DNA from: Chitinophaga ginsengisegetis
GTDB lineage: Bacteria; Bacteroidota; Bacteroidia; Chitinophagales; Chitinophagaceae
Direction of reading: 5' to 3'
Length of the DNA: 64,000 nt
Assembly (NCBI RefSeq): GCF_900168065.1
Contig: NZ_FUZZ01000006.1
Span: forward strand, 248,001 to 312,000
Under the pieces are notes generated by a model, which searched no databases, was not told the origin of the DNA, and saw nothing but the letters and a program-made list of their open reading frames with translations. Of this stretch, positions 1 to 64,000 are shown piece by piece (position 1 is the first letter of the stretch; each line of letters starts with the position of its first letter). A program made the translations under genes and the position numbers.

Positions 1-418
1 CCACTTCCCCCTGGCAGAGGCTCACCTGTTCGGAATACGTAACCCAGTAAGGAGTGGGGATGATCACTTCATCGCCGGGGTTTACGATACTGAGCACTGC
101 ATTGGCCAGGCATTGCTTGGCGCCTGTGGACACTACTATCTGCTCCGGCGTATAGTCAAGACCGTTATCTCTCTTTAATTTGTGTACTACTGCCTGTCTT
201 ACGTCTGCATAGCCAGCCACGGGTGTATAGTGTGTAAATCCTTCATCGATCGCTTTTTTGGCGGCTTCGCGGATATGTGCCGGGGTGTCAAAGTCCGGTT
301 CTCCGATGCTGAGGTCTACAATATCTATACCCTGGGCTTTCAACTCGCGGCCGAGTTTAGCCATTTTAATTGTTTGCGGCTCGGAAATCCGTGACAGCCT
401 GTCTGCTAGTTGATTCAT
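1..418 (-). CDS. Class I/II pyridoxal-phosphate aminotransferase (aspartate aminotransferase type), partial
   Basis: Only the N-terminal ~139 residues are in the window; the gene continues past the left edge. The protein starts MNQLADRLSRI and contains LSIGEPDFDTP, the YTPVAGYADVRQAV stretch, STGAKQCL and PGDEVIIPTPYW, which are the usual N-terminal landmarks of aspartate-aminotransferase-like fold-type I PLP enzymes. The active-site lysine lies outside the window. Substrate specificity cannot be judged from this fragment. The ATG at 418 is the first good start. Confidence 0.9.
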   Translation of the reverse strand, partial: MNQLADRLSRISEPQTIKMAKLGRELKAQGIDIVDLSIGEPDFDTPAHIREAAKKAIDEGFTHYTPVAGYADVRQAVVHKLKRDNGLDYTPEQIVVSTGAKQCLANAVLSIVNPGDEVIIPTPYWVTYSEQVSLCQGEV

Positions 419-499
419 ATCATTACATTGAATTGACCGGAACAAACGTACAGAAAAAAACCAGATAATACATGGAAAGATCGTTCCAGGCTGCTGTAC

Positions 500-539
500 A
501 AACGCAGAACGGGCCGGATAACCGGCCCGTTCTGCGTTT
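500..539 (-). terminator. Strong hairpin, 18-bp perfect stem
   Basis: Arms 500-517 and 522-539 are perfect complements with a 4-base loop. It lies 34 bp past the stop of the DUF4397 gene and before the next minus-strand gene, so it probably ends the DUF4397 transcript. The arm is flanked by A/T runs rather than a long U-tract. Confidence 0.75.
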
Positions 540-572
540 TATGTTGCTTCTTTTTACAGAAGTGTATTATTG

Positions 573-1298
573 TCAGTATAAACTGAAGATAGCGTTGGTA
601 ACCAGTTTGTCGGTACCGGTACTTCCTTTAACACCCACGATGTAAATGGTATAGAAGTTACCTGCGTTGAAACTACCAACACGGAGGTCAGTACTGCTTG
701 CAGTGGCAAGTACAGTGTTGGTGCCAGCTTCCTTGATGCTGATCGCATTGTTTACGCTGAAGCTGTTGAACAGTTTGAAAGCGCTGGCAGAAGATACATC
801 GCCGTTAAAGTATACGCGGTTGCTGTCGATTTTTTCAGTACCGATGTATACATCTACCGGGCCTGCGTTTGCGCTCAGGTTGAAGAAACGGATACCGATT
901 TTATCGCGGCTGTAGTTGGATTGATCTGTTTTGATAATGGCAGATCTTATTGGGGCTTTATCCCAGATCAGGTAAGTATAGTATTGTGTAGAGTCGAAAT
1001 TGTAAGTAGTGGTGGTCATCAGGCTGTCGCCTCCTTTCTTCTTCAGATCAAATTTGTGCAGGCCACCGTAAACAGCGTACCGGGCGTAGAAATTGAAGTT
1101 GAATTCAGTTTCAGTTACTTTCTGATCGTTATCATAGAAAATACCTGGAATCATGCTGGTGGAACTGCCCAGTATTGAAATCTGTGCCTGTGGTCTTGGT
1201 GGTGTGTAATTATTATCGTTCTTCAGGCAGGAAGATAGTCCGATGATTCCTGTTAACAGGGCCACAACTGCCCATACGCGATTTTTCTTGGTTAGCAT
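573..1298 (-). CDS. DUF4397 domain-containing lipoprotein
   Basis: A 241-residue exported protein. The N-terminus has a lysine-rich start, a hydrophobic segment and a lipobox GLSSC (Cys24), so it should be a lipoprotein. The second half (about residues 125-235, with RFFNLSANAGPVDVYIG and YTIYIVG) matches the DUF4397 pattern, a beta-sandwich domain common in Bacteroidota cell-surface proteins. Function is unknown. It starts 24 bp after the serine hydrolase stop, so the two are likely co-transcribed. Confidence 0.85.
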   Translation of the reverse strand: MLTKKNRVWAVVALLTGIIGLSSCLKNDNNYTPPRPQAQISILGSSTSMIPGIFYDNDQKVTETEFNFNFYARYAVYGGLHKFDLKKKGGDSLMTTTTYNFDSTQYYTYLIWDKAPIRSAIIKTDQSNYSRDKIGIRFFNLSANAGPVDVYIGTEKIDSNRVYFNGDVSSASAFKLFNSFSVNNAISIKEAGTNTVLATASSTDLRVGSFNAGNFYTIYIVGVKGSTGTDKLVTNAIFSLY

Positions 1299-1322
1299 TT
1301 TGCTCTCAGTTTTTAAATTGTG

Positions 1323-2540
1323 TTATTGATCGGTTGTTTTTTTATCATTTGGTTCAAAACGGGCCAGGTCAGGTAAAATGCGCTTTTTACGTTGTACCTC
1401 CGATTCATAAATTACTTCGCCCAGTGCTTTGAGAAAAGGTTTGCCTGTTTTTTCAAAAGCCGGTTGATCATCTCCCAATACACCAGTAGTATTTACAAAA
1501 ACACTGGCAGACAGCAGGAACTCTGTTTTACTGGCAAAATCTACAATATATGCTGTATCGGTCAGAAATCCGTATGCCCATCCTGGTTTGTTGAAAATCC
1601 TGATGTGTTCCGGTATCCGGCTATTCCGGTCACCTCCAAAAAGCAAAAACCTGGTATATGCCTGATAGTATTGTTCCGGGTCATAAACCGGATCTGTTGA
1701 TTCTTCCGGGTGCTGGGACATACATCTGTACAAAAAAAGGTAATCGTTCCCTGTTAAACGGAAACGTTGACGATTTGTTACAGCCCCTGGAAAAATTATG
1801 CTGCGCATGATATCATGTAAGCTGGAAAGGGGCAGTTTATTGCGGTGGGAGAAGTTCATGGGCTGGTGCTCGAGGTGGTCGAGGTGATTATACCAGGCTT
1901 TCCCGGCAAAGTCTTCACGCGGGGAAAACTCCAGGCGGCTGTAGCCCGCGGGTTGCTGGTAGAGGATCCTGTTCCCTTCCCGGAAGCTGACGGCATTGGT
2001 GTGCCTGTTGGCTTCTTCATACAGGGGAAGCCCCACCCGGTGGCGGATCTGGGCCTGGGTATATCCCATTTCCCATAGCCGGCGGTTAAAAGGCTCCTGC
2101 CCTATAAACTCGTAGAGGCGGTTATAGGCATCGTTATCGCTGATAAGGAATATTTTTTTTATATAATGGGCTACAGACGGGAGGCCGGAAGCGGCGGAAT
2201 GGTCGTGGCGCACGCCGGTATTGACATCCGGGAGCGGCGCCGTAAAGAAAGGCGTGTTGCAGTCGAGGCCGGGGATCTGCAGATCGTTCAGCTTTTCCAG
2301 TGCCAGGGCCACTGCCGGCAGTTTTACCGTGGAGGCAGGGTAGAAGTAGGTTTCCGGTGATACACCATAGTAATGGTCCGAGAAGTGCGGCTGCTGCTGT
2401 TCATCCCGGTCTATGCGGGTAAAAATCACCTGTAAACGGTAAGAGGAAGGATCGCTGAATACGGCGCCTAACCGGCTTTTTTGACTTTTCAGCAAAGCTT
2501 CCAGAAAATTATCTGTTGCCGGATAATGTTGGGTTTGCAT
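1323..2540 (-). CDS. Serine hydrolase of the class A beta-lactamase-like fold
   Basis: 405 residues. The sequence shows S70-T-V-K73 (the SxxK nucleophile motif), S134-D-N136 (SDN motif) and K318-P-G320 where class A enzymes have K-T/S-G. This order and spacing fit the DD-peptidase/beta-lactamase superfamily. There is no clear signal peptide: the N-terminus (MQTQHYPATDNFLEALL) is polar, so it may be cytoplasmic or exported in another way. Length exceeds class A beta-lactamases (~290), with an insertion between SDN and KPG. The proline in the third motif makes true beta-lactamase activity doubtful; a peptidase or esterase role is possible. Confidence 0.75.
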   Translation of the reverse strand: MQTQHYPATDNFLEALLKSQKSRLGAVFSDPSSYRLQVIFTRIDRDEQQQPHFSDHYYGVSPETYFYPASTVKLPAVALALEKLNDLQIPGLDCNTPFFTAPLPDVNTGVRHDHSAASGLPSVAHYIKKIFLISDNDAYNRLYEFIGQEPFNRRLWEMGYTQAQIRHRVGLPLYEEANRHTNAVSFREGNRILYQQPAGYSRLEFSPREDFAGKAWYNHLDHLEHQPMNFSHRNKLPLSSLHDIMRSIIFPGAVTNRQRFRLTGNDYLFLYRCMSQHPEESTDPVYDPEQYYQAYTRFLLFGGDRNSRIPEHIRIFNKPGWAYGFLTDTAYIVDFASKTEFLLSASVFVNTTGVLGDDQPAFEKTGKPFLKALGEVIYESEVQRKKRILPDLARFEPNDKKTTDQ

Positions 2541-2704
2541 ATATTTGTCGTTGTTATGGATTGTAAAGCAAAGGAATATATTTAAAAAGACCAGAATCCG
2601 GGAGCTGCAGATTTAAAAAAAGTGTGCCAACCAACCTGTAAAGTCAGGCGCATATTGATTTTGCGTGTCTTTTAACAAGGACTTTAATATATCGATTTAA
2701 ATTC

Positions 2705-2712
2705 TATCTTTG
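2705..2712 (+). promoter_or_regulatory. Putative -7 element for secDF (TATCTTTG)
   Basis: TATCTTTG fits the Bacteroidota -7 consensus TAnnTTTG and lies 41 bp before the secDF start. At the expected -33 position (2683-2685) the sequence is TTT rather than TTG, so this is a partial match. Confidence 0.5.
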
Positions 2713-2753
2713 CAACTCTTAAAATTTTTTTTTATAAACCCGAAACAAACAGT

Positions 2754-5700
2754 ATGCAACTTAAAGGACTGGTAAGATTTTTTGCCATCGCACTGATCCT
2801 TATCTCTTTGTACCAATTGTCCTTCACGTTTTTGGTGCGGAACTATGAGAAGAAGATAGAGCAGCAGGCCGAGAACGATGTGGCCAAGCAATACCCTACA
2901 CCTGAAAAGAAATATCCAGGCAGTTCGGAACTGCAGGGCTTCTACTCAGATACCCTCAAAGGGTTTATTAAACAGAGGAGACAAGAGATTGTGGACAGTA
3001 CCAGCAGCACAAAAATTGCAGGCTTTCCATGGAATGTCACCTATACCAAGGCCAAAGAGAAAGAACTGAATCTCGGTCTGGACCTGGTAGGTGGTATGAA
3101 CGTAGTACTGGAAGTAAGCGTGGAAGATGTAATCCGCGCATTATCCGGTCAATCCAAGGATGCTGCTTTTAACAAAGCGCTGGAAAGGGCAAATGAGCTG
3201 AAGAAAACTAACCAGGCCGATTTTGTTACTTTGTTCGGACAAGCATACGCCGAGGTAGCACCACAGGGTAAACTGGCTTCTATTTTTGCGAATGCCTACC
3301 AGAAGGATATTACCTTCAATTCTTCCAATCAGCAGGTGCTGGACATGATCCGCAAGGAATCACGTGTTGCCATTAAGAATACCTATATCGTACTGCAAAA
3401 ACGTATTGATAAATTTGGGGTGGCACAACCTAATATCAGCCTGGATGAAAATAAAGGACTGATCTCCGTGGAACTCGCCGGTGTTGATAACGCCGCCCGT
3501 GTACACAAATACCTGCAGGCAACTGCGAACCTCGAATTCAGGGAAGTATACAAAAACTCTCCGGAGTTTATCCAGAATGTATTATCCCCGATGAACGACG
3601 CCATCAGGAACGCTAAGGCCGCTGTTACTGCCGCTCCTGCCGCTACGCCGGATTCAGCTGCTGCTGCTACCGCCGCTACTGCGAAGGATACCAGTAAAGA
3701 TGCCAGCCTGACAGACTACCTGTCTAAAAAAGATACCAGCAAAAATGCCAGCAAAGAACTGCAGCTGAAAGAACAACAGGCACAGAACCCGCTGTTCATG
3801 GTATTATTCCCTAACGTAGACCCGCAATCCGGTTCAGTTTATCCGGGTCCGTCTATCGGAAGAATCTTACCAAAAGATACGGCTACCTTTAACCGTTACG
3901 TGGAACTGCCTGCTGTAAAATCGATCCTGCCTAAGGACCTGGTGTTTGCGTTTGGTGCTGAAAATAAAGAAGATAAACACGGTCCTTTAGCAGTATACGC
4001 GCTGAAAGTAAATCCGGCCAGCCCTGAACCCCGTGTTGGTGGCGCAAGCATCGTTGATGCCCGTCAGGATATGGACCAGAACAACCAGCCCGAAATCAGC
4101 ATGACAATGGATAACGAAGGCGCCCACCAGTGGAAGAAACTGACCGGTGAACTGGCTCCTGCCAATCCAAAAGATCCCGCTACATTTAACTACGTGGCAG
4201 TAGTGCTCGATAACATCGTTTACTCTGCTCCTTCCATACAGGGTGAAATTGCCGGTGGCCGTTCCTCTATCAGCGGTAGCTTTACCATTGAAGAAGCGAA
4301 TGACCTCGCCAACATCCTGAAATCCGGTAAAATGCCGGCTCCTGCACAAATTGTACAGGAACAGATCGTAGGACCTACCCTCGGCGCTGAATCTATTGCT
4401 GCCGGTGCTAAATCCTTTATGATCTCCTTCGGAATCATCTTCGTACTTATGCTGGTGTATTACAACTCAGCCGGCTGGGTAGCTAATATTGCACTGGTAC
4501 TGAACCTGCTGTTTACCTTCGGTATCCTGGCTTCTATGGGTGCTACGTTAACAATGGCCGGTATTGCCGGTATGGTACTCACCATCGGTATGGCGGTGGA
4601 TACCAACGTAATCATCTTTGAAAGGATCAAGGACGAACTGACGCATGGTAAATCTTACCACGATGCGGTGGCAGACGGTTACAAACGTTCCTATGCACCG
4701 GTACTCGATGGTCACGTTACCTCCCTGCTCACCGCCTTCATCCTGTTCTACTTCGGTTTAGGTCCGGTACTGGGCTTCGCTACCACACAGATCATAGGTT
4801 TGTTCCTGTCCCTGTTCTGCGGTATCCTGGTTTCCCGTATGGTAACTGATTTCTGGATGAAGAGAAAAAGACATTTTGAATACTTCACACCTATTTCCCG
4901 TAAAGTATTTAAACATGCTGCTTTTGATTTTGTAGGTAAACGTAAATATGCTTATATCATCTCTGCTGTTGTAATGGTGGCAGGTGTTTCTTCCTTCTTC
5001 CATGGTTTCGACCACGGTATTGATTTCTCCGGTGGCCGTAGCTATACCGTTCGCTTTGAGCATCCAATGAACCGCGAAGAAGTGGCAGACGTACTGAAGA
5101 AAGAATTTAACTCAGAAGTATTCGTTAAAACAATTGGCAGCACCAACCAGCTGAGCATCACTACTGCTTACAAAATTGAGCAGCAGAGCCTGGCGGTTGA
5201 TAAAGAAGTGGCTGATAAATTATACAACGGCCTGAAGAAATTCTATGATGCTTCTGTAACGCCTGATGTATTTACTTCCCGCTACATCGTGGGTTCCCAG
5301 ACGGTATCGCCTACCATTTCCGATGACCTGCGTGCAGGTGCGGTAAAGGCAACGATCCTGTCTATTGTGGTGATCTTCCTGTACATCCTGTTACGTTTCA
5401 GCAAGTGGCAGTACTCTATCGGTACTATCTTCTCTTTGCTGCATGACGTACTGGTTACCCTGGCAGTATTCTCCTGGTGCAGATCTTTTGTACCATTCAC
5501 ACTGGAAATTGACCAGCACTTTATTGCTGCGATCCTGACGGTGATTGGTTTCTCCATGAACGATACCGTGATTGTATTTGACCGTATCCGTGAATACTTC
5601 AGGACCGGCGCTCATGGCCGCGACAGGGATACCGTGATCAATAAAGCGATCAACGATACCCTGAGCCGTACCATTATGACGTCGCTGACAGTGTTCCTGA

Positions 5701-5903
5701 CGATCCTGATCCTGTTTGTATTTGGTGGTGAAGTAACCCGTGGCTTCGCCTTTGCGATGCTGATTGGTGTGATCACCGGTACTTACTCTTCTATCTTTGT
5801 TGCGGCGCCTGTACTGGTTGACTTCGACAAGAAGAATCAGCTGGCCAACGAAAGTGAGTCAGTAGAAGTAGTTGCCAAGAAAACGGCTTCTGCTACCAAA
5901 TAA
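2754..5903 (+). CDS. secDF: Protein translocase subunit SecDF (fused SecD-SecF)
   Basis: 1049 residues, matching the fused SecDF of Bacteroidota. It helps the Sec machinery pull exported proteins across the inner membrane using the proton gradient. A first transmembrane helix is at the N-terminus, followed by the SecD periplasmic region. The SecD membrane motif GMAVDTNVIIFERIKDEL is near residue 614 and the SecF motif GFSMNDTVIVFDRIREY near residue 935. Residues ~287-343 form an Ala/Ser/Lys/Asp-rich insertion in the periplasmic part, probably a flexible linker. yajC, whose product works in the same complex, is 1.3 kb downstream on the other strand. Confidence 0.97.
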   Translation: MQLKGLVRFFAIALILISLYQLSFTFLVRNYEKKIEQQAENDVAKQYPTPEKKYPGSSELQGFYSDTLKGFIKQRRQEIVDSTSSTKIAGFPWNVTYTKAKEKELNLGLDLVGGMNVVLEVSVEDVIRALSGQSKDAAFNKALERANELKKTNQADFVTLFGQAYAEVAPQGKLASIFANAYQKDITFNSSNQQVLDMIRKESRVAIKNTYIVLQKRIDKFGVAQPNISLDENKGLISVELAGVDNAARVHKYLQATANLEFREVYKNSPEFIQNVLSPMNDAIRNAKAAVTAAPAATPDSAAAATAATAKDTSKDASLTDYLSKKDTSKNASKELQLKEQQAQNPLFMVLFPNVDPQSGSVYPGPSIGRILPKDTATFNRYVELPAVKSILPKDLVFAFGAENKEDKHGPLAVYALKVNPASPEPRVGGASIVDARQDMDQNNQPEISMTMDNEGAHQWKKLTGELAPANPKDPATFNYVAVVLDNIVYSAPSIQGEIAGGRSSISGSFTIEEANDLANILKSGKMPAPAQIVQEQIVGPTLGAESIAAGAKSFMISFGIIFVLMLVYYNSAGWVANIALVLNLLFTFGILASMGATLTMAGIAGMVLTIGMAVDTNVIIFERIKDELTHGKSYHDAVADGYKRSYAPVLDGHVTSLLTAFILFYFGLGPVLGFATTQIIGLFLSLFCGILVSRMVTDFWMKRKRHFEYFTPISRKVFKHAAFDFVGKRKYAYIISAVVMVAGVSSFFHGFDHGIDFSGGRSYTVRFEHPMNREEVADVLKKEFNSEVFVKTIGSTNQLSITTAYKIEQQSLAVDKEVADKLYNGLKKFYDASVTPDVFTSRYIVGSQTVSPTISDDLRAGAVKATILSIVVIFLYILLRFSKWQYSIGTIFSLLHDVLVTLAVFSWCRSFVPFTLEIDQHFIAAILTVIGFSMNDTVIVFDRIREYFRTGAHGRDRDTVINKAINDTLSRTIMTSLTVFLTILILFVFGGEVTRGFAFAMLIGVITGTYSSIFVAAPVLVDFDKKNQLANESESVEVVAKKTASATK

Positions 5904-5935
5904 GTAAGATCTTACTGAAATAATGTTTGATAATA

Positions 5936-5966
5936 AAAACCTCCTGGCTTGCCAGGAGGTTTTTTT
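5936..5966 (+). terminator. Rho-independent terminator after secDF
   Basis: Arms 5936-5947 and 5952-5963 form a 12-bp perfect stem with a 4-base loop and a T-run. It lies between convergent secDF and the IscA-like gene and could serve both. Confidence 0.9.
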
Positions 5967-5993
5967 GTGAAGTATATTTCAGGGAGATGTTGA

Positions 5994-6296
5994 TCAGCTG
6001 GCCGGCTGCCTGAATACAAACCCGGCGGCATCGCTTCCCTGCTGATAATCTATTTCCATACCCATGAGGTACATACCATGTGCTTTTTTCATAATCACGG
6101 GGATACCTGATATATCAAACAGGTCGTCGTCTTCCATGAGGGCATCAAAGCCTAGCATATAGGCAACACCCGAACAACCTCCGCCCTTTACGCCTACCCG
6201 GAGGTAGGGGGCTTCTGTATTGCCCTGTAACAATTGTTTCACTACTTCAGCAGCACTGGCCGTAAGTTGAATGGGAGATCTGTTCGCGCTATCCAT
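5994..6296 (-). CDS. HesB/IscA-family iron-sulfur assembly-like protein lacking the C-terminal cysteines
   Basis: About 100 residues from the ATG at 6296. The fold signature is clear: LRVGVKGGGCSGVAY, a DDDLFDI segment and a final GFVFRQP. A-type carriers normally have three conserved cysteines, one in the GGCSG loop and two in a C-terminal CGCG motif. Here only the loop Cys41 is present; the frame stops right after GFVFRQPAS, and the bases beyond the stop do not encode a CGCG motif in any frame I read. A TTG further upstream (6314) lies inside a likely -7 promoter element, so it is not the start. It may bind or carry iron differently, or be non-functional in cluster transfer. Confidence 0.8.
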   Translation of the reverse strand: MDSANRSPIQLTASAAEVVKQLLQGNTEAPYLRVGVKGGGCSGVAYMLGFDALMEDDDLFDISGIPVIMKKAHGMYLMGMEIDYQQGSDAAGFVFRQPAS

Positions 6297-6311
6297 TATC
6301 CGTATTTTTTT

Positions 6312-6319
6312 CAAAGTTA
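6312..6319 (-). promoter_or_regulatory. Putative -7 element (TAACTTTG) for the IscA-like gene
   Basis: On the minus strand TAACTTTG fits TAnnTTTG. A start about 7 bases further on gives a leader of ~10 bases before the ATG at 6296, which argues for that ATG. No clear -33 box was found. Confidence 0.5.
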
Positions 6320-6459
6320 GGGAAAACCGGGGGCGGTTTTGCTACCCGGTATACCCGAGGTAAGTGAGGAGTGCAATTCACGCAAAGATGCGGTATACAC
6401 GGGGTAAACCGAGGGTATTCATGCCGTATACACGCCTTTGACGTGGACTTGAAGCGCAA

Positions 6460-7056
6460 TTACTTTGCTGTGGCCAGTTCCAGGAACTTTTTATGAAGGG
6501 CGAGCACCTGCGGGATCACCATATGTTGTTCGTCGTTATGGATCACGTAGTCGCTCAGGCGCATTTTAATGGTTTCGTCGATTTGCTTGTACATGCGTGC
6601 CAGCACTTCATTGCGGGTTACGTTGTCGCGTTTCATTACGCGGTGTATGCGCAGTGGCTGGGGGGCAAAAACGGCGATTACCTTATCGAGGTGGTGGAAG
6701 GATTCTGTTTCGAAGAGGAGAGCGGCCTCTTTCAGTACGTAGGGCGTGGTTTGTTGTTGCGCCCAGTTGTCTGAATCCCGGATGGTAGCCGGATGTACGA
6801 GGGAATTGAGGAGGGCGAGTTTGTCTTTGTCGTTGAAAACGATATTTCCCAGGAGTTTGCGGTTCAGTGTGCCGTCGGCATTATATATTTCTTCGCCGAA
6901 GTGGTGTTTTACCTGTGCGGCCAGTTCGGGGTCGCGGACCATAATATCTTTGGCCCGGTCGTCCGCGTAATATACGGGAACGCCCAATAATTCGAATATT
7001 CTACTAACGGTGCTTTTGCCGGAGCCAATGCCCCCGGTAATTCCAATCTTTAACAT
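6460..7056 (-). CDS. coaE: Dephospho-CoA kinase
   Basis: 198 residues, normal for the family. It phosphorylates dephospho-CoA in the last step of coenzyme A synthesis. The P-loop GGIGSGKST covers residues 8-16, followed by the typical FxxLGVPVYYADD region and LVHPA. The gene for the preceding step, coaD, is in the same window at 28506. It lies in a minus-strand series after nusB, the DUF1573 gene and yajC, with a 130-bp gap from yajC that contains an inverted repeat. Confidence 0.95.
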   Translation of the reverse strand: MLKIGITGGIGSGKSTVSRIFELLGVPVYYADDRAKDIMVRDPELAAQVKHHFGEEIYNADGTLNRKLLGNIVFNDKDKLALLNSLVHPATIRDSDNWAQQQTTPYVLKEAALLFETESFHHLDKVIAVFAPQPLRIHRVMKRDNVTRNEVLARMYKQIDETIKMRLSDYVIHNDEQHMVIPQVLALHKKFLELATAK

Positions 7057-7096
7057 AGCCCCAATTTATAAAAAAATACGAACTACCCATATGAAT

Positions 7097-7159
7097 TACG
7101 GAGTTACGGGCAGATGCCGGGGAATAGATCCGCGAATATCATCTGTCTGTAACTCCGTA
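7097..7159. repeat. Inverted repeat between coaE and yajC
   Basis: Arms 7097-7116 and 7140-7159 are complementary over 20 bases with two mismatches, separated by 23 bases. It could end the yajC transcript. Its TACGGAGTTAC/CAGATG arms resemble the repeat at 13936-14050. Confidence 0.6.
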
Positions 7160-7186
7160 AACAGTAATTACTTTGATTCGTAATTC

Positions 7187-7531
7187 TTATTTGGTTTCAG
7201 CCGCTTTTTGCTGAGCGGTGGTGTATTCCATGCTGATAGCAGAGCGTTCGATGGTAAAGCTGGTGCCTGGGCTCACTTCCATCAGAACGGTGTTATTGTC
7301 GTTCATTTTCTTCACTTTACCGTGAATACCGGCGATAGTGACGATTTTATCACCTTCTTTCAGGTTATCGATAAATTGTTTCTGCAGTTTTGCTTTTTTA
7401 GTTTGAGGCCTAATCATGAAAAGCCACATAACGACAATCATACCGCCAAAAAACAGGAAAGAAACCCAGGAGTTACCACCGCCTTGGGCACCGCCCTGAG
7501 GCGCCATTAATAAAATGTTCAGGATGTTCAT
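7187..7531 (-). CDS. yajC: Preprotein translocase subunit YajC
   Basis: 114 residues with one transmembrane helix (about residues 22-42, WVSFLFFGGMIVVMWLFMI), then the conserved RPQTKKAKLQKQFIDNLKEGDKIVTIAGIHG region. YajC is the small partner of SecDF in the Sec holotranslocon. It sits 31 bp after the DUF1573 gene in a run nusB-DUF1573-yajC, which is likely one transcript. Confidence 0.96.
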   Translation of the reverse strand: MNILNILLMAPQGGAQGGGNSWVSFLFFGGMIVVMWLFMIRPQTKKAKLQKQFIDNLKEGDKIVTIAGIHGKVKKMNDNNTVLMEVSPGTSFTIERSAISMEYTTAQQKAAETK

Positions 7532-7562
7532 CTCTATAATTGATTTAATAGTTTAGTCCGGA

Positions 7563-8003
7563 CTACTTGGTAATGATATTGCATTGGATCTTAGGTCCTA
7601 CCACATAACCGTCTTTATTGTTGATTTTAACAGAAATTTCTTTCTCGGTATAGCCTGATTTTCCGTGGCTGTCGAAAATAACCTTCATATAGCCGGACTG
7701 ACCGGGTTTGATGGGTTCTTTTGGCCATTCCGGTACGGTACAACCGCAGCTGGAAATGGCATCTTCGATAAGCAGCGGACTGGTGCCTGTATTGGTGAAT
7801 TTAAAGGAGTACTCTACTTTTTCACCTGCTACAATCTCTCCAAAGTTATGCACCTTTTCTTCAAAGGTGAGCGCGGAGGACTGGCCAGCTTCGTTTTTTT
7901 GTCCGTTACCGGCTGCCTCTGCAGCGGTATTATTTTTGGCACTATTGTTACAAGCCGCTACCAGCAGGCTTCCACAGGCGAGTAAACAGAACAGTTTTTT
8001 CAT
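7563..8003 (-). CDS. DUF1573 domain-containing lipoprotein
   Basis: 146 residues. The signal peptide ends at the lipobox LVAAC (Cys18). After a low-complexity Asn/Ala/Gly linker comes a DUF1573 domain with FEEKVHNFGEI, SYSFKFTNTG-like and the SSCGCTVPEWP motif. The domain is an Ig-like beta-sandwich common in secreted Bacteroidota proteins; its function is unknown. It lies 37 bp downstream of nusB and 31 bp upstream of yajC. Confidence 0.88.
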   Translation of the reverse strand: MKKLFCLLACGSLLVAACNNSAKNNTAAEAAGNGQKNEAGQSSALTFEEKVHNFGEIVAGEKVEYSFKFTNTGTSPLLIEDAISSCGCTVPEWPKEPIKPGQSGYMKVIFDSHGKSGYTEKEISVKINNKDGYVVGPKIQCNIITK

Positions 8004-8040
8004 GGCATTGCTATTTTACCGTAAAAATAACTTTTCCCAC

Positions 8041-8970
8041 TTACTTTTTCGGACGGTCCTGTTTCAGTACCAGTTGTTCTTTTTCCAGGTCTTTCAGAAT
8101 GTTATCCAGGATACCGTTGATAAACTGGCCACTCTGAGGTGTGCTGTAGGCTTTCGCCAGGTCTATATATTCGTTGATGGTTACTTTGGTAGGAATGGTA
8201 GGGAAGTAGAGGAACTCGCATACACCCATTTCCATCAGTAACATATCTACTGCAGCGATACGTTCAGAATCCCAGTTTTGCAGTTTGGGCTTGATCAGTT
8301 CGAGGCAGTATTCTTTTTTGTCGATTACGGTGAGCAGGAGTTCCTTTGCATAATCAAGTTTTTCTTTACTGATCAGCTGCAGGAAATTGAAGAGATGCGG
8401 CTTATTGAAATAGTTATTGATCAGAATGCCCATCATTTCTTCGTCGTCGCCCCAATGGAGGAAGGTATCTTCCATGTGTTGGAGGAACGGCTCGCTTTTC
8501 GCCAGTATTTCTTTATAGATGAATTCCAGTATTTCCTTTTCACCTGCTTTGGTACGGCTACCTTCTGCTGCGTAGGCTTTGTAGGTATCTGTAAGCACCA
8601 ATTGGTTATAAAGCTTTCTGAGCAGATCATCATCTGTTTGCAGCTTCATTTTCCATTGTTCCAGGTTTACCTGGAACCCTTTGTCGCTGGTTATCTGGTA
8701 AATAAACTCATTTCCTGCAATTTTGGTGTTCACCTGCAGGTCCTCGGCAGAGGGTAAGTGTTTGGAAGCACGGGCGTGCGCATCAATTTCGGCGTATTGT
8801 GCTACCTGTACCACTGAGTTAAGTAAGTAGGTAAAGATCTGACAGGTTTGGTCCAGCTTTTCGTTTAAAAGTCTGGTGGCCGTGCCTGGCTTAATACTGC
8901 TTTGCTCCATCGTTTCCAGGGCGTAAAGTGTTTGCATTACTTTTACCCGGATGTTTCTTCTACTGATCAT
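8041..8970 (-). CDS. nusB: Transcription antitermination factor NusB (long Bacteroidota form)
   Basis: 309 residues, about twice the E. coli length. The N-terminus ISRRNIRVKVMQTLYALE is the NusB RNA-binding start, and the C-terminal part (WDSERIAAVDMLLMEMGVCEFLYFPTIPTKVTINEYIDLAKAYS and GQFINGILDNI) is the conserved NusB core. The middle is a Bacteroidota-specific helical insertion. NusB binds boxA RNA with NusE (S10) in rRNA antitermination. It is the first gene of the nusB-DUF1573-yajC run. Confidence 0.95.
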   Translation of the reverse strand: MISRRNIRVKVMQTLYALETMEQSSIKPGTATRLLNEKLDQTCQIFTYLLNSVVQVAQYAEIDAHARASKHLPSAEDLQVNTKIAGNEFIYQITSDKGFQVNLEQWKMKLQTDDDLLRKLYNQLVLTDTYKAYAAEGSRTKAGEKEILEFIYKEILAKSEPFLQHMEDTFLHWGDDEEMMGILINNYFNKPHLFNFLQLISKEKLDYAKELLLTVIDKKEYCLELIKPKLQNWDSERIAAVDMLLMEMGVCEFLYFPTIPTKVTINEYIDLAKAYSTPQSGQFINGILDNILKDLEKEQLVLKQDRPKK

Positions 8971-9275
8971 CTTATAAAAAAGAACTGGTATAAGGGCGCA
9001 AAACTAGAGAAAAATTTTCATATTCATGGATTTTGATCGCAAAGGTGTTGGCACGGGTACCGTGCAGGGGGAAAACAAACCGGCCCCGGAAGGGGTGTTG
9101 GTGTTCCCGGGCCTACCTGTTCTGTCATTTTTTCGGGTTGCTTGTCATGATTTGTCAGTATCAAAGCAAGTCGATACCTTCGTGACCTGTAAATTTGACC
9201 CGAAAACCGCGTTGGCACAATTCTCGTGGACGGAAGAAACAAAATCACAAACATCTTTTTTAAATAAAAACTACT
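8971..9275. other. Divergent control region between nusB and groES
   Basis: 305 bp with no credible gene. It holds a likely minus-strand -7 (TAGTTTTG, 9006 to 8999) for nusB, a short dyad GCACGG-GTA-CCGTGC at about 9050-9064, and a plus-strand TAAATTTG (9190-9197) for groESL. No CIRCE element (TTAGCACTC inverted repeat) is present, so HrcA control is not evident. Confidence 0.5.
9190..9197 (+). promoter_or_regulatory. Putative -7 element (TAAATTTG) for groES-groEL
   Basis: Fits TAnnTTTG, 79 bp before the groES start. No TTG sits 18-20 bp upstream. Confidence 0.4.
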
Positions 9276-9557
9276 ATGGCTAAACAATTAAGTATTAAAC
9301 CTTTAGCTGACAGGGTAATCGTGAAACCTGCAGCAGCAGAAGAGAAGACAGCTGGTGGTATCATTATCCCCGATACTGCAAAAGAAAAACCTGTGAGAGG
9401 CACCGTGGTGGCTGCCGGACCTGGTAAAAAAGATGAACCGATCACTGTAAAGGTAGGTGATACTGTACTGTATGGTAAATATTCTGGTCAGGAACTCCCT
9501 ATCGAAGGCGAAGATTACTTAATCATGCGTGAATCTGATATCCTGGCGATCGTTTAA
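9276..9557 (+). CDS. groES: Co-chaperonin GroES
   Basis: 93 residues, the normal length. It caps the GroEL ring during protein folding. Landmarks: [12 protein letters not shown]-type start, [19 protein letters not shown] mobile-loop region, [15 protein letters not shown] and the DILAIV end. groEL follows after 51 bp in the same operon. Confidence 0.98.
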
Positions 9558-9581
9558 GAGCTGTCTGCGGATATGAATTAA

Positions 9582-11246
<1,665 letters not shown>

Positions 11247-11262
11247 TATTCATGATAATCAT

Positions 11263-11300
11263 AAAAACTCCTGCGGACCTGGTTCTGCAGGAGTTTTTTT
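11263..11300 (+). terminator. Rho-independent terminator after groEL
   Basis: Arms 11263-11274 and 11287-11298 are perfect complements with a 12-base loop and a run of seven T. Confidence 0.9.
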
Positions 11301-11372
11301 ATGCGGATCACCTTTCCGCTGTAACTTTATCATAAGATTTCCGTTTAACAACGAGATAGTAAACAGCAGCGG

Positions 11373-11852
11373 ATGAACACAGTTGTAAAAATAATTTGCG
11401 CAAGCCTGCTTTTAATCCTGGGCGCCTGTTCAAAGAAAAGCAGTTCGGACGAGCTCAGAATGGACGGGGTAACAGAAAACGCCATCCAGCGGTACCTGCA
11501 TGAGCACAATGAAACCGCCATCAGGGACGTTTCGGGGCTTTATTACCGGGTAGATGTCCCGGGAGACAGTACCCATTTCGTGAAAGCGACTTCCATTCCC
11601 ACCGTTATTTATACCAATTATTTAGTTACGGGTGAAGTAGTAGGCACCTCATTAGGCCCCACCGATTTTGATCACAGGATGCTTAAAAACCATATCCCGG
11701 GCTGGCAGATAGGGCTGCAGAAAATTTCCCAGGGGGGTAAGATCCGGTTATATATCCCGTCTGCCCTGGCCTACGGCTCCGTGGGGGTTAACGGTATTAT
11801 TCCGCCTAACGCCATCCTCATTTCTGACCTGGAACTGGTAAGTATCCGGTAG
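11373..11852 (+). CDS. FKBP-type peptidyl-prolyl isomerase lipoprotein (first of a tandem pair)
   Basis: 159 residues. Signal peptide with lipobox LGAC (Cys19). The C-terminal part (IPGWQIGLQKISQGGKIRLYIPSALAYGSVGVNGIIPPNAILISDLEL) matches the second half of FKBP-type isomerases; the N-terminal half is divergent. Probably a periplasmic or outer-membrane folding helper. A second, related gene follows 64 bp later, suggesting tandem duplication and divergence. Confidence 0.85.
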   Translation: MNTVVKIICASLLLILGACSKKSSSDELRMDGVTENAIQRYLHEHNETAIRDVSGLYYRVDVPGDSTHFVKATSIPTVIYTNYLVTGEVVGTSLGPTDFDHRMLKNHIPGWQIGLQKISQGGKIRLYIPSALAYGSVGVNGIIPPNAILISDLELVSIR

Positions 11853-11916
11853 ATGTATTATCTTATGCCAATTGTATTTTCACCTTTTAATTATACTAAA
11901 ACTGAAACCAAACTGT

Positions 11917-12393
11917 ATGAAGAAAGTTTTTCTGTTGGGAGGATTATTCCTGTTAGTGCTTGCCGCCTGTTCAAAAAAAGATGATGCACCTGCCTACGAC
12001 GCTATCGCACAGTATGATGCTGACTCCGCAAAAATTGTAGCCTATATCGCTGCCAATAATATCACCAATGTACAACACGATCCGCGTGGTCTTTTTTACC
12101 AGATTGTAACCAAAGGAAGCAGTGATTCTGTGAATGCTGCCGCCAATGTATGGGTATCCTACAAAGGCCAGTTGCTGGATAAAACGGTTTTTGACAGCAG
12201 CGACAGCGCCAGATTTGACCTCGATAAAGTGATCACCGGATGGACGATTGGTATTCCTAAAATCCGCAAGGGTGGAGAGATTAACCTGATTATTCCTTCC
12301 ATTTATGCATACGGCCCTTCCGCTTATCCTAAGATTCCGGCGAATTCTGTGTTGGTATTCAACGTGAAACTGAAAGACTTTGTGAATAAATAA
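11917..12393 (+). CDS. FKBP-type peptidyl-prolyl isomerase lipoprotein (second copy)
   Basis: 158 residues from the ATG at 11917, which begins a clean lipoprotein signal (MKKVFLLGG... LAAC, Cys18); an upstream in-frame ATG at 11872 would bury the signal peptide and was rejected. The FKBP domain includes VSYKGQLLDKTVFDSS, ITGWTIGIPKIRKGGEINLIIPS and the YGPSAYPKIPANSVLVFNVKL end. It is closer to the FKBP consensus than the first copy. Confidence 0.88.
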   Translation: MKKVFLLGGLFLLVLAACSKKDDAPAYDAIAQYDADSAKIVAYIAANNITNVQHDPRGLFYQIVTKGSSDSVNAAANVWVSYKGQLLDKTVFDSSDSARFDLDKVITGWTIGIPKIRKGGEINLIIPSIYAYGPSAYPKIPANSVLVFNVKLKDFVNK

Positions 12394-12412
12394 TTGAAGA
12401 AGATATAACATG

Positions 12413-12443
12413 AAGCGGTACCGGTTCTGCCGGTACCGCTTTT
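12413..12443 (+). terminator. Hairpin terminator after the FKBP pair
   Basis: Arms 12413-12424 and 12430-12441 are perfect 12-bp complements with a 5-base loop and a short T-run. Confidence 0.8.
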
Positions 12444-12497
12444 GCATTTGTATTATTCCCCTGCTTTCCGTTAATTTTACAGATAAATAAAAAATTA

Positions 12498-13925
12498 GTG
12501 GCACACGAATGTATTTCCGTATTTGACATTTTCAAGATAGGCGTTGGTCCTTCCAGTTCACATACCTTAGGTCCGTGGCGCGCAGCACTGCGTTTCCTGG
12601 ATCAGCTGGAGCAGGATGGCAAACTGGCGGCTGTTAGTAAAGTACAGGTATTATTATATGGCTCCCTTGCCAAAACAGGTCATGGGCATGGCACCGACAT
12701 TGCTGTTCAACTGGGCCTTTGCGGCGATGATCCGGTAACTTTTGATGTGAACCAGATCAATCCTAAAATGGATGATATCCGCCGCAGCCGCAGGATGAAA
12801 ATTGCGGGTAAATATGAAATAGATTTTGACCCCGTGGAAGACATTGATTTCCTTTTTGAAGAATCCCTTCCGTTTCATCCCAATGCGCTTACTTTCCTGG
12901 TTACTTTACTGGATGGTGAACAGCTGGCTTCCACCTGGTATTCTATCGGTGGCGGTTTTGTAGTGCAGGAAGGAGATGCCGGCGGCAGCGCCCAGCAGGT
13001 AGACCTGCCTTTCCCGATAGATACTGCCCGCCAGCTACTGCAGTGGTGCATTAAAACCGGGTATAGCATTTCTGAGCTGGTGATGGAAAATGAACACGCC
13101 TGGCGCCCGGAAGAAGAAACCCGGCAAGGGCTGTTAAATATCTGGCGCGTAATGCAGGAATGTACCTTCCGCGGATGCCATACCGGCGGGGAGTTGCCCG
13201 GCGGACTAAAAGTTGGCCGCCGTGCGGCAGTGCTCAATAAAAAATTACTGAAAGGCCGTACCTATACTGATTATGCGTCCTGGATTGACGCCATCAGGGC
13301 GGGAGGAGAGCATTTCAGCTATACGCTCGACTGGGTAAGCTGTTTTGCACTGGCTGTAAATGAAGAAAATGCGTCGTTCGGAAGAGTGGTAACGGCGCCT
13401 ACTAATGGCGCTGCAGGCGTAATTCCGGCAGTTTTGCAATATTTCATCGCTTTCTGCGATGGTTTCCATGAAGAAAAGATCCAGCAGTTCCTGCTCACGG
13501 CTTCTGAAATAGGCAGCATCTTTAAAAAGCGCTCCACCATTTCCGCAGCAATGGGCGGTTGCCAGGCAGAGATAGGCGTATCTTCCGCGATGGCGGCGGC
13601 AGCCCTCACCGAGTGCATGGGAGGCTCCCAGCGCCAGGTGCTGATGGCGGCGGAAATAGCGATGGAACACCACCTGGGCCTCACCTGCGACCCTATCGGC
13701 GGACTGGTGCAAATTCCCTGCATTGAGCGGAATACAATGGGCGCCATCAAGGCGATCACCGCATCACAACTGGCGCTGCAAAGCAATCCTGAGCTGGCAA
13801 AGGTTTCCCTTGACGCCGTGGTAAAAACCATGTGGGAAACAGCACAGGATATGAATTCAAAATATAAGGAAACTTCCGATGGAGGACTGGCCGTGAATAT
13901 TCCTATCAGCTTGCCGGAATGTTAA
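12498..13925 (+). CDS. sdaA: L-serine ammonia-lyase (iron-sulfur L-serine dehydratase, single chain)
   Basis: 475 residues, starting at GTG 12498. It converts L-serine to pyruvate and ammonia using a [4Fe-4S] cluster. The beta domain begins [25 protein letters not shown]; the alpha domain contains [37 protein letters not shown], and [19 protein letters not shown], which carry the cluster cysteines. Beta and alpha are fused in one chain, as in the single-polypeptide type. GTG is needed because the conserved N-terminus starts directly there and no ATG lies nearby upstream. Confidence 0.95.
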
Positions 13926-13935
13926 AAGATATCAG

Positions 13936-14050
13936 ATAACGAATTACAGATTTAAAAGCAGATTACGGCGAATATCGGTTATAATATAAGGAAAGAACCA
14001 TATTTTCGTTTATACGTTATCATCATCTGCTTAGATCCGTAATTCGTTAT
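13936..14050. repeat. Imperfect inverted repeat between sdaA and the peptidase gene
   Basis: Arms 13936-13963 and 14025-14050 pair over about 26 bases with few mismatches; the loop is 61 bases. A T-run follows the right arm directly before the ATG at 14056. It may terminate sdaA transcription, or act in the leader of the next gene. It resembles other AT-rich repeats in the window with a TAATTCGTTAT core. Confidence 0.6.
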
Positions 14051-14055
14051 TTTTT

Positions 14056-16863
14056 ATGCGTGTTATCCTGGCCATTACTCTTCTTTCTTTTTCCTTTTCT
14101 TTATCGGCGCAGCAATTCGGAGGTAATCCGCCTTCGCTGAAATGGCAACAGATCAACACGGATACGGTGCGGGTAATTTTCCCCCATGGTATGACTGCGC
14201 AGGGAGAACGGGTCGCCAACCTGGTTCACTATCTTAACCGTTATACCCGGTCTTCTATTGGTGGGCTTGAAAAAAAAGTAAATATTGTATTGCAGAATCA
14301 AACGCTGCAATCCAATGGCTATGTACAATTAGGCCCCTTCCGCTCTGAATTTTACCTGACACCACCCCCTAATTCGCTGGACCTGGGCTCCCTTAACTGG
14401 GTAGACCAGCTGGCTGTGCATGAGTACCGGCACGTATTGCAAAATATGAACTTCCGCCAGGGAGTATCCAAAGTGTTTTCTATCCTCGGCGGGCAACTCG
14501 GACAAGCGGCGGTTACCAATATAGCAGTGCCCAACTGGTTTTGGGAAGGCGATGCCGTGGTGATGGAAACGGCGCTAACGCCGCAGGGACGCGGCCGGCT
14601 CCCGGGCTTCTTTGATGGCTTCCGTGGCCTTTCCCTGGCAGGTAAACATTACGCCTATATGAAAATCCGCAATGGCTCGTATGTTGATTATGTACCCGAC
14701 CATTATCCGTTGGGATATATGATGACTACTTACGGCCGGGAACACTACGGACAAACATTCTGGAAAGATGTTACCAGTGACGCGGTTCGTTTCCGTGGCG
14801 TGTTTTACCCGTTGTCGCATAGCCTGAAGAAGAGAACAGGGATGAATGTAACCGGCTTTTATAATGCGGTGCTGAAAGAGTACCAGCCGCTGTGGAATAA
14901 CTATGCTGCCCGGCCCGACACTACACCGGCGCAGCCTTTACTGCCGGTAGCCAAACCGGTAACCAACTACAATTACGTATATAGTGCAGGTAATAATGAA
15001 TGGGTGATATTAAAAAATGCCTGGAATAAAGTGCCCGGTATTTACCGGTTAAATGCTTCCGGTGAAGAGCGTTTGCTGGTACGTCCCGGCATCGTATACG
15101 ATGATTTTTTCAGTTACCGCAATGGCCGCGTGGTATGGGCTGCCGCCCGTTTTGACGCGCGGTGGGGCTGGAAGAACTTTTCCGTGATCCGGGTGTGGGA
15201 TAACGCTACCGGGCATACGAAAACTGTCTCCCCGAAGGGGAAATTCTTCTCCCCGGATATCAGCGAAAATGGTGAGCGGGTAATAGCAGTGGCTACCACT
15301 ACAGAAATGAAATACAGCCTGCAGTTGATCAACACACGTACAGCGGCGGTAGAAAAGCAGTTGCCCAACCCGGAAAACTGGTACTATACTTATCCCCGTT
15401 TTGCTGCCGGAGAACAGGCCGTGATCAGTGCAGTAAGAAATAATAAGGGAGAGATGGCGCTGGTGCAGCAGTCGCTCGCTACAGGCGAAAGCACGATGCT
15501 CACGCCTTTCAGTTATACCGTGATGGGAATACCGGTAGTGAGCGGAGATACAGTCTATTTCACCAGTGGCCTGAAAGATGTGAACAACGTATATGCGATT
15601 ACGTTAGCTGATAAAAAAACGTATGAAGTTACCGACAGGGGAAACAGTGCGCTGCATATGGCCGTGGATCCGGCGGGCGACAGTCTTGTTTTCAGTGAAT
15701 TTACCGTAAAGGGATACAAGCTGTATCACGCTGCATTGAATAAGGCTGGGTGGGAACCTGCAGATGTGAGTAAAGACGGGCGCAGCGCCTGGCTGCAGCC
15801 TCATTTTAAAGAAGGCGGCAATATCCTGGATCTGACGCATGATTCCCTGCCGGTGAAAAAATATCCGCAGTTTACCCGTCCGTTTAACTTCCACAGCTGG
15901 GTGCCATCTTTTAATGATCCGGATTACAGTATTTCACTGATCGGGGAAAATATATTGAGTACTACATCTACCAGTATCGGCTATACGTACAACAGGAATG
16001 AAGGTAGTTCAGACATCGCGGCAGGCTTTACTTTCGCGGGATGGCTCCCGGTGTTATCTGTTGGGGCCGACTATACCATTAACCGTAACGGGCTGGATCA
16101 GAACCGGCAGCGGGTGTACTGGAATGAGGCCACTGCGCATGTGGGTGTCAGTATACCACTGAACCTGTCGGCAGGGCTTTACAGCCGTAGTTTATCTTTC
16201 GGTAGTAATTACAATATCCGTCACCGTTACCTGGATAGTAAGTATAAAGGAAATGACCTGCAGTTCCTGACTAACACCATCATCTTTAATAACCAGCGGA
16301 CCAAAGCGGTACAAAATATTTACACGCATTTCGGGCAGTATGTGGCGGTGCAGTACAACAGTTCTGTGTCGGGTTTATATGCAGAGCAGCTGTATGCGCG
16401 GCTGGATCAGTATTTACCGGGGTTATGGCAAAATCACAACCTGGTGTTGCAGGGCGCTTATCAGCAGCGTGATAATGCGTTCAATTATACTTTCACAGAT
16501 AATTTCGTATATGCGAGAGGGTATAATACGCCGTTGTATACGAGTATTTATAAGCTGGGAGCCAATTATCATTTGCCTTTGGTGTATCCCGACTGGGGCT
16601 TTGCGCAGATCCTGTATTTTAACCGTATCCGCGCTAATTTGTTCTACGATTACAGTATGGCTAATTTCTCCCGTAACAATGTGGATATGAATATGCGCTA
16701 TACTTCTGCCGGTACCGAATTATTTTTTGATACGCGTATAGGTAATGCACTGCCCTTTACGTTTGGCGTGCGTTTCAGTCATTTGTTTGACCAGGACCCG
16801 GTAGACAATGCACAGAACCGGGTTGATTTTATTATACCGATCCAGCAGTTGTTTAATTATTAG
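14056..16863 (+). CDS. Peptidase MA-like metalloprotease fused to a propeller-like region and a C-terminal beta-barrel
   Basis: 935 residues. A signal peptide (residues 1-19, ending LSAQ) is followed by a gluzincin-like domain: H122-E-Y-R-H126 (HExxH) and W161-F-W-E164-G, the pattern in which the Glu is the third zinc ligand of peptidase-MA-like enzymes. About residues 300-600 contain repeated segments such as KFFSPDISENGERVIAVA typical of TolB/PD40 propeller blades. The last ~300 residues alternate aromatic beta strands and end in a terminal aromatic (QQLFNY), as in outer-membrane barrels. I do not recognise a named family; likely an outer-membrane protein with an exposed or periplasmic protease. 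Confidence 0.7.
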   Translation: MRVILAITLLSFSFSLSAQQFGGNPPSLKWQQINTDTVRVIFPHGMTAQGERVANLVHYLNRYTRSSIGGLEKKVNIVLQNQTLQSNGYVQLGPFRSEFYLTPPPNSLDLGSLNWVDQLAVHEYRHVLQNMNFRQGVSKVFSILGGQLGQAAVTNIAVPNWFWEGDAVVMETALTPQGRGRLPGFFDGFRGLSLAGKHYAYMKIRNGSYVDYVPDHYPLGYMMTTYGREHYGQTFWKDVTSDAVRFRGVFYPLSHSLKKRTGMNVTGFYNAVLKEYQPLWNNYAARPDTTPAQPLLPVAKPVTNYNYVYSAGNNEWVILKNAWNKVPGIYRLNASGEERLLVRPGIVYDDFFSYRNGRVVWAAARFDARWGWKNFSVIRVWDNATGHTKTVSPKGKFFSPDISENGERVIAVATTTEMKYSLQLINTRTAAVEKQLPNPENWYYTYPRFAAGEQAVISAVRNNKGEMALVQQSLATGESTMLTPFSYTVMGIPVVSGDTVYFTSGLKDVNNVYAITLADKKTYEVTDRGNSALHMAVDPAGDSLVFSEFTVKGYKLYHAALNKAGWEPADVSKDGRSAWLQPHFKEGGNILDLTHDSLPVKKYPQFTRPFNFHSWVPSFNDPDYSISLIGENILSTTSTSIGYTYNRNEGSSDIAAGFTFAGWLPVLSVGADYTINRNGLDQNRQRVYWNEATAHVGVSIPLNLSAGLYSRSLSFGSNYNIRHRYLDSKYKGNDLQFLTNTIIFNNQRTKAVQNIYTHFGQYVAVQYNSSVSGLYAEQLYARLDQYLPGLWQNHNLVLQGAYQQRDNAFNYTFTDNFVYARGYNTPLYTSIYKLGANYHLPLVYPDWGFAQILYFNRIRANLFYDYSMANFSRNNVDMNMRYTSAGTELFFDTRIGNALPFTFGVRFSHLFDQDPVDNAQNRVDFIIPIQQLFNY

Positions 16864-16872
16864 GAAGATGGA

Positions 16873-17340
16873 TTACTTAACGTTGATCTGAAGGGCAGGG
16901 GCTTTGTAGAATTTCTCTTCTGCATATTTGATGATGATTTCGTCGAAGTACAATACATCGCCGGTTTGCAGGGTTTCCTTCAGGTTTTTGCTCCAGGCGG
17001 CGGGGAGGGCAGCTGCTTTGAAATTATCTCCTGTAAAATCTTTGTATATAGCGGGTTGCCCGGTGGTATCGTTAAGATAGGGTTCATGTCTTTCATAAGT
17101 AAAAGCAAAAGAGAGCACCGGGTATTTAATATTCTTTTCGTCCCGCACGATCAATGCGGAGTCCAGTAATTTGATGACTTCACTTTTTGGTAGCGTATCG
17201 CTCAGGTAGATGCCCCAGCTGCTGCGGAGTTTCATGGGTCTTTTGCTGGTTACGGCAGTAGCCGGCTTTTTTGCGGATTGCGCAATCACCGGTGTAACAG
17301 CAGTGGCTAATAAGAAACTAAGTAACAGATGTTTTTGCAT
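16873..17340 (-). CDS. Exported protein with weak similarity to the GldM C-terminal domain
   Basis: 155 residues with a signal peptide (MQKHLLLSFLLATAVTPVIAQ). The end, LQTGDVLYFDEIIIKYAEEKFYKAPALQINVK read in parts, resembles the C-terminal strand pattern of GldM-like gliding/secretion proteins (GD-x-hydrophobic-FD-x-I). That link is an inference from a short pattern. Its gene faces the end of the peptidase gene with 9 bp between them. Confidence 0.55.
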   Translation of the reverse strand: MQKHLLLSFLLATAVTPVIAQSAKKPATAVTSKRPMKLRSSWGIYLSDTLPKSEVIKLLDSALIVRDEKNIKYPVLSFAFTYERHEPYLNDTTGQPAIYKDFTGDNFKAAALPAAWSKNLKETLQTGDVLYFDEIIIKYAEEKFYKAPALQINVK

Positions 17341-17364
17341 GATAGTACCGGGATGTAAAAAAAA

Positions 17365-17393
17365 ATCGCCCGGTATAGTAACGACCGGGCGAT
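17365..17393 (-). terminator. Rho-independent terminator after valS
   Basis: Arms 17365-17374 and 17384-17393 are perfect 10-bp complements. On the minus strand the hairpin is followed by a run of eight T, and it lies just past the valS stop at 17402. Confidence 0.9.
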
Positions 17394-17401
17394 CCTAAAA
17401 A

Positions 17402-20053
17402 TTATAAGGACTTTAAACTTTCCTCGATGACAGCAATCTTTGCTTCGGCATCTGCTTTTTTCTGACGTTCTGCGTCTACGGCTTCTGCTTTTGCGTTTTG
17501 TACGAAGCGCTCATTACTGAGTTTCTTTTCTACAGACACCAGGAATCCTTTCAGGTATTCGAGGTCTTTTGTGAGTGCTGCTTTTTGTGCGGTGGTGTCC
17601 AGCGCGGTTTCTGTACCCAGGTAGAATTTATCTTTCTGGATCACGAGGGTAATGCAACCTGGCACGGGTTCCTGTACATAGTGAATTGCTTTTGCATTCA
17701 CCTGTTTGGCGAGCATGCCTTCAATTTGTTTGAATGCGTTATCGTGTTTGGTTTCTATGTGCAGTACGATCGGATCTTTTGGTTTTATCTGGTGTTTGTT
17801 ACGTGCATCGCGGATGCTGCTGATTACTTCTTTCGCCAGCAAACCTTCCAGCAGGGTGGCGTGTACCGGCGCCTGCGGTGTGGTAAACTGTTTCATCATC
17901 AGGGAATCGTCTTCTGCGCGTGTGGTGAGTTGCTGGTATATTTCTTCTGTAATAAAAGGCATATACGGGTGCAGCAGCTGCATCAGTTGTTCGAAGAAGT
18001 AAACGGTTTTGCGGTAGATGGAAGCAGGGATGGGTTGTTCAAAACCTGGTTTTGCCCATTCGAGGTACCAGCTGCAGAAATCGTCCCATACCAGGCTGTA
18101 TATGGCTTTGAGCCCTTCGCTGAGGCGGAAGTCTTTATGCAGGGAAGCCACTTCGAGCTGTACTTCATTTAACCTGCTTTCAAACCATTTCACAGCGAAG
18201 TTATCTGCAGCGGCATTGGTAGCGCTGTCATCTTCCTGGCGTTGTTCCCACATTTTCACCAGTTTGAGGGCATTCCATATTTTATTACAGAAGTTACGGC
18301 CCTGTTCACAGCTGGAGTCATCGTACAGGAGATCGTTACCTGCCGGTGAAGAGATCATGATACCAAAGCGTACCGCATCGGCGCCATAGGCGTGGATAAG
18401 TTCCAGCAGATCGGGGGAGTTGCCGAGTTGCTTACTCATTTTACGGCCTTGCTTGTCGCGTACCATTCCGGTGAAATATACGTCGCTGAAGGGTTTCACT
18501 TCTTTGAATTCCAGTCCGGCCATGATCATACGGGCTACCCAGAAGAAGATGATATCCTGTCCGGTTACCAGCACCGAAGTAGGGTAATAGTAATTGATAT
18601 CTTCATTATTGGGTTGGGAGATGCCGTTGAACACTTCCATTGGCCAGAGCCAGGAGCTGAACCAGGTATCCAGGCAATCCTGGTCCTGTGTGAGTTCGGC
18701 TGCGGTGATGGTAATGCTGCGGGCGGCAAACTGCTGTACTGCTTCAGCGGCGGTGGCGGCTACTTCAAAAGAGCCGTCCGGCGCGTACCAGGCAGGAATT
18801 TGTTGTCCCCACCAGAGTTGGCGGGAGATGCACCAGTCCTTTACATTTTCCATCCAGTATTTGTAGGTAGCCAGGAAGCGGTCGCCGGGATGGATTTTTA
18901 CATCACCGTTCACTACTGCGTCCAGGGCGGGTTTGGCCATTTCTGCCATTTTTACAAACCATTGGGTGGAGATGCGTGGTTCCACTACCGTGTCGGGGTT
19001 ACGCTGACTGTAACCGAGGCGGGTGGTATATTCCTGTTCTTTTACGAGCAGTCCTTCTTCCGCGAGGGCGGCTACTACTTTTTTGCGGGCCACGAAGCGG
19101 TCTTCCCCTACAAATACAACGGCGGCGGCGCTGAGTGTGCCATCATCGTTGAGGGTATCCACAATTTCCAGGTTATGTTTCAGGCCCAGGTTATAGTCGT
19201 TGATATCGTGTGCAGGCGTTACTTTCAGGGCGCCGGTACCGAATTCTTTATCTACGTAGGTATCAAATATTACCGGAACGCGGCGGTTTACCAGCGGTAC
19301 GGTAGCAAAGTGACCTTTCAGGTGGGCGTATCTTTCATCTTCCGGGTTTACGCAGATGGCGGTGTCGCCCATGATGGTTTCCGGACGCTGTGTGGCGATG
19401 GTGATATATTCGCCGGTTGGCGTGCCGTTAGCATCCGTGATGGCGTATTTCACATGATAGAGCTTACCCTGGAGGTCTTTATATTCTACTTCCTCGTCGC
19501 TCAAAGCTGTTTTGGCTTTGGGGTCCCAGTTGATCATGCGGGCGCCGCGATAAATTACACCTTTCTTATAAAGGTCTATGAAAACGGTGATCACTGCTTT
19601 ATAGTAGTGATCGTCCATTGTAAAAGTAACGCGGTCCCAATCGCAGCTGCAGCCGAGTTTTTTTATCTGGTGATAGATGATATCTCCATATTTATCTTTC
19701 CATTCAAAGGCATATTTGAGAAATTCTTCGCGGGTGAGCTGGGATTTTTCGATGCCTTTCTCCTGTTTGAGCATATTTACCACTTTTGCTTCTGTGGCAA
19801 TGGAGGCGTGGTCGGAGCCTGGAACCCAGCAGGCGTTGAAGCCGCTCATACGAGCCCGGCGTACCAGGATATCCTGTACGGTTTCATTGAGGGTATGGCC
19901 AAGATGGAGGACCCCGGTGACGTTTGGAGGAGGGATGACGACAGTAAAGGGTTGGCGTCCGTCCGGTTTAGAGCGGAAGTAGCCTTTATCCATCCATTGT
20001 TGGTACCATTTTTCTTCAACCGTTGCAGGCAGGTAATTTTTCGAAAGTTCCAT
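17402..20053 (-). CDS. valS: Valine-tRNA ligase
   Basis: About 883 residues from the ATG at 20053 (MELSKNYLPATVEEKWYQQW). It charges tRNA-Val. The class I signature H50-L-G-H53 follows PPPNVTG, and KMSKQLGN is near residue 537; the editing domain contains TQRPETIMGDTAICV. The C-terminus has the coiled-coil arm (KDLEYLKGFLVSVEKKLSNE). Longer starts exist at 20062 and 20077, but 20077 lies inside the likely -7 promoter element (20082 to 20075), so translation must start at 20062 or 20053. Confidence 0.97.
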   Translation of the reverse strand: MELSKNYLPATVEEKWYQQWMDKGYFRSKPDGRQPFTVVIPPPNVTGVLHLGHTLNETVQDILVRRARMSGFNACWVPGSDHASIATEAKVVNMLKQEKGIEKSQLTREEFLKYAFEWKDKYGDIIYHQIKKLGCSCDWDRVTFTMDDHYYKAVITVFIDLYKKGVIYRGARMINWDPKAKTALSDEEVEYKDLQGKLYHVKYAITDANGTPTGEYITIATQRPETIMGDTAICVNPEDERYAHLKGHFATVPLVNRRVPVIFDTYVDKEFGTGALKVTPAHDINDYNLGLKHNLEIVDTLNDDGTLSAAAVVFVGEDRFVARKKVVAALAEEGLLVKEQEYTTRLGYSQRNPDTVVEPRISTQWFVKMAEMAKPALDAVVNGDVKIHPGDRFLATYKYWMENVKDWCISRQLWWGQQIPAWYAPDGSFEVAATAAEAVQQFAARSITITAAELTQDQDCLDTWFSSWLWPMEVFNGISQPNNEDINYYYPTSVLVTGQDIIFFWVARMIMAGLEFKEVKPFSDVYFTGMVRDKQGRKMSKQLGNSPDLLELIHAYGADAVRFGIMISSPAGNDLLYDDSSCEQGRNFCNKIWNALKLVKMWEQRQEDDSATNAAADNFAVKWFESRLNEVQLEVASLHKDFRLSEGLKAIYSLVWDDFCSWYLEWAKPGFEQPIPASIYRKTVYFFEQLMQLLHPYMPFITEEIYQQLTTRAEDDSLMMKQFTTPQAPVHATLLEGLLAKEVISSIRDARNKHQIKPKDPIVLHIETKHDNAFKQIEGMLAKQVNAKAIHYVQEPVPGCITLVIQKDKFYLGTETALDTTAQKAALTKDLEYLKGFLVSVEKKLSNERFVQNAKAEAVDAERQKKADAEAKIAVIEESLKSL

Positions 20054-20074
20054 GCTATTCATAATATAAGGTTG

Positions 20075-20082
20075 CAAAAATA
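20075..20082 (-). promoter_or_regulatory. Putative -7 element (TATTTTTG) for valS
   Basis: On the minus strand TATTTTTG fits TAnnTTTG. The transcript would start near 20068, giving a very short leader before ATG 20062 or 20053. No clear -33 box. Confidence 0.45.
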
Positions 20083-20109
20083 ACGGAGATTAAGGAGAGA
20101 TGGAAATTT

Positions 20110-20133
20110 AAAGGGCAGGAATAGTTGCCCTTT
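20110..20133 (-). terminator. Small hairpin after the threonine aldolase gene
   Basis: Arms 20110-20117 and 20126-20133 are 8-bp perfect complements, directly past the stop at 20137; on the minus strand it is followed by an AT-rich stretch. Confidence 0.6.
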
Positions 20134-20136
20134 AGC

Positions 20137-21153
20137 TTATGCCATCTCTGCGATGATTTCGCAGGTTTGTGCAATCATTTCCGGTGTAACATCGAGGTGG
20201 GTGACTATTCTGACCTGTGTTGGAGAAATGGGCATTACGAGGATTCCCTGTTTTTTGAGGTAATCTGCGAAGAGCTGCGGCGTCCAGTCGCCCGTTACTT
20301 CAAAGATGAGGATATTGGTTTCTACGGGGAGCATGTGGCCGGTGAAGGATTTTTCCAGCAGGGCCTGCGCCAGTTGTTTGGCGTGGAGGTGATCTTCTGC
20401 CAGCCGGGCGATATTGTTTTCCATCGCATAGATACCGGTAGCGGCCATGAAGCCGGCTTGCCGGAGGCCGCCGCCGAGTTTTTTACGGATACGCCTGGCG
20501 GCTTTGATAAATGTTTCGCTGCCGAGCAGTACGGAGCCCATCGGGCATCCCATTCCTTTATTAAGGCAAACGGAGATGCTGTCGAACAGTTGTCCGTATG
20601 TTTTGGGATCCTGGCCGGTGGCTACGAGTGCATTGAAGAGGCGTGCGCCATCGAGGTGCAGTGCGAGGCCATGTTGTTTACAGACGTCGCCTATTTTCAC
20701 CATTTCTTCCCAGTCGTAGCAGCATCCGCCGCCGCGGTTGGAGGTATTTTCGAGGCAAACGAGGCTGGTGCGGGCTTTATGCACATCGTCGGGGTTAATG
20801 GCCGCTTCCACCTGGGTGGCGCGGATCATGCCCCGGTCGCCGATGAGGGCGTGTACCTGGGCGCCGGAGTTGAAGGCGATGCCGCCTCCTTCATAAATAT
20901 ATACGTGAGCCAGATTACTGCAAACCACTTCATCCCCCGGCAACGTATGTACTTTAATGGCGATCTGGTTACTCATTGTGCCGGAAGGGCAGTACAAGGC
21001 TGCCGGTTTGCCAAAGTATTCTGCCATCATGGCTTCCAGTTTGTTGATGCTGGGATCTTCACCGAAAACGTCATCACCGGTTTCTGCCTGCAGCATAGCC
21101 TGTAACATGCCAGGGCCGGGACGTGTAAAAGTGTCGCTTCTAAAGTCAATCAT
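20137..21153 (-). CDS. Low-specificity L-threonine aldolase (beta-eliminating lyase family)
   Basis: 338 residues from ATG 21153 (MIDFRSDTFTRPGPGML), the typical start of threonine aldolases. It is a fold-type I PLP enzyme that splits threonine or allo-threonine into glycine and acetaldehyde. Landmarks: GDDVFGEDPSINKLE, LPGDEVVC, HLDGARLFNA and VCLNKGMGCPMGSVLLGS with the PLP lysine in NKG. It lies upstream of valS on the same strand, separated by a hairpin. Confidence 0.93.
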   Translation of the reverse strand: MIDFRSDTFTRPGPGMLQAMLQAETGDDVFGEDPSINKLEAMMAEYFGKPAALYCPSGTMSNQIAIKVHTLPGDEVVCSNLAHVYIYEGGGIAFNSGAQVHALIGDRGMIRATQVEAAINPDDVHKARTSLVCLENTSNRGGGCCYDWEEMVKIGDVCKQHGLALHLDGARLFNALVATGQDPKTYGQLFDSISVCLNKGMGCPMGSVLLGSETFIKAARRIRKKLGGGLRQAGFMAATGIYAMENNIARLAEDHLHAKQLAQALLEKSFTGHMLPVETNILIFEVTGDWTPQLFADYLKKQGILVMPISPTQVRIVTHLDVTPEMIAQTCEIIAEMA

Positions 21154-21481
21154 TTTATTGAAAAATTTGCAACGGCTTAACAATTAAATTAGTTAAGATG
21201 TTAATTTAAATATGATTCTTTATCAATTGTTAAAATTTGTATAAACCAACGCTGTACAGGGACTAAAGCACTATAAAATTCCGTTATAAAACTGTACTTT
21301 GTTATATGGCTGGCAAATATAAGAAGGATTTGGTAGAGTGGTTGGTTAGCACGATCTTTGCAGACTTATTTTGAAACAAAACAATAAAGCGCGGGAAACT
21401 TTGTAAGTTAATAATTTTAAAAGTTCCGAACAAAAAATTTCTTTCGCTGTTATTTATTTATAAACCAATACAATTTTTCAT
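21154..21481. other. Divergent control region before the primary sigma factor gene
   Basis: 328 AT-rich bases with no credible gene. It holds the rpoD promoter described separately (21330-21360) and a leader of about 110 bases. No riboswitch or clear hairpin was seen. Confidence 0.5.
21330..21360 (+). promoter_or_regulatory. Putative promoter for rpoD
   Basis: TTG at 21330-21332, a 20-bp spacer, then GATCTTTG at 21353-21360, one base away from TAnnTTTG. Confidence 0.6.
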
Positions 21482-22339
21482 ATGAGGCAACTTAAAATTG
21501 CCACCCAGATCACCAATCGTGATTCGCAGGCGGTAGAAAAGTACCTGCAGGAAATCTCGAAGATCCCTTTGTTAACACCTGAGGAAGAGACCGTTTTGGC
21601 GCAACGCATTAAAATGGGCGATCAAAAGGCTCTTGAAAGATTGACTACAGGAAACTTACGTTTCGTTGTTTCTGTTGCGAAGCAGTATCAGCACCAGGGC
21701 CTTAGCCTGAGTGATTTGATTAATGAAGGTAATCTCGGCTTGATCAAGGCGGCACAACGTTTCGACGAAACCAAAGGTTTCAAATTTATCTCTTATGCAG
21801 TATGGTGGATTCGCCAATCCATTCTGCAGGCGCTGGCTGAACAGGGTCGTCTTGTTCGTCTTCCGCAAAACAAAATTGGCACCTATAATAAAGCTAACAA
21901 AGCTTACATGGCATTTGAACAGGAAAACGAGCGTGAACCTTCTACCGAGGAACTCGCAGAAATCCTGGAGATGTCTGAATCAGAAATTAACAATATCTTC
22001 CAGAGCAACACCCGCCACATGTCATTGGATGCACCTGTGCACGAGGCAGAAGACGTAGCAATGGGCGACCTGCTGGAAGGTGGAGATATTACTGATGATG
22101 ACGTGATGAGAGATTCACTCCGCGAGGAAATACGCCGGGTATTAAAATCCCTGAGCCCACGCGAAGCTGAAATTGTGAATGCTTATTTTGGTCTGGATGG
22201 TGAAAATGGCGCAACAATCGAACAAATCGGTCAGAAATACGATCTGACTAAAGAAAGAATCAGGCAGATTAAAGAACGTGCTATCAAAAGGCTGCAGAAA
22301 GCCCGCTATAGTGGCGCCCTGAAATCATACCTGGGATAA
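21482..22339 (+). CDS. rpoD: Primary RNA polymerase sigma-70 factor (RpoD/SigA type)
   Basis: 285 residues, the short primary sigma factor of Bacteroidota with no region 1.1. It directs RNA polymerase to housekeeping promoters. Region 1.2 has DSQAVEKYLQEISKIPLLTPEEE; region 2 has NLRFVVSVAKQYQHQGL, LIxEGNLGLIKA and the -10-recognition stretch FKFISYAVWWIRQSI; region 3 has LVRLPQNKIG; region 4 ends with DLTKERIRQIKERAIKRL. It lies alone between its own promoter and a terminator. This is the factor expected to read the TTG/TAnnTTTG promoters seen in this window. Confidence 0.97.
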   Translation: MRQLKIATQITNRDSQAVEKYLQEISKIPLLTPEEETVLAQRIKMGDQKALERLTTGNLRFVVSVAKQYQHQGLSLSDLINEGNLGLIKAAQRFDETKGFKFISYAVWWIRQSILQALAEQGRLVRLPQNKIGTYNKANKAYMAFEQENEREPSTEELAEILEMSESEINNIFQSNTRHMSLDAPVHEAEDVAMGDLLEGGDITDDDVMRDSLREEIRRVLKSLSPREAEIVNAYFGLDGENGATIEQIGQKYDLTKERIRQIKERAIKRLQKARYSGALKSYLG

Positions 22340-22403
22340 AATACCTTTATTCATTGAGTTAACATTAACGAAAGGATAAATCTACTAATCCTCTTTATTC
22401 TAT

Positions 22404-22446
22404 AAGAACACCGGCCTTGTAAATACATGGCCGGTGTTCTTATTTA
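22404..22446 (+). terminator. Rho-independent terminator after rpoD
   Basis: Arms 22404-22416 and 22429-22441 are 13-bp perfect complements with a 12-base loop and T-rich tail. Confidence 0.88.
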
Positions 22447-22471
22447 GTAAACACCCCTTATTTTTGCACTC

Positions 22472-23347
22472 ATGCGTATGCCGCTTTTCTTAATCCTGGT
22501 TACACTGCTCTTTGCCGCCTGCGAGAAAGATGTAAGTGTTAACCTGCCACAACAGGAACCACAACTGGTAGTGGAAGGCAGATTTGAAAATGGGTCCTAT
22601 CCGCTGGTAATTCTCACACACAGCCTTAACTATTTTTCACAGATAGATCCGGCAGTATTAACGAATGCCTTCGTTCACAACGCCACCGTCACCGTTTCTG
22701 ATGGCAGCAAAACCATGACACTAAAGGAACGGGTGATAGATACCGGCAACATGAAGTTCTTTGTATATCTGCCAGACCTCACCCAGCCGGCGAACAACTT
22801 CACCGGAAAAGTGCCGGGCACCTATACCTTACGCATCAACGCTGACAATAAGGCATATGAATCTGTGACAACTATACCGCCGCGCGGAATGCAACTGGAC
22901 TCCATCTGGTGGACATTAGTAACAGTTGATGACTCCACGAAAGCCCGCTTATGGGTGAAGATCACGGATGCTCCCGCATTTGGCAACTATGGAAGGTATT
23001 TTACAAAGCGCAACAGTGAGCCATACTTACCCGGACTGAATTCTGTGGTAGATGACCAGCTGGTGAACGGCACAACATTTGAAATTCCTGTGGACGCCGG
23101 CGTGAATAAAAATCTGAACCCGGATGACAGGCCCGATGAGTTCTTTGAACCAGGGGATACCGTTACCCTGAAGTTTTGTAATATTGACAAAGCAACCTGG
23201 GATTTCTGGCGAACACTGGATTTTGCCTACAACAGTAATGGCAATCCATTTTCATCGCCCACAAAAATACTCGGGAATGTACCCGGCGCATTAGGCTACT
23301 GGGGCGGCTATACAGTAACCTATAAAACAATTATTATTAGCAGGTAA
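22472..23347 (+). CDS. DUF4249 lipoprotein without an adjacent TonB receptor
   Basis: 291 residues. Lipobox LFAAC (Cys17). The start EKDVSVNLPQQEPQLVVEGRFENGSYPLVILTHS matches DUF4249, a family that usually lies directly downstream of a TonB-dependent receptor gene and is thought to be its surface lipoprotein partner. Here the neighbours are rpoD and trxB instead. The family member at 56389 does sit beside its receptor. Confidence 0.88.
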   Translation: MRMPLFLILVTLLFAACEKDVSVNLPQQEPQLVVEGRFENGSYPLVILTHSLNYFSQIDPAVLTNAFVHNATVTVSDGSKTMTLKERVIDTGNMKFFVYLPDLTQPANNFTGKVPGTYTLRINADNKAYESVTTIPPRGMQLDSIWWTLVTVDDSTKARLWVKITDAPAFGNYGRYFTKRNSEPYLPGLNSVVDDQLVNGTTFEIPVDAGVNKNLNPDDRPDEFFEPGDTVTLKFCNIDKATWDFWRTLDFAYNSNGNPFSSPTKILGNVPGALGYWGGYTVTYKTIIISR

Positions 23348-23367
23348 TTATACATACAGCAAACAAA

Positions 23368-24318
23368 ATGGAAAACAAGCAACAAGAGCATGTGCATTTA
23401 TTGATCATCGGTTCCGGCCCCGCCGGTTATACCGCTGCTATTTATGCTGCAAGAGCCAATCTTAAACCAGTACTATACCAGGGCATTCAGCCCGGCGGAC
23501 AATTAACCATCACCACTGAAGTTGAAAACTATCCCGGTTACCCGGAAGGCATTCAGGGTCCGGAAATGATGGTGGATTTTGAAAAACAGGCTGCCCGCAT
23601 GGGGGCCGACATCCGTTATGGTATGGCTACTTCCGTGGATTTCAGTAAACAACCTTATAAAGTAACTATCGACGAAGAGAAGGAAATTACTGCCGATGCG
23701 ATCATTATCGCTACCGGCGCCTCTGCCAAATGGCTGGGACTTCCTTCCGAGCAACGTTTAAATGGTAGCGGCGTAAGTGCCTGCGCTGTTTGCGACGGAT
23801 TCTTCTTCCGTGGTAAAGAAGTGGCTATCGTAGGCGCCGGTGATACCGCTGCTGAAGAAGCGCTTTATCTCTCTAAAATGTGCAGCACCGTGCATATGCT
23901 GGTGCGCCGCCATGAAATGCGTGCTTCTAAAGTGATGCAGGACCGTGTGCTGAAAACTTCCAATATCATTGTATACTGGAATTCTGAAACAGATGAAGTA
24001 CTGGGAGATAAAAAAGTAGAAGCACTGCGTATCCTCAATAACAAAACAGGCGAAAAGAAAGAAATACCTGTAAGCGCGTTCTTCGTAGCGATTGGTCACC
24101 AGCCTAACTCCGGTATCTTTAAAGACTACCTGACACTGGACGACCAGGAATATATTGTTACAGAACCAGGCACCAGCCGTACCAGCGTGGAAGGAGTGTT
24201 TGCCTGCGGCGACGTACAGGATAAAATTTACCGTCAGGCGGTAACTGCCGCCGGCAGCGGATGTATGGCCGCACTGGATGCAGAAAGATACTTATCAGCA
24301 AAAGAACACCACCAATAA
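23368..24318 (+). CDS. trxB: Thioredoxin-disulfide reductase
   Basis: 316 residues. It uses NADPH and FAD to reduce thioredoxin. FAD motif GSGPAGYTAAIYAAR at residues 15-29, redox motif C139-A-V-C142, NADPH motif VGAGDTAAEEALYL, and CGDVQDKIYRQAVTAAGSGCMAA near the end. Starts 20 bp after the DUF4249 gene, so possibly co-transcribed with it. Confidence 0.97.
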   Translation: MENKQQEHVHLLIIGSGPAGYTAAIYAARANLKPVLYQGIQPGGQLTITTEVENYPGYPEGIQGPEMMVDFEKQAARMGADIRYGMATSVDFSKQPYKVTIDEEKEITADAIIIATGASAKWLGLPSEQRLNGSGVSACAVCDGFFFRGKEVAIVGAGDTAAEEALYLSKMCSTVHMLVRRHEMRASKVMQDRVLKTSNIIVYWNSETDEVLGDKKVEALRILNNKTGEKKEIPVSAFFVAIGHQPNSGIFKDYLTLDDQEYIVTEPGTSRTSVEGVFACGDVQDKIYRQAVTAAGSGCMAALDAERYLSAKEHHQ

Positions 24319-24335
24319 TAAACAAGGTAATGAGT

Positions 24336-24372
24336 AATGGATTTACAGGGAAATCATTCCTGTAAATCCATT
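24336..24372 (+). terminator. Hairpin after trxB
   Basis: Arms 24336-24349 and 24359-24372 form a 14-bp perfect stem with a 9-base loop. The following bases are only moderately T-rich. Confidence 0.7.
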
Positions 24373-24396
24373 ATTTGTTATCCGTAATTTCCTTTT

Positions 24397-24747
24397 ATGC
24401 TTACTATCGCCCTCGAACAGGCTACCTTCTACGCTTACCACGGCTTATACCCGGAAGAAACCATCATCGGTAATCACTTTGTACTGGATGTGGCAGTTCG
24501 TATACCCGGTACCGTGCCCGTAGATGATTTGTCTGAAACGGTTAACTACCAGGGCATCTATGAAATAGCAAAGGCCGTGATGGCCGTTCCGCGCCCTTTA
24601 CTGGAAGAAGTGGTGTATGAATTAACCGATGCACTCAAGCAACGGTATCCCGGTATCCAGCACAGTACTGTGACCCTCCGCAAAATGAATCCGCCTATGG
24701 GCGCTACTGTCCGCAACTCACTTGTTTCTTTGGAGAAGGACTACTAA
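24397..24747 (+). CDS. folB: Dihydroneopterin aldolase
   Basis: 116 residues, the usual length. It cleaves 7,8-dihydroneopterin in folate synthesis. Landmarks: FYAYHGLYPEET (with the conserved Tyr-His-Gly), LSETVNYQGIYEIAKAVM and the LRKMNPPMGATV end. It follows trxB after an 78-bp gap that holds a hairpin. Confidence 0.94.
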   Translation: MLTIALEQATFYAYHGLYPEETIIGNHFVLDVAVRIPGTVPVDDLSETVNYQGIYEIAKAVMAVPRPLLEEVVYELTDALKQRYPGIQHSTVTLRKMNPPMGATVRNSLVSLEKDY

Positions 24748-24836
24748 GGCACTATTTTTTGGGATATGTATGATGTTTCCGTAAATTTATAGCTATAAGT
24801 TAATCAACAAATTCTTACGCTGTAAAAACCTGTCCT

Positions 24837-25592
24837 ATGTTGAAACGGATCATGGCAGTTTGCTTTTTATTATCAGCGGTACTGTATGTACAGGCCCAGA
24901 GTGCCAGTGAAATGGTAGCAGAAGCCAGGCAGCTGGAGAAACAGATGAAAGAAAGCGAAGCATTTGAAAAAGATAAGGAAATCCTCAAAATACAGCCTTC
25001 CGAACTGGACGCATTGAACCAGGCCAGCCAATTATGTTCCCGCATCGGCAACCGGCAGAAAAGCAAAGATGATAAGATCAGTTATTTCAATCTCGCTAAA
25101 AGCTATGCGGAGCAAGCGCTTAAAGTAAATCCGAACAGCCCGGAATCCAATTTGTCGATGGCTATTGCAATGGGCCGCATGGCGCTGATTTCCGGTGCAA
25201 AAGATAAAGTAGCCGCTTCCAAAGAAGTGAAGAAATATGCAGAACTGTCTATCAAGTTCAACCCCTCCCTGGCGCAGGGCTATCATGTTTTAGGTAAATG
25301 GAACTACGAAGTGGCCAACCTGAATGCCTTTGAAAGAGGCGCGGCAAAAATGCTCTTTGGCGGTTTACCGGATGGTTCGCTGGCCAATGCTATCAGCAAC
25401 TATGAAAAGTGCCGGCAGCTGGATCCTGCTTTTATCCTCAACTACTACGAACTGGCCCGTGCCTACAAAGCAGACGATCAGCAGGAAAAGGCTATAGAAG
25501 TATTAAAGAAAGCGCTGACGCTTCGCAGCATCACCCAGGATGACGCCAGCATCAAAGCGGATTGTAAGAAAATGCTGGATGATCTGCAATAA
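24837..25592 (+). CDS. Exported tetratricopeptide-repeat protein
   Basis: 251 residues. Signal peptide MLKRIMAVCFLLSAVLYVQAQ. The rest is alpha-helical with TPR-like repeats (LAKSYAEQALKVNPNSPESNLSMA, YYELARAYKADDQQEKAIEVLKKAL). Resembles the RMD1/regulator-of-microtubule-dynamics-like TPR proteins seen in Bacteroidota, but the specific role is unknown. Probably periplasmic scaffold. Confidence 0.75.
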   Translation: MLKRIMAVCFLLSAVLYVQAQSASEMVAEARQLEKQMKESEAFEKDKEILKIQPSELDALNQASQLCSRIGNRQKSKDDKISYFNLAKSYAEQALKVNPNSPESNLSMAIAMGRMALISGAKDKVAASKEVKKYAELSIKFNPSLAQGYHVLGKWNYEVANLNAFERGAAKMLFGGLPDGSLANAISNYEKCRQLDPAFILNYYELARAYKADDQQEKAIEVLKKALTLRSITQDDASIKADCKKMLDDLQ

Positions 25593-25600
25593 AGAAGAAG

Positions 25601-26932
25601 CTATATTTCTTTCCCTTTCCACCTGCCGCTGCGCAGGTACCAGTAACTTATTCCGAAAATAATGATCCAGTAGATAAAATCTGCTCCCCACGCCCAGTGC
25701 AGCTCACTGCGCATTCTTTCAATCACAATATCGCAATACACCAGGTAGCCGATAACGGCGATAATTTCCGTTACCAGGTTAATTCGCGTATTGCCGGTAC
25801 CCACCACGCCACTCATCACCACCGCTGCTATCGCCATCAGGATGGTGCTCAGCGTTATGACCCGGATAGAGGGGATGGCCATCGTAATCAGATCGGCACT
25901 GTTGGTGTAGATGTGCAATAACGTATAGGGGAAGAGGTTAACCACCACACACATGGCAATGGCGCATCCTGCGCTGAGCCCCACAATTTTCCGGATGATG
26001 GGAAAAACCTGTTCGGGCCGTCCCTGCCCGATGATATTGCTCACCATTGTATTACAGGCGGCAGCCAGCGCCCAGGTGAAAATACCAAAGAAGCCAAAAA
26101 TGCTGCGGAGCATATTGGATACGGCGAGTGGCCGTTCGCCCAGGTGCTCAATGAAAATAAAGAATACAAACCACCCGCCGATGCTGAACAGGAACTGTAC
26201 AATCAGTGGTGCGGATACATTGAGGATGTTGCGGACAATGCTCCAGTTGAGCCGCAGATAGCTGAACAGGCTGTATTGCAGGTGATAACGCTTCAGAAAC
26301 AGGATGCTGAAAGCGACCCCGCAACCGGTAACCTCGGCAATCACGGAGGCCGTGGCGGCGCCGTTGAGTCCCATAGCCGGGAAACCCAGTTTACCAAAGA
26401 TGAGTGTGTAGTCAAAGAAGATGTTCATCATTTCCTGGAAGAGGGAGGTAACTGCCAGTACTTTGGAATGTCCGCTGCCGATATAAAAGGCATTGGCCAT
26501 ATTCAGCATCATGAGAAAAGGAAGTCCCCATATACGGATACGGATAAACGAAACGGCTGCAGCAATGATGTGGTTATCGTGCAGGCTTTTGGAAAAGAAC
26601 CAGGGCGCTGCCAGCAGGGTAAGCAAAATGGCGAGCCCGGAGAAAAAAAGCCCTACCTGTATGCCATTGGAAAACAGCTGCCCGATGCCGGAGAACTGCT
26701 GCTGGCCGGCCCTGCGGGCGATGAGTACCTGCATGCCGTTGTTCAGGCCGTAGGCTATCATGTACATCACCAGGTAATAGATCCCGGCGATCCCGTTGGC
26801 AGCCAGTTCAAATTCACCCAGTCGCCCTACGAAGGCAGTGTTGGTAATGTGATTGATCTGCGGAATGATGAGCGCCAGGCATATAGGTCCTGCTATTTTG
26901 ATAATTTGCCGGGTGGTGACTTCCAGTTGCAT
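25601..26932 (-). CDS. MATE family efflux transporter
   Basis: 443 residues with about 12 transmembrane helices, matching the MATE family of multidrug and toxin exporters driven by Na+ or H+. It starts with the typical pattern of a polar start then IAGPICLALIIPQINHITNTAFVGRLGEFELAANGIAG read in parts, and has the second-half repeat LAVSNMLRSIFGFFGIFTWALAAACNTMVSN. Substrate unknown. It converges with the TPR gene with 8 bp between. Confidence 0.92.
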   Translation of the reverse strand: MQLEVTTRQIIKIAGPICLALIIPQINHITNTAFVGRLGEFELAANGIAGIYYLVMYMIAYGLNNGMQVLIARRAGQQQFSGIGQLFSNGIQVGLFFSGLAILLTLLAAPWFFSKSLHDNHIIAAAVSFIRIRIWGLPFLMMLNMANAFYIGSGHSKVLAVTSLFQEMMNIFFDYTLIFGKLGFPAMGLNGAATASVIAEVTGCGVAFSILFLKRYHLQYSLFSYLRLNWSIVRNILNVSAPLIVQFLFSIGGWFVFFIFIEHLGERPLAVSNMLRSIFGFFGIFTWALAAACNTMVSNIIGQGRPEQVFPIIRKIVGLSAGCAIAMCVVVNLFPYTLLHIYTNSADLITMAIPSIRVITLSTILMAIAAVVMSGVVGTGNTRINLVTEIIAVIGYLVYCDIVIERMRSELHWAWGADFIYWIIIFGISYWYLRSGRWKGKEI

Positions 26933-26961
26933 GAATCTTTAGCTGATTGTGGGTATAGGGA

Positions 26962-26969
26962 CAAAGATA
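26962..26969 (-). promoter_or_regulatory. Putative -7 element (TATCTTTG) for the MATE gene
   Basis: Fits TAnnTTTG on the minus strand, 30 bp upstream of the ATG at 26932. No TTG at the expected -33 position. Confidence 0.5.
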
Positions 26970-27066
26970 TAGCTATCTGCTGATCATCTCCCTTATATAA
27001 AACAACAAAACGCCCTCACCAATTAACTAAAAAGAGTATTATTGTAATTCATTTGAAAGGTTAAAT

Positions 27067-27942
27067 ATGCCCGTGGCTTATAACATCCATCCTGCATTTA
27101 CAGTAGACGATGAAACCCTGCTGGAAACTGATCTCACTGCCTGTAATTTACTGGTACTGGTAGGAAGCGGAACATTCAGCTATGTAGTGTTTGATCCGGT
27201 TGCGAAGAAATTCCTGGCGTTGAAGTCCTATCATTTTACCCCCCGGAAGCTGGCCCTGGCCGATCTGGAGATGATAGAACAGGTATTTGACACCGACAAA
27301 CTGTTGTTTACTGCCTTTAAATCTATATTGCTGGCTTTTAACACCGGCGGAGGTGTGCTGGTACCGCATACGTACTATACACCCGCTCTGAAGAAAGATT
27401 TTCTGCACCTGGGGGCGCCGGAGAAAATACAGGAAGCGATCCTGTCGGATTTACTGCCGTCCCTGCCGATGGTGAATGTTTACAGCGTGGATAAAGACCT
27501 GCTTGGTTTTTTACGCAAGGAATTTTCCACGGACCTGGTGATACATGCCAATTCGGCCCTGCTGCAATCCTACCCGATGGACCTGGATTTCCAGGCAAAG
27601 GATGGAGTGGCTTTTGTGGAAGTGGACCAGCACAGGTTTACAATGACCATTTATGCCGGTGGCAAGCTCCTGATTCAACAGGAAGGCGATTACCAGACCG
27701 GGCTGGATGTGGTGTATACCCTGGTAAACCTGCTTCGTCAGCTGGAGCTGAATGAGCAGCTGGTGAAGGTAAAGCTGGGAGGAGTAGTGGCTACAGACGC
27801 TGGTGTATATCAGGAGATGTACAAATTTATACCACATCTGGAATGGATACAACGAATCCCGGGTTTCAGCTACATTACAAAAATGCAGGAAATACCGGGC
27901 TATTATTTTCATAACTTATATGCGTTAGCGCTATGCGTATAA
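27067..27942 (+). CDS. DUF3822 family protein
   Basis: 291 residues, no signal peptide or membrane segment. Fits DUF3822, a Bacteroidota family with an actin/ASKHA-like appearance: SYVVFDPVAKKFLALKSYHF, FVEVDQHRFTMTIYAGGKLLIQQEGDY, and GGVVATDAGVYQEMYKFIP. Function unknown. Its last 10 bases overlap the start of rsmD, indicating tight translational coupling with a ribosomal RNA methyltransferase and, further on, coaD. Confidence 0.82.
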   Translation: MPVAYNIHPAFTVDDETLLETDLTACNLLVLVGSGTFSYVVFDPVAKKFLALKSYHFTPRKLALADLEMIEQVFDTDKLLFTAFKSILLAFNTGGGVLVPHTYYTPALKKDFLHLGAPEKIQEAILSDLLPSLPMVNVYSVDKDLLGFLRKEFSTDLVIHANSALLQSYPMDLDFQAKDGVAFVEVDQHRFTMTIYAGGKLLIQQEGDYQTGLDVVYTLVNLLRQLELNEQLVKVKLGGVVATDAGVYQEMYKFIPHLEWIQRIPGFSYITKMQEIPGYYFHNLYALALCV

Positions 27943-28490
27943 TCGGAGGAACGAGTGGGGGACGAAAGATACAACCGCCTGCAAAAATGCCGCATACCCG
28001 GCCTACTACAGATATTGCAAAAGGAGGGTTGTTTAATATCATTGAAAACAACCTGGATATTCCATCTTTAAAAACACTTGATATTTTTGGCGGCACCGGC
28101 AGTATCAGCTTTGAGCTGGCTTCCAGGGGCGCAACCGACATGACTGTTGTGGAGAAAGACCCGGCAATGGCTGCTTTTATCAGTAAAACTGCTTTGTCGC
28201 TGGGCATTGAAAACCTGAAAACGGTAAAAATGGATGTTTTCAAATACCTCCAGCAATGCACGGAGAAATTTGACTTCATTTTTGCCGATCCGCCATATAT
28301 GATGGAAACACTGGATCAGCTACCGGTACTGGTATTTGAAAAAGAGTTGCTGAACCCGGAAGGCTGGCTGGTGGTGGAACATACGCAGCATAAGAAGTTC
28401 CAGGATTATTCTTACTACCGTTCTGAAAGGAACTATGGCGCAACCGTGTTCTCCATATTTATTAACCGGGAGGAATTAAAACGTTTATAA
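27933..28490 (+). CDS. rsmD: 16S rRNA (guanine(966)-N(2))-methyltransferase RsmD
   Basis: 185 residues. N-terminus MRIIGGTSGGRKIQPPA, SAM-binding LDIFGGTGSISFELASRGA and catalytic FADPPY are all present. It methylates G966 of 16S rRNA late in small-subunit assembly. Overlaps the DUF3822 gene by 10 bp and is followed after 15 bp by coaD, an arrangement common in many bacteria (rsmD-coaD). Confidence 0.95.
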   Translation: MRIIGGTSGGRKIQPPAKMPHTRPTTDIAKGGLFNIIENNLDIPSLKTLDIFGGTGSISFELASRGATDMTVVEKDPAMAAFISKTALSLGIENLKTVKMDVFKYLQQCTEKFDFIFADPPYMMETLDQLPVLVFEKELLNPEGWLVVEHTQHKKFQDYSYYRSERNYGATVFSIFINREELKRL

Positions 28491-28505
28491 ATCAATCGCA
28501 CCCTT

Positions 28506-28982
28506 ATGAGGACTTGTTTATTCCCGGGTACATTTGACCCAATTACGCTGGGACATACGGATGTAATTAACCGTGGGCTTGATCTGTTTGACCGCCTTGT
28601 GATTGGCATCGGGGTTAACAGCAGTAAAACCCCTATGTTTGCACTGGAAGAGCGGATGAGCTGGATCAGGGAGATCTATAAAGATGATCCGCGGGTAGAA
28701 GTGGCTTCTTACTCAGGACTGACCATTGATTTCTGCAAGCAGTTAGACGCCCGTTTTATTTTGCGGGGGATCCGTTACGTGAGCGATTTTGAATATGAAA
28801 AGGCCATTGCAGATGTGAACCGTACGGTGGCGCCGGGCATTGAAACCATCTTTTTAACCACTGTTCCACAGTATTCCAGTATTGCATCAACCCTGGTGAG
28901 GGATATTTATAAATATGGAGGAGATGTGTCGCCTTTCCTGCCGGCGGCAGTGCTGGAAGGCATCAAACGCACGAAGAAATAA
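28506..28982 (+). CDS. coaD: Phosphopantetheine adenylyltransferase
   Basis: 158 residues, the standard size. It makes dephospho-CoA from 4'-phosphopantetheine and ATP. Nucleotidyltransferase motif FPGTFDPITLGHTD (TxGH) at the start, ILRGIRYVSDFEYE and the second ATP-binding motif YSSIASTLVRDI (ISSS/TxxR-like) are visible. Next enzyme coaE is elsewhere in this window (6460). Confidence 0.97.
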   Translation: MRTCLFPGTFDPITLGHTDVINRGLDLFDRLVIGIGVNSSKTPMFALEERMSWIREIYKDDPRVEVASYSGLTIDFCKQLDARFILRGIRYVSDFEYEKAIADVNRTVAPGIETIFLTTVPQYSSIASTLVRDIYKYGGDVSPFLPAAVLEGIKRTKK

Positions 28983-29000
28983 TTTTATAAAGCAGATAAT

Positions 29001-29432
29001 ATGAAAACGATCTGGCACAATACTAAGATTTCACTGGACGATTTGAATGAAATGGGAGGCTCCACTATGGCTACCTGTTTGGGCATGGAGTTTACGGAAA
29101 TTGGTCCGGACTATCTTAAAATGATGATGCCGGTAGATCACAGGACTATACAACCCTATGGGTTACTGCATGGCGGCGCATCTGCGGCGCTGGCGGAAAC
29201 GGTGGGCAGTATGGCATCCGGACTGATCATAGATCCTGAGAAGCAGATCTGTGTAGGGATGGAAATCAATGCTAACCATATAAGGGGGGTGAAAGAAGGC
29301 TATGTGCATGCGTGTGCGCGGCCATTGCATATCGGAAGCACCAGTCATGTGTGGGACATCCGCATTACCGATGATCACCATAAGCTGGTATGTGTAAGCC
29401 GGCTTACCGTAGCCATACTGGCTAAACGATAA
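29001..29432 (+). CDS. Hotdog-fold thioesterase (PaaI/EntH/MenI type)
   Basis: 143 residues. The hotdog motif LLHGGASAALAETVGSMAS, with the catalytic Glu after HGG, is the PaaI-type signature. Close relatives act on 1,4-dihydroxy-2-naphthoyl-CoA (menaquinone pathway), enterobactin intermediates or phenylacetyl-CoA; no menaquinone genes flank it, so the substrate is open. Last gene of the DUF3822-rsmD-coaD operon, 18 bp after coaD. Confidence 0.88.
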   Translation: MKTIWHNTKISLDDLNEMGGSTMATCLGMEFTEIGPDYLKMMMPVDHRTIQPYGLLHGGASAALAETVGSMASGLIIDPEKQICVGMEINANHIRGVKEGYVHACARPLHIGSTSHVWDIRITDDHHKLVCVSRLTVAILAKR

Positions 29433-29439
29433 AGGAATG

Positions 29440-29467
29440 CTTAGTTCCGCTGTGAAGCGGAACTAAG
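29440..29467. terminator. Hairpin between the convergent thioesterase and NUDIX genes
   Basis: Arms 29440-29451 and 29456-29467 are 12-bp perfect complements with a 4-base loop. No long T-run, but its place between two convergent stops suggests a two-way terminator. Confidence 0.7.
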
Positions 29468-29472
29468 TAATG

Positions 29473-30093
29473 TTACATGTCTGCAGCCCTGAAAACTTCC
29501 CTGATATTTTCGTAGGAATATTTCAGGTATTTATCCACGTTTTCCGGTTTGATCCATTGCAGGTCCTGGATATCTTCTTCTATTTGCGGCACTGTTAGTT
29601 CTGTTCCGGTGAACAACATCCGGTACCAGTAGGTATGTTTTAATACTTTTTTATTTTTCATGGGATAGTAGTGAAACGTTTCTGTGATTTTGTGTTCCAG
29701 CGAAACGTTGTGCAGGCCGGTTTCTTCCGCTACTTCCCGTAAGGCGCAGGTTTCGAGGTCTTCTCCCGGATCCCGTTTCCCTTTTGGCAGGTCCCATTTG
29801 CCGCGGCGGAACATCATGAGCACTTCACCGGCGGGATTGGTAATCAGTCCACCGGCAGCTACAAGGGTAGTAAAATGCAGCGATACTTTCTTAAAAAGTT
29901 GTTTTACATCCGGTGCAATAAACACTGCCGCGTTTTTTTTCCCATCTTCCAGTTTCTGCAATACATTTTCCATCTTTTTGGTATCCGGGTTATCGTATAC
30001 TTTGGCGCCGTTAAAGTGGGCCGGGATGGTAGTGGTATCGGCACTCAGCAGGAGTGGGCGCTCGTTGAGATAGATCGTAATATTTGCTTGCAT
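29473..30093 (-). CDS. NUDIX hydrolase
   Basis: 206 residues. The Nudix box GKRDPGEDLETCALREVAEETGL (positions ~116-138, read in parts) fits Gx5Ex7REUxEExGU. About 85 residues precede the Nudix fold, more than in small members of the family. It should hydrolyse a nucleoside diphosphate linked to another group; the substrate is not predictable here. It lies between the thioesterase and pyrE, transcribed against both. Confidence 0.9.
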   Translation of the reverse strand: MQANITIYLNERPLLLSADTTTIPAHFNGAKVYDNPDTKKMENVLQKLEDGKKNAAVFIAPDVKQLFKKVSLHFTTLVAAGGLITNPAGEVLMMFRRGKWDLPKGKRDPGEDLETCALREVAEETGLHNVSLEHKITETFHYYPMKNKKVLKHTYWYRMLFTGTELTVPQIEEDIQDLQWIKPENVDKYLKYSYENIREVFRAADM

Positions 30094-30101
30094 GCCGCAA
30101 A

Positions 30102-30212
30102 TGTAATTATGAATTATGAATTACGAATTGAGAATTTAGGGAGATGGAAACGTATTGCCGGCGCTCTCTGTAAATTCGTTTATTGTAATTCGTAAATTGA
30201 ATAAAATGATAG
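30102..30212. repeat. AT-rich region with TAATTCG/CGAATTA repeats upstream of pyrE
   Basis: Contains ATGAATTA twice near 30106-30120, GAATTACGAATT just after, and AATTCG twice on the other side (about 30173 and 30187), which can pair. It belongs with the similar repeats at 7097, 13936 and 24336. Confidence 0.45.
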
Positions 30213-30220
30213 TACTTTTG
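30213..30220 (+). promoter_or_regulatory. Putative -7 element (TACTTTTG) for pyrE
   Basis: Fits TAnnTTTG and ends 8 bp before the pyrE ATG at 30229, so the transcript may be almost leaderless. No -33 TTG at the right spacing. Confidence 0.45.
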
Positions 30221-30228
30221 GCGGTTGT

Positions 30229-30864
30229 ATGAATAAAGTAAGCGAAAAACAAGTTGCAGAAAAGTTACTGCAGGTGCAGGCCGTGAAGTTAAGCCCTGCA
30301 CAGCCTTTTACATGGGCTTCCGGCTGGAAATCACCGATCTATTGCGATAACAGGAAGATCTTATCTTTCCCTTATGTGCGCGACTATATTAAATCAGAGT
30401 TGTGCAACCTGGTGTTTGAAACCTTCCCTGATGCAGCCGTGATTGCAGGGGTGGCTACCGCAGGTATTCCACACGGAGCGCTGATAGCGGATCAGCTGAA
30501 GCTGCCGTTTATTTATGTAAGGTCCAAGCCGAAAGAGCATGGTATGGGTAACCAGATTGAAGGGGTATTGCAACCCGGTCAGCCTGTGGTGGTAATTGAA
30601 GACCTGATTTCTACAGGTAAAAGCAGCCTGGAAGCGGTGCAGGCCATTCGTGCAGCTGGCGGGGAAGTGATCGGCATGGTGTCAATATTCAACTATGGTT
30701 TTGATGTGGCGGTAAAAGCTTTTGAAGCAGCCGGTGTACCATTTTATTCGCTGAGCAACTATTCCGCGATGATTGCGCTTGCAGAGGAAAAAGGTATTGT
30801 ATCTGCCGACGAAATAGCTACGCTGCAGGCATGGAGAACCGCGCCGGATCAGTGGGGCAGGTAG
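30229..30864 (+). CDS. pyrE: Orotate phosphoribosyltransferase
   Basis: 211 residues. Transfers ribose 5-phosphate from PRPP to orotate in pyrimidine synthesis. Landmarks: FTWASGWKSPIYCDNRKIL, VIAGVATAGIPHGALIAD, YVRSKPKEHGMGNQIEG and the PRPP loop VVVIEDLISTGKSS near residues 122-135. No pyr neighbours. Confidence 0.96.
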   Translation: MNKVSEKQVAEKLLQVQAVKLSPAQPFTWASGWKSPIYCDNRKILSFPYVRDYIKSELCNLVFETFPDAAVIAGVATAGIPHGALIADQLKLPFIYVRSKPKEHGMGNQIEGVLQPGQPVVVIEDLISTGKSSLEAVQAIRAAGGEVIGMVSIFNYGFDVAVKAFEAAGVPFYSLSNYSAMIALAEEKGIVSADEIATLQAWRTAPDQWGR

Positions 30865-30916
30865 CTGAAAATTGTATATCACTTTTTTTGTATATTCGGG
30901 TATTAATATTACAACT

Positions 30917-31294
30917 ATGCGTATCCTAAAATTAGTAGTGTTGTTCCTGTTTGCCGGCGTAGGCGTGGCAATAGCGCAGCAAAAGCAGAAGGCTGTGGAA
31001 ACAGCGAAGATCAGCACACCTACTGTGCAGTGTGAGTCGTGCAAAAACCGTATTGAGCGGTATATGTCGCACGAAGAGGGCGTACAGTCCGTGAAAGTGG
31101 ATTTCAAGAAGCATATTACCACGGTGAAGTACTATACCGACCGTACCAACATTGAGAATATCAAAACGGGTATTGCCAATGCAGGGTATGATGCGGATAA
31201 TGTAACTGCCAACCCGGAATCTTACGCCAAATTACCTACCTGCTGCAAGAAGCCGGAAGATGGTGGCGGTATGGATCCGAAGAAAAAGCATTAA
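30917..31294 (+). CDS. Exported heavy-metal-associated (HMA) domain protein
   Basis: 125 residues from ATG 30917. Signal peptide MRILKLVVLFLFAGVGVAIAQ, then an HMA ferredoxin-like domain with the metal motif C-E-S-C (TPTVQCESCKNRIERYM), GVQSVKVDFKKHITTVKYY and NIENIKTGIANAGYDADNV. A second cysteine cluster, TCCKK, and a Gly/Lys/His tail follow. Probably a periplasmic copper or other soft-metal binder. The upstream ATG at 30872 was rejected because it puts extra residues before the signal peptide. Confidence 0.87.
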   Translation: MRILKLVVLFLFAGVGVAIAQQKQKAVETAKISTPTVQCESCKNRIERYMSHEEGVQSVKVDFKKHITTVKYYTDRTNIENIKTGIANAGYDADNVTANPESYAKLPTCCKKPEDGGGMDPKKKH

Positions 31295-31542
31295 TCAGCC
31301 TGTTTCAGCCTTTGGCGTCCGGTGGTTTGCCGGGTTACTAAAGGCTGAACTGTTTTCTGACGTAGCCGGAAGCAGGTGCCGGCTGTACCCGCCTTACCTG
31401 AAAAGCTCACTCCCTAAAGCATTCCGTTATTCCGATACTGTTTAATCCGCTGAAGCATCATCTTTCCGCACTTCAGCAAACACTTTCCCAATCAGATCCT
31501 GCCGAAATAAATACGCGCCTGCTTTCGCTGGGAGGCTCGCAG

Positions 31543-31959
31543 ATGGATATGTATGCAGGTCCGCTGGCGATGGAGGCTATTTTTGATGAAATAAGGACGC
31601 AGTTAAAACGGGCCGGGGTAGATACGAGAGAAGCATATGAGGTATTACTGGCGAAAAGTGATGGTTATGCCACCGTGGTTTTATCCGATACTTCCGTGTG
31701 GATATTGCGGTTGGCAGGAGATAAGGCTAATTATATCCATGTGCATCCGGGGCGTTACAGTCCGCATACTTTCCGGGTAAAGGCTTCGGCGCTTAAAACG
31801 GCGCTGGCTTATTGGATAGCTTCGCAACATCATTTATTAACGGGAAACCTGTTGGAGGATCTGAACGGATTAAGAAAAGGCTTACGGCTGTCTCCGCTCA
31901 GGAGTACGGACGAAAGCGGGCATATTCTGGAAATTATTGCCTTATTGAAACGCGGCTAA
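31543..31959 (+). CDS. Uncharacterised protein; true start probably upstream at a non-ATG codon
   Basis: 138 residues from ATG 31543. It has a compact, conserved-looking core: VLSDTSVWILRLAGDKANYIHVHPGRYSPHTFRVKASALKTAL (read in parts), of unknown function. The open frame continues upstream to a TGA at 31399 and reads as ordinary protein (ILFNPLKHHLSALQQTL, then NTRLLSLGGSQMDM), so ~35-47 residues may be missing. No ATG, GTG or TTG occurs in that extension; CTG at 31438 directly before FNPLKHHL is the best candidate. Confidence 0.65.
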   Translation: MDMYAGPLAMEAIFDEIRTQLKRAGVDTREAYEVLLAKSDGYATVVLSDTSVWILRLAGDKANYIHVHPGRYSPHTFRVKASALKTALAYWIASQHHLLTGNLLEDLNGLRKGLRLSPLRSTDESGHILEIIALLKRG

Positions 31960-31977
31960 TAAACCGGGCCGGCCGGA

Positions 31978-32433
31978 TTAGAAGAAATTCAGGGCTTGTT
32001 TGGTTTCGCATTTTATCGGGAAAGGAAGAAAAATACCAGCCTTACCTACTTTACAATTTCCAGTGGCTTTGATGGTTACTTCTTTATTGGCGAAAGCGCT
32101 TAATGCATTTTTGAATACGTTGGCCATGTTTACTTCCAGTTTTACGGGGAAGTAAAAAGTATCCCTTGCCGGGATGGAAATGGTGGTATCCTGGAGGGAG
32201 TGACCTACCTGGGTGTCATCAAAAAACAGGTCGAAATTGGCATCTTTTAACTGAAGTCGATAGTTGTTCGGATTATAATATGCCAGAGTCATCCGTACAA
32301 TACTTTTGGACATGCCCAGCTCATCCATACTGATACCGGCTACTCTCACAAACTGAATATCCTTGTTTTTTTCGCAGGAGCTTGCTACTCCCCAGATAAG
32401 AAAAACAGCGGCTAATAATCGGAACACTTTCAT
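31978..32433 (-). CDS. LEA type 2 family lipoprotein
   Basis: 151 residues. Lipobox ASSC (Cys20). The body (VRVAGISMDELG, LAYYNPNNYRLQLKDANFDLFFDDTQVGHS, SIPARDTFYFPVKLEVNMANVF) matches the WHy/LEA14-type domain, a small beta-sandwich. Likely a periplasmic lipoprotein; role unknown. Converges with the preceding gene, with 18 bp between. Confidence 0.82.
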   Translation of the reverse strand: MKVFRLLAAVFLIWGVASSCEKNKDIQFVRVAGISMDELGMSKSIVRMTLAYYNPNNYRLQLKDANFDLFFDDTQVGHSLQDTTISIPARDTFYFPVKLEVNMANVFKNALSAFANKEVTIKATGNCKVGKAGIFLPFPIKCETKQALNFF

Positions 32434-32849
32434 CAGTTGACCAGGTATTTTAATTTTTGTAAACCTACTGCAAAGCTTTTAGTTATCAAAAAATCGGCGG
32501 GGAATTGGGAAACTTTTAACGGACCCAATTTTAAAAACGGGGGAGACCGCTTAAATAATTAATGCATAAAACACATATAAATAAAGCTTTGGTTTAAAGA
32601 AATATGCTATCTTCGTGATCCTTCCTGAGTTCGCTAAAATTGAACAAAAAAGCCACTAATTTCTTTAGTATTTTTGCATTTCGGTGATCATTTGCTGAAA
32701 GTGGTGTATGCTAATTTATTTAGCATATGATTAATAATTCTATGAATTGTTTATCATCTACTTAAAGTTAATTGTTAAGTATTTATGTATAAGTGATTGT
32801 CAGGTGAAACTAACGGAATTCCAACACCTGCGCCTAAAATTTTGACATT
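32434..32849. other. AT-rich intergenic region before the WbqC gene
   Basis: 416 bases without a credible gene. It has two possible promoter elements: TATCTTCG at 32608-32615 with TTG 16 bp upstream, and TATTTTTG at 32669-32676. The leader from either would exceed 170 bases. No clear hairpin was found. Confidence 0.4.
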
Positions 32850-33476
32850 ATGACAGAGAATGCAAAAGGGAAGGTATTATTGATTGAATCTCAATATTTT
32901 CCACCAATTGATTCATATAAGACTTTAGTAAAGCACGACATATTAAAGATTGAGAAATATGAGCACTATCAAAAGCTCAGTTACAGGAACCGTTGTTACG
33001 TTGCCGGACCAAATGGCCGGATGATTTTAAGTGTGCCTTTGGCAAGAGGAAAGAATCAGCGGACGGTGATGAAGGATGTAAGGATCAGTAATGAGGAGAA
33101 ATGGCAGGGCTTGCATTGGAAAACGCTGGTGTCTGCTTACAGGCGGTCTCCGTGGTTTGAATATTACGAGGCAGATCTGCAGGGTTTGTTTGAAACCCCC
33201 TTTCAATTTTTAATGGATTGGAACCTGGCATGTTTCGAATGGATGAATAGCAAGCTCGGCATTGAGGTGCCAATTATCTATACCGAAAGTTATGAAAAGG
33301 AAGTGTCCGGTGTAACGGATGCCCGGGAAAGCATACTGCCGGGACCGGTTACGGCAGGCGAGCCCGGCTATACACAGGTGTTCCAGGAGCGTACCGGCTT
33401 CATACCCGGGCTCAGTATCCTGGACCTGCTTTTCTGCGAAGGAAAACAGTCCCTGGAAGTACTGAAAAAGGGCTAA
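32850..33476 (+). CDS. WbqC family protein
   Basis: 208 residues, soluble. Contains IESQYFPPIDSYKTLVKHDILKIEKYEHYQKLSYRNRCYVAGPNGRMILSVPL (in parts) and QGLHWKTLVSAYRRSPWFEYYE, which match the WbqC family first named from O-antigen gene clusters. The biochemical role is not settled; no O-antigen genes are present here. In Bacteroidota it is a common single-copy gene outside such clusters. Confidence 0.85.
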   Translation: MTENAKGKVLLIESQYFPPIDSYKTLVKHDILKIEKYEHYQKLSYRNRCYVAGPNGRMILSVPLARGKNQRTVMKDVRISNEEKWQGLHWKTLVSAYRRSPWFEYYEADLQGLFETPFQFLMDWNLACFEWMNSKLGIEVPIIYTESYEKEVSGVTDARESILPGPVTAGEPGYTQVFQERTGFIPGLSILDLLFCEGKQSLEVLKKG

Positions 33477-33503
33477 ATAAAATAGTGAATAATATTATTT
33501 AAC

Positions 33504-33532
33504 TTGTTGGCCTGTAATTGTTTGTATATTTG
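33504..33532 (+). promoter_or_regulatory. Promoter for the arginine decarboxylase gene
   Basis: TTG at 33504-33506, an 18-bp spacer and TATATTTG at 33525-33532 fit the Bacteroidota consensus. It implies a leader of about 200 bases before ATG 33738; a second possible -7 (TAGATTTG) is at 33601-33608. Confidence 0.65.
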
Positions 33533-33737
33533 CCCGGGTAATTGTGCTTTTTCCATGAATACCTCCCGAAAAAAATTAAGGTGGCAATCAACAAAATCTT
33601 TAGATTTGCAACCTATTTTGCTGGGGTTCGAACTGACGTAGGTGTGTAAACCAGGAGTTTCCCAGTGAGGGAAAAAAGGATTGTTATCCTGTTATTTTTT
33701 TCTATTACTAATTCCTAAAATTCATTTGCAGTACTAA

Positions 33738-35138
33738 ATGAACAACACCTACACAGACCTGGTAAAACAGACCTTTGAATTTCCCCAGGAGGGCTTTGAA
33801 GTAAAAGATAACTACCTGGAATTTAATGGTTTGGATATAAAGGCATTGATAGACAAATATGGAACACCCTTTAAACTGACCTTCCTGCCTAAAATCGGGA
33901 TGCAGATTAACAAGGCGAAGAAAATGTTCCATGACGCCATTAAGAAGAACAGGTACGACGGTGAGTATTTTTACTGCTACTGTACCAAAAGTTCGCATTT
34001 CTCCTTTATTATGGAGGAAACCTTGAAGCATGGGGTACATATTGAAACTTCTTTTGCTTATGATATTGATATCGTCAATAAATTATATGAGCGTAAGAAG
34101 ATAAATAAGGAAACCTATGTTATTTGTAATGGTTTTAAAACCAAAGCTTATACCAGGGCAATAGCGCGACTGATCAACAGCGGATTTAAAAATGTGCTGC
34201 CGATCCTGGATAACAAGGAAGAGCTGGAAGATTATAAGCGGAACATCAGGAGTAAGGATAAGGTGAAGCTGGGATTGAGGGTAGCTGCAGAAGAGGAGCC
34301 AAGTTTCGACTTTTATACCTCCAGGCTGGGTATTCCTCCGCGCGACATCCTTGAATATTATGTAGATAAAATAAAGGGTAATGAGAAGTTTGAGCTGAAA
34401 ATGCTGCACTTCTTCATGAATAAAGGGATTAAGGATGATATTTATTACTGGAGCCAGTTTAACCGCGTAATAAATCTCTATTGCCAGCTGAAGAAGATCT
34501 GCCCTGAACTGGACAGCATCAATATTGGAGGCGGATTCCCGATCAAGCACTCTTTGGGCTTCGATTATGATTACAACTATATCGTAAACGAAATTGTGGC
34601 CAACATTAAGAGCATGTGTAAAAAGAATAAGGTACCTGTACCGAATATTTACACAGAGTTTGGTTCCTTTACCGTAGGCGAAAGCGGCGCGGTGATCTAT
34701 AGTGTGATAGGTGAGAAAATGCAGAATGACAGGGAGTCCTGGTACATGATCGATAGTTCTTTCATTACTACCTTACCTGATACGTGGGGTATTGGAGAGA
34801 AGTTCCTGATGTTGCCTATTAATAAATGGGACCAGGAATACCAGGAGGTACATCTCGGTGGACTTACCTGTGACGGCTACGATTTTTATACATCTGAAGA
34901 ACATATTAACGCTGTATTCCTGCCAAAGCAACAGGCATCCGGAGAGCCGCTGTACATCGGATTTTTCCATACAGGGGCCTACCAGGACCAGCTGAGCGGA
35001 TACGGAGGCATCAAACACTGTCTTATTCCTTCACCCAAACATGTGATTGTGGGATACGACAAGAACGGGCAGTTGAAAGATTGGTTATATGCCAAGGAGC
35101 AAACCGCCCAGAGCATGCTGAAGATTTTGGGTTATTAA
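33738..35138 (+). CDS. Arginine decarboxylase-type PLP enzyme (group IV/alanine racemase fold)
   Basis: 466 residues. The sequence GLDIKALIDKYGTPFKLTFLPKIG and YFYCYCTKSSHFSFI (lysine after YCYCT as PLP site), then SINIGGGFPIKHS, IYTEFGSFTVGESGAVIYSVIG, and a C-terminal FFHTGAYQDQLSGYGG match the arginine/ornithine/diaminopimelate decarboxylase fold. In Bacteroidota this ~465-residue group is annotated as arginine decarboxylase, the first step from arginine to agmatine and polyamines; I cannot verify the substrate from sequence. It stands alone between its own promoter and a terminator. Confidence 0.85.
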   Translation: MNNTYTDLVKQTFEFPQEGFEVKDNYLEFNGLDIKALIDKYGTPFKLTFLPKIGMQINKAKKMFHDAIKKNRYDGEYFYCYCTKSSHFSFIMEETLKHGVHIETSFAYDIDIVNKLYERKKINKETYVICNGFKTKAYTRAIARLINSGFKNVLPILDNKEELEDYKRNIRSKDKVKLGLRVAAEEEPSFDFYTSRLGIPPRDILEYYVDKIKGNEKFELKMLHFFMNKGIKDDIYYWSQFNRVINLYCQLKKICPELDSINIGGGFPIKHSLGFDYDYNYIVNEIVANIKSMCKKNKVPVPNIYTEFGSFTVGESGAVIYSVIGEKMQNDRESWYMIDSSFITTLPDTWGIGEKFLMLPINKWDQEYQEVHLGGLTCDGYDFYTSEEHINAVFLPKQQASGEPLYIGFFHTGAYQDQLSGYGGIKHCLIPSPKHVIVGYDKNGQLKDWLYAKEQTAQSMLKILGY

Positions 35139-35163
35139 AAAAATGGGTTAGTAATCCTACTGA

Positions 35164-35196
35164 AAGCCCCCCGATTATTCGGGGGGCTTATTTTTT
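35164..35196 (+). terminator. Strong terminator after the decarboxylase gene
   Basis: Arms 35164-35174 and 35179-35189, 11-bp perfect stem with six consecutive G-C pairs, a 4-base loop and two long T-runs. Confidence 0.92.
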
Positions 35197-35228
35197 TCAT
35201 TTTTTTTTCTCTCAGTTTGATAAAAAAA

Positions 35229-35250
35229 GGCTTTCATTTTACTGAAAGCC
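35229..35250 (-). terminator. Second hairpin, minus-strand orientation
   Basis: Arms 35229-35236 and 35243-35250 (8 bp). On the minus strand it is followed by seven T, so it may end the transcript of the membrane-protein gene at 35520. Confidence 0.6.
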
Positions 35251-35519
35251 CTATCATGGCATAGGTTAGATGATATTCATCCGGCATAAGGAAAATAGGA
35301 GATGAATATTTGATCTTACAAAGATAGCGTTATAGGCAGGTATCAGTAAGACCTAAAAGTTGTAATTTTTTCTAATCTGTTTTTAACCCGATTTGATGAA
35401 GAATGATGAATTTATTATCATAATGTCGGGAAACGCAGCAAATGGTAATATTTACATATTAGTATAGCTGGAATAGTATCAATATGCCGGCATTCTTTTA
35501 TAACACAGATGTGTAGGTA
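35251..35519. other. AT-rich intergenic remainder
   Basis: About 270 bases between the second hairpin and the stop of the membrane-protein gene; no gene or convincing signal was seen. Confidence 0.4.
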
Positions 35520-36353
35520 CTATTTCGCCTGAGAATCATTGAGGTAGTCAATAGCGGAGCCGCAGTGTTTTTCAATTTCGATGAAACAGCTTTCCAGCAA
35601 CTCGGTTTCTCCTTTCAAAATAGCTGTCTTCCCGGAGGCCGAAAATCCTTTTACCAGTAAAAACTGCTTGGTCAGGTGTTGATTGATCAATGATAGATGT
35701 TGTTTTTGTTTTTCGGCAGTTCTCATTTGTTCCATAGAAATAAGGTTACGATAGTATTGACCCAGCGCCCTGATAAAGAACAGCAGGTACATGCCTACTG
35801 TAAACGGATTAGCCAGGTATTGGAAAGCAGATGAATAACCCGGAGTAACGAATATGACCACATTATTGATCTTGATCCAGGCAACGGCTATGAGATAGGC
35901 GCAGAGGATCAGGCTCCAGATGAGGGCGGTGGACAGGTTCACGGTAATATAGCAGACCAGGATGCTCATTACCCATATGAGTACGTATTTGGGGCCGAGG
36001 TCCTGGTTGTTCAGTAAGGAGGAAAGGATTGGAAGGATCAGGGTGGAAAAGGAAGCAAACAAGCCAACCGTTCTGGCACTTATGCCTTTCTTCAGCAGTA
36101 AAAGGCAAACGACCAGATCGAGGATGATCATGGGAATGATGATCATATTCACCGCGTTCTGGCTGAGCATATTTACAAAAAGGAAGCTCAGGAGCAGCAT
36201 AATATAGAAGAAGGCATAATCAAAGATCAGTTTGATTTTCGCCTGTTCGTATGTATTTTCTGTATGAAGAAGCAGGTTGCCTATCACTGTTTTTTCAGTG
36301 TTCAGGTAAATGCTTTTTATGAGTAACCAGCTTTTCGGGAAGAGCTTTGCCAT
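35520..36353 (-). CDS. Membrane protein with six predicted helices and a cytoplasmic helical tail
   Basis: 277 residues from ATG 36353 (MAKLFPKSWLLIKSIYL). About six transmembrane helices lie between residues 45 and 190, followed by a polar, helix-rich tail (MEQMRTAEKQKQHLSLINQHL). This layout resembles the input part of a membrane histidine kinase, but there is no histidine-box or ATPase domain after it. A longer start at 36452 was rejected because it lies within the hairpin 36426-36462. Function unknown; may pair with another regulator. Confidence 0.7.
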   Translation of the reverse strand: MAKLFPKSWLLIKSIYLNTEKTVIGNLLLHTENTYEQAKIKLIFDYAFFYIMLLLSFLFVNMLSQNAVNMIIIPMIILDLVVCLLLLKKGISARTVGLFASFSTLILPILSSLLNNQDLGPKYVLIWVMSILVCYITVNLSTALIWSLILCAYLIAVAWIKINNVVIFVTPGYSSAFQYLANPFTVGMYLLFFIRALGQYYRNLISMEQMRTAEKQKQHLSLINQHLTKQFLLVKGFSASGKTAILKGETELLESCFIEIEKHCGSAIDYLNDSQAK

Positions 36354-36425
36354 GAGTGCGTGCTTAGGGAGGCAAATTATCGTATAATAAACAACGGCAG
36401 ATTCAACGTTCGTGTGAATTATACA

Positions 36426-36462
36426 CAAAAAAAGGGACGCCTTTGCAGGCATCCCTTTTTTA
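36426..36462 (-). terminator. Terminator after hsp20
   Basis: The two arms pair over about 15 bp with one mismatch (GGGACGCCT with AGGCATCCC as the core), flanked by A-run and T-run on both sides, so it can work both ways. It lies 52 bp past the hsp20 stop. Confidence 0.8.
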
Positions 36463-36513
36463 AACCCTCCTGTTACACAGCGGGCCTCCTTTTTACAGGA
36501 AGCCCTGCTTCCC

Positions 36514-36966
36514 TTATTCCACTACTATTTCTTTAGGGGCATCCTGTTTGTTTTCCTTTTTACCCAGGGTTACTTTCAGGACTCCATTATCGTATTTCGC
36601 GTTGATCTTGCCTGCATCTACCAGTTCGCTGATAGTGAAGGAGCGTTTGAAAGATTTGAAGCTGAATTCACGGCGTACCTGTTTGTCACCTTCATTCTTT
36701 GTTTCTGCTTTCTTTTCTGCGCTGATGGTAATTGCTTTATCATCTGCACTGATCTTGAAATCTTCTTTAGAAAAGCCTGGAGCTACTACGTCGAGTAAGA
36801 AAGCTTCGGGTGTTTCCACGATGTTTACCGGAGGATGGGTGGTAAAGTAATCGTTGGTCAGAAAATCATCTTTTACATACTTATTCAATCCTCCATTGAG
36901 AATATCTTCTACTAATCCACCAAATGATTTGGGAAGCGGGCTGTGGTTAAATTTAATGTGTGTCAT
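36514..36966 (-). CDS. Small heat-shock protein Hsp20
   Basis: 150 residues from ATG 36966 (MTHIKFNHSPLPKSFGG). The alpha-crystallin domain spans about residues 45-140: PPVNIVETPEAFLLDVVAPGFSKEDFKIS, ITISAEKK and the end signature NAKYDNGVLKVTLGKKE. The C-terminal EIVVE gives an I-x-V oligomerisation motif. It holds unfolded proteins. Divergent from the bacilliredoxin gene with a 240-bp region that has a TGACA-TAG-TGTCA dyad. Confidence 0.94.
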   Translation of the reverse strand: MTHIKFNHSPLPKSFGGLVEDILNGGLNKYVKDDFLTNDYFTTHPPVNIVETPEAFLLDVVAPGFSKEDFKISADDKAITISAEKKAETKNEGDKQVRREFSFKSFKRSFTISELVDAGKINAKYDNGVLKVTLGKKENKQDAPKEIVVE

Positions 36967-37084
36967 AGTTGCTATAAATTTTTTTAGTGTGAAATCAATT
37001 TTTATTGTTTGATAGCTGGTACAGATCAAATGGGATACCATGCCATAAAAACTGCTATTTTGTTAGTAAAAAGGTTACAGATTA

Positions 37085-37097
37085 TGACATAGTGTCA
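37085..37097. promoter_or_regulatory. Dyad TGACA-TAG-TGTCA between hsp20 and the bacilliredoxin gene
   Basis: A perfect 5-bp dyad with a 3-bp spacer near the centre of the divergent region. It may be an operator shared by two stress genes. Confidence 0.4.
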
Positions 37098-37168
37098 CTT
37101 TGATTGTATGTTTTGTGTCAAAAAGTCTATATCTATATCCATTTTTTTACTTTCTGGGTACATATAAC

Positions 37169-37176
37169 TAACTTTG
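37169..37176 (+). promoter_or_regulatory. Putative -7 element (TAACTTTG) for the bacilliredoxin gene
   Basis: Fits TAnnTTTG, 33 bp before ATG 37209. No TTG at -33. Confidence 0.5.
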
Positions 37177-37208
37177 TAAAAAATATAAACAGAAAAAACT
37201 CTTATTAT

Positions 37209-37622
37209 ATGTATCCAGCGGAACTAGTAATGCCTATGAAGGCGGAATTAACAGATAACGGATTTGAAGAATTACTGACACCTGAAAGCGTTGATAACAC
37301 ATTGCAGAAAGAAGGAACTACCCTGGTAGTAATCAATTCTGTATGTGGTTGCTCTGCAGGTACTGCCCGTCCGGGTGTATTGCTGGCGGTAGCACACAGC
37401 GAAAAGAAACCAGACAGGCTGACTACCAGCTTTGCAGGTTTTGATGGCGAAGCAGTAAGACAGATCCGTTCGCATCTGATGCCTTATCCTCCTTCTTCTC
37501 CGGCGATAGCACTGTTTAAAAATGGTGAATTGGTGCATTTTATTGAGCGCCACATGATCGAAGGCCGTTCTGCGCAAATGATTGCTGCGAACCTGGCTGA
37601 CGCTTTTGAGCAGCATTGCTAA
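37209..37622 (+). CDS. Bacilliredoxin (BrxA/BrxB, YphP family)
   Basis: 137 residues from ATG 37209 (MYPAELVMPMKAELTDNGFEELLTP). The C-G-C active site in VCGCSAGTARPGVLLA is the family signature. Bacilliredoxins remove bacillithiol from proteins; in organisms without bacillithiol the thiol partner may differ. SPAIALFKNGELVHFIERHMIEGR matches the C-terminal half of the family. Next to, and divergent from, hsp20, which fits a stress setting. Confidence 0.92.
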   Translation: MYPAELVMPMKAELTDNGFEELLTPESVDNTLQKEGTTLVVINSVCGCSAGTARPGVLLAVAHSEKKPDRLTTSFAGFDGEAVRQIRSHLMPYPPSSPAIALFKNGELVHFIERHMIEGRSAQMIAANLADAFEQHC

Positions 37623-37751
37623 ATATTTCAAATTTTCTAAATTCCAATTTAGAAATTCGAAATTGCATCGTACTTTGGTGGTTTGATTTTCCTTTTGATT
37701 AAATTCGGCTTTGTTCATAGGAAGATTCAGATCACCAATTTTTTTTCGGCT

Positions 37752-39053
37752 ATGTATCCTAATTTATATTACGCGTTCAGAGATCTGCTTGGCTTAGAGA
37801 TTCCGTTTTTAAAGATTTTCCAGACGTTTGGCTTTTTTGTGGCAATAGCCTTTCTGGCCGGCGCCTATATTTTAACGCGTGAATTGAAACGCTATGAAGC
37901 ACTTGGGTTGCTGAAAGGTGTGCCTGAAAAAGTAGTAACAGGGCTGCCGGCTTCCCAGGGAGAACTGATAGGAAACGCCGTGGTAGGGTTTATTATAGGA
38001 TACAAAATCCTCGGGATCTTTTTTCAGTGGGACACCGCTTCGCAGGATTTACAGTCGTTTGTGTTTTCAGGACAGGGCAGTTTTTTTGCCGGTATCCTGG
38101 TAGCTGCAGCGATGGCCGGATATAAATATTACACCAAAAAGAAACAGGCGCTCCCTAAACCTAAAGAAGAAACGGTGCTGGTAATGCCACACCACCGCGT
38201 GCCGGATATCATTGTGATGGCAGCTATTGCCGGATTGCTCGGCGCTAAAATATTTCACAATCTTGAAAACTGGAACGACTTTGTACAGGACCCCATCGGG
38301 GCTTTATTGTCTTTCAGCGGACTTACCTTTTACGGCGGGCTGATTGTAGCAGCTATCGTGATCATCAGTTATGCGCGTAAAAAACAGTTCAATATCCGTG
38401 CGTTGATCGACAGCGCCGCGCCTGCGCTGATGCTGGCTTACGCTATCGGAAGAATGGGTTGTCATTTTTCCGGGGATGGCGACTGGGGCATTTACAACAG
38501 CGCTTATGCGGTGGATACCAATACCGGCCACACCGTGAAAATGGCGCCTGCTGTATTCCAGGACATGGTTCAGAAAAACGCAGGGTTCTTTCAGCAACAA
38601 TACGCTACCGTAGAGAAGATCCCGCATGCAGCGTTTGAAAAACCGGCTGCACTGGGCTTTTTACCAGATTGGCTGTTTGCCTATGGCTACCCGCATAACG
38701 TTATTAAAGAAGGCGTACAGATTGCCGGTTGTGATGGTCCCTATTGTAAAGTATTACCTATTGCCGTATATCCTACACCGTTATATGAAATTATCGTTTG
38801 CCTGGCTTTGTTCGGCGTTCTCTGGGCTATCCGCAAAAGAATAAAGATTCCGGGCGTAATTTTTGGTATCTACCTGATATTAAATGGTGTGGAAAGATTC
38901 TTTATAGAGAAGATCAGGGTAGATACGAGGTATGATATTTTTGGCTTTCATCCCACCCAGGCAGAAATCATTTCCACGCTCCTGGTAATTGGTGGTATTA
39001 TACTGATTGGCATCTATCGTAAAAATAATACTGCTGCAAATAAGCTTTCCTGA
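37752..39053 (+). CDS. lgt: Prolipoprotein diacylglyceryl transferase (long form)
   Basis: 433 residues from ATG 37752, longer than the E. coli enzyme (291). It transfers diacylglycerol from phosphatidylglycerol to the lipobox cysteine of prolipoproteins. About seven transmembrane helices, SFSGLTFYGGLIVA and the Lgt signature AIGRMGCHFSGDGDWG near residues 233-246. Extra length is in a loop (residues ~85-155) and in the region after the signature. The many lipoproteins in this window are its expected substrates. Hemerythrin gene follows after 9 bp. Confidence 0.95.
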   Translation: MYPNLYYAFRDLLGLEIPFLKIFQTFGFFVAIAFLAGAYILTRELKRYEALGLLKGVPEKVVTGLPASQGELIGNAVVGFIIGYKILGIFFQWDTASQDLQSFVFSGQGSFFAGILVAAAMAGYKYYTKKKQALPKPKEETVLVMPHHRVPDIIVMAAIAGLLGAKIFHNLENWNDFVQDPIGALLSFSGLTFYGGLIVAAIVIISYARKKQFNIRALIDSAAPALMLAYAIGRMGCHFSGDGDWGIYNSAYAVDTNTGHTVKMAPAVFQDMVQKNAGFFQQQYATVEKIPHAAFEKPAALGFLPDWLFAYGYPHNVIKEGVQIAGCDGPYCKVLPIAVYPTPLYEIIVCLALFGVLWAIRKRIKIPGVIFGIYLILNGVERFFIEKIRVDTRYDIFGFHPTQAEIISTLLVIGGIILIGIYRKNNTAANKLS

Positions 39054-39062
39054 TTATAGTAT

Positions 39063-39494
39063 ATGCAACGTCACTCTTCATTAGTGCCCTTGTCGCACGA
39101 GCACAAGCGCCTTTTATTTGTATGCCGCTACCTGAAAAAAGATGCTGCACCATACGAGGGCTTCCCACTGGAAACACAGGCAAGATTTGAGTATATCATA
39201 AAAGTATTCCAGGAGCTGATGGTTCCGCATATTCAAAAGGAAGAATATCTTTTTGAGAAGTGTGCCGGAAAAAACAAAGCGATTGATGCCATGATCCGGG
39301 AGCTGCAGGAAGAACACCTGATTATTTCCCGTATGTATAGTACCCTCACAGACAGCAACGATATGGATGCGGCGATGGATGTGCTGGCATGCAGCCTGGA
39401 AGCGCATATCCGCAAGGAAGAGCGGGAGTTTTTTGAACTGCTGCAACTGGAGCTTCCGGATATCCTCGATCACCTCAAACTGGAAAACCCATAA
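39063..39494 (+). CDS. Hemerythrin domain-containing protein
   Basis: 143 residues. The di-iron ligand pattern is visible: H12-E-H14, H56-xxx-E60 (PHIQKEE), H85 (EEH) and H115-xxx-E119 (AHIRKEE). A four-helix bundle that binds O2, NO or iron. Its start 9 bp after lgt suggests co-transcription, although no functional link is obvious. Confidence 0.88.
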   Translation: MQRHSSLVPLSHEHKRLLFVCRYLKKDAAPYEGFPLETQARFEYIIKVFQELMVPHIQKEEYLFEKCAGKNKAIDAMIRELQEEHLIISRMYSTLTDSNDMDAAMDVLACSLEAHIRKEEREFFELLQLELPDILDHLKLENP

Positions 39495-39665
39495 ATGTAT
39501 TTAACGTGTTATTGCCGGTTTTTAATTTAAGCACTAATTTTTCACCGGAGTTATAGCAGCATTATGTATCTGTAATATTGTCTCAATAATTATCTGTATA
39601 TCTTATAGCGATTTATCCTTGTTTGTTAGGCTGGTAAATTTACCTGGGGCTATTCAATTTGAGTT

Positions 39666-40601
39666 ATGCGTACGTTTTTTTACAGCTTAGTTGTGTTTAG
39701 TTGCTTCACTGTCAGCCTCAAAACCCTGGGCCTATCCAGGGAGGACAGTCTTAGCCGGTATGATAAGCTGGATTCGTCTGAAATAGTGGCTGCTTCTTTT
39801 TATTATAAAGCAGGTGAACAAGAGTTAGGTCAGGGTACTATATTAAATGTACCGGAAGGTTACCGCCTGCTCGATGCTGCGCAGAGCCGTGTGCTGGTGG
39901 AGCGTTTGTGGGGCAACCCGGAAAATCCGAATACGCTCGGTGTATTGTTGCCCGCCCGGGTAGGACCGATGGATAAAGATTTCCACGGTTTCGTGATTTC
40001 TTTTGAGCCTTCGGGTTATATGGAAGAATCAGAGATCCGCAAAATTGATTACACGAAGTTGCTGGCGGAGATGAAAGAAGAGCTGAAAAACGATAACCTG
40101 TTACGCAGCGGTAAAGGAACCGGCCAGATTTCCGGTATGGACTGGGCCTTTGCTCCTTATTATAATAAAGACAATCACTCCTTACACTGGGCCCGCATTT
40201 TACATTTTGGTAAGAACGAGCCATCCATGCTGAATTATGAATTAAGATTATTAGGAAGAAGGGGGGTACTCTGTTTTACGGCTATTGGTAAGGTAACGGA
40301 GCTGGAGCAGATGAAGCAACAATTAGCCATTGTAGCTACTGCGGCGCGTTTCGCGCCGGGAAACGGTTATGCCGACTATAATCCCCGTACTGATCAGTCT
40401 TCCCGTTGGATACCTGCCACCGAATCCGTGGCCAGCAGAATGCTATCGATTGATAACCTGTTACTTGGAGTAAGAAGCACCCTTTCCATGCTGCTGGTAA
40501 TGTTGTGTATGGCATTGTTTGTTTATGGTATGAACTATTATCACCACCGCCGGAGGTCCGGTTACCGGAAAATCATCAAAGTGGATGAGCGCCTGAATTA
40601 A
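39666..40601 (+). CDS. DUF2167 family membrane-anchored protein
   Basis: 311 residues. Signal-like N-terminus, then the DUF2167 pattern: ILNVPEGYRLLDAAQSRVLVERLWGNPENPNTLGVLLP, GFVISFEPSGYMEES, IDYTKLLAEMKEE, GMDWAFAPYYNKDNHSLHWARILHFG, LNYELRLLGRRGVLCFTAIG (all read in parts). A single transmembrane helix lies at about residues 271-292 with a basic cytoplasmic tail. Function unknown. Confidence 0.82.
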   Translation: MRTFFYSLVVFSCFTVSLKTLGLSREDSLSRYDKLDSSEIVAASFYYKAGEQELGQGTILNVPEGYRLLDAAQSRVLVERLWGNPENPNTLGVLLPARVGPMDKDFHGFVISFEPSGYMEESEIRKIDYTKLLAEMKEELKNDNLLRSGKGTGQISGMDWAFAPYYNKDNHSLHWARILHFGKNEPSMLNYELRLLGRRGVLCFTAIGKVTELEQMKQQLAIVATAARFAPGNGYADYNPRTDQSSRWIPATESVASRMLSIDNLLLGVRSTLSMLLVMLCMALFVYGMNYYHHRRRSGYRKIIKVDERLN

Positions 40602-40965
40602 TAAGGGCCGGCGCCGTTTTCCATCTCCCTGAAAAAATATCACTAACACTGAAAAGACCTGTTTGTAAATACCCGCCTCCGTCCTTATATAATACCGGTC
40701 ATCCTCCATTAACACCGCTATTTTAAATAGCGTCTATCCCTGTGCAACATTCCTTTCCCCCAGTCGTCTTTTTAATCGTTCCATAGCTTTTTACCATTCA
40801 TCACTGCTTATAAACCGTTTGTGTAATGCTATGTACTGTGTAATACATAATACCTACTTTTACATCGTAGTAGTTAATCTAATGTAGTGGTTTAACTACT
40901 GTAGTATACAAGCTAAGGAACTAAAAATCTAATCGACAACAATTTAAACTCTAAATCACCCTTAT
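40602..40965. other. Intergenic region with three dyads upstream of the beta-barrel gene
   Basis: 364 bases, no credible gene. It contains a 17-bp palindrome CGCTATTT-T-AAATAGCG at 40716-40732, a 6-bp dyad TATGTA/TACATA at 40830-40849, and a 9-bp dyad AGTAGTTAA/TTAACTACT at 40869-40900. A weak -7 like element (TACTTTTA) is near 40855. Confidence 0.5.
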
Positions 40966-43443
40966 ATGAAAGCAAGTTTTAAAGCTATAACATTAACAAT
41001 GAGCATGTTAGTTACTGCTTTGACCTCATTTGCGCAGAATGCCCCAAAAGTAGCCGGACAAATAACACAGTCTGGCAACAAACCTGTAGAGTTTGCTACT
41101 GTAACCTTATTAAAAGCAAAAGACTCCTCTTTAGTAAAGGGAGCCATCGCAGATATAGACGGTAAATATGAATTTGAGCAGGTAAAGCAGGGTAAATACC
41201 TGGTTGCTGCGGTTTCAGTTGGTATGACCAAACGTTACAGCCCCGCTTTTGAAGTAGCCGCCAGCTCCATAAAAGTGCCGGCTGTAACACTGGAAGCCGC
41301 TTCCAAAACCTTAAAAGGAGTAGACGTAACCGCCCGCAAACCCTTTGTGGAACAGAAAGCTGATAAAATGGTGGTGAATGTGGAAAGCAGCATCACCGCA
41401 TCCGGCGGTTCTGCTATGGAAGTACTGGAAAAATCGCCTACCGTAACAGTAGATAAAGACGGTAACATTTCCATGAAAGGCAAGAGCGGCGTACAGATCA
41501 TGATAGATGGCAAACCAACCAATATGAGTTCCCAGGATGTTGCCGAGCTGCTGAAAAGCATGCCAGCCACCAATGTTGATCAGATTGAGCTGATAGCTAA
41601 TCCTTCCGCCAAGTATGATGCAGCCGGCAACGCGGGAATCATTAACCTTAAACTGAAGAAGAACACCAGCTACGGTACCAATGGTAATGTAACTGTGGGC
41701 GCCGGCTATGGTTTCTGGCCCCGCTGGAACGGTGCGCTGAACCTGAACCACCGCAACGAAAAGTTCAATATATATGGTTCCGGTAATTACAGCCACCGCG
41801 AACAACAGCAGGACCTGGGCATTTACCGCTCTATCTCAGAAAAGAACCAGCTCAGCGTATACGACCAGGTAAACAATATGCATACAAAATCCAATTACAA
41901 AGCCGGTAAAATAGGAGCGGACTATTTTATCAGTAAAGGACATACGATTGGTGTAATGGCGGATTTATCCGGTGGCGACCGTAACGTTCCCAGCTTTGCC
42001 ACCACCCGTATAGGCAATGGCAACAGGGTGGATTCTATCCTGAAAACCAACACCAACGATGCTAAAAACTGGAACAGGAATGCCTTCAATTTAAACTACC
42101 GCGGTATCCTGGATACCACTGGCAAGGAACTGAATATTGACCTGGATTACGCAAAAAATAAAGATGCGCAACATGCTACTATATACGCAATGTCCCGCGA
42201 TGGCGCTGAAAAAGGTTTCCTGGGCAGCGATACTTCCCGTAACAATCAGCCTTCCAGCATCGACATTAAAACTGCAAAAATTGATTACATACACCCGCTG
42301 AAAAACCAGGCAAAATTTGAAGCCGGCGTTAAGGTGAGCTTTGTGAAAACAGATAACGATGCGCGCTTTGATTCCCTGAGAATGGGCAACTGGGTGCTGG
42401 ATGAAAACCGTTCCAACCACTTTATTTATAAGGAAAATGTGAATGCGGCATATATCAACTTCAACAAGCAATTCAAAAAAGTAAATGTACAGCTGGGATT
42501 ACGTGGAGAACAAACGCACATCACCGGTACATCGGTATCCACGAAGAATCAGCAGGAGATAGAAGTGAAGAACGATTCTACTTACTTCAACCTGTTCCCC
42601 AGCATGGCGCTGACGTATAAACTGAATAAAGACAACACGCTGGGACTGACTTACAGCCGCCGCATCCAGCGTCCGAGCTATGAAGATCTGAATCCGTTTG
42701 AATTTTACCTGGACAGGTATACAAAGGAATCTGGTAATCCAAACCTGAAGCCACAGTATTCCAACAACTTTGAGATCACACATACTTTTAAGGATTTCCT
42801 GATCACCTCCGTAGGATATTCCCATACAAAAGATATGATGACCCAGATACTGGAATCTGATGTGGATAAGTCTACCGGTGATACGTCCATTCTGCGGTAC
42901 AAATACCTGAACGTGGCTAAGGCCGACAACTTTAACCTGAACGTAACCGTACCGATGCCAATTACCAAATGGTGGATGAGCCTTACCACGATGTCGGTGT
43001 CTTACGCAATGTTTGAAACCGTGGTAAACGATAACCAGGTGAAACTGTCATCCGCCGGGTTCTTTGGACGCACCCAGCAAACATTCACACTGAGCAAGGA
43101 CTTGTCTGCAGAGGTAGTATTCTTCTATGTATCTCCGCAGGTAACAGAGAATGGCCTGTTCAAAATGAAATCTATGTCCTCCCTGGATCTGGGTGTTTCG
43201 CAGAAAGTATTGAAAGGAAAGGGATCTGTGAAACTCAATGTAACGGATGTGTTTAAAACCAATTATTTCCGTGGCGACTTTGATAATGCCGGCAGATATA
43301 CTTCTGTTGCCAGCAAGTGGGATGCACGGCAGTTCCGGTTGACCTTTAATTATCGCTTCGGAAACACTAATGTAAAAGCAGCACGTAGCCGTCAAACCGG
43401 ACTGGAAGCGGAACAAAATCGTGTAAAACAGGGCGGTAACTAA
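40966..43443 (+). CDS. Outer-membrane beta-barrel family protein (TonB-receptor-like, with carboxypeptidase-regulatory domain)
   Basis: 825 residues. Signal peptide (ending LTSFAQ), an N-terminal CarboxypepD_reg-like beta-sandwich (residues ~28-110), then a plug-like region (VDVTARKPFVEQKADKMVVNVE, GVQIMIDGKPTNMSSQDVAELLKSMPATNVDQIELIANPSAKYDAAG read in parts) and a long barrel with the outer-membrane family motif YSRRIQRPSYEDLNPFEFYLD. This is the PF14905-type group often linked to peptide or siderophore uptake; the substrate is unknown. The ECF cassette follows after 327 bp. Confidence 0.88.
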   Translation: MKASFKAITLTMSMLVTALTSFAQNAPKVAGQITQSGNKPVEFATVTLLKAKDSSLVKGAIADIDGKYEFEQVKQGKYLVAAVSVGMTKRYSPAFEVAASSIKVPAVTLEAASKTLKGVDVTARKPFVEQKADKMVVNVESSITASGGSAMEVLEKSPTVTVDKDGNISMKGKSGVQIMIDGKPTNMSSQDVAELLKSMPATNVDQIELIANPSAKYDAAGNAGIINLKLKKNTSYGTNGNVTVGAGYGFWPRWNGALNLNHRNEKFNIYGSGNYSHREQQQDLGIYRSISEKNQLSVYDQVNNMHTKSNYKAGKIGADYFISKGHTIGVMADLSGGDRNVPSFATTRIGNGNRVDSILKTNTNDAKNWNRNAFNLNYRGILDTTGKELNIDLDYAKNKDAQHATIYAMSRDGAEKGFLGSDTSRNNQPSSIDIKTAKIDYIHPLKNQAKFEAGVKVSFVKTDNDARFDSLRMGNWVLDENRSNHFIYKENVNAAYINFNKQFKKVNVQLGLRGEQTHITGTSVSTKNQQEIEVKNDSTYFNLFPSMALTYKLNKDNTLGLTYSRRIQRPSYEDLNPFEFYLDRYTKESGNPNLKPQYSNNFEITHTFKDFLITSVGYSHTKDMMTQILESDVDKSTGDTSILRYKYLNVAKADNFNLNVTVPMPITKWWMSLTTMSVSYAMFETVVNDNQVKLSSAGFFGRTQQTFTLSKDLSAEVVFFYVSPQVTENGLFKMKSMSSLDLGVSQKVLKGKGSVKLNVTDVFKTNYFRGDFDNAGRYTSVASKWDARQFRLTFNYRFGNTNVKAARSRQTGLEAEQNRVKQGGN

Positions 43444-43770
43444 GCCGGGCCTGTTGGGGAAGATGGTTTTTTAGGTATATAAGGATGGAAAAACGTGGCC
43501 CTTTACCGGGCTGCGTTTTCCTTACCACTTTAACAAGTGGTTTCATCACAGGAAACGGCGGTTTGGTATAATTTGATATTGGAGAGAGGGGGTTTAGAAA
43601 TAATTTTGAAGAAATTTTTTGCCGGGCATTACTTTCATCCATTCTATATAAATAATTAATAATTAATAAGATAACAAATTTTTGCTGTTAATTAAACGGA
43701 TAAAGTCTCACTAAACCGGAAATTTCCCCGTCAGCATCATGCAACCTTTTCTACAATTACTGTCTTTATA
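43444..43770. other. Intergenic region before the ECF sigma gene
   Basis: 327 bases. It holds the terminator at 43490-43520 and then AT-rich sequence with AATTAATAATTAATAA near 43655. No gene and no clear promoter of the TAnnTTTG type was found; an ECF-type promoter could be present but cannot be recognised by eye. Confidence 0.4.
43490..43520 (+). terminator. Terminator after the beta-barrel gene
   Basis: Arms 43490-43501 and 43508-43519 pair over 12 bp including two G-T pairs, with a 6-base loop. Confidence 0.8.
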
Positions 43771-44337
43771 ATGAAAGCATCAGCCACTAACTTGAATCAG
43801 ACGCCACTCGCAGCACATATAGTAGAACGCTGCAAAAAAGGAGATGTCCGTGCATTTCGTGAATTGTACGAAGCCTATTCGGCTGCGATGTATAACATCT
43901 GCCTGCGTATGACCAATAATGTGAATGATGCGGAAGACACTTTGCAGGAGGCTTTTATCCAGGTGCACAAAAGCATTCATAAGCTGGAACGTGAGGCCAG
44001 TATCAGCGCCTGGATCAAGCGGATTGTGGTAAACCACTGTTTGAATACACTGCGTAAGAAGAAGGTGTATTTTGAAGAAGTGGATGAAGTGGAAGTATTG
44101 GCAGAAGAGGGCATTGATGAGGCCCAGTTTACCTGGACCGTTGCCGCCGTGAAATCTGCCATACATGGTTTACCACAGGGATACCGGACGGTATTGAATC
44201 TCTATCTTTTTGAAGAGTATTCACACCGGGAAATAGCAGAAATGCTGGGTATTACCGAATCTACTGTAAAAACGCAGTACATGCGTGCAAAGGAGAAAGT
44301 AAGACAAATTGTAAAACAGCAAAATGTAACTCGTTAA
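43771..44337 (+). CDS. ECF-type RNA polymerase sigma factor
   Basis: 188 residues. Region 2 (CKKGDVRAFRELYEAYSAAMYNICLRM, NDAEDTLQEAFIQVHKSIHKLE) and region 4 (LPQGYRTVLNLYLFEEYSHREIAEMLGITESTVKTQYMRAKEKVRQ, in parts) are clear; regions 1 and 3 are absent. Its TAA shares a base with the ATG of the next gene (44337), so the two are translationally coupled. First gene of a four-gene cassette. Confidence 0.94.
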   Translation: MKASATNLNQTPLAAHIVERCKKGDVRAFRELYEAYSAAMYNICLRMTNNVNDAEDTLQEAFIQVHKSIHKLEREASISAWIKRIVVNHCLNTLRKKKVYFEEVDEVEVLAEEGIDEAQFTWTVAAVKSAIHGLPQGYRTVLNLYLFEEYSHREIAEMLGITESTVKTQYMRAKEKVRQIVKQQNVTR

Positions 44338-44894
44338 TGCCAGACAATTTTGAAGGTTTTATCCGCCAGCACCGGAACGAATTTGAGGAAGAGGGCCCTT
44401 CACCGAGGGTTTGGAGCGCACTGGAGCAGGAGCTGACGGGCAGGCGCAAAGGAAAGGTGATTTCCCTTTTACAGAAAAACTGGTTTAAAGCAGCCGTGAT
44501 CGCAGTATTGCTGGCCAATGCAGGCGCTCTTTTTTACTTCACCAAACACCGTCAGCCGCAGCAGCAGGAACTTGCTGTGTTAGCGCCTGATATACAGGAA
44601 GCGGGCGTTTACTATACGTCGCGCATAAACGAAAAACTGCAGCTGATTGATGCTTATCCCGATTCAGCACTGGGGCTGGATAGCGCTGCCCGTAAGGAAC
44701 TGGAACTTCGCAACGATACTTATAAAGCACTGGAGAAAGAATTAAAAAATAATCCGGGCAATGAAAGAATCCGCGCTGCTATGGTGCGCTACTACCAGCT
44801 GAAGCTGGATCTGTTGGATAAAATTTTGGAAGAGTTACACGATAAACATGTAGCTCCCGGTCAAACAAAAAAACATTATGAAGCTGAAATTTAA
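44337..44894 (+). CDS. Single-pass membrane protein, candidate anti-sigma factor
   Basis: 185 residues. An N-terminal soluble part of about 50 residues (DNFEGFIRQHRNEFEEEGPSPRVWSALEQEL) precedes one transmembrane helix (residues ~52-70, AAVIAVLLANAGALFYF) and a helical periplasmic part with coiled-coil character. This layout and the coupling with the ECF gene suggest an anti-sigma factor, but no zinc-binding HxxxCxxC motif is present. It overlaps the next gene by 17 bp. Confidence 0.65.
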   Translation: MPDNFEGFIRQHRNEFEEEGPSPRVWSALEQELTGRRKGKVISLLQKNWFKAAVIAVLLANAGALFYFTKHRQPQQQELAVLAPDIQEAGVYYTSRINEKLQLIDAYPDSALGLDSAARKELELRNDTYKALEKELKNNPGNERIRAAMVRYYQLKLDLLDKILEELHDKHVAPGQTKKHYEAEI

Positions 44895-45960
44895 GTGCTT
44901 GTTATTCCTGCTGCTGCCTTTACTGGCGCAGGCCCACAACGGATCTACTACTTATAAAAGAACCATTGTAAAGGAGTTCACCGTAAATGATAACGCCACG
45001 TTAAACCTTTCCAATAAGTACGGCAAAATCATTTTTCATGCGTGGAACAAAAACGAAATCAAAGCAACCATCACTGTTACCGGTTTCGGTAAAAATGACG
45101 AGCAGGCGAAAGCCATTGCGGAGCTGGTGGAAGTGAACACCAACCAGGGTAACAACGGTGTGTCGCTGACTACTTATTACAACCCGTCGAAGAACAATTC
45201 CGGTTGGTTTTCATGGGGTGGTAAAATGGATTCGAAAGATTACGTGAACATTGACTACGATATTTATATTCCGCAAAGCCTGCAGAACTTAATGGTGAAG
45301 AACCAGTTTGGCGATGTGATAGCGGATAAGTTCAGTTTCCCTGTCACCCTGGAAATGAACTATTGCACATTTGATATCCGTGAGGCGCAGGATCTTGTCT
45401 TCAAAATAAATTATTGTGATAAGGGCAAGGTTGGCAAAGCGGCCAATGTAAGGGTGAGGGGGAATTATTCTGCTATCCGTGGCGGACAGCTGGAATCGCT
45501 GGATGCCAATTCCAACTATAGTGAGTATGCGTTTAACCGCGTGGGCAGCCTGAGAATTTCTTCCAATTACGATGATTATAAAATGGATGTAACAGGTGCC
45601 GTGTCTGGCCGGGGTACTTATTCTGATGTGCGGTTAAGAGAACTGCAGCAGTCTGTTGATTTGAATATGACCTATGGAGATGTGAAGATAGAGAAAGTGG
45701 GCAACGGATTTAAGCAGGCCGATTTTCAACTCACGTATTCAGATCTGAATATCAGTTTTGGTTCCAGGCAGCCATTATCGATAGAAGCGAACCTGGTAAA
45801 CGGGGATCTGGATACCGGTGGGCTGGAGCTGAAGAATGTGATCTCCAACAAGATGAATTCGAACCTGCGTTTTAAGGCGCTGGCGGGGGGAGGAAGTGAA
45901 TCATCTCCTTATATAAAAATACGTGGTACAAACACCGATGTAAAACTGGGCACCTATTAA
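44878..45960 (+). CDS. DUF4097-type beta-repeat exported protein
   Basis: 360 residues. Signal peptide MKLKFKCLLFLLLPLLAQA. The body is a series of short beta-strand repeats with N/D/S-rich turns (NLSNKYGKIIFHAWNKNEIKATITVTG, LMVKNQFGDVIADKF, SNYSEYAFNRVGSLRISSNYDDYKMDV in parts), as in DUF4097, which is predicted to form a right-handed beta-helix. Probably periplasmic or surface-exposed. Translation overlaps the candidate anti-sigma gene. Confidence 0.8.
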   Translation: MKLKFKCLLFLLLPLLAQAHNGSTTYKRTIVKEFTVNDNATLNLSNKYGKIIFHAWNKNEIKATITVTGFGKNDEQAKAIAELVEVNTNQGNNGVSLTTYYNPSKNNSGWFSWGGKMDSKDYVNIDYDIYIPQSLQNLMVKNQFGDVIADKFSFPVTLEMNYCTFDIREAQDLVFKINYCDKGKVGKAANVRVRGNYSAIRGGQLESLDANSNYSEYAFNRVGSLRISSNYDDYKMDVTGAVSGRGTYSDVRLRELQQSVDLNMTYGDVKIEKVGNGFKQADFQLTYSDLNISFGSRQPLSIEANLVNGDLDTGGLELKNVISNKMNSNLRFKALAGGGSESSPYIKIRGTNTDVKLGTY

Positions 45961-46011
45961 TTAAACAGATCAGAACGCCATTCTAAAATCTTTTTAAAAT
46001 AAAGTTACACT

Positions 46012-46746
46012 ATGAAACGAATCGCTGCTTACTTCCTGGTTGCTTTGCCATTGCTGCTTACGGCCAGTGTACTTGTTTCCTTTACGCGTCAGAGCGATGA
46101 AAGAATAAAGGGAAACGGAAATGTGAAACAGGAATCCCGGGATGCGTCTGCCTTTACAGATATCAGTACTTCCGGTGTTTATAAGGTGGTGATTGAACAG
46201 GGGAATACCCATTCTATCCGGGTAGAGGCAGAAGATAACCTGCTGCCATATATCCTGACAGATATTGCCGGTGGCGAATTAAGAATCCATTCAAAGAAAG
46301 GGTACAATATTCAGCCTACCAAAGAAATCAAAGTATACATCACCCTGCAGAAGGTAGATAAATTATCGGCCAGTGGCGCCGGTGGTTTTACCAGCAAGGG
46401 AAAGCTTACCAGCGACCGTATAGAGCTGCGGTTCAGTGGTGCGGCTGATGCCGACCTCGATATCCGTACCCATGAACTGAAAGTGGGCGTTGCAGGAGCC
46501 AGTAACCTTACCCTGAAGGGCAATACGGATAAGGCCGATTATAGTATTTCCGGTTCTGCTGATATTTCAGCGCTGGATCTGTCCACTGAAAATGCGAAGA
46601 TTGGTATTTCCGGTACCGGTAAGGCAGATGTATTTGTGCAGAAGAAACTGGACGTAGGCATTTCCGGTATGGGAAAGGTAAAATATAAAGGAGAACCGAG
46701 TATTACCCAGTCTGTGTCCGGCATGGGTAAGATCAGCAAGATATAA
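46012..46746 (+). CDS. Head GIN domain (DUF2807) exported protein
   Basis: 244 residues. Signal-type N-terminus (ALPLLLTASVLVSF). GNGNVKQESRDASAFTDISTSGVYKVVIEQG is the typical start of the DUF2807/GIN domain, followed by beta-repeat segments LSASGAGGFTSKGKLTS, FSGAADADLDI, ISGTGKADVFVQKKLDVGISGMGKVKYKG (in parts). Same beta-helix style as the gene before it, 51 bp upstream. Last gene of the ECF cassette; a strong terminator follows. Confidence 0.86.
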   Translation: MKRIAAYFLVALPLLLTASVLVSFTRQSDERIKGNGNVKQESRDASAFTDISTSGVYKVVIEQGNTHSIRVEAEDNLLPYILTDIAGGELRIHSKKGYNIQPTKEIKVYITLQKVDKLSASGAGGFTSKGKLTSDRIELRFSGAADADLDIRTHELKVGVAGASNLTLKGNTDKADYSISGSADISALDLSTENAKIGISGTGKADVFVQKKLDVGISGMGKVKYKGEPSITQSVSGMGKISKI

Positions 46747-46775
46747 TAACAAGTTAGATTTAGAGTATATAACGT

Positions 46776-46807
46776 GCAGGTAGTTCTCTACCTGCTTTTT
46801 CTTTTTT
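46776..46807 (+). terminator. Terminator at the end of the ECF cassette
   Basis: Arms 46776-46783 and 46788-46795, 8-bp perfect stem with a 4-base loop and a T-rich run of 12. Confidence 0.9.
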
Positions 46808-46814
46808 ATATTTG
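46807..46814 (+). promoter_or_regulatory. Putative -7 element (TATATTTG) for yajQ
   Basis: Fits TAnnTTTG right after the terminator, 25 bp before ATG 46840. A TTC rather than TTG is at the -33 region. Confidence 0.5.
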
Positions 46815-46839
46815 TTGTTCGAATATAAAAATTTTAATT

Positions 46840-47331
46840 ATGCCGTCCTTTGATATTGTTAGCAAAGTAGATTTACAGACACTGGATAATGCTATTAACA
46901 CGGTGAAGAAAGAGATCACCAACAGGTTTGATTTCAAGGGTTCACATGTGGAGATTGAGCTGAATAAGAAAGAACTGGTGCTGAATATAGAGGTAGAAAG
47001 TGATATGAAACTGGGCCAGGTGCTGGATGTGCTGGTAAGCCGGACGATGCGCCAGGGGCTGGACGCCAGTATTTACGATCTGAGTAAGGAGCCTTACCAG
47101 AGCGGGAAGGTATTTAAGAAAGAAATACCGGTGCGTAATGGTATTAAGCAGGAAGATGCCAAGAAGATAGTAAAGATGATCAAGGATGCCGGTTTAAAGG
47201 TACAGGCGGCCATTATGGACGATATTGTACGGGTAACCGGGAAGAAGATCGATGACTTACAGGAGGTTATACAAAAGGCGAAGGAATCCAATCTGGGTAT
47301 ACCTTTGCAGTATATTAACATGAAATCCTGA
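46840..47331 (+). CDS. yajQ: YajQ family nucleotide-binding protein
   Basis: 163 residues from ATG 46840 (MPSFDIVSKVDLQTLDNAINTVKKEI in parts). Matches YajQ: RFDFKGSHVEIELN, DVLVSRTMRQGLD and KIVKMIKDAGLKVQAAIMDDIVRVTGKKIDDLQ. Some homologues bind cyclic di-GMP, others nucleic acid; the role here is open. The longer frame from 46774 was rejected since it runs through the terminator. Confidence 0.94.
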   Translation: MPSFDIVSKVDLQTLDNAINTVKKEITNRFDFKGSHVEIELNKKELVLNIEVESDMKLGQVLDVLVSRTMRQGLDASIYDLSKEPYQSGKVFKKEIPVRNGIKQEDAKKIVKMIKDAGLKVQAAIMDDIVRVTGKKIDDLQEVIQKAKESNLGIPLQYINMKS

Positions 47332-47349
47332 TTTTTTTACGAATAATCT

Positions 47350-47379
47350 TTGGGTGTTAAAGAAAATTAGTTAACTTTG
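47350..47379 (+). promoter_or_regulatory. Consensus Bacteroidota promoter for rpmE2
   Basis: TTG at 47350-47352, a spacer of exactly 19 bp, and TAACTTTG at 47372-47379. The ATG is at 47406. Confidence 0.85.
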
Positions 47380-47405
47380 CACCCTGTATTTACAATAATT
47401 TTGAT

Positions 47406-47657
47406 ATGAAACAGGGAATCCATCCAGAAAGTTACAGATTTGTGATATTTAAAGATATGTCAAACGGCGAGAGCTTTTTAAGCCGCTCTACCGCTCCTTC
47501 CAAAGAAACTGCAAAGTGGGAAGATGGTAATGAGTATCCGTTGATTAAGTTGGAAATTTCCAATACTTCTCACCCTTTTTATACTGGTAAGAATGTGTTG
47601 GTGGATACTGCAGGACGTATTGACAAATTCAACAAGCGCTACGCTAAGAAAGCATAG
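47406..47657 (+). CDS. rpmE2: Ribosomal protein L31 type B
   Basis: 83 residues. [29 protein letters not shown] and [28 protein letters not shown] (in parts) mark L31. It lacks the CxxC zinc motif, so it is the zinc-free type B. In many bacteria type B replaces the zinc form under zinc shortage; here it has a strong housekeeping promoter, so it may be the main L31. Confidence 0.96.
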
Positions 47658-47680
47658 TTTCTAAGTAAAATATTTTTTAG

Positions 47681-47713
47681 AAAAATCCCATCGGCTTATC
47701 GATGGGATTTTTT
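47681..47713 (+). terminator. Rho-independent terminator after rpmE2
   Basis: Arms 47681-47693 and 47700-47712, 13-bp perfect stem, 6-base loop, T-run. Confidence 0.92.
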
Positions 47714-47726
47714 ATTTTAGCCCCCT

Positions 47727-48905
47727 ATGGAGCGTAACTATATTCTTTTTGACACGCCCGTACGTGAACTGTTATACCCCTTTACGCATACAAGACCCAT
47801 TGCTGCCTGCAGAGTAGGAATACTCACCATACAGGAGAAGTGGGAGCACTGGCTGGGTACAGGTATTAGTCATTTCACCGTACCGCATCTGCAGGACAAA
47901 TTTCCCCTGCTATACAAAGGCAACCAAACCGTTAACATCTTACTGAGTGGACATATACTGCCGGACGCCGGACTGGTAGCCGCTATCCGTGAGTTACAAC
48001 CGGAAGAGGAGTTGTATAAAGACAACGAGTTGCTGGCGAAAGCGGTGCAGGGGGAGGGGGCGCCATTGCTGGCTCCGGGCGCCCGGAAAAATTATCCGGG
48101 GGAAGTACTGGGAATTTATAAGCCTTGGGATATCTTTGCGCTCAACGATAAAGCAATCAGGGAAGATTATCAGCTGCTTACAAAGGGCAGGGAATCTGCT
48201 ATCTTATCACACACCAATCAACAGATCAATCATACGGACATTTTCGTGGAGCCAGGCGCGAAGGTAGAGTACAGTGTGCTGAACGCCGCTACAGGGCCGG
48301 TTTATATCGGGAAGGATGCGGAAGTGATGGAAGGCTGTATGATCAGGGGACCTTTTGCGATGGGCGAAGGGGCCGTATTGAAAATGGGGACTAAAATATA
48401 TGGCGCTACTACATTGGGGCCGTATTGTACCGGTGGAGGCGAGATCAAGAACAGCGTAATGTTTGGGTATTCCAATAAGGGGCATGATGGTTACCTGGGA
48501 GATGCAGTGATAGGGGAATGGTGTAACCTCGGGGCCAATACATCGGGTTCCAACCTGAAGAATAATGTATCTGACGTGAAGGTATGGATGGAGGCGCAGG
48601 GAGAGGCCGTATCCGCGGGTAAAAAATGCGGTGTGCTGATGGGTGATTACAGCAGGTGCGGCATTAATACAATGCTGAATACGGGTACTGTGATCGGGGT
48701 ATCGTGCAATGTGTTTGGCGGGCATTTTCCGCCGAAATTTGTGGGTTCATTCAGCTGGGGGGATCAGGCCACTTACCGTTTGGCAGAAGCCCTGAAGGAT
48801 GCCGGTAGCTGGATGGCGTTGAAGGGGAAAGAGCTTACAGAAAAGGATAAGCAGGTATTGGAAGCATTATATGCACAAATAAATCAGAAAGACCTTAAAA
48901 CTTAA
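47727..48905 (+). CDS. GlmU-like putative sugar nucleotidyltransferase with left-handed beta-helix
   Basis: 392 residues. The N-terminal part (ILFDTPVRELLYPFTHTRPIAACRVGILTIQEKWEHWLG in parts) is a divergent nucleotidyltransferase-like domain without the usual GxGxR-type loop. From about residue 165 hexapeptide repeats form a left-handed beta-helix (PVYIGKDAEVMEGCMIRGPFAMGEGAVLKMGTKIYGATTLGP in parts; IGEWCNLGANTSGSNLKNN). Bacteroidota carry this as a second GlmU-like protein; reaction unknown. tpiA starts 9 bp after it, so they form an operon. Confidence 0.86.
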   Translation: MERNYILFDTPVRELLYPFTHTRPIAACRVGILTIQEKWEHWLGTGISHFTVPHLQDKFPLLYKGNQTVNILLSGHILPDAGLVAAIRELQPEEELYKDNELLAKAVQGEGAPLLAPGARKNYPGEVLGIYKPWDIFALNDKAIREDYQLLTKGRESAILSHTNQQINHTDIFVEPGAKVEYSVLNAATGPVYIGKDAEVMEGCMIRGPFAMGEGAVLKMGTKIYGATTLGPYCTGGGEIKNSVMFGYSNKGHDGYLGDAVIGEWCNLGANTSGSNLKNNVSDVKVWMEAQGEAVSAGKKCGVLMGDYSRCGINTMLNTGTVIGVSCNVFGGHFPPKFVGSFSWGDQATYRLAEALKDAGSWMALKGKELTEKDKQVLEALYAQINQKDLKT

Positions 48906-48914
48906 TATCACAGT

Positions 48915-49676
48915 ATGAGAAAGAAAATTGTTGCAGGTAACTGGAAAATGAACCTTACGCTGGCACAGGGCGAGCAGTTGATCAACGATATCCTGCAGGC
49001 AGGACTGAAACTGAAAGAAGGACAGGAAGTAATAGTCGCTACTCCGTTTCCTTATCTGCAGAAAGCAAAATCGTTGCTGAAAAACTATCCTGGTTTTTAT
49101 GTGGCAGCGCAGAACTGCTACAGTGAAAAATCCGGCGCCTATACCGGTGAGGTATCTGCTGAAATGCTGCAATCAATAGGTGTTGATTATGTTATTCTGG
49201 GTCATTCTGAAAGAAGGGAATATTTCCAGGAAAGCAATGCTATGCTGGCTAAGAAGATAGACCAGGCGCTGGCTAACGGTTTGAAACCTATTTTCTGCTG
49301 TGGTGAGCCGCTGGAAATAAGACAGGCGGAAACGCAGAATGCGTATGTGGCAAAACAACTGGAAGAAAGTTTGTTTCACCTTACAGAAGAGCAGTTGAAG
49401 AATGTGGTGATTGCTTACGAGCCGATCTGGGCTATTGGTACCGGTTTAACAGCCAGTTCCGCACAGGCGCAGGACATGCATGCGTTTATCCGTTCGCAGA
49501 TTGCTAATAAATTTGGCCGTGAGGCAGCCTTGCATACTTCCATTTTATATGGTGGCAGCGCGAAACCCGGCAATGCGGCAGAACTCTTTGCCAGCCCGGA
49601 TGTAGATGGTGGTTTGATTGGTGGCGCTTCCCTGGTAGCAGCCGACTTTGTGGCGATTATTGAGAAGTTATCTTAA
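48915..49676 (+). CDS. tpiA: Triose-phosphate isomerase
   Basis: 253 residues. Interconverts dihydroxyacetone phosphate and glyceraldehyde 3-phosphate. NWKMN with the substrate lysine at the start, catalytic His in LGHSERREYF, catalytic Glu in AYEPIWAIGTGLTAS and GGSAKPGNAAEL/GGLIGGASL phosphate-binding loops are all present. In an operon with the GlmU-like gene; terminator follows. Confidence 0.98.
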   Translation: MRKKIVAGNWKMNLTLAQGEQLINDILQAGLKLKEGQEVIVATPFPYLQKAKSLLKNYPGFYVAAQNCYSEKSGAYTGEVSAEMLQSIGVDYVILGHSERREYFQESNAMLAKKIDQALANGLKPIFCCGEPLEIRQAETQNAYVAKQLEESLFHLTEEQLKNVVIAYEPIWAIGTGLTASSAQAQDMHAFIRSQIANKFGREAALHTSILYGGSAKPGNAAELFASPDVDGGLIGGASLVAADFVAIIEKLS

Positions 49677-49685
49677 GTAATTGAG

Positions 49686-49720
49686 AAATACGCAGTTATA
49701 ATAACTGCGTATTTTTTTAG
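49686..49720 (+). terminator. Rho-independent terminator after tpiA
   Basis: Arms 49686-49698 and 49702-49714 pair perfectly over 13 bp with a 3-base loop, then a T-run. Confidence 0.9.
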
Positions 49721-49807
49721 TAAATAATGCTAAAAATATTAGTATTTCTGAAAAAAGGTTGTATATTCGTATTGTCATTCTAACAGGAAGAATTAAAATA
49801 TCAGGTT

Positions 49808-50407
49808 ATGAATACGAATTATGAAATTTCGGAAGAGGTATTTGATTATTTGGTGGTAGTGAATCCGGATGCATTGGTTGCGAAAGATGTGACCCGTATC
49901 CGTCAGTTTGTAGCAACTGAGTTAAGCGATACGATGATGTCTGCTGCACCGGTTCATGTGGCCTTGTTCAGGTCTGCTTTCCCTGAGCGTTTCCAGGACG
50001 ATTTTGTTGATATGCTGGAAGAGGTAGCGCGTAAACAGGCTGGCTTTGCCATCTATACGGCAAAGATTGATGCCCTGAGGCATGCGGACGGGCACAACAG
50101 TGTTTTCATCAATGTAGCCAATCCCAAGCCACTGATCGATTTACACCGCAGCATTATGCAAACTTTTGAGTTGAAACCACAAACATTCAAGCCGCATATT
50201 ATGCTGGCGAGAGGTTTGCAGGATGCGGAGGTAAATATGATCATGCCATTGCTGGCGCAGCAGATTTTTGTGCGCAGCTTTAACTGCCATTGTTTTAGCC
50301 TGTTGAAAAGACCGGCGTCCGGTGGTAAGTATGAGCGGGTGAAAGACTTTGTTTTTGGAGATATTGAGCACATGGTAGGTTCATTATTTAATTATGCTGC
50401 TGCATAA
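49808..50407 (+). CDS. 2H phosphoesterase (2'-5' RNA ligase)-like protein with altered motifs
   Basis: 199 residues. Two His-hydrophobic motifs, P-V-H50-V-A-L and P-H130-I-M-L, lie 80 residues apart on matching strands, the layout of the 2H superfamily. Canonical members have Hx(T/S); both sites here have Ala or Met instead of Thr/Ser, so catalysis may be weak or absent. FDYLVVVNP start and FSLLKRPASGGKYERVKDFVFG end are typical for Bacteroidota members. Substrate unknown. Confidence 0.7.
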   Translation: MNTNYEISEEVFDYLVVVNPDALVAKDVTRIRQFVATELSDTMMSAAPVHVALFRSAFPERFQDDFVDMLEEVARKQAGFAIYTAKIDALRHADGHNSVFINVANPKPLIDLHRSIMQTFELKPQTFKPHIMLARGLQDAEVNMIMPLLAQQIFVRSFNCHCFSLLKRPASGGKYERVKDFVFGDIEHMVGSLFNYAAA

Positions 50408-50855
50408 GCAGTGAACTATAGTCTGATTCAGGAATTACCGGATGGTAGATTCGCAGGATTGGTGAAATGTTACGGATAAAATAATTTGTTATCCCCTATA
50501 TCAATTTTCATCAATGTTTGTTTCCCTCAAGTTAACCATCCTTTCATACTGTTGCTATTGCAGTTTTTCGGCCGCTGTTGCAGGCTGGCTATAGAACTGT
50601 AGTGGTTATTAGATCCGTAGGCAAGCATTTTCATAGGTTGCTGCGTATCCATAAATCCGGTAAATCCTGGTTCAGATAGTTGTTTGTTTAACCAATTCTT
50701 CTTTTTCTGGTATGCCCTGAAGGTTCCTGTCTGTAATTAGTTTTCCGGTTGTTTGTATCTTTGACGAATATTTAGTATGTTTTGAGTGGGAGCTGTATTC
50801 ATGTGATATAACCCCATCCGAAGAAGACCATTACAGGGAAAATCGTTATAAATTT
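50408..50855. other. Intergenic region between the 2H-like gene and acylphosphatase
   Basis: 448 bases with no frame of credible coding length on either strand. It holds the acyP -7 element (50756-50763). No terminator-grade hairpin, tRNA or repeat was seen. It may hold a decayed gene or an unrecognised small RNA. Confidence 0.4.
50756..50763 (+). promoter_or_regulatory. Putative -7 element (TATCTTTG) for acylphosphatase
   Basis: Fits TAnnTTTG; leader of about 85 bases to ATG 50856. No TTG exactly 18-20 bp upstream. Confidence 0.5.
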
Positions 50856-51143
50856 ATGGCAACCAGGACAGTTGTACACAAAGAAATTATTGTGAAGGGC
50901 CGTGTGCAGGGAGTAGGATTCAGAGCTAATGCAAAGCGTGTAGCCGATTCAATGCATATACAAGGACAAGTTAAAAATCTGCTGGACGGAAGTGTATGGA
51001 TACTGGCAGAGGGAACAGCGGAAGAAATGGAAGATTTTATTGCATGGTGCAGGTCGGGGCCTGCTATGGCTGCAGTGAAGGAACTGGAAATCACCGACGG
51101 TGATGTACAACATATCAAAGGGTTTACTATCCTTTATTCATAA
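50856..51143 (+). CDS. acyP: Acylphosphatase
   Basis: 95 residues, the usual size. Hydrolyses acyl-phosphate bonds. KGRVQGVGFRANAKRVA has the phosphate loop with catalytic Arg23, and VKNLLDGSVWILAEG has catalytic Asn41, the same numbering as the known enzymes. Alone in its transcript as far as can be seen. Confidence 0.95.
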   Translation: MATRTVVHKEIIVKGRVQGVGFRANAKRVADSMHIQGQVKNLLDGSVWILAEGTAEEMEDFIAWCRSGPAMAAVKELEITDGDVQHIKGFTILYS

Positions 51144-51226
51144 ATCCCTGGTCCGGTAACAGCAGGTGCTTCGTTACCTATGCCAATCAATCGCAGATAA
51201 AGCTATCCGTGACCGGCAGACAACGG

Positions 51227-51290
51227 GCGCAAAGAAATTTTACGGAGCAACGCAACTGAATACAACCGTGAAAATTTCTTTGCGCTTTTG
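51227..51290. terminator. Long inverted repeat between convergent genes
   Basis: Arms 51227-51241 and 51271-51285 are perfect over 15 bp, and inner ACGG/CCGT pairs extend the stem after a one-base bulge; loop about 20 bases. TTTTG follows on the plus strand. Likely a two-way terminator for acyP and the C1 peptidase gene. Confidence 0.75.
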
Positions 51291-51304
51291 TCATGCATGT
51301 TTAT

Positions 51305-52447
51305 TTAGTTAGTACTGGTGTATTTCTTTTGGAAAGATTTATCCAGTGCGGCTTTTGGAACAACAATCGTGATGGTGTTTACTGCGAAGTAAGCTTCGGA
51401 TACATTTACGTAGCCCCCAAACGGACTGGAGTTTTTACCCCATGAATTTTTTACCAGGAAGAATGTTTTACCCTTTGGTGATTTTTCGATCCCGGTAATG
51501 TGCATCAGGTGATCATCCTGTGTAATCAACTCTTCGTATAGCTTTTGACGTGAATCCTGTGTATATAGGGGTTCAGTCATATCAGGATCGATACTATCTT
51601 TTTTCAGCGTGATTTCCGGTGAGGTGAGTAATGCAAATCCTTTGCTGCTGGCGAACCCGCGGTTGCTTACGTCTGCATCCCATAATACCGTATAGCCTTT
51701 TTGCAAGGCGGATTCCGTAATACCGGTCAGTTCTTTTACGGGCACATTGAAATAAGCGCCGTTGGAGAAATTATCCGGTACTTCAATGATAAAGGACTTG
51801 TAGAAAGGATGGTGTGTAAAGGAAGTCAGGAAAACATAATCGTCTTCATTGAACTTAACCACTTCCTTTGCAAAGCTTTGCGGAGTATATGTTTTGCCGT
51901 TATATTCAAAAGTGGCAGGAGGCGCTCCCATGTATTGATCGAGGATCCCTGTAAACTGGGATATCCAGTTATCCGGTACAGGCGATACTTTGATGATACT
52001 GTCGAGGTATTTTTTCATGGTCACCACCATTTCTGAGTGGTTGTGGACGGTGGCATTGCCTTTTAAACCGCTGTAAACGCTTTCCGGTTCTATGCCATAG
52101 GCAGCTATGGAATGGATTACATCGTGTGCCAGTCCGCCTTCATCGAAACGGGCGAAGCCCTGGCGGCGAACATAATTTTTGGCTTTTTCTATATAGATAT
52201 TGCGGGCGGTAAACATTTCAGACAGATCCAGTTCCGGCAGTCCTTTTCGTAAACACTCCGATTCTACCATAGAAGTAGAGGAGAATGACCAGCAGGTGCC
52301 GGTCATGCCCTGGTTTTTAACCGGGGTGGCTGCATTGATTTTACCGTTTTCCAGATTGCTGATTACAACGCCCTTTTCCTGCGCACCTGCTGCTAAGGCG
52401 GTGAACATGGCAAGGGTTAAACAAAATGTTTTCATATGCGATTTCAT
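51305..52447 (-). CDS. Exported C1 (papain/bleomycin-hydrolase type) cysteine peptidase
   Basis: 380 residues. Signal peptide (MKTFCLTLAMFTALAAGAQ after a short lead MKSH). The catalytic Cys52 is in NQGMTGTCWSFSS, the His in DDHLMHITG near residue 316, and the Asn in LVKNSWGKN near residue 336. These fit the bleomycin hydrolase/aminopeptidase C branch of C1. Its export is unusual for bleomycin hydrolases but common in Bacteroidota. Likely degrades peptides in the periplasm or outside. Confidence 0.87.
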   Translation of the reverse strand: MKSHMKTFCLTLAMFTALAAGAQEKGVVISNLENGKINAATPVKNQGMTGTCWSFSSTSMVESECLRKGLPELDLSEMFTARNIYIEKAKNYVRRQGFARFDEGGLAHDVIHSIAAYGIEPESVYSGLKGNATVHNHSEMVVTMKKYLDSIIKVSPVPDNWISQFTGILDQYMGAPPATFEYNGKTYTPQSFAKEVVKFNEDDYVFLTSFTHHPFYKSFIIEVPDNFSNGAYFNVPVKELTGITESALQKGYTVLWDADVSNRGFASSKGFALLTSPEITLKKDSIDPDMTEPLYTQDSRQKLYEELITQDDHLMHITGIEKSPKGKTFFLVKNSWGKNSSPFGGYVNVSEAYFAVNTITIVVPKAALDKSFQKKYTSTN

Positions 52448-52549
52448 TAAATTATTAACCTAAAGATAAGCGAACCCGTATAATAAAAAATACCATTACC
52501 GTATGAACGGTAATGGTACGGATGTAATCTGCAATAGAATGGCAGTAAA

Positions 52550-54835
52550 TCAGTTTTGTATATCGGAATGATATGAGTTTGCAGAACCTTTTATGATAAC
52601 CTGTTTTGTTTGCAGGTATTTCTGGTATTTGTTTACCACGTTGTCCGGTTGTTTAACATCATTGATGAACAGCCCGTTTTCATTTTTTTCTACTTTATAA
52701 CCTTTTTTGGCGTCCAGGAGCTTATCTGCCTCCATTTGGGAGATCATTTCTTTATAAAAGGCGGCTCTTTTTTCACCTTCTTTCGCTCTTTCAGCCCCTT
52801 CTTTCGCTCTCCTTTCTCCTTCTTTCGCTCTTTCAGCTCCTTCTTTCGCTCTTCTTTCTCCTTCTTTTGCTCTTTCATCGCCTTCCCTCGCTCTCAGTTC
52901 TCCATCCCTGTTTTTCTGGGTAACTTCTCTTTCCCTGGCGATATTTTCCCGTACTCTTGCGGCATTGGCGAGTGCTTCCGCCCTGTTTTTGCGGGCTTCT
53001 TCCAGGGAGGAGGCAGCATGTTGAGTGGCCTGGCTGGCTGCTTTAAGACCCGCCTTAGTTTCCTTGCTTACCTTATCGTAGAATTCCTTTGTGTTGATGC
53101 CAGCGTATGCAGCCTGGAGATTTTTGTTGAGCGCTGCAAAATCAATGTTCTTCAGTGCTTCAGCGGCCTCTTTCTGTGCGGCGCTGATTTTGCTCCAGTC
53201 AATATTTTTCAGGGCTTTCACGCTTTCTTCCTGTGCCTTACGGGTTTCGGCAGATACTTCATCCCATTTAATATTTTTGGTGGCTTCGGCTATATCCGCC
53301 TGTACTTTTTTCATATCTACCTGGTTCAGCTGCTGCATGGCCTGCTGGATGCTTTTTTGTGCTTCCCGGATCTGCTGGCGTACTTCATCTTTGTTGACCT
53401 GGTAGTCGAATTTATAGTTGTAATTAAATGCCTGCGCTTTGTTGGTTGTTGCAGTGCGTTTATTATTCTTATTTACGTTTACCTGTGTATTTACATTGGT
53501 GGAAACGTTGCTCTGGTCTGTTACCTGGATATCTGAAAGGTCTACTGACAGGTCCTCTTTTAATGGCGCCAGTGGTGCCACTGGGGGTAATGGTGCAGGC
53601 GCAGGCTCTGGAACAGGAGCAGTTACCGGTTCAGGAGCAGGTGTTGGTGGTGGCGCCGGAAGAACGGTATCTGTGGTAGCAATTTCCAGTTGTTCCCGGA
53701 ATTTGTGGGTAGTTTCATCCGGTTCAACGGCGGCCAGCTTTTTCTGCGGAGCGCTGTCTTTTACAATTTTTGCTTTTGCCGGTTGCTGCTGGTCGTTATG
53801 ATCTTTTCCTTTAGCAGGGTTTAGCCATGCAATAGAGATAAGGCCAGTGGCGATGATGAGTACGGCTAAAAATTTCTGGCTATAATTAAGGTGTTTAGTT
53901 TTCATTTCCATGATGCGTTTAATGCGGTGAAACAGATGTTGTTTACTGTCTGCAGCAGCCATAGTAAGCCGGTTGGCGGTAAGGCGGTATTCCTCCAACG
54001 CTACCAGTGCATGCGCATATTGCAGTGGTTGTACGGTGCTGGCTATAACCAGGTCGTCGCAACAATGTTCCCTTTCCATACGGATGATTTTGGAAATCAG
54101 CCATACAAAAGGATTGAAGAAAAGAATTGTTTCAACAATTGATTGGAAGATATTCAACAGATAATCGTTGCGTTTAATATGCGCCAGTTCGTGTAGCAGT
54201 ACTGCTTCCAGCTGGGCTTCCGTAAGGTTATTCACCATTGCTACCGGTAAGAGGATGAGGGGTTTTAAAAATCCCAGCATCACGGGGACCTGTACATGCC
54301 TGGAGATGAGGAGTTTCACCTTGCGGGGAATCTGTAATCTGGCGGCCAGTTTATCCAGGTGTTTATCCCATGCTTCTCCCATAGGCTCTATCCGGGTGGT
54401 ACGGATTTTACGGAGTTGAAACAGATCGGATAATAGTTTGACGATCATGCCGGCCATACCGGTAATGTATAGTGCTACCAGGAAAGGAAAACAAAGTTCA
54501 AGGTTGGGAAACAGCCATATCAGCGGGTCCTGGCTGGGATACACGGCAGTGAGATGAACCGTTTCCTGCGGAGTAAGGGTGCCACTGAAGTGTAGTACTG
54601 CTTCTCTTGCTTCCTGCAGTCGTTGCACATGCATATACAACGTAGCGAGGAACCAGGTAAAAATGCCCGAGAGCGAGAGCAGCGACAGATTGTATTTTAT
54701 CCGTGCGCCTGCCTGTGGCCAGAGTTTTAATACTATCCGTAAGCAGGCATAGATGAAGAACGCCTGCCACATGGAATGAAGGATGGTCCAACCCAGGGCG
54801 CGCACGAAGTCGCCCGTAATAGGTAATACATTCAT
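52550..54835 (-). CDS. M56 (BlaR1/MecR1-like) membrane metallopeptidase with proline-rich and heptad-repeat periplasmic region
   Basis: 761 residues. Four N-terminal membrane helices surround the zinc site H215-E-L-A-H219 and EREHCCDD (residues 254-261), then a last helix at about 321-338. The rest is outside the cytoplasm: a Pro/Ala/Glu segment (391-425), Asn/Val-rich linkers, a long helix region (480-645) and six near-perfect heptads ERAKEG(A/E) at 647-692. No transpeptidase-like sensor (no SxxK/SxN/KTG) is present, so it does not sense beta-lactams the BlaR1 way. In BlaR1/MecR1 systems the protease leads to repressor inactivation. It starts 10 bp after the blaI-like gene. Confidence 0.88.
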   Translation of the reverse strand: MNVLPITGDFVRALGWTILHSMWQAFFIYACLRIVLKLWPQAGARIKYNLSLLSLSGIFTWFLATLYMHVQRLQEAREAVLHFSGTLTPQETVHLTAVYPSQDPLIWLFPNLELCFPFLVALYITGMAGMIVKLLSDLFQLRKIRTTRIEPMGEAWDKHLDKLAARLQIPRKVKLLISRHVQVPVMLGFLKPLILLPVAMVNNLTEAQLEAVLLHELAHIKRNDYLLNIFQSIVETILFFNPFVWLISKIIRMEREHCCDDLVIASTVQPLQYAHALVALEEYRLTANRLTMAAADSKQHLFHRIKRIMEMKTKHLNYSQKFLAVLIIATGLISIAWLNPAKGKDHNDQQQPAKAKIVKDSAPQKKLAAVEPDETTHKFREQLEIATTDTVLPAPPPTPAPEPVTAPVPEPAPAPLPPVAPLAPLKEDLSVDLSDIQVTDQSNVSTNVNTQVNVNKNNKRTATTNKAQAFNYNYKFDYQVNKDEVRQQIREAQKSIQQAMQQLNQVDMKKVQADIAEATKNIKWDEVSAETRKAQEESVKALKNIDWSKISAAQKEAAEALKNIDFAALNKNLQAAYAGINTKEFYDKVSKETKAGLKAASQATQHAASSLEEARKNRAEALANAARVRENIAREREVTQKNRDGELRAREGDERAKEGERRAKEGAERAKEGERRAKEGAERAKEGEKRAAFYKEMISQMEADKLLDAKKGYKVEKNENGLFINDVKQPDNVVNKYQKYLQTKQVIIKGSANSYHSDIQN
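52760..52897 (-). repeat. Tandem 21/42-bp repeats encoding heptads
   Basis: Six 21-bp units, alternating in pairs of 42 bp, encode (E/R/L)RA(K/R)EG(A/E/D). In-frame, within the M56 gene, and likely to vary in copy number between strains. Confidence 0.8.
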
Positions 54836-54845
54836 AGTACTAGAT

Positions 54846-55235
54846 TTACCTGTTTTCCTTTTGTTCTTTTTCTATTGCAGTAAGATATTGCCGGATCTTT
54901 TCCAGTTCTTCTCCCGACGACTGATGATGGCCGAGGGCCTGCATAACCAGTTGTGAAGCCGAACCGCCAAAAACGGTATCTATCATTTTATCCAGTAATT
55001 GTTGCTGTGTTTTCTGCTGTGAAATGGCGGCAGTGTATACATGAGTTTTGCTGCTGGTATCGCGCTGCAACAGCTCTTTTTCATGCATGATCTGCATCAG
55101 TTTGAGGGTAGTGGTGTAGCCGGCATCTTTCGTCTGAGATAAGATATCATGTATCTCACGAACGGTGCTGGGGCCCTTTTCCCAGAGAACGCCCAAAATT
55201 TCCAATTCACTTTCTGTAGGCCGGATCTGTTTCAA
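54846..55235 (-). CDS. BlaI/MecI/CopY family transcriptional repressor
   Basis: 129 residues. Winged-helix N-terminus LTPTESELEILGVLWEKGPSTVREIHDIL-type (here IRPTESELEILGVLWEKGPSTVREIHDILSQ in parts), GYTTTLKLMQIMHEKELLQRD recognition part and a C-terminal dimer/cleavage region. It should bind the two TACGA-N6-TCGTA dyads over its own promoter. It is co-transcribed with the M56 protease, the usual partner. Confidence 0.94.
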   Translation of the reverse strand: MKQIRPTESELEILGVLWEKGPSTVREIHDILSQTKDAGYTTTLKLMQIMHEKELLQRDTSSKTHVYTAAISQQKTQQQLLDKMIDTVFGGSASQLVMQALGHHQSSGEELEKIRQYLTAIEKEQKENR

Positions 55236-55266
55236 AGCAATGATTTATGGATGATGATTATTGTTG

Positions 55267-55306
55267 TACGAATATCTTCGTAAACAAATGTACGATAGTT
55301 TTCGTA
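55267..55306. promoter_or_regulatory. Two candidate BlaI operators
   Basis: TACGAA-TATC-TTCGTA at 55267-55282 and TACGA-TAGTTT-TCGTA at 55291-55306 share TACGA-N6-TCGTA and have centres 24 bp apart. The second fills the spacer of the blaI promoter; the first covers the expected transcript start. Confidence 0.7.
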
Positions 55307-55314
55307 ATTGCAAA
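55285..55314 (-). promoter_or_regulatory. Promoter of the blaI-M56 operon
   Basis: On the minus strand TTG at 55313-55311 (preceded by T), an 18-bp spacer and TACATTTG at 55292-55285 match the Bacteroidota consensus. Transcript start expected near 55278. Confidence 0.8.
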
Positions 55315-55389
55315 ATATCGGGGAAGATTTTTTTAAAATTGCATTTTCTTTAACAAAAAGAGAGGGGAGGAAATGAGGCTTGCCAACGT

Positions 55390-56268
55390 TCAATCCCTGG
55401 CAGGCAGGGCCTGTTCCCTTCGCAGCTGCCGCGTGGTTTTCCGGCTGCCATCTGCACTCCAGCCGGGGGCGTCAAAAATATAGTGCGCGGCCTCACGTAA
55501 AGAACGGGCGTGCCGCACGTCCCGCCAGATATCCAGCCATTCATGGGTGGCAATACGGAAGGGATTATAGGTGTGTATATTTTTAGTGAGACCATATACC
55601 GGTCGTTGCTTCTCCGGGGTGAAGGTACCAAACATGCGATCCCAGATAATGAGGATCCCCGCATGGTTCCGGTCCAGGTAATCGATATCAGAGCCATGAT
55701 GCACGCGGTGATGGGAGGGCGTGTTGAACACGTACTCTATGGGCGCCGGTAATTTATGGATCACTTCTGTATGAATCCAGAACTGGTAAATCAGGCTGAT
55801 GGCCTGCATGCTCATTACCATCACCGGATGGAACCCAACGAGCGGCATCCAGAGCCAGAAAGTAAAGGTGCCGGTTAAATTGCCGGTCCAGGTTTGACGC
55901 AGGGCGGTGGCGAGGTTGTATTTTTCAGACGAATGATGGATGACATGTGAGGCCCAGAAGAAACGGATACTATGACTGCTGCGATGGAACCAGTAGTAAC
56001 TGAAATCATCTGCAAAAAAACATAATACCCATGCCCACCAGGTAAAGCCCAACGTAAACAGCCGGAACTGGTAAAGAAAAAGATAGATACCAAAAATAAC
56101 AGCTTTGGTGAAGATCCCGATAAACACATTGCCCAGGCCCATTGCAATGCTGCTGAGGGCATCTTTGGGCTCATACATATTTTTTTTATCGATGGCCGTA
56201 AAAACGATTTCCAGCAGTATCAACAGCACAAATCCGGGAATGGCATATGTTATCAGGTCGGGAGGCAT
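55390..56268 (-). CDS. Sterol desaturase/fatty acid hydroxylase family membrane protein
   Basis: 292 residues from ATG 56268 (MPPDLITYAIPGFVLLILLEI). Several membrane helices and the three di-iron histidine boxes HRSSH, HVIHH and HRVHHG are visible. The family hydroxylates or desaturates lipids with O2. The exact lipid is unknown; a longer start at 56367 overlaps the terminator of the next operon and was rejected. Confidence 0.9.
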   Translation of the reverse strand: MPPDLITYAIPGFVLLILLEIVFTAIDKKNMYEPKDALSSIAMGLGNVFIGIFTKAVIFGIYLFLYQFRLFTLGFTWWAWVLCFFADDFSYYWFHRSSHSIRFFWASHVIHHSSEKYNLATALRQTWTGNLTGTFTFWLWMPLVGFHPVMVMSMQAISLIYQFWIHTEVIHKLPAPIEYVFNTPSHHRVHHGSDIDYLDRNHAGILIIWDRMFGTFTPEKQRPVYGLTKNIHTYNPFRIATHEWLDIWRDVRHARSLREAAHYIFDAPGWSADGSRKTTRQLRREQALPARD

Positions 56269-56335
56269 ATGTGGAAACTTTCTGTTACGGAAGTTAACGA
56301 TTTTTTGCCGGGCTTCCCGCGGTGATGAAAGCAAA

Positions 56336-56368
56336 AATGCAGCGGAGAAAAAGTTTCCCCGCTGCATT
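56336..56368 (-). terminator. Terminator of the TonB receptor/DUF4249 operon
   Basis: Arms 56336-56345 and 56359-56368 pair perfectly over 10 bp with inner pairs after one mismatch; on the minus strand five T follow. Confidence 0.82.
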
Positions 56369-56388
56369 GTAGTATTAAAAAACAGGCA

Positions 56389-57252
56389 CTATTTAAATGT
56401 TCTCTCTGCGCGGCTCACGGCAGACGTACCAAACCAGCCCAGGATCCTCGTTTTACCGGAAGGAGTGGTATTATGTACATTGCTTTTTACGTTTTCCAAC
56501 ACTTTGGCAAATAATCCGCCGGAATTTACCTGGTTATTTACCTGGGTAAGGAAATCGTAGCTTGGGTGGGTGAGGGAAAGCATTCTTACAATGGCCTTTT
56601 CATTTGCCTGGAAAGGTTTATCATAGTCAGTGATGCCTTCTCTTATCGGTAAAATGAATGTGTTGCCATCGGAAACGCCTTCATCGTAGGAACCATCAAT
56701 GGAGAAGTTATCCTCCAGGCGCCTGAGCGTATCATTACGGTAGGAGCGGATCCAGTAATAATCTGTTGCACCGGCCAGGTCCCTGGCGTGGAACTTGGCG
56801 TAGTAGCCTTCTTTGTTGCTGATAGATTCCTCTTTTGTTTTGAATTCATAAGAGATAGAATCTATGGTTGTTACTCTTTTGATACTGTCGAACGCTTCAA
56901 ATATTTCACCTTTGAATTCCACATGCAGCTTGTATCCGTGGCCTATAACACCGATAGCTTTGTTGGAAGCGTTGTAGGTGTATTTGTTGTCTTTGAACAG
57001 GAACGGATAAGACTCGCCGGTGGTTAGGTCAAACAGGGTGATCTTCGCATCATCGATGATGGGAGCCGGGCTGTTATCCGTATAAGGAACCGACATGGTA
57101 AACTTGATGGTTTGTATACCGGCTTCATTGGTAATCCATGCATCCAGTACCGGGTAGGATATTCCTTTCGTAATGTCCAGGTCAATCTTGTCTTCGCAGG
57201 CGGTGAAACCTGCAGCAACAGCAAACAATATGAGGAATAATGACTTTTTCAT
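56389..57252 (-). CDS. DUF4249 lipoprotein paired with a TonB-dependent receptor
   Basis: 287 residues from ATG 57252; lipobox GFTAC (Cys19). EDKIDLDITKGISYPVLDAWITNEAGIQTIKFTMSVPYTD (in parts) is the family start. It begins 21 bp past the receptor stop, the usual order for this pair, and probably sits on the surface over the barrel. A TTG start at 57273 would abut the receptor stop, but the ATG gives a cleaner signal peptide. Confidence 0.88.
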   Translation of the reverse strand: MKKSLFLILFAVAAGFTACEDKIDLDITKGISYPVLDAWITNEAGIQTIKFTMSVPYTDNSPAPIIDDAKITLFDLTTGESYPFLFKDNKYTYNASNKAIGVIGHGYKLHVEFKGEIFEAFDSIKRVTTIDSISYEFKTKEESISNKEGYYAKFHARDLAGATDYYWIRSYRNDTLRRLEDNFSIDGSYDEGVSDGNTFILPIREGITDYDKPFQANEKAIVRMLSLTHPSYDFLTQVNNQVNSGGLFAKVLENVKSNVHNTTPSGKTRILGWFGTSAVSRAERTFK

Positions 57253-57273
57253 CTGATCTTGAATTTTGGACAA

Positions 57274-59655
57274 TTAGAACTTGAAGTTATATGTGATACC
57301 AGGGATAATAGAGCCTATGATAGACAGGCGTACTGCTTCCCGTTTGGTAGGATCATCGTCGTTTTGTTTAAAGTAGATGGTGTAGGCATTTCTGCGGCCA
57401 TATACGTTATACAGTGAGAATACCCATTCTCCTTTCCAGCGTTTCAGCTGTTTGCCTTTCAGTGTCATAGACAGATCCAGTCTGTGATATGCCGGCAGTC
57501 GGTAGTTGTTGCGTTTCTCGGTACTGTTGTAAGGAATGTCCCAGTCCTGGAATTCCAGCCTGTTATCCGCGAAAGTTCCCGGTGTGCCGGAGGCGAATAC
57601 CCAGTTGGCCGACAGGGAGGTACGTTTCGTGAAAGTATGTGTTAACACCAGGTTCAGGTTGTGGGTGCGGTCGTAACGGTTCAGGAACCATTCATCCATA
57701 CTGATACCGATGGTTTTTCTTTCTGTGCGTGACAGCGTATAGCTTACCCAACCGGTAGTTTTGCCGATATCTTTTTTCGCATAGAGTTCCAGTCCATATG
57801 CACGTCCCTGGGAAGGCAGCAGATCTGCTTCGATAAGAGGGTTCAGCTGCAGGTTGGCGTTGTCGATGTAATCCAGCTGGTTGTCGGTGGTTTTATAAAA
57901 CACTTCGGCCGACAGTTCGTAGGCATCATTAGGCGCATTGTAAAAGTAGCCTGCGGTATACTGGTCAGACACCATTGGTTTGATATTGTTGGTGCTGGGC
58001 GTCCAGATATCCAGGGGAGTAGGGGATGCGGTGTTGGACAGCTGGTGCATGAACTGTGTAGTTCTGCTATAGGCCAGCTTCACGGCGTGTTCGTCTGTAA
58101 ACGCATATCGGGCACTGATCCTGGGTTCGAAGTAATAGTAGCCTTTGATCAGGTCATTGCCATTGTAGTCTTTGCTGCCTATTAACCGCTTACGGATGCC
58201 TGGTGTGGTATCATTAAAATAGTAGGCAGTTCCTTTACCGATGAACTGATAGGCAGATAAACGGCCTCCGTACTGAATCCCGAATTTCTTTGTTGGTTTA
58301 AATTCATGATCCAGGTATACGGCTGATTCCAGTGCGTGCTGATCATTAATTTGTTTAACGTGTTTAAGTGATCCTTCCGTGCTGGTACCTGTACCTGGTT
58401 TAAAGGTGTAATAGATGCCTTGTACCCCGAAATGCAGGCTGTTGGCGGCATTGATGTAATAGGTGAAGGAAGGTTTTACACCGTAGTTGATAATGTTAGA
58501 TGTCCAGTCGTATCCCTGTGAATCTTCATTGGTTGCTTTCTTGGAATCGTTGCTGAACTTCAGGCTGTAATCATACTTACTATAATAAGTAGTAAAGTTC
58601 ATGAACAGGCGGTTGGTGAATACGTGGTTCCATCTTACGGTGGCAGTAGTGTTGCCCCAGTTCATGTTTATATCTTTTCCAAAACCAAAAACGTCTCTGC
58701 CAAAATAACCGCTTACAAACAAGGAGTTATTTTTATTGAATTTGTAGTTGGCTTTGGCGGTGAGATCGTAGAAATTGAGCTTGGTATCTTTCATATCTCC
58801 CTTTACAAAAGGTTTCATCAGGATATCTATGTAAGATCTTCTGGCGGCCACTATAAAGGAGGATTTATCCTTTACCAGCGGGCCTTCCACCGACAGGCGG
58901 CTGAAGATGTTACCGATACCGCCGTTTACGTTGAAGTCCTGGTTGTTACCATCTTTCATACGGATATCCAATACGGAAGAAGTTCTGCCACCGTATTCAG
59001 CGGGGAAGCCACCTTTGATGAGGTTGAGGCTTTTAACGGCATCCGGGTTGAATACAGAGAAGAAGCCAAGCATGTGGGTGGAGTTGTATACAGGCGCTTC
59101 ATCCAGGAGGATGAGGTTTTCATCGCTGTTGCCACCGCGTACGTTAAAGCCGGAAGCGCCTTCACCAACGGTGTTAACACCGGGGAGGGTCTGGATGGCC
59201 CGCAGTACATCTACCTCACCCATGAAGGTGGGCATCTTTTTCATTTGCTGTATATCCAGTTTGTTGATGCTGGTATTCAGGGTATTAACGGTCCGTTCCT
59301 GTTTCTGGCCGTTAACGGTTACTACGTTCAGCTGGCTGCTGGTGGCTTCCATGCTTACATCGAGTGTAACGTTCTTTCTCAGGTTAACGGTTGTTTTATA
59401 GGTACCGTAGCCCATATAAGAGAACTGCAGTTCGTGTTCTCCGGCCGGAAGCGTAAGGGAATAAAATCCGTATTGGTTACTCACGGTACCCAGACTGGTG
59501 CCGCTTTTGCCAATGGAAATGCCTACCAGGCTTTCCCCGTTTTTCTTGTCTTTTACATAGCCGCTTACGGTATATCGTTGCTGCTGTGCGGTTGCTGATT
59601 GTCCTGCGAGGATCAAAATGAGCAGAGACAGCAACATGGTTGCCTTAGTTTTCAT
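57274..59655 (-). CDS. TonB-dependent receptor with carboxypeptidase-regulatory N-domain
   Basis: 793 residues from ATG 59655 (MKTKATMLLSLLILILAGQSATAQ, signal peptide). CarboxypepD_reg-like domain: VSGYVKDKKNGESLVGISIGKSGTSLGTVSNQYGFYSL. Plug: MPTFMGEVDVLRAIQTLPGVNTVGEGASGFNVRGGNSDENLILLDEAPVYN (in parts). A 22-strand-type barrel follows, ending GIIYNFKF-like (GITYNFKF) with a terminal Phe for BAM recognition. Imports an unknown large nutrient with energy from TonB. Confidence 0.94.
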   Translation of the reverse strand: MKTKATMLLSLLILILAGQSATAQQQRYTVSGYVKDKKNGESLVGISIGKSGTSLGTVSNQYGFYSLTLPAGEHELQFSYMGYGTYKTTVNLRKNVTLDVSMEATSSQLNVVTVNGQKQERTVNTLNTSINKLDIQQMKKMPTFMGEVDVLRAIQTLPGVNTVGEGASGFNVRGGNSDENLILLDEAPVYNSTHMLGFFSVFNPDAVKSLNLIKGGFPAEYGGRTSSVLDIRMKDGNNQDFNVNGGIGNIFSRLSVEGPLVKDKSSFIVAARRSYIDILMKPFVKGDMKDTKLNFYDLTAKANYKFNKNNSLFVSGYFGRDVFGFGKDINMNWGNTTATVRWNHVFTNRLFMNFTTYYSKYDYSLKFSNDSKKATNEDSQGYDWTSNIINYGVKPSFTYYINAANSLHFGVQGIYYTFKPGTGTSTEGSLKHVKQINDQHALESAVYLDHEFKPTKKFGIQYGGRLSAYQFIGKGTAYYFNDTTPGIRKRLIGSKDYNGNDLIKGYYYFEPRISARYAFTDEHAVKLAYSRTTQFMHQLSNTASPTPLDIWTPSTNNIKPMVSDQYTAGYFYNAPNDAYELSAEVFYKTTDNQLDYIDNANLQLNPLIEADLLPSQGRAYGLELYAKKDIGKTTGWVSYTLSRTERKTIGISMDEWFLNRYDRTHNLNLVLTHTFTKRTSLSANWVFASGTPGTFADNRLEFQDWDIPYNSTEKRNNYRLPAYHRLDLSMTLKGKQLKRWKGEWVFSLYNVYGRRNAYTIYFKQNDDDPTKREAVRLSIIGSIIPGITYNFKF

Positions 59656-59718
59656 AAAAGTCAGATGCAGTTTTATATTATGTCTGTTGCATTTTTGTTG
59701 CATGCATATAAGACGTTG

Positions 59719-59726
59719 CAAAAATA
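59719..59726 (-). promoter_or_regulatory. Putative -7 element (TATTTTTG) for the TonB receptor operon
   Basis: Fits TAnnTTTG on the minus strand, 64 bp before ATG 59655. The leader contains ATGCAACA twice, 11 bp apart. No -33 TTG. Confidence 0.5.
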
Positions 59727-59790
59727 TGTTACCCCTACGGCGATAAATTATTTTTTTAAATCATAATTGTGTTATAACATGATTTAACGA

Positions 59791-59818
59791 AAAAAGGAAG
59801 GCTCATGCCTTCCTTTTT
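59791..59818 (-). terminator. Terminator of the small HMA-like gene
   Basis: Arms 59791-59802 and 59807-59818 form a 12-bp perfect stem with a 4-base loop; on the minus strand a T-run follows. Confidence 0.9.
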
Positions 59819-59838
59819 CAATAAAATGCAAGCCCCTG

Positions 59839-60051
59839 TTAATCCAGGATGGCACAGTTAAACCCGAGCCGGGTTACAAAATCTATAATAGTTTGTTCTG
59901 CCAATGATTGAGGGCTTACAATGCGTAGTACTTTGTCACAGTCTTCCAGGTCTACGCTACAGGCATTTACGGTAAATTGTGCTGAAATGGCGTCAATCAC
60001 ATTGTTTCTATCCTGAACAGTTGTAATATTGGTACGGAATATTCCCAACAT
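59839..60051 (-). CDS. Small HMA-fold-like protein without the metal motif
   Basis: 70 residues, soluble. The strand-helix pattern (FRTNITTVQDRNNVIDAI, VNACSVDLEDCDKVLRIV, IIDFVTRLGFNCAIL) fits a ferredoxin-like HMA fold with the typical LGF near the end, but the CxxC metal loop is replaced by VQDRNN. Three isolated cysteines remain. Divergent from the AraC gene 110 bp away and closed by its own terminator, so it is a real gene. Function unknown. Confidence 0.72.
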   Translation of the reverse strand: MLGIFRTNITTVQDRNNVIDAISAQFTVNACSVDLEDCDKVLRIVSPQSLAEQTIIDFVTRLGFNCAILD

Positions 60052-60123
60052 AGATGATAATTTTTTTGAGTATTCGGAATATTTTTATGCAAATTTGCTA
60101 CTGTTATCCCATATAACTGTTAC

Positions 60124-60156
60124 ACGAGACGGATTATCAATTATACGAAACGGATT
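60124..60156 (+). promoter_or_regulatory. Two 12-bp direct repeats in front of the AraC gene
   Basis: ACGAGACGGATT at 60124-60135 and ACGAAACGGATT at 60145-60156 differ at one base and start 21 bp apart, two DNA turns. This fits AraC-type half-sites. The second ends 5 bp before the ATG, which suggests autorepression. Confidence 0.65.
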
Positions 60157-60161
60157 TTTTT

Positions 60162-61160
60162 ATGGGCGTAGTTATTACAGATGATGCCAACCAGGTATTG
60201 CTAACGGAAGAAATTCCTTTCGATTACCATAAGATCCGTTCCAGGGGAATGATTGAAGAAACCCAGGAACTGCAAAAGGATTTTGGCTCTGCAACTGTGC
60301 ACGAATATAACTTCGAAGGCACCAGTATTGCCTGTTGCGAGGCACAGGTTTACGAGAATATCCATATTTCTTCGGATTTTATGGAACCCCTGGTGATGCT
60401 CCTGTTCATGGAACAGGGAGATATTACTACCACACTGGGTGGCATTTCAGACAATTTCAGGTTTTCCACACAGGAGCATAATCTTATGTTTAGCCCGGCG
60501 CAAACGGAGACGATAGCGGTAAAGAAGCAGCGGGACATTCACTTTTTGGGCCTGAGCTTTACACCGGCGCGTTTCCTGGAGCTGGCGGAGAATAATGGGC
60601 GGGTGCTGGATGGATTGGCCAATAACGTGGCCGGGAATAAATCCGTTACGCTGGCGGATAAGTATAATCCCCGGATTACTCCCCGTATGAAGATGGTGAT
60701 GGAGGAGGTGCGTCAGTGTAAATTCCAGGGAGGTTTGAAAAAGCTGTTCTTACAGTCGAAAGCTATGGAGTTACTGGCTTTGCAATGTGAGCAGATGGAA
60801 GCGACCCAATCGTCCGGCACGCCTTTACGCAGTAAAATCACTCCGCAGGATGTTGAGAAGCTGTATTACGCGAGGGACCTGGTGATACAGCATGTGCAAC
60901 AGCCACTGAGCCTGGAGGAGTTATCGCGCAAAGCGGGATTGAATGAATTTAAGCTGAAATCAGGCTTTAAAGCCATTTTTGATAATACGGTATTTGGTTA
61001 CTTGAACGACCACCGCCTGGAACTGGCCAGGGAACTGATACAGGGAGGAGATCTGCCCATGTCGCTCATTGCGGAACAGGCAGGGTATTCATCTCCGCAG
61101 CACTTCAGTACTGCTTTCCGTAAGAAATTCGGGATAAGTCCCGGGAAAGTCAGGGGTTAA
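60162..61160 (+). CDS. AraC family transcriptional regulator
   Basis: 332 residues. The C-terminal ~100 residues carry the two-helix-turn-helix AraC domain: LSLEELSRKAGLNEFKLKSGFKAIFDNTVFGYLNDHRLELARELI (in parts) and MSLIAEQAGYSSPQHFSTAFRKKFGISPGKVRG. The N-terminal 220 residues are an uncharacterised effector-binding region. It probably controls itself and the divergent small HMA-like gene. Confidence 0.93.
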   Translation: MGVVITDDANQVLLTEEIPFDYHKIRSRGMIEETQELQKDFGSATVHEYNFEGTSIACCEAQVYENIHISSDFMEPLVMLLFMEQGDITTTLGGISDNFRFSTQEHNLMFSPAQTETIAVKKQRDIHFLGLSFTPARFLELAENNGRVLDGLANNVAGNKSVTLADKYNPRITPRMKMVMEEVRQCKFQGGLKKLFLQSKAMELLALQCEQMEATQSSGTPLRSKITPQDVEKLYYARDLVIQHVQQPLSLEELSRKAGLNEFKLKSGFKAIFDNTVFGYLNDHRLELARELIQGGDLPMSLIAEQAGYSSPQHFSTAFRKKFGISPGKVRG

Positions 61161-61164
61161 AAAT

Positions 61165-61205
61165 AAAAGGGACAGGAGAAACGATTCGTTTCTCCTGTCC
61201 CTTTT
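61165..61205. terminator. Strong two-way terminator
   Basis: Arms 61165-61183 and 61187-61205, 19-bp perfect stem, 3-base loop, A-run and T-run on the outside. Lies between the convergent AraC and NAD(P)-binding genes. Confidence 0.93.
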
Positions 61206-61207
61206 TA

Positions 61208-61837
61208 TTAATACGCCAATGTAAAGCGTTGTTTGATATGTTGCGGCTGTTCCAGTTCATCCAGCAGGGCTACGGCGTAGTCGGCTGAAGAAATTTTACT
61301 CTCTCCTTTATCATTGAATACTACCTGGTTGGTGCCCAAACGGAATTTTCCGGTACGTTCACCTGGTTCTATCATCATAGCCGGGCTTATCACGGTCCAG
61401 TCGAGATCTGTAGATTGTTTAATCACATTGAATGCGTCGCGGGTGGCAGTGGCGCCGCCTTTCCATTCTGCAGGAAATTCCGGTGTATCCAGCAATTGTA
61501 CGCCCGGGGCGATTTCCAGGCTGCCTGCACCACTAACAGCGATCAGCCTTTTGATACCGGATTTTTTGGTAGCATTAATAATGGCGTTGATAGCTTTTAC
61601 GTAGGTGGCGGAGTCGTGGGCGCTGTAGGAGCTGATCACGGCTTCATTGCCAGCCAGCAGTGGTGTTAACTCTGCTTCGTTGGTGGCGTCTCCCTTTTTT
61701 ACAGTAAGATGTGCGTTGGTAACGGTTATCTTTTCCGGGTGACGAACGATAGCGGTAACTTCATGTCCTCTGCTCAGCGCTTCATTTAAAATGGCTGATC
61801 CTATAAATCCGGATGCTCCGATGATGGCAACTTTCAT
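61208..61837 (-). CDS. NAD(P)-binding oxidoreductase-like protein (NmrA/SDR-like, YwnB type)
   Basis: 209 residues. Starts MKVAIIGASGFIGSAILNEALSRGHEV, the GxxGxxG dinucleotide-binding loop of atypical short-chain dehydrogenases, followed by ATNEAELTPLLAGNEAVISSYS and KRLIAVSGAGSLEIAPG. No YxxxK catalytic pair is evident. Likely a NADPH-binding quinone- or stress-related protein. Its promoter is at 61970-61999. Confidence 0.88.
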   Translation of the reverse strand: MKVAIIGASGFIGSAILNEALSRGHEVTAIVRHPEKITVTNAHLTVKKGDATNEAELTPLLAGNEAVISSYSAHDSATYVKAINAIINATKKSGIKRLIAVSGAGSLEIAPGVQLLDTPEFPAEWKGGATATRDAFNVIKQSTDLDWTVISPAMMIEPGERTGKFRLGTNQVVFNDKGESKISSADYAVALLDELEQPQHIKQRFTLAY

Positions 61838-62008
61838 GATTTTTATTTTTTTGTAGTGACTAAATAATACAGCCTGCCCGTGCTGATTGTTCTAATTGTT
61901 AGAAAAAATATTACAGTTTAGGGGATAAAAAAACAGATCCCTTGATCTGTAATAAAAATAATTACAGTACAAAGATAGGGAAGATATTTTAATTACCAAT
62001 TGTTTTTT
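61838..62008. other. Leader of the NAD(P)-binding gene with two dyads
   Basis: About 125 bases of leader after the promoter at 61970-61999. It has a 15-bp palindrome TTCTAA-TTG-TTAGAA at 61890-61904 and a 7-bp hairpin ACAGATC/GATCTGT at 61933-61950. Both could bind a repressor or shape the mRNA. Confidence 0.5.
61970..61999 (-). promoter_or_regulatory. Consensus promoter of the NAD(P)-binding gene
   Basis: On the minus strand TTG at 61999-61997, a spacer of exactly 19 bp and TATCTTTG at 61977-61970. The -33 box is 10 bp from the edge of the 194-bp palindrome. Confidence 0.85.
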
Positions 62009-62202
62009 GCGGATGTTGTCTTTCTCAGGATTAACCCTGATTAAGCTGATTTAGGGATTTGATCACTTTTGATTTAAAAAGATTTGGGGAGATATAAGTG
62101 GTTATACCCGCTTACATCTCCCCAAATCATATACAAAATCCAAAAAGTTAAATCAAGTAAATCACCTTAATCAGGGTTAATCCTGAGAAAGACAACATCC
62201 GC
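62009..62202. repeat. 194-bp palindrome with 37-bp perfect arms (REP/MITE-like)
   Basis: Arms 62009-62045 and 62166-62202 are perfect complements over 37 bp. The inside also pairs in part (GATTTGGGGAGAT at about 62081-62093 with ATCTCCCCAAATC at about 62116-62128), so the whole unit can fold into one long cruciform or RNA hairpin. It starts 6 bp past the hppA stop. There is no T-run on either side, so it is not a standard terminator; a non-autonomous mobile repeat is more likely. Confidence 0.8.
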
Positions 62203-62207
62203 GAATG

Positions 62208-64000
62208 TTATTTCTTTTCTACAAGATAAGCAGTCACCTTGCTGCTTACCGTTTTGGTGGCCGGTTTTACCGTTTCTGTTTTAACAGTAGGAGGAACCGG
62301 TGGTTGTTTGGTATGAAACATCTCCGCCAGGGTAGGCGCAATCACCAATGACACGATAGACATCAGTTTGATGAGGATGTTCATACTCGGGCCGGAAGTA
62401 TCTTTAAACGGATCACCTACGGTATCGCCGGTTACAGATGCTTTATGCGGCTCAGATTTTTTGTAGTAAGTTTCGCCGTTGATTTCCACACCTTTCTCGA
62501 AAGATTTCTTTGCGTTATCCCAGGCGCCACCGGCGTTGTTCTGGAAAATTCCCATCAGCACACCACTAACGGTAGCACCGGCGAGGAACCCGCCCAATAC
62601 TTCCGGACCGGCTATAAAGCCTACCAGCAAAGGAGAGATCAGGGCAATAGCGCCTGGCAGCATCATTTCACGGATAGATGCCTGCGTGGAAATAGCCACA
62701 CATTTATCGTACTCCGGTTTGCCGGTACCTTCCATGATGCCGGGTATTTCGCGGAACTGGCGACGTACTTCTTCCACCATCGCCATTGCTGCACGGCCTA
62801 CCGCCGCAATAGCAAGGGAGGAGAAGATGAACGGGATCATACCGCCCACAAACAAACCTGCCAGTACGTTGGCTTTATAAATGTCGATACCCTGGATACC
62901 AGCCACACCCACAAAGGCAGCAAACAGCGCCAGTGCGGTTAAAGCAGCGGACGCAATGGCAAAACCCTTACCGGTAGCGGCAGTGGTGTTACCTACTGCA
63001 TCGAGGATATCTGTTTTTTCTCTTACTTCTTTAGGGAGTTCACTCATTTCCGCAATACCACCGGCGTTATCGGCAATAGGGCCAAAGGCGTCGATAGCCA
63101 GCTGCATGGCTGTAGTGGCCATCATACCGGCTGCGGCAATGGCAACACCATACAAGCCAGCCAGGTGGAAGGAACCGGCAATACCGGCGGCCAGCACCAG
63201 GATGGGCAGGGTAGTGGATTCCATACCAACAGACAAACCACCAATAATATTGGTAGCCGCCCCGGTAGCAGATTGACGGATAATTGATTTTACCGGGCGT
63301 TTACCCATTGCAGTATAGTATTCTGTGATGATACTGATCAGCGTACCCACTGCCAGTCCTACCATGATGGCGCCGAATACCTGTCCGCGGGTAAATTCAT
63401 GACCGCGTAAGGTCATGGCGCTTTCCGGGAGGATCCAGTTTACCAGGAAATAGGAAACAACGGCTGTTAATATAATAGAACCCCAGTTTCCCATGTTCAG
63501 CGCTTTTTGCACTACGCCGGTATTCAGCCCGGAGCCTTCGCCGATGCGAACAAAGAGGGTTCCGATCATGGAAAAGATGATACCTGCGCCGGCGATGATC
63601 ATTGGCAGCAGGATAGGGGCGATGCCGCCGAATGCGTCATGCGAAACGGTTTCAGAACCCAGCACCATAGTGGCCAATACGGTGGCTACGTATGAACCGA
63701 ACAGATCGGCGCCCATACCGGCTACGTCACCTACGTTATCACCCACGTTATCCGCGATGGTAGCGGGATTCCGGGGATCATCTTCCGGGATGCCGGCTTC
63801 CACTTTACCTACCAGGTCGGCGCCCACATCCGCTGCTTTGGTGTAAATACCGCCACCCACACGGGCAAACAGCGCAATACTTTCTGCACCCAAAGAAAAG
63901 CCGGTAAGCACTTCAATGGTTTTAATCATTTCAGCGGTATTGGCTTCCGCCCCGAAATATGATTTCAGTATAATAAATAAGGAGCCTAATCCGAGAACTG
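62208..64000 (-). CDS. hppA: Membrane-bound sodium/proton-translocating pyrophosphatase, partial
   Basis: The C-terminal ~597 residues are in the window; the start lies past the right edge. It couples pyrophosphate hydrolysis to H+ or Na+ pumping. Family motifs: [56 protein letters not shown] (in parts; binds Mg-PPi), [36 protein letters not shown] and [14 protein letters not shown] with [22 protein letters not shown]. The last feature, DNAKK, has a Lys at the site that separates K+-independent (Lys) from K+-dependent (Ala) enzymes by common rule; that reading is inference. Confidence 0.96.

Follow-up and report, generated by a model that had tools for sequence, protein, structure and literature searches.

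Dispersed long palindromes beside gene ends in Chitinophaga ginsengisegetis: a repeat family with a copy behind hppA

The long palindrome that follows the hppA gene in the analysed window (the whole 64,000-nucleotide stretch of Chitinophaga ginsengisegetis DNA) is a member of a dispersed family and not an RNA element unique to hppA. We consider it fairly probable that this is a family of non-coding long palindromes which spread by a route other than RAYT transposases, whose arms are matched at the DNA level and which act as hairpins at gene ends, for example behind hppA. The family is best read as palindromic repeats of gene ends, similar in kind to REPs and of a separate lineage. Under this proposal, copies would spread and overwrite or replace each other by a non-RAYT route, the arms of the long quasi-palindrome would be kept complementary by template switching or arm-to-arm conversion, and gene ends would be sites that tolerate such hairpins and benefit from them. 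At hppA, the element would take the place that other hairpins, often ordinary terminators, have in relatives.

The window element, a family A copy without strand, covers 194 bp (62009..62202). Its left perfect arm (62009..62045) reads GCGGATG-TTGTCTTTCTCAGGATT... and opens a GATT array with a period of about 9 nt in the consensus, and its right perfect arm (62166..62202) is the reverse complement of the left; a letter-by-letter check bore out the perfect complementarity of these 37-bp arms claimed in the sequence-only reading. The partial pairing suspected further inside is also present, in the form of 70-nt arms with 83% complementarity and, inside them, a 24-nt pair without spacer. The latter corresponds to the inner hairpin (GATTTGGGGAGATATAAG.. 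/ ..CTTACATCTCCCCAAATC, 62081..62128) that an inverted-repeat search and the copy alignment place at the palindrome centre. Folded as RNA, the element reaches -117.9 kcal/mol against -37.2 +/- 4.3 for 200 shuffles (z -19), and folded as DNA it gives a z of -17.7 against shuffles. Rfam returned solely matches below the gathering score for positions 59000-64000 of the window and six loci.

On one side lies the 3' part of hppA (62208..63929, minus strand; H+-pyrophosphatase, PF03030), whose reading frame is still open where the window ends. The stop codon is 5 bp from the palindrome, not 6 bp as first read. On the other side is the downstream neighbour, a gene for an NAD(P)H-binding/NmrA-like protein (61208..61837, minus strand; PF13460 by domain match), preceded by promoter-like boxes TTGG...TATCTTTG (61970..61999, minus strand) of the Bacteroidota type. 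Similar boxes occur in several relatives; a sigma-70 promoter scan called nothing at these Bacteroidota-type boxes. The closeness of palindrome and promoter stands, with a distance to TTGG of about 9 bp by reading instead of 10. As the earlier reading had it, the outer stem has no T-run directly behind it; CTTTTT comes, on the hppA strand, a short gap after the inner hairpin, which is a non-canonical arrangement. The element is probably the hairpin at the 3' end of the hppA mRNA, where it would insulate the promoter of the neighbour. Because T-tracts are weak across the family (at least six T in 10 on 12 of 80 outer sides) and a terminator scan does not call the window element, this 3'-end and insulation role is one that we infer. 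Ahead of the NAD(P)-binding gene, in its leader (61933-61968), a CTGTAAT...ATTACAG inverted repeat shares sequence with an ACAGATC...GATCTGT hairpin, and six T follow that hairpin on the minus strand; the arrangement looks like an attenuator with mutually exclusive folds; a similar leader hairpin with T-run was found by regular expression in 11 of 30 hppA loci, the own locus included.

When the window element was compared with its own 7.93-Mb genome by blastn, 81 matches on both strands fell into 40 places, and five further genomes of the genus were matched. The suggestion of a dispersed repeat family is therewith supported, and the opposite case, a single conserved copy at hppA only, is excluded by some 40 dispersed copies. 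Plasmid and phage copies were not found (blastn, 1e-5). Thirty-five of the 40 copies could be aligned (L033, L044, L046, L047 and L048 were left aside for broken or uncertain boundaries), and these are 174-202 bp long. Family A has sharp GCGG...CCGC ends, and in a related B form the ends are TTGTCTTGGAGCAGG, often with a CGCCTTCGGCG mini-hairpin outside; the aligned copies end in GCGG...CCGC, in variants thereof or in a B-type end. The GGGAGA/TCTCCC of the inner hairpin is nearly invariant among them, as are the GATT blocks, spaced 9, 9 and 8 nt in the consensus. Some forms measure about 140 bp. The end word TTGTCTTNNTCAGGATT, with up to two mismatches, occurs 73+63 times in the genome, compared with 4+2 for a reversed control, and therefore variants must exceed the 40 copies. 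In locus L053 (1501-1978), a B-type element apparently contains remains of an A-type end, which suggests that copies have been nested or overwritten.

Positions relative to called ORFs show that Chitinophaga copies lie mostly beside predicted gene 3' ends and are over-represented between convergent genes. In the own genome, a stop codon stands 0-2 bp before the element at 20 of 40 copies and a called ORF enters the element without a stop at six, with boundaries uncertain for five of the 40, three of them among the 20 abutting a stop. For the 38 copies with both neighbours called (by simple ORF calling without gene check), 15 gaps were convergent, 20 tandem and three divergent. Among the matches listed for four other Chitinophaga species, which amount to 77 distinct elements (n=73 here), 32 were convergent, 33 tandem and eight divergent, compared with 30, 115 and 40 in 185 control gaps. 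This convergent excess (32/73 vs 30/185) gave a Fisher p of 8e-6, and the own copies against the same control a p of 0.003. Converging stops lay 6-9 bp from TTGTC, that is about 0-2 bp from the true end, at 31 of 101 among the matches listed, and as a rough yardstick the first hairpin lies at 0-2 bp for 4 of 73 control stops. No such gene-end bias was seen outside Chitinophaga (1 of 24 convergent, from 32 other elements among the matches listed). Ordinary bacterial 3'-end inverted repeats likewise follow stop codons and are linked to termination, but in the available text of PMC13155455 perfect repeats in bacteria generally peak 50-80 bp past the stop, whereas the present element often begins 0-2 bp after it.

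We compared the hppA loci of relatives. The gene was matched in 79 of 79 genomes of the genus, and 26 of the 30 loci compared contained both hppA and the downstream gene. By reading, a hairpin stands behind hppA in all 26: about 14 are ordinary T-tailed terminators, eight belong to a GCGGACAA...TTGTCCGC group that also has T-runs, and the others are the element of the window itself, an A-like element of short length (L080), a further long palindrome (L082) and locus L087. Since these hairpins are of differing kinds, it is the position that is kept and not the sequence. We also queried genome G038, taken as C. polysaccharea, with one flank of each of 21 own copies, which located 19 places and, together with L001 and L006, gave 21 sites. 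An element-like palindrome or its remains was recognised by eye at 17 of these 21. Ordinary terminators occupy the G038 counterparts in the pairs L005/L149 and L019/L146, where L149 and L146 are anchored on one flank only and rearrangement is possible. A mini-hairpin alone was seen in the pair L014/L141 and a tiny end-to-end hairpin in L007/L142. As to the empty sites that the earlier reading had proposed to look for, copies are present or absent by site at both the hppA loci and the G038 sites. At three G038 loci (L134, L135 and L137) left ends are duplicated or stacked and right ends are fewer, and these stacked ends are perhaps scars of partial copying.

Comparison of copies within and between genomes indicates that they follow the genome more than the site, for which turnover within genomes is the best reading. 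For 11 of the 21 site pairs, picked for usable boundaries and compared with gaps ignored so that identities come out high, the mean identity was 0.852 between orthologous pairs, 0.886 between own paralogues, 0.848 between paralogues within G038 and 0.838 between non-orthologous cross pairs. Nine of the 11 own copies were closer on average to their own paralogues than to their orthologue, with flanks 87% identical, and the end word differed between orthologues in all eight pairs readable on both sides. The end tetranucleotide, i.e. the four free bases after TTGTCT, tends to be species-typical: among the matches listed it was GACT at 28 of 38 ends in C. polysaccharea, TGCC at 40 of 60 in C. hostae and GGCT at 17 of 32 in C. 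vietnamensis, and for C. niastensis it was mixed, with agreeing arms in 8 of 12 and no dominant word. It was equal on both arms in 67 of 77 Chitinophaga elements among the matches listed. In the own genome, the arms matched in 26 of 31 readable copies, and TTCT or TTTT stood at 39 of 65 readable ends.

Mirrored changes in the two arms were examined over the 56 consensus pairs of the alignment. Cells changed on both sides numbered 149 on 27 of the 56 pairs, compared with shuffled means of 40.6 cells and 12.9 pairs, a test that kinship between copies can inflate; a slid-register control reached at most 15 pairs and 41 cells. In 28 of 35 copies, no right arm of another copy matched better than the copy's own. 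The window copy taken alone shows the mirroring: its changed edge AGGATTAACCCTGATTAAG, searched genome-wide with up to two mismatches, gave two matches, both of them its own arms, and the edge is private to this copy because the copy has its own mirrored changes. In 54 of the 56 pairs, double Watson-Crick changes made up 136 cells (75 being of transversion type), with 37 G-U and 69 mismatched cells. As double Watson-Crick changes exceed both other classes, the balance leans towards DNA-level correction over stepwise selection on RNA, and the arms would be kept complementary chiefly at the DNA level, e.g. by template switching. Such correction of quasi-palindromes has reportedly been worked on in E. 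coli too. In the system described in the available text of PMC8604942, polymerase template switching homogenises inverted-repeat arms, which predicts mirrored changes of the kind seen here; in the present case it is proposed for a whole repeat family and not observed as mutations. Correction appears incomplete, since an asymmetry common to the own copies (left TTTGATCAC..., right AAAAAGTAAAATC) persists, and given the 37 G-U cells selection for RNA pairing may contribute.

The strongest competing explanation is that the element is a plain cis-acting RNA, a terminator or 3' stabiliser shaped by RNA-pairing selection and copied by recombination, and not a mobile or self-correcting DNA. The location at gene ends and the strong compensatory change between arms agree with it, as does the fact that relatives have different hairpins, some of them ordinary terminators, at these places. 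We nevertheless regard it as rather unlikely: double Watson-Crick changes far outnumber G-U cells (136 vs 37) and over half of them (75) are of transversion type, T-tracts are weak, species-typical motifs at shared sites require copying between sites, and the nearly invariant GATT blocks exceed what pairing needs.

That the palindrome is a MITE, derived from a DDE-type insertion sequence by internal deletion and mobilised by the transposase of that sequence, is an unlikely alternative to the non-RAYT repeat family. The element shares with MITEs its terminal inverted repeats, its dispersal in many copies and the lack of any coding gene seen, and a longer form of about 570 bp has the same ends around a shared non-coding interior. 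However, it is palindromic nearly throughout, and target-site duplications of lengths 3-9 in 35 copies did not rise above 40 flank permutations; at length 2 the best offset pair gave 26 of 35 against a permuted maximum of 23, a weak excess. Thus, from the earlier suggestion of a MITE, the terminal inverted repeats and high copy number held and the target-site duplication did not. No convincing ORF was found inside two long copies examined (the longest 61 and 63 aa), and no parent transposase was found between the end pairs of the longer copies examined. A search for TTGTCTGAAYCAGGATT end pairs (up to two substitutions) 230-2500 bp apart, over the 108 loci listed, gave one case, with no ORF of at least 60 aa.

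The 440-nt non-coding interior of the long form has at least eight matches in the own genome (L306, L308-L314; 305-441 bases long), a lower bound because scoring stopped at eight candidates per genome, and one match, of 43 bp, in the 78 other genomes of the genus at E<=1e-6. End words on both sides were convincing in three of these eight loci (L306, L310 and L313), and the left end of L311 was doubtful; L306 and L310 coincide with L151 and L152. This interior, framed by palindrome ends in some copies, could be a structured RNA cargo.

GxxExxY (PDDEXK) genes are known from hairpin-framed cassettes, and the arms might be relics of such a cassette. An inverted repeat detected by blastn (E<=0.01) brackets the gene at 22 of 30 GxxExxY loci, and many of these repeats look by eye like CACAGAG-type arrays, but the exact 8-base word TTGTCTGA stood on both sides in none of the 30 and the own genome has no GxxExxY gene at E<=0.001. 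At this stringency a GxxExxY cargo for these arms is ruled out, and we hold the cassette origin very improbable. The GxxExxY loci themselves (L275-L304, Bacteroidota) contain arrays such as CACAGAGTTCACAGAGTTACACAGAG with a period of about 9 nt, many recognised by eye and a few weak or otherwise, which are possibly a second class of array palindromes.

Palindromic repeats in bacteria are often explained by RAYT transposases. The sequence-only reading had likened the edge of the palindrome to RAYT/IS200-mobilised repeats, a likeness that fell away: the edge is private to this copy, and neither a Y1 gene in the genome nor a GTAG or CGTC tag at the aligned ends was found. Y1_Tnp had no match in the own genome at E<=0.001, whereas 5 of 14 control genomes were positive, so that the proposed check for a Y1 (RAYT) transposase came out negative there and in five further family-matching genomes. 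The sixth genome searched (G078, C. vietnamensis by inference) has one Y1 gene, and on either side of it stand tandem CGCCCC/GGGGCG hairpins whose linker contains GTAG (L305, 1250-2150), a candidate RAYT-REP system unrelated to the palindrome studied here. Mobilisation in trans by a Y1 (HUH) transposase, as for REP or BIME, is therefore close to refuted and has a negligible probability in our judgement: dispersed palindromes beside gene 3' ends are typical of REPs, but Y1_Tnp was not found in the own genome and five of six others, the lone Y1 has other flanking repeats, the aligned ends are without GTAG or CGTC tag, and aligned copies are 174-202 bp long and not 20-40.

According to the available parts of PMC3733652, REP/BIME elements with RAYT (GTAG super-family) are also dispersed intergenic palindromes, mostly in convergent or tandem gaps and close to stops, and most conv-REPs of two species lie less than 20 bp from both flanking ORFs. 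In contrast to that REP/BIME-RAYT system (PMC3733652), the Chitinophaga element is about 200 bp long and has no GTAG tag, no RAYT was found in its own genome, and its family exhibits mirrored arm evolution and species-leaning end tetranucleotides. CGTC-tagged REPs, which the same parts of that source place in Bacteroidetes among five phyla, are likewise palindromic repeats without a dedicated transposase; the Chitinophaga element differs from them in a far longer stem, a GATT array with a period of about 9 nt and the lack of a CGTC tag (PMC3733652). Among the papers listed from the non-subscription literature, some of which contain TTGTCTGAA, we saw no description of this palindrome family, which is no proof of absence.

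The family reaches beyond the species. With the window copy as query, 6 of 79 genomes of the genus were matched at E<=1e-5 (own included; G059 weak), and as C. vietnamensis (G078, inferred) was missed by this query and found by pattern, that count is too low. The exact 19-base end gave no match in the genome collection, whereas a free paired-end pattern found at least 108 stretches. Those listed include at least 76 in Chitinophaga, at least 14 in Poribacteria, at least six each in Saprospiraceae and in Pontibacter/Botryobacter, at least two each in Dehalococcoidia and a 'Williamsia' MAG, and at least one each in a Thiotrichaceae MAG and Dolichospermum, some of the MAGs being possibly mis-binned. 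The chance expectation of the pattern is about 0.002 per whole collection, a rough figure that ignores the non-randomness of inverted repeats. Similar end pairs, in which a GGATT array comes after TTGTCTGAAYCAGGATT, are present in Saprospiraceae, Hymenobacteraceae, Poribacteria, Dehalococcoidia and further groups, and outside Chitinophaga the free positions read GAAT or GAAC at 63 of 64 ends among the matches listed. The array and these GAAT/GAAC words appear to be stronger support for relatedness than the chance arithmetic, and common descent of the non-Chitinophaga elements with the Chitinophaga family is likely. More tentatively, we put forward the possible, still doubtful idea that TTGTCTGAAYCAGGATT-type GATT-array hairpins form one class in Bacteroidota, Poribacteria, Chloroflexota and probably others, geneless and spreading, with arms matched at the DNA level and homogenised per genome into the species' own tetranucleotides, which in Chitinophaga would have taken over the terminator position behind stops.

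The picture is of a gene-end family, abundant in genomes that mostly yielded no RAYT, in which the two arms change in step and copies appear to track the genome over the site. The family would make two matters testable, namely the spread of palindromes that lack a transposase and the natural self-correction of long palindromes by template switching. For annotation, this means that a conspicuous hairpin at the end of a gene in these genomes could be a repeat copy instead of a local regulatory RNA.
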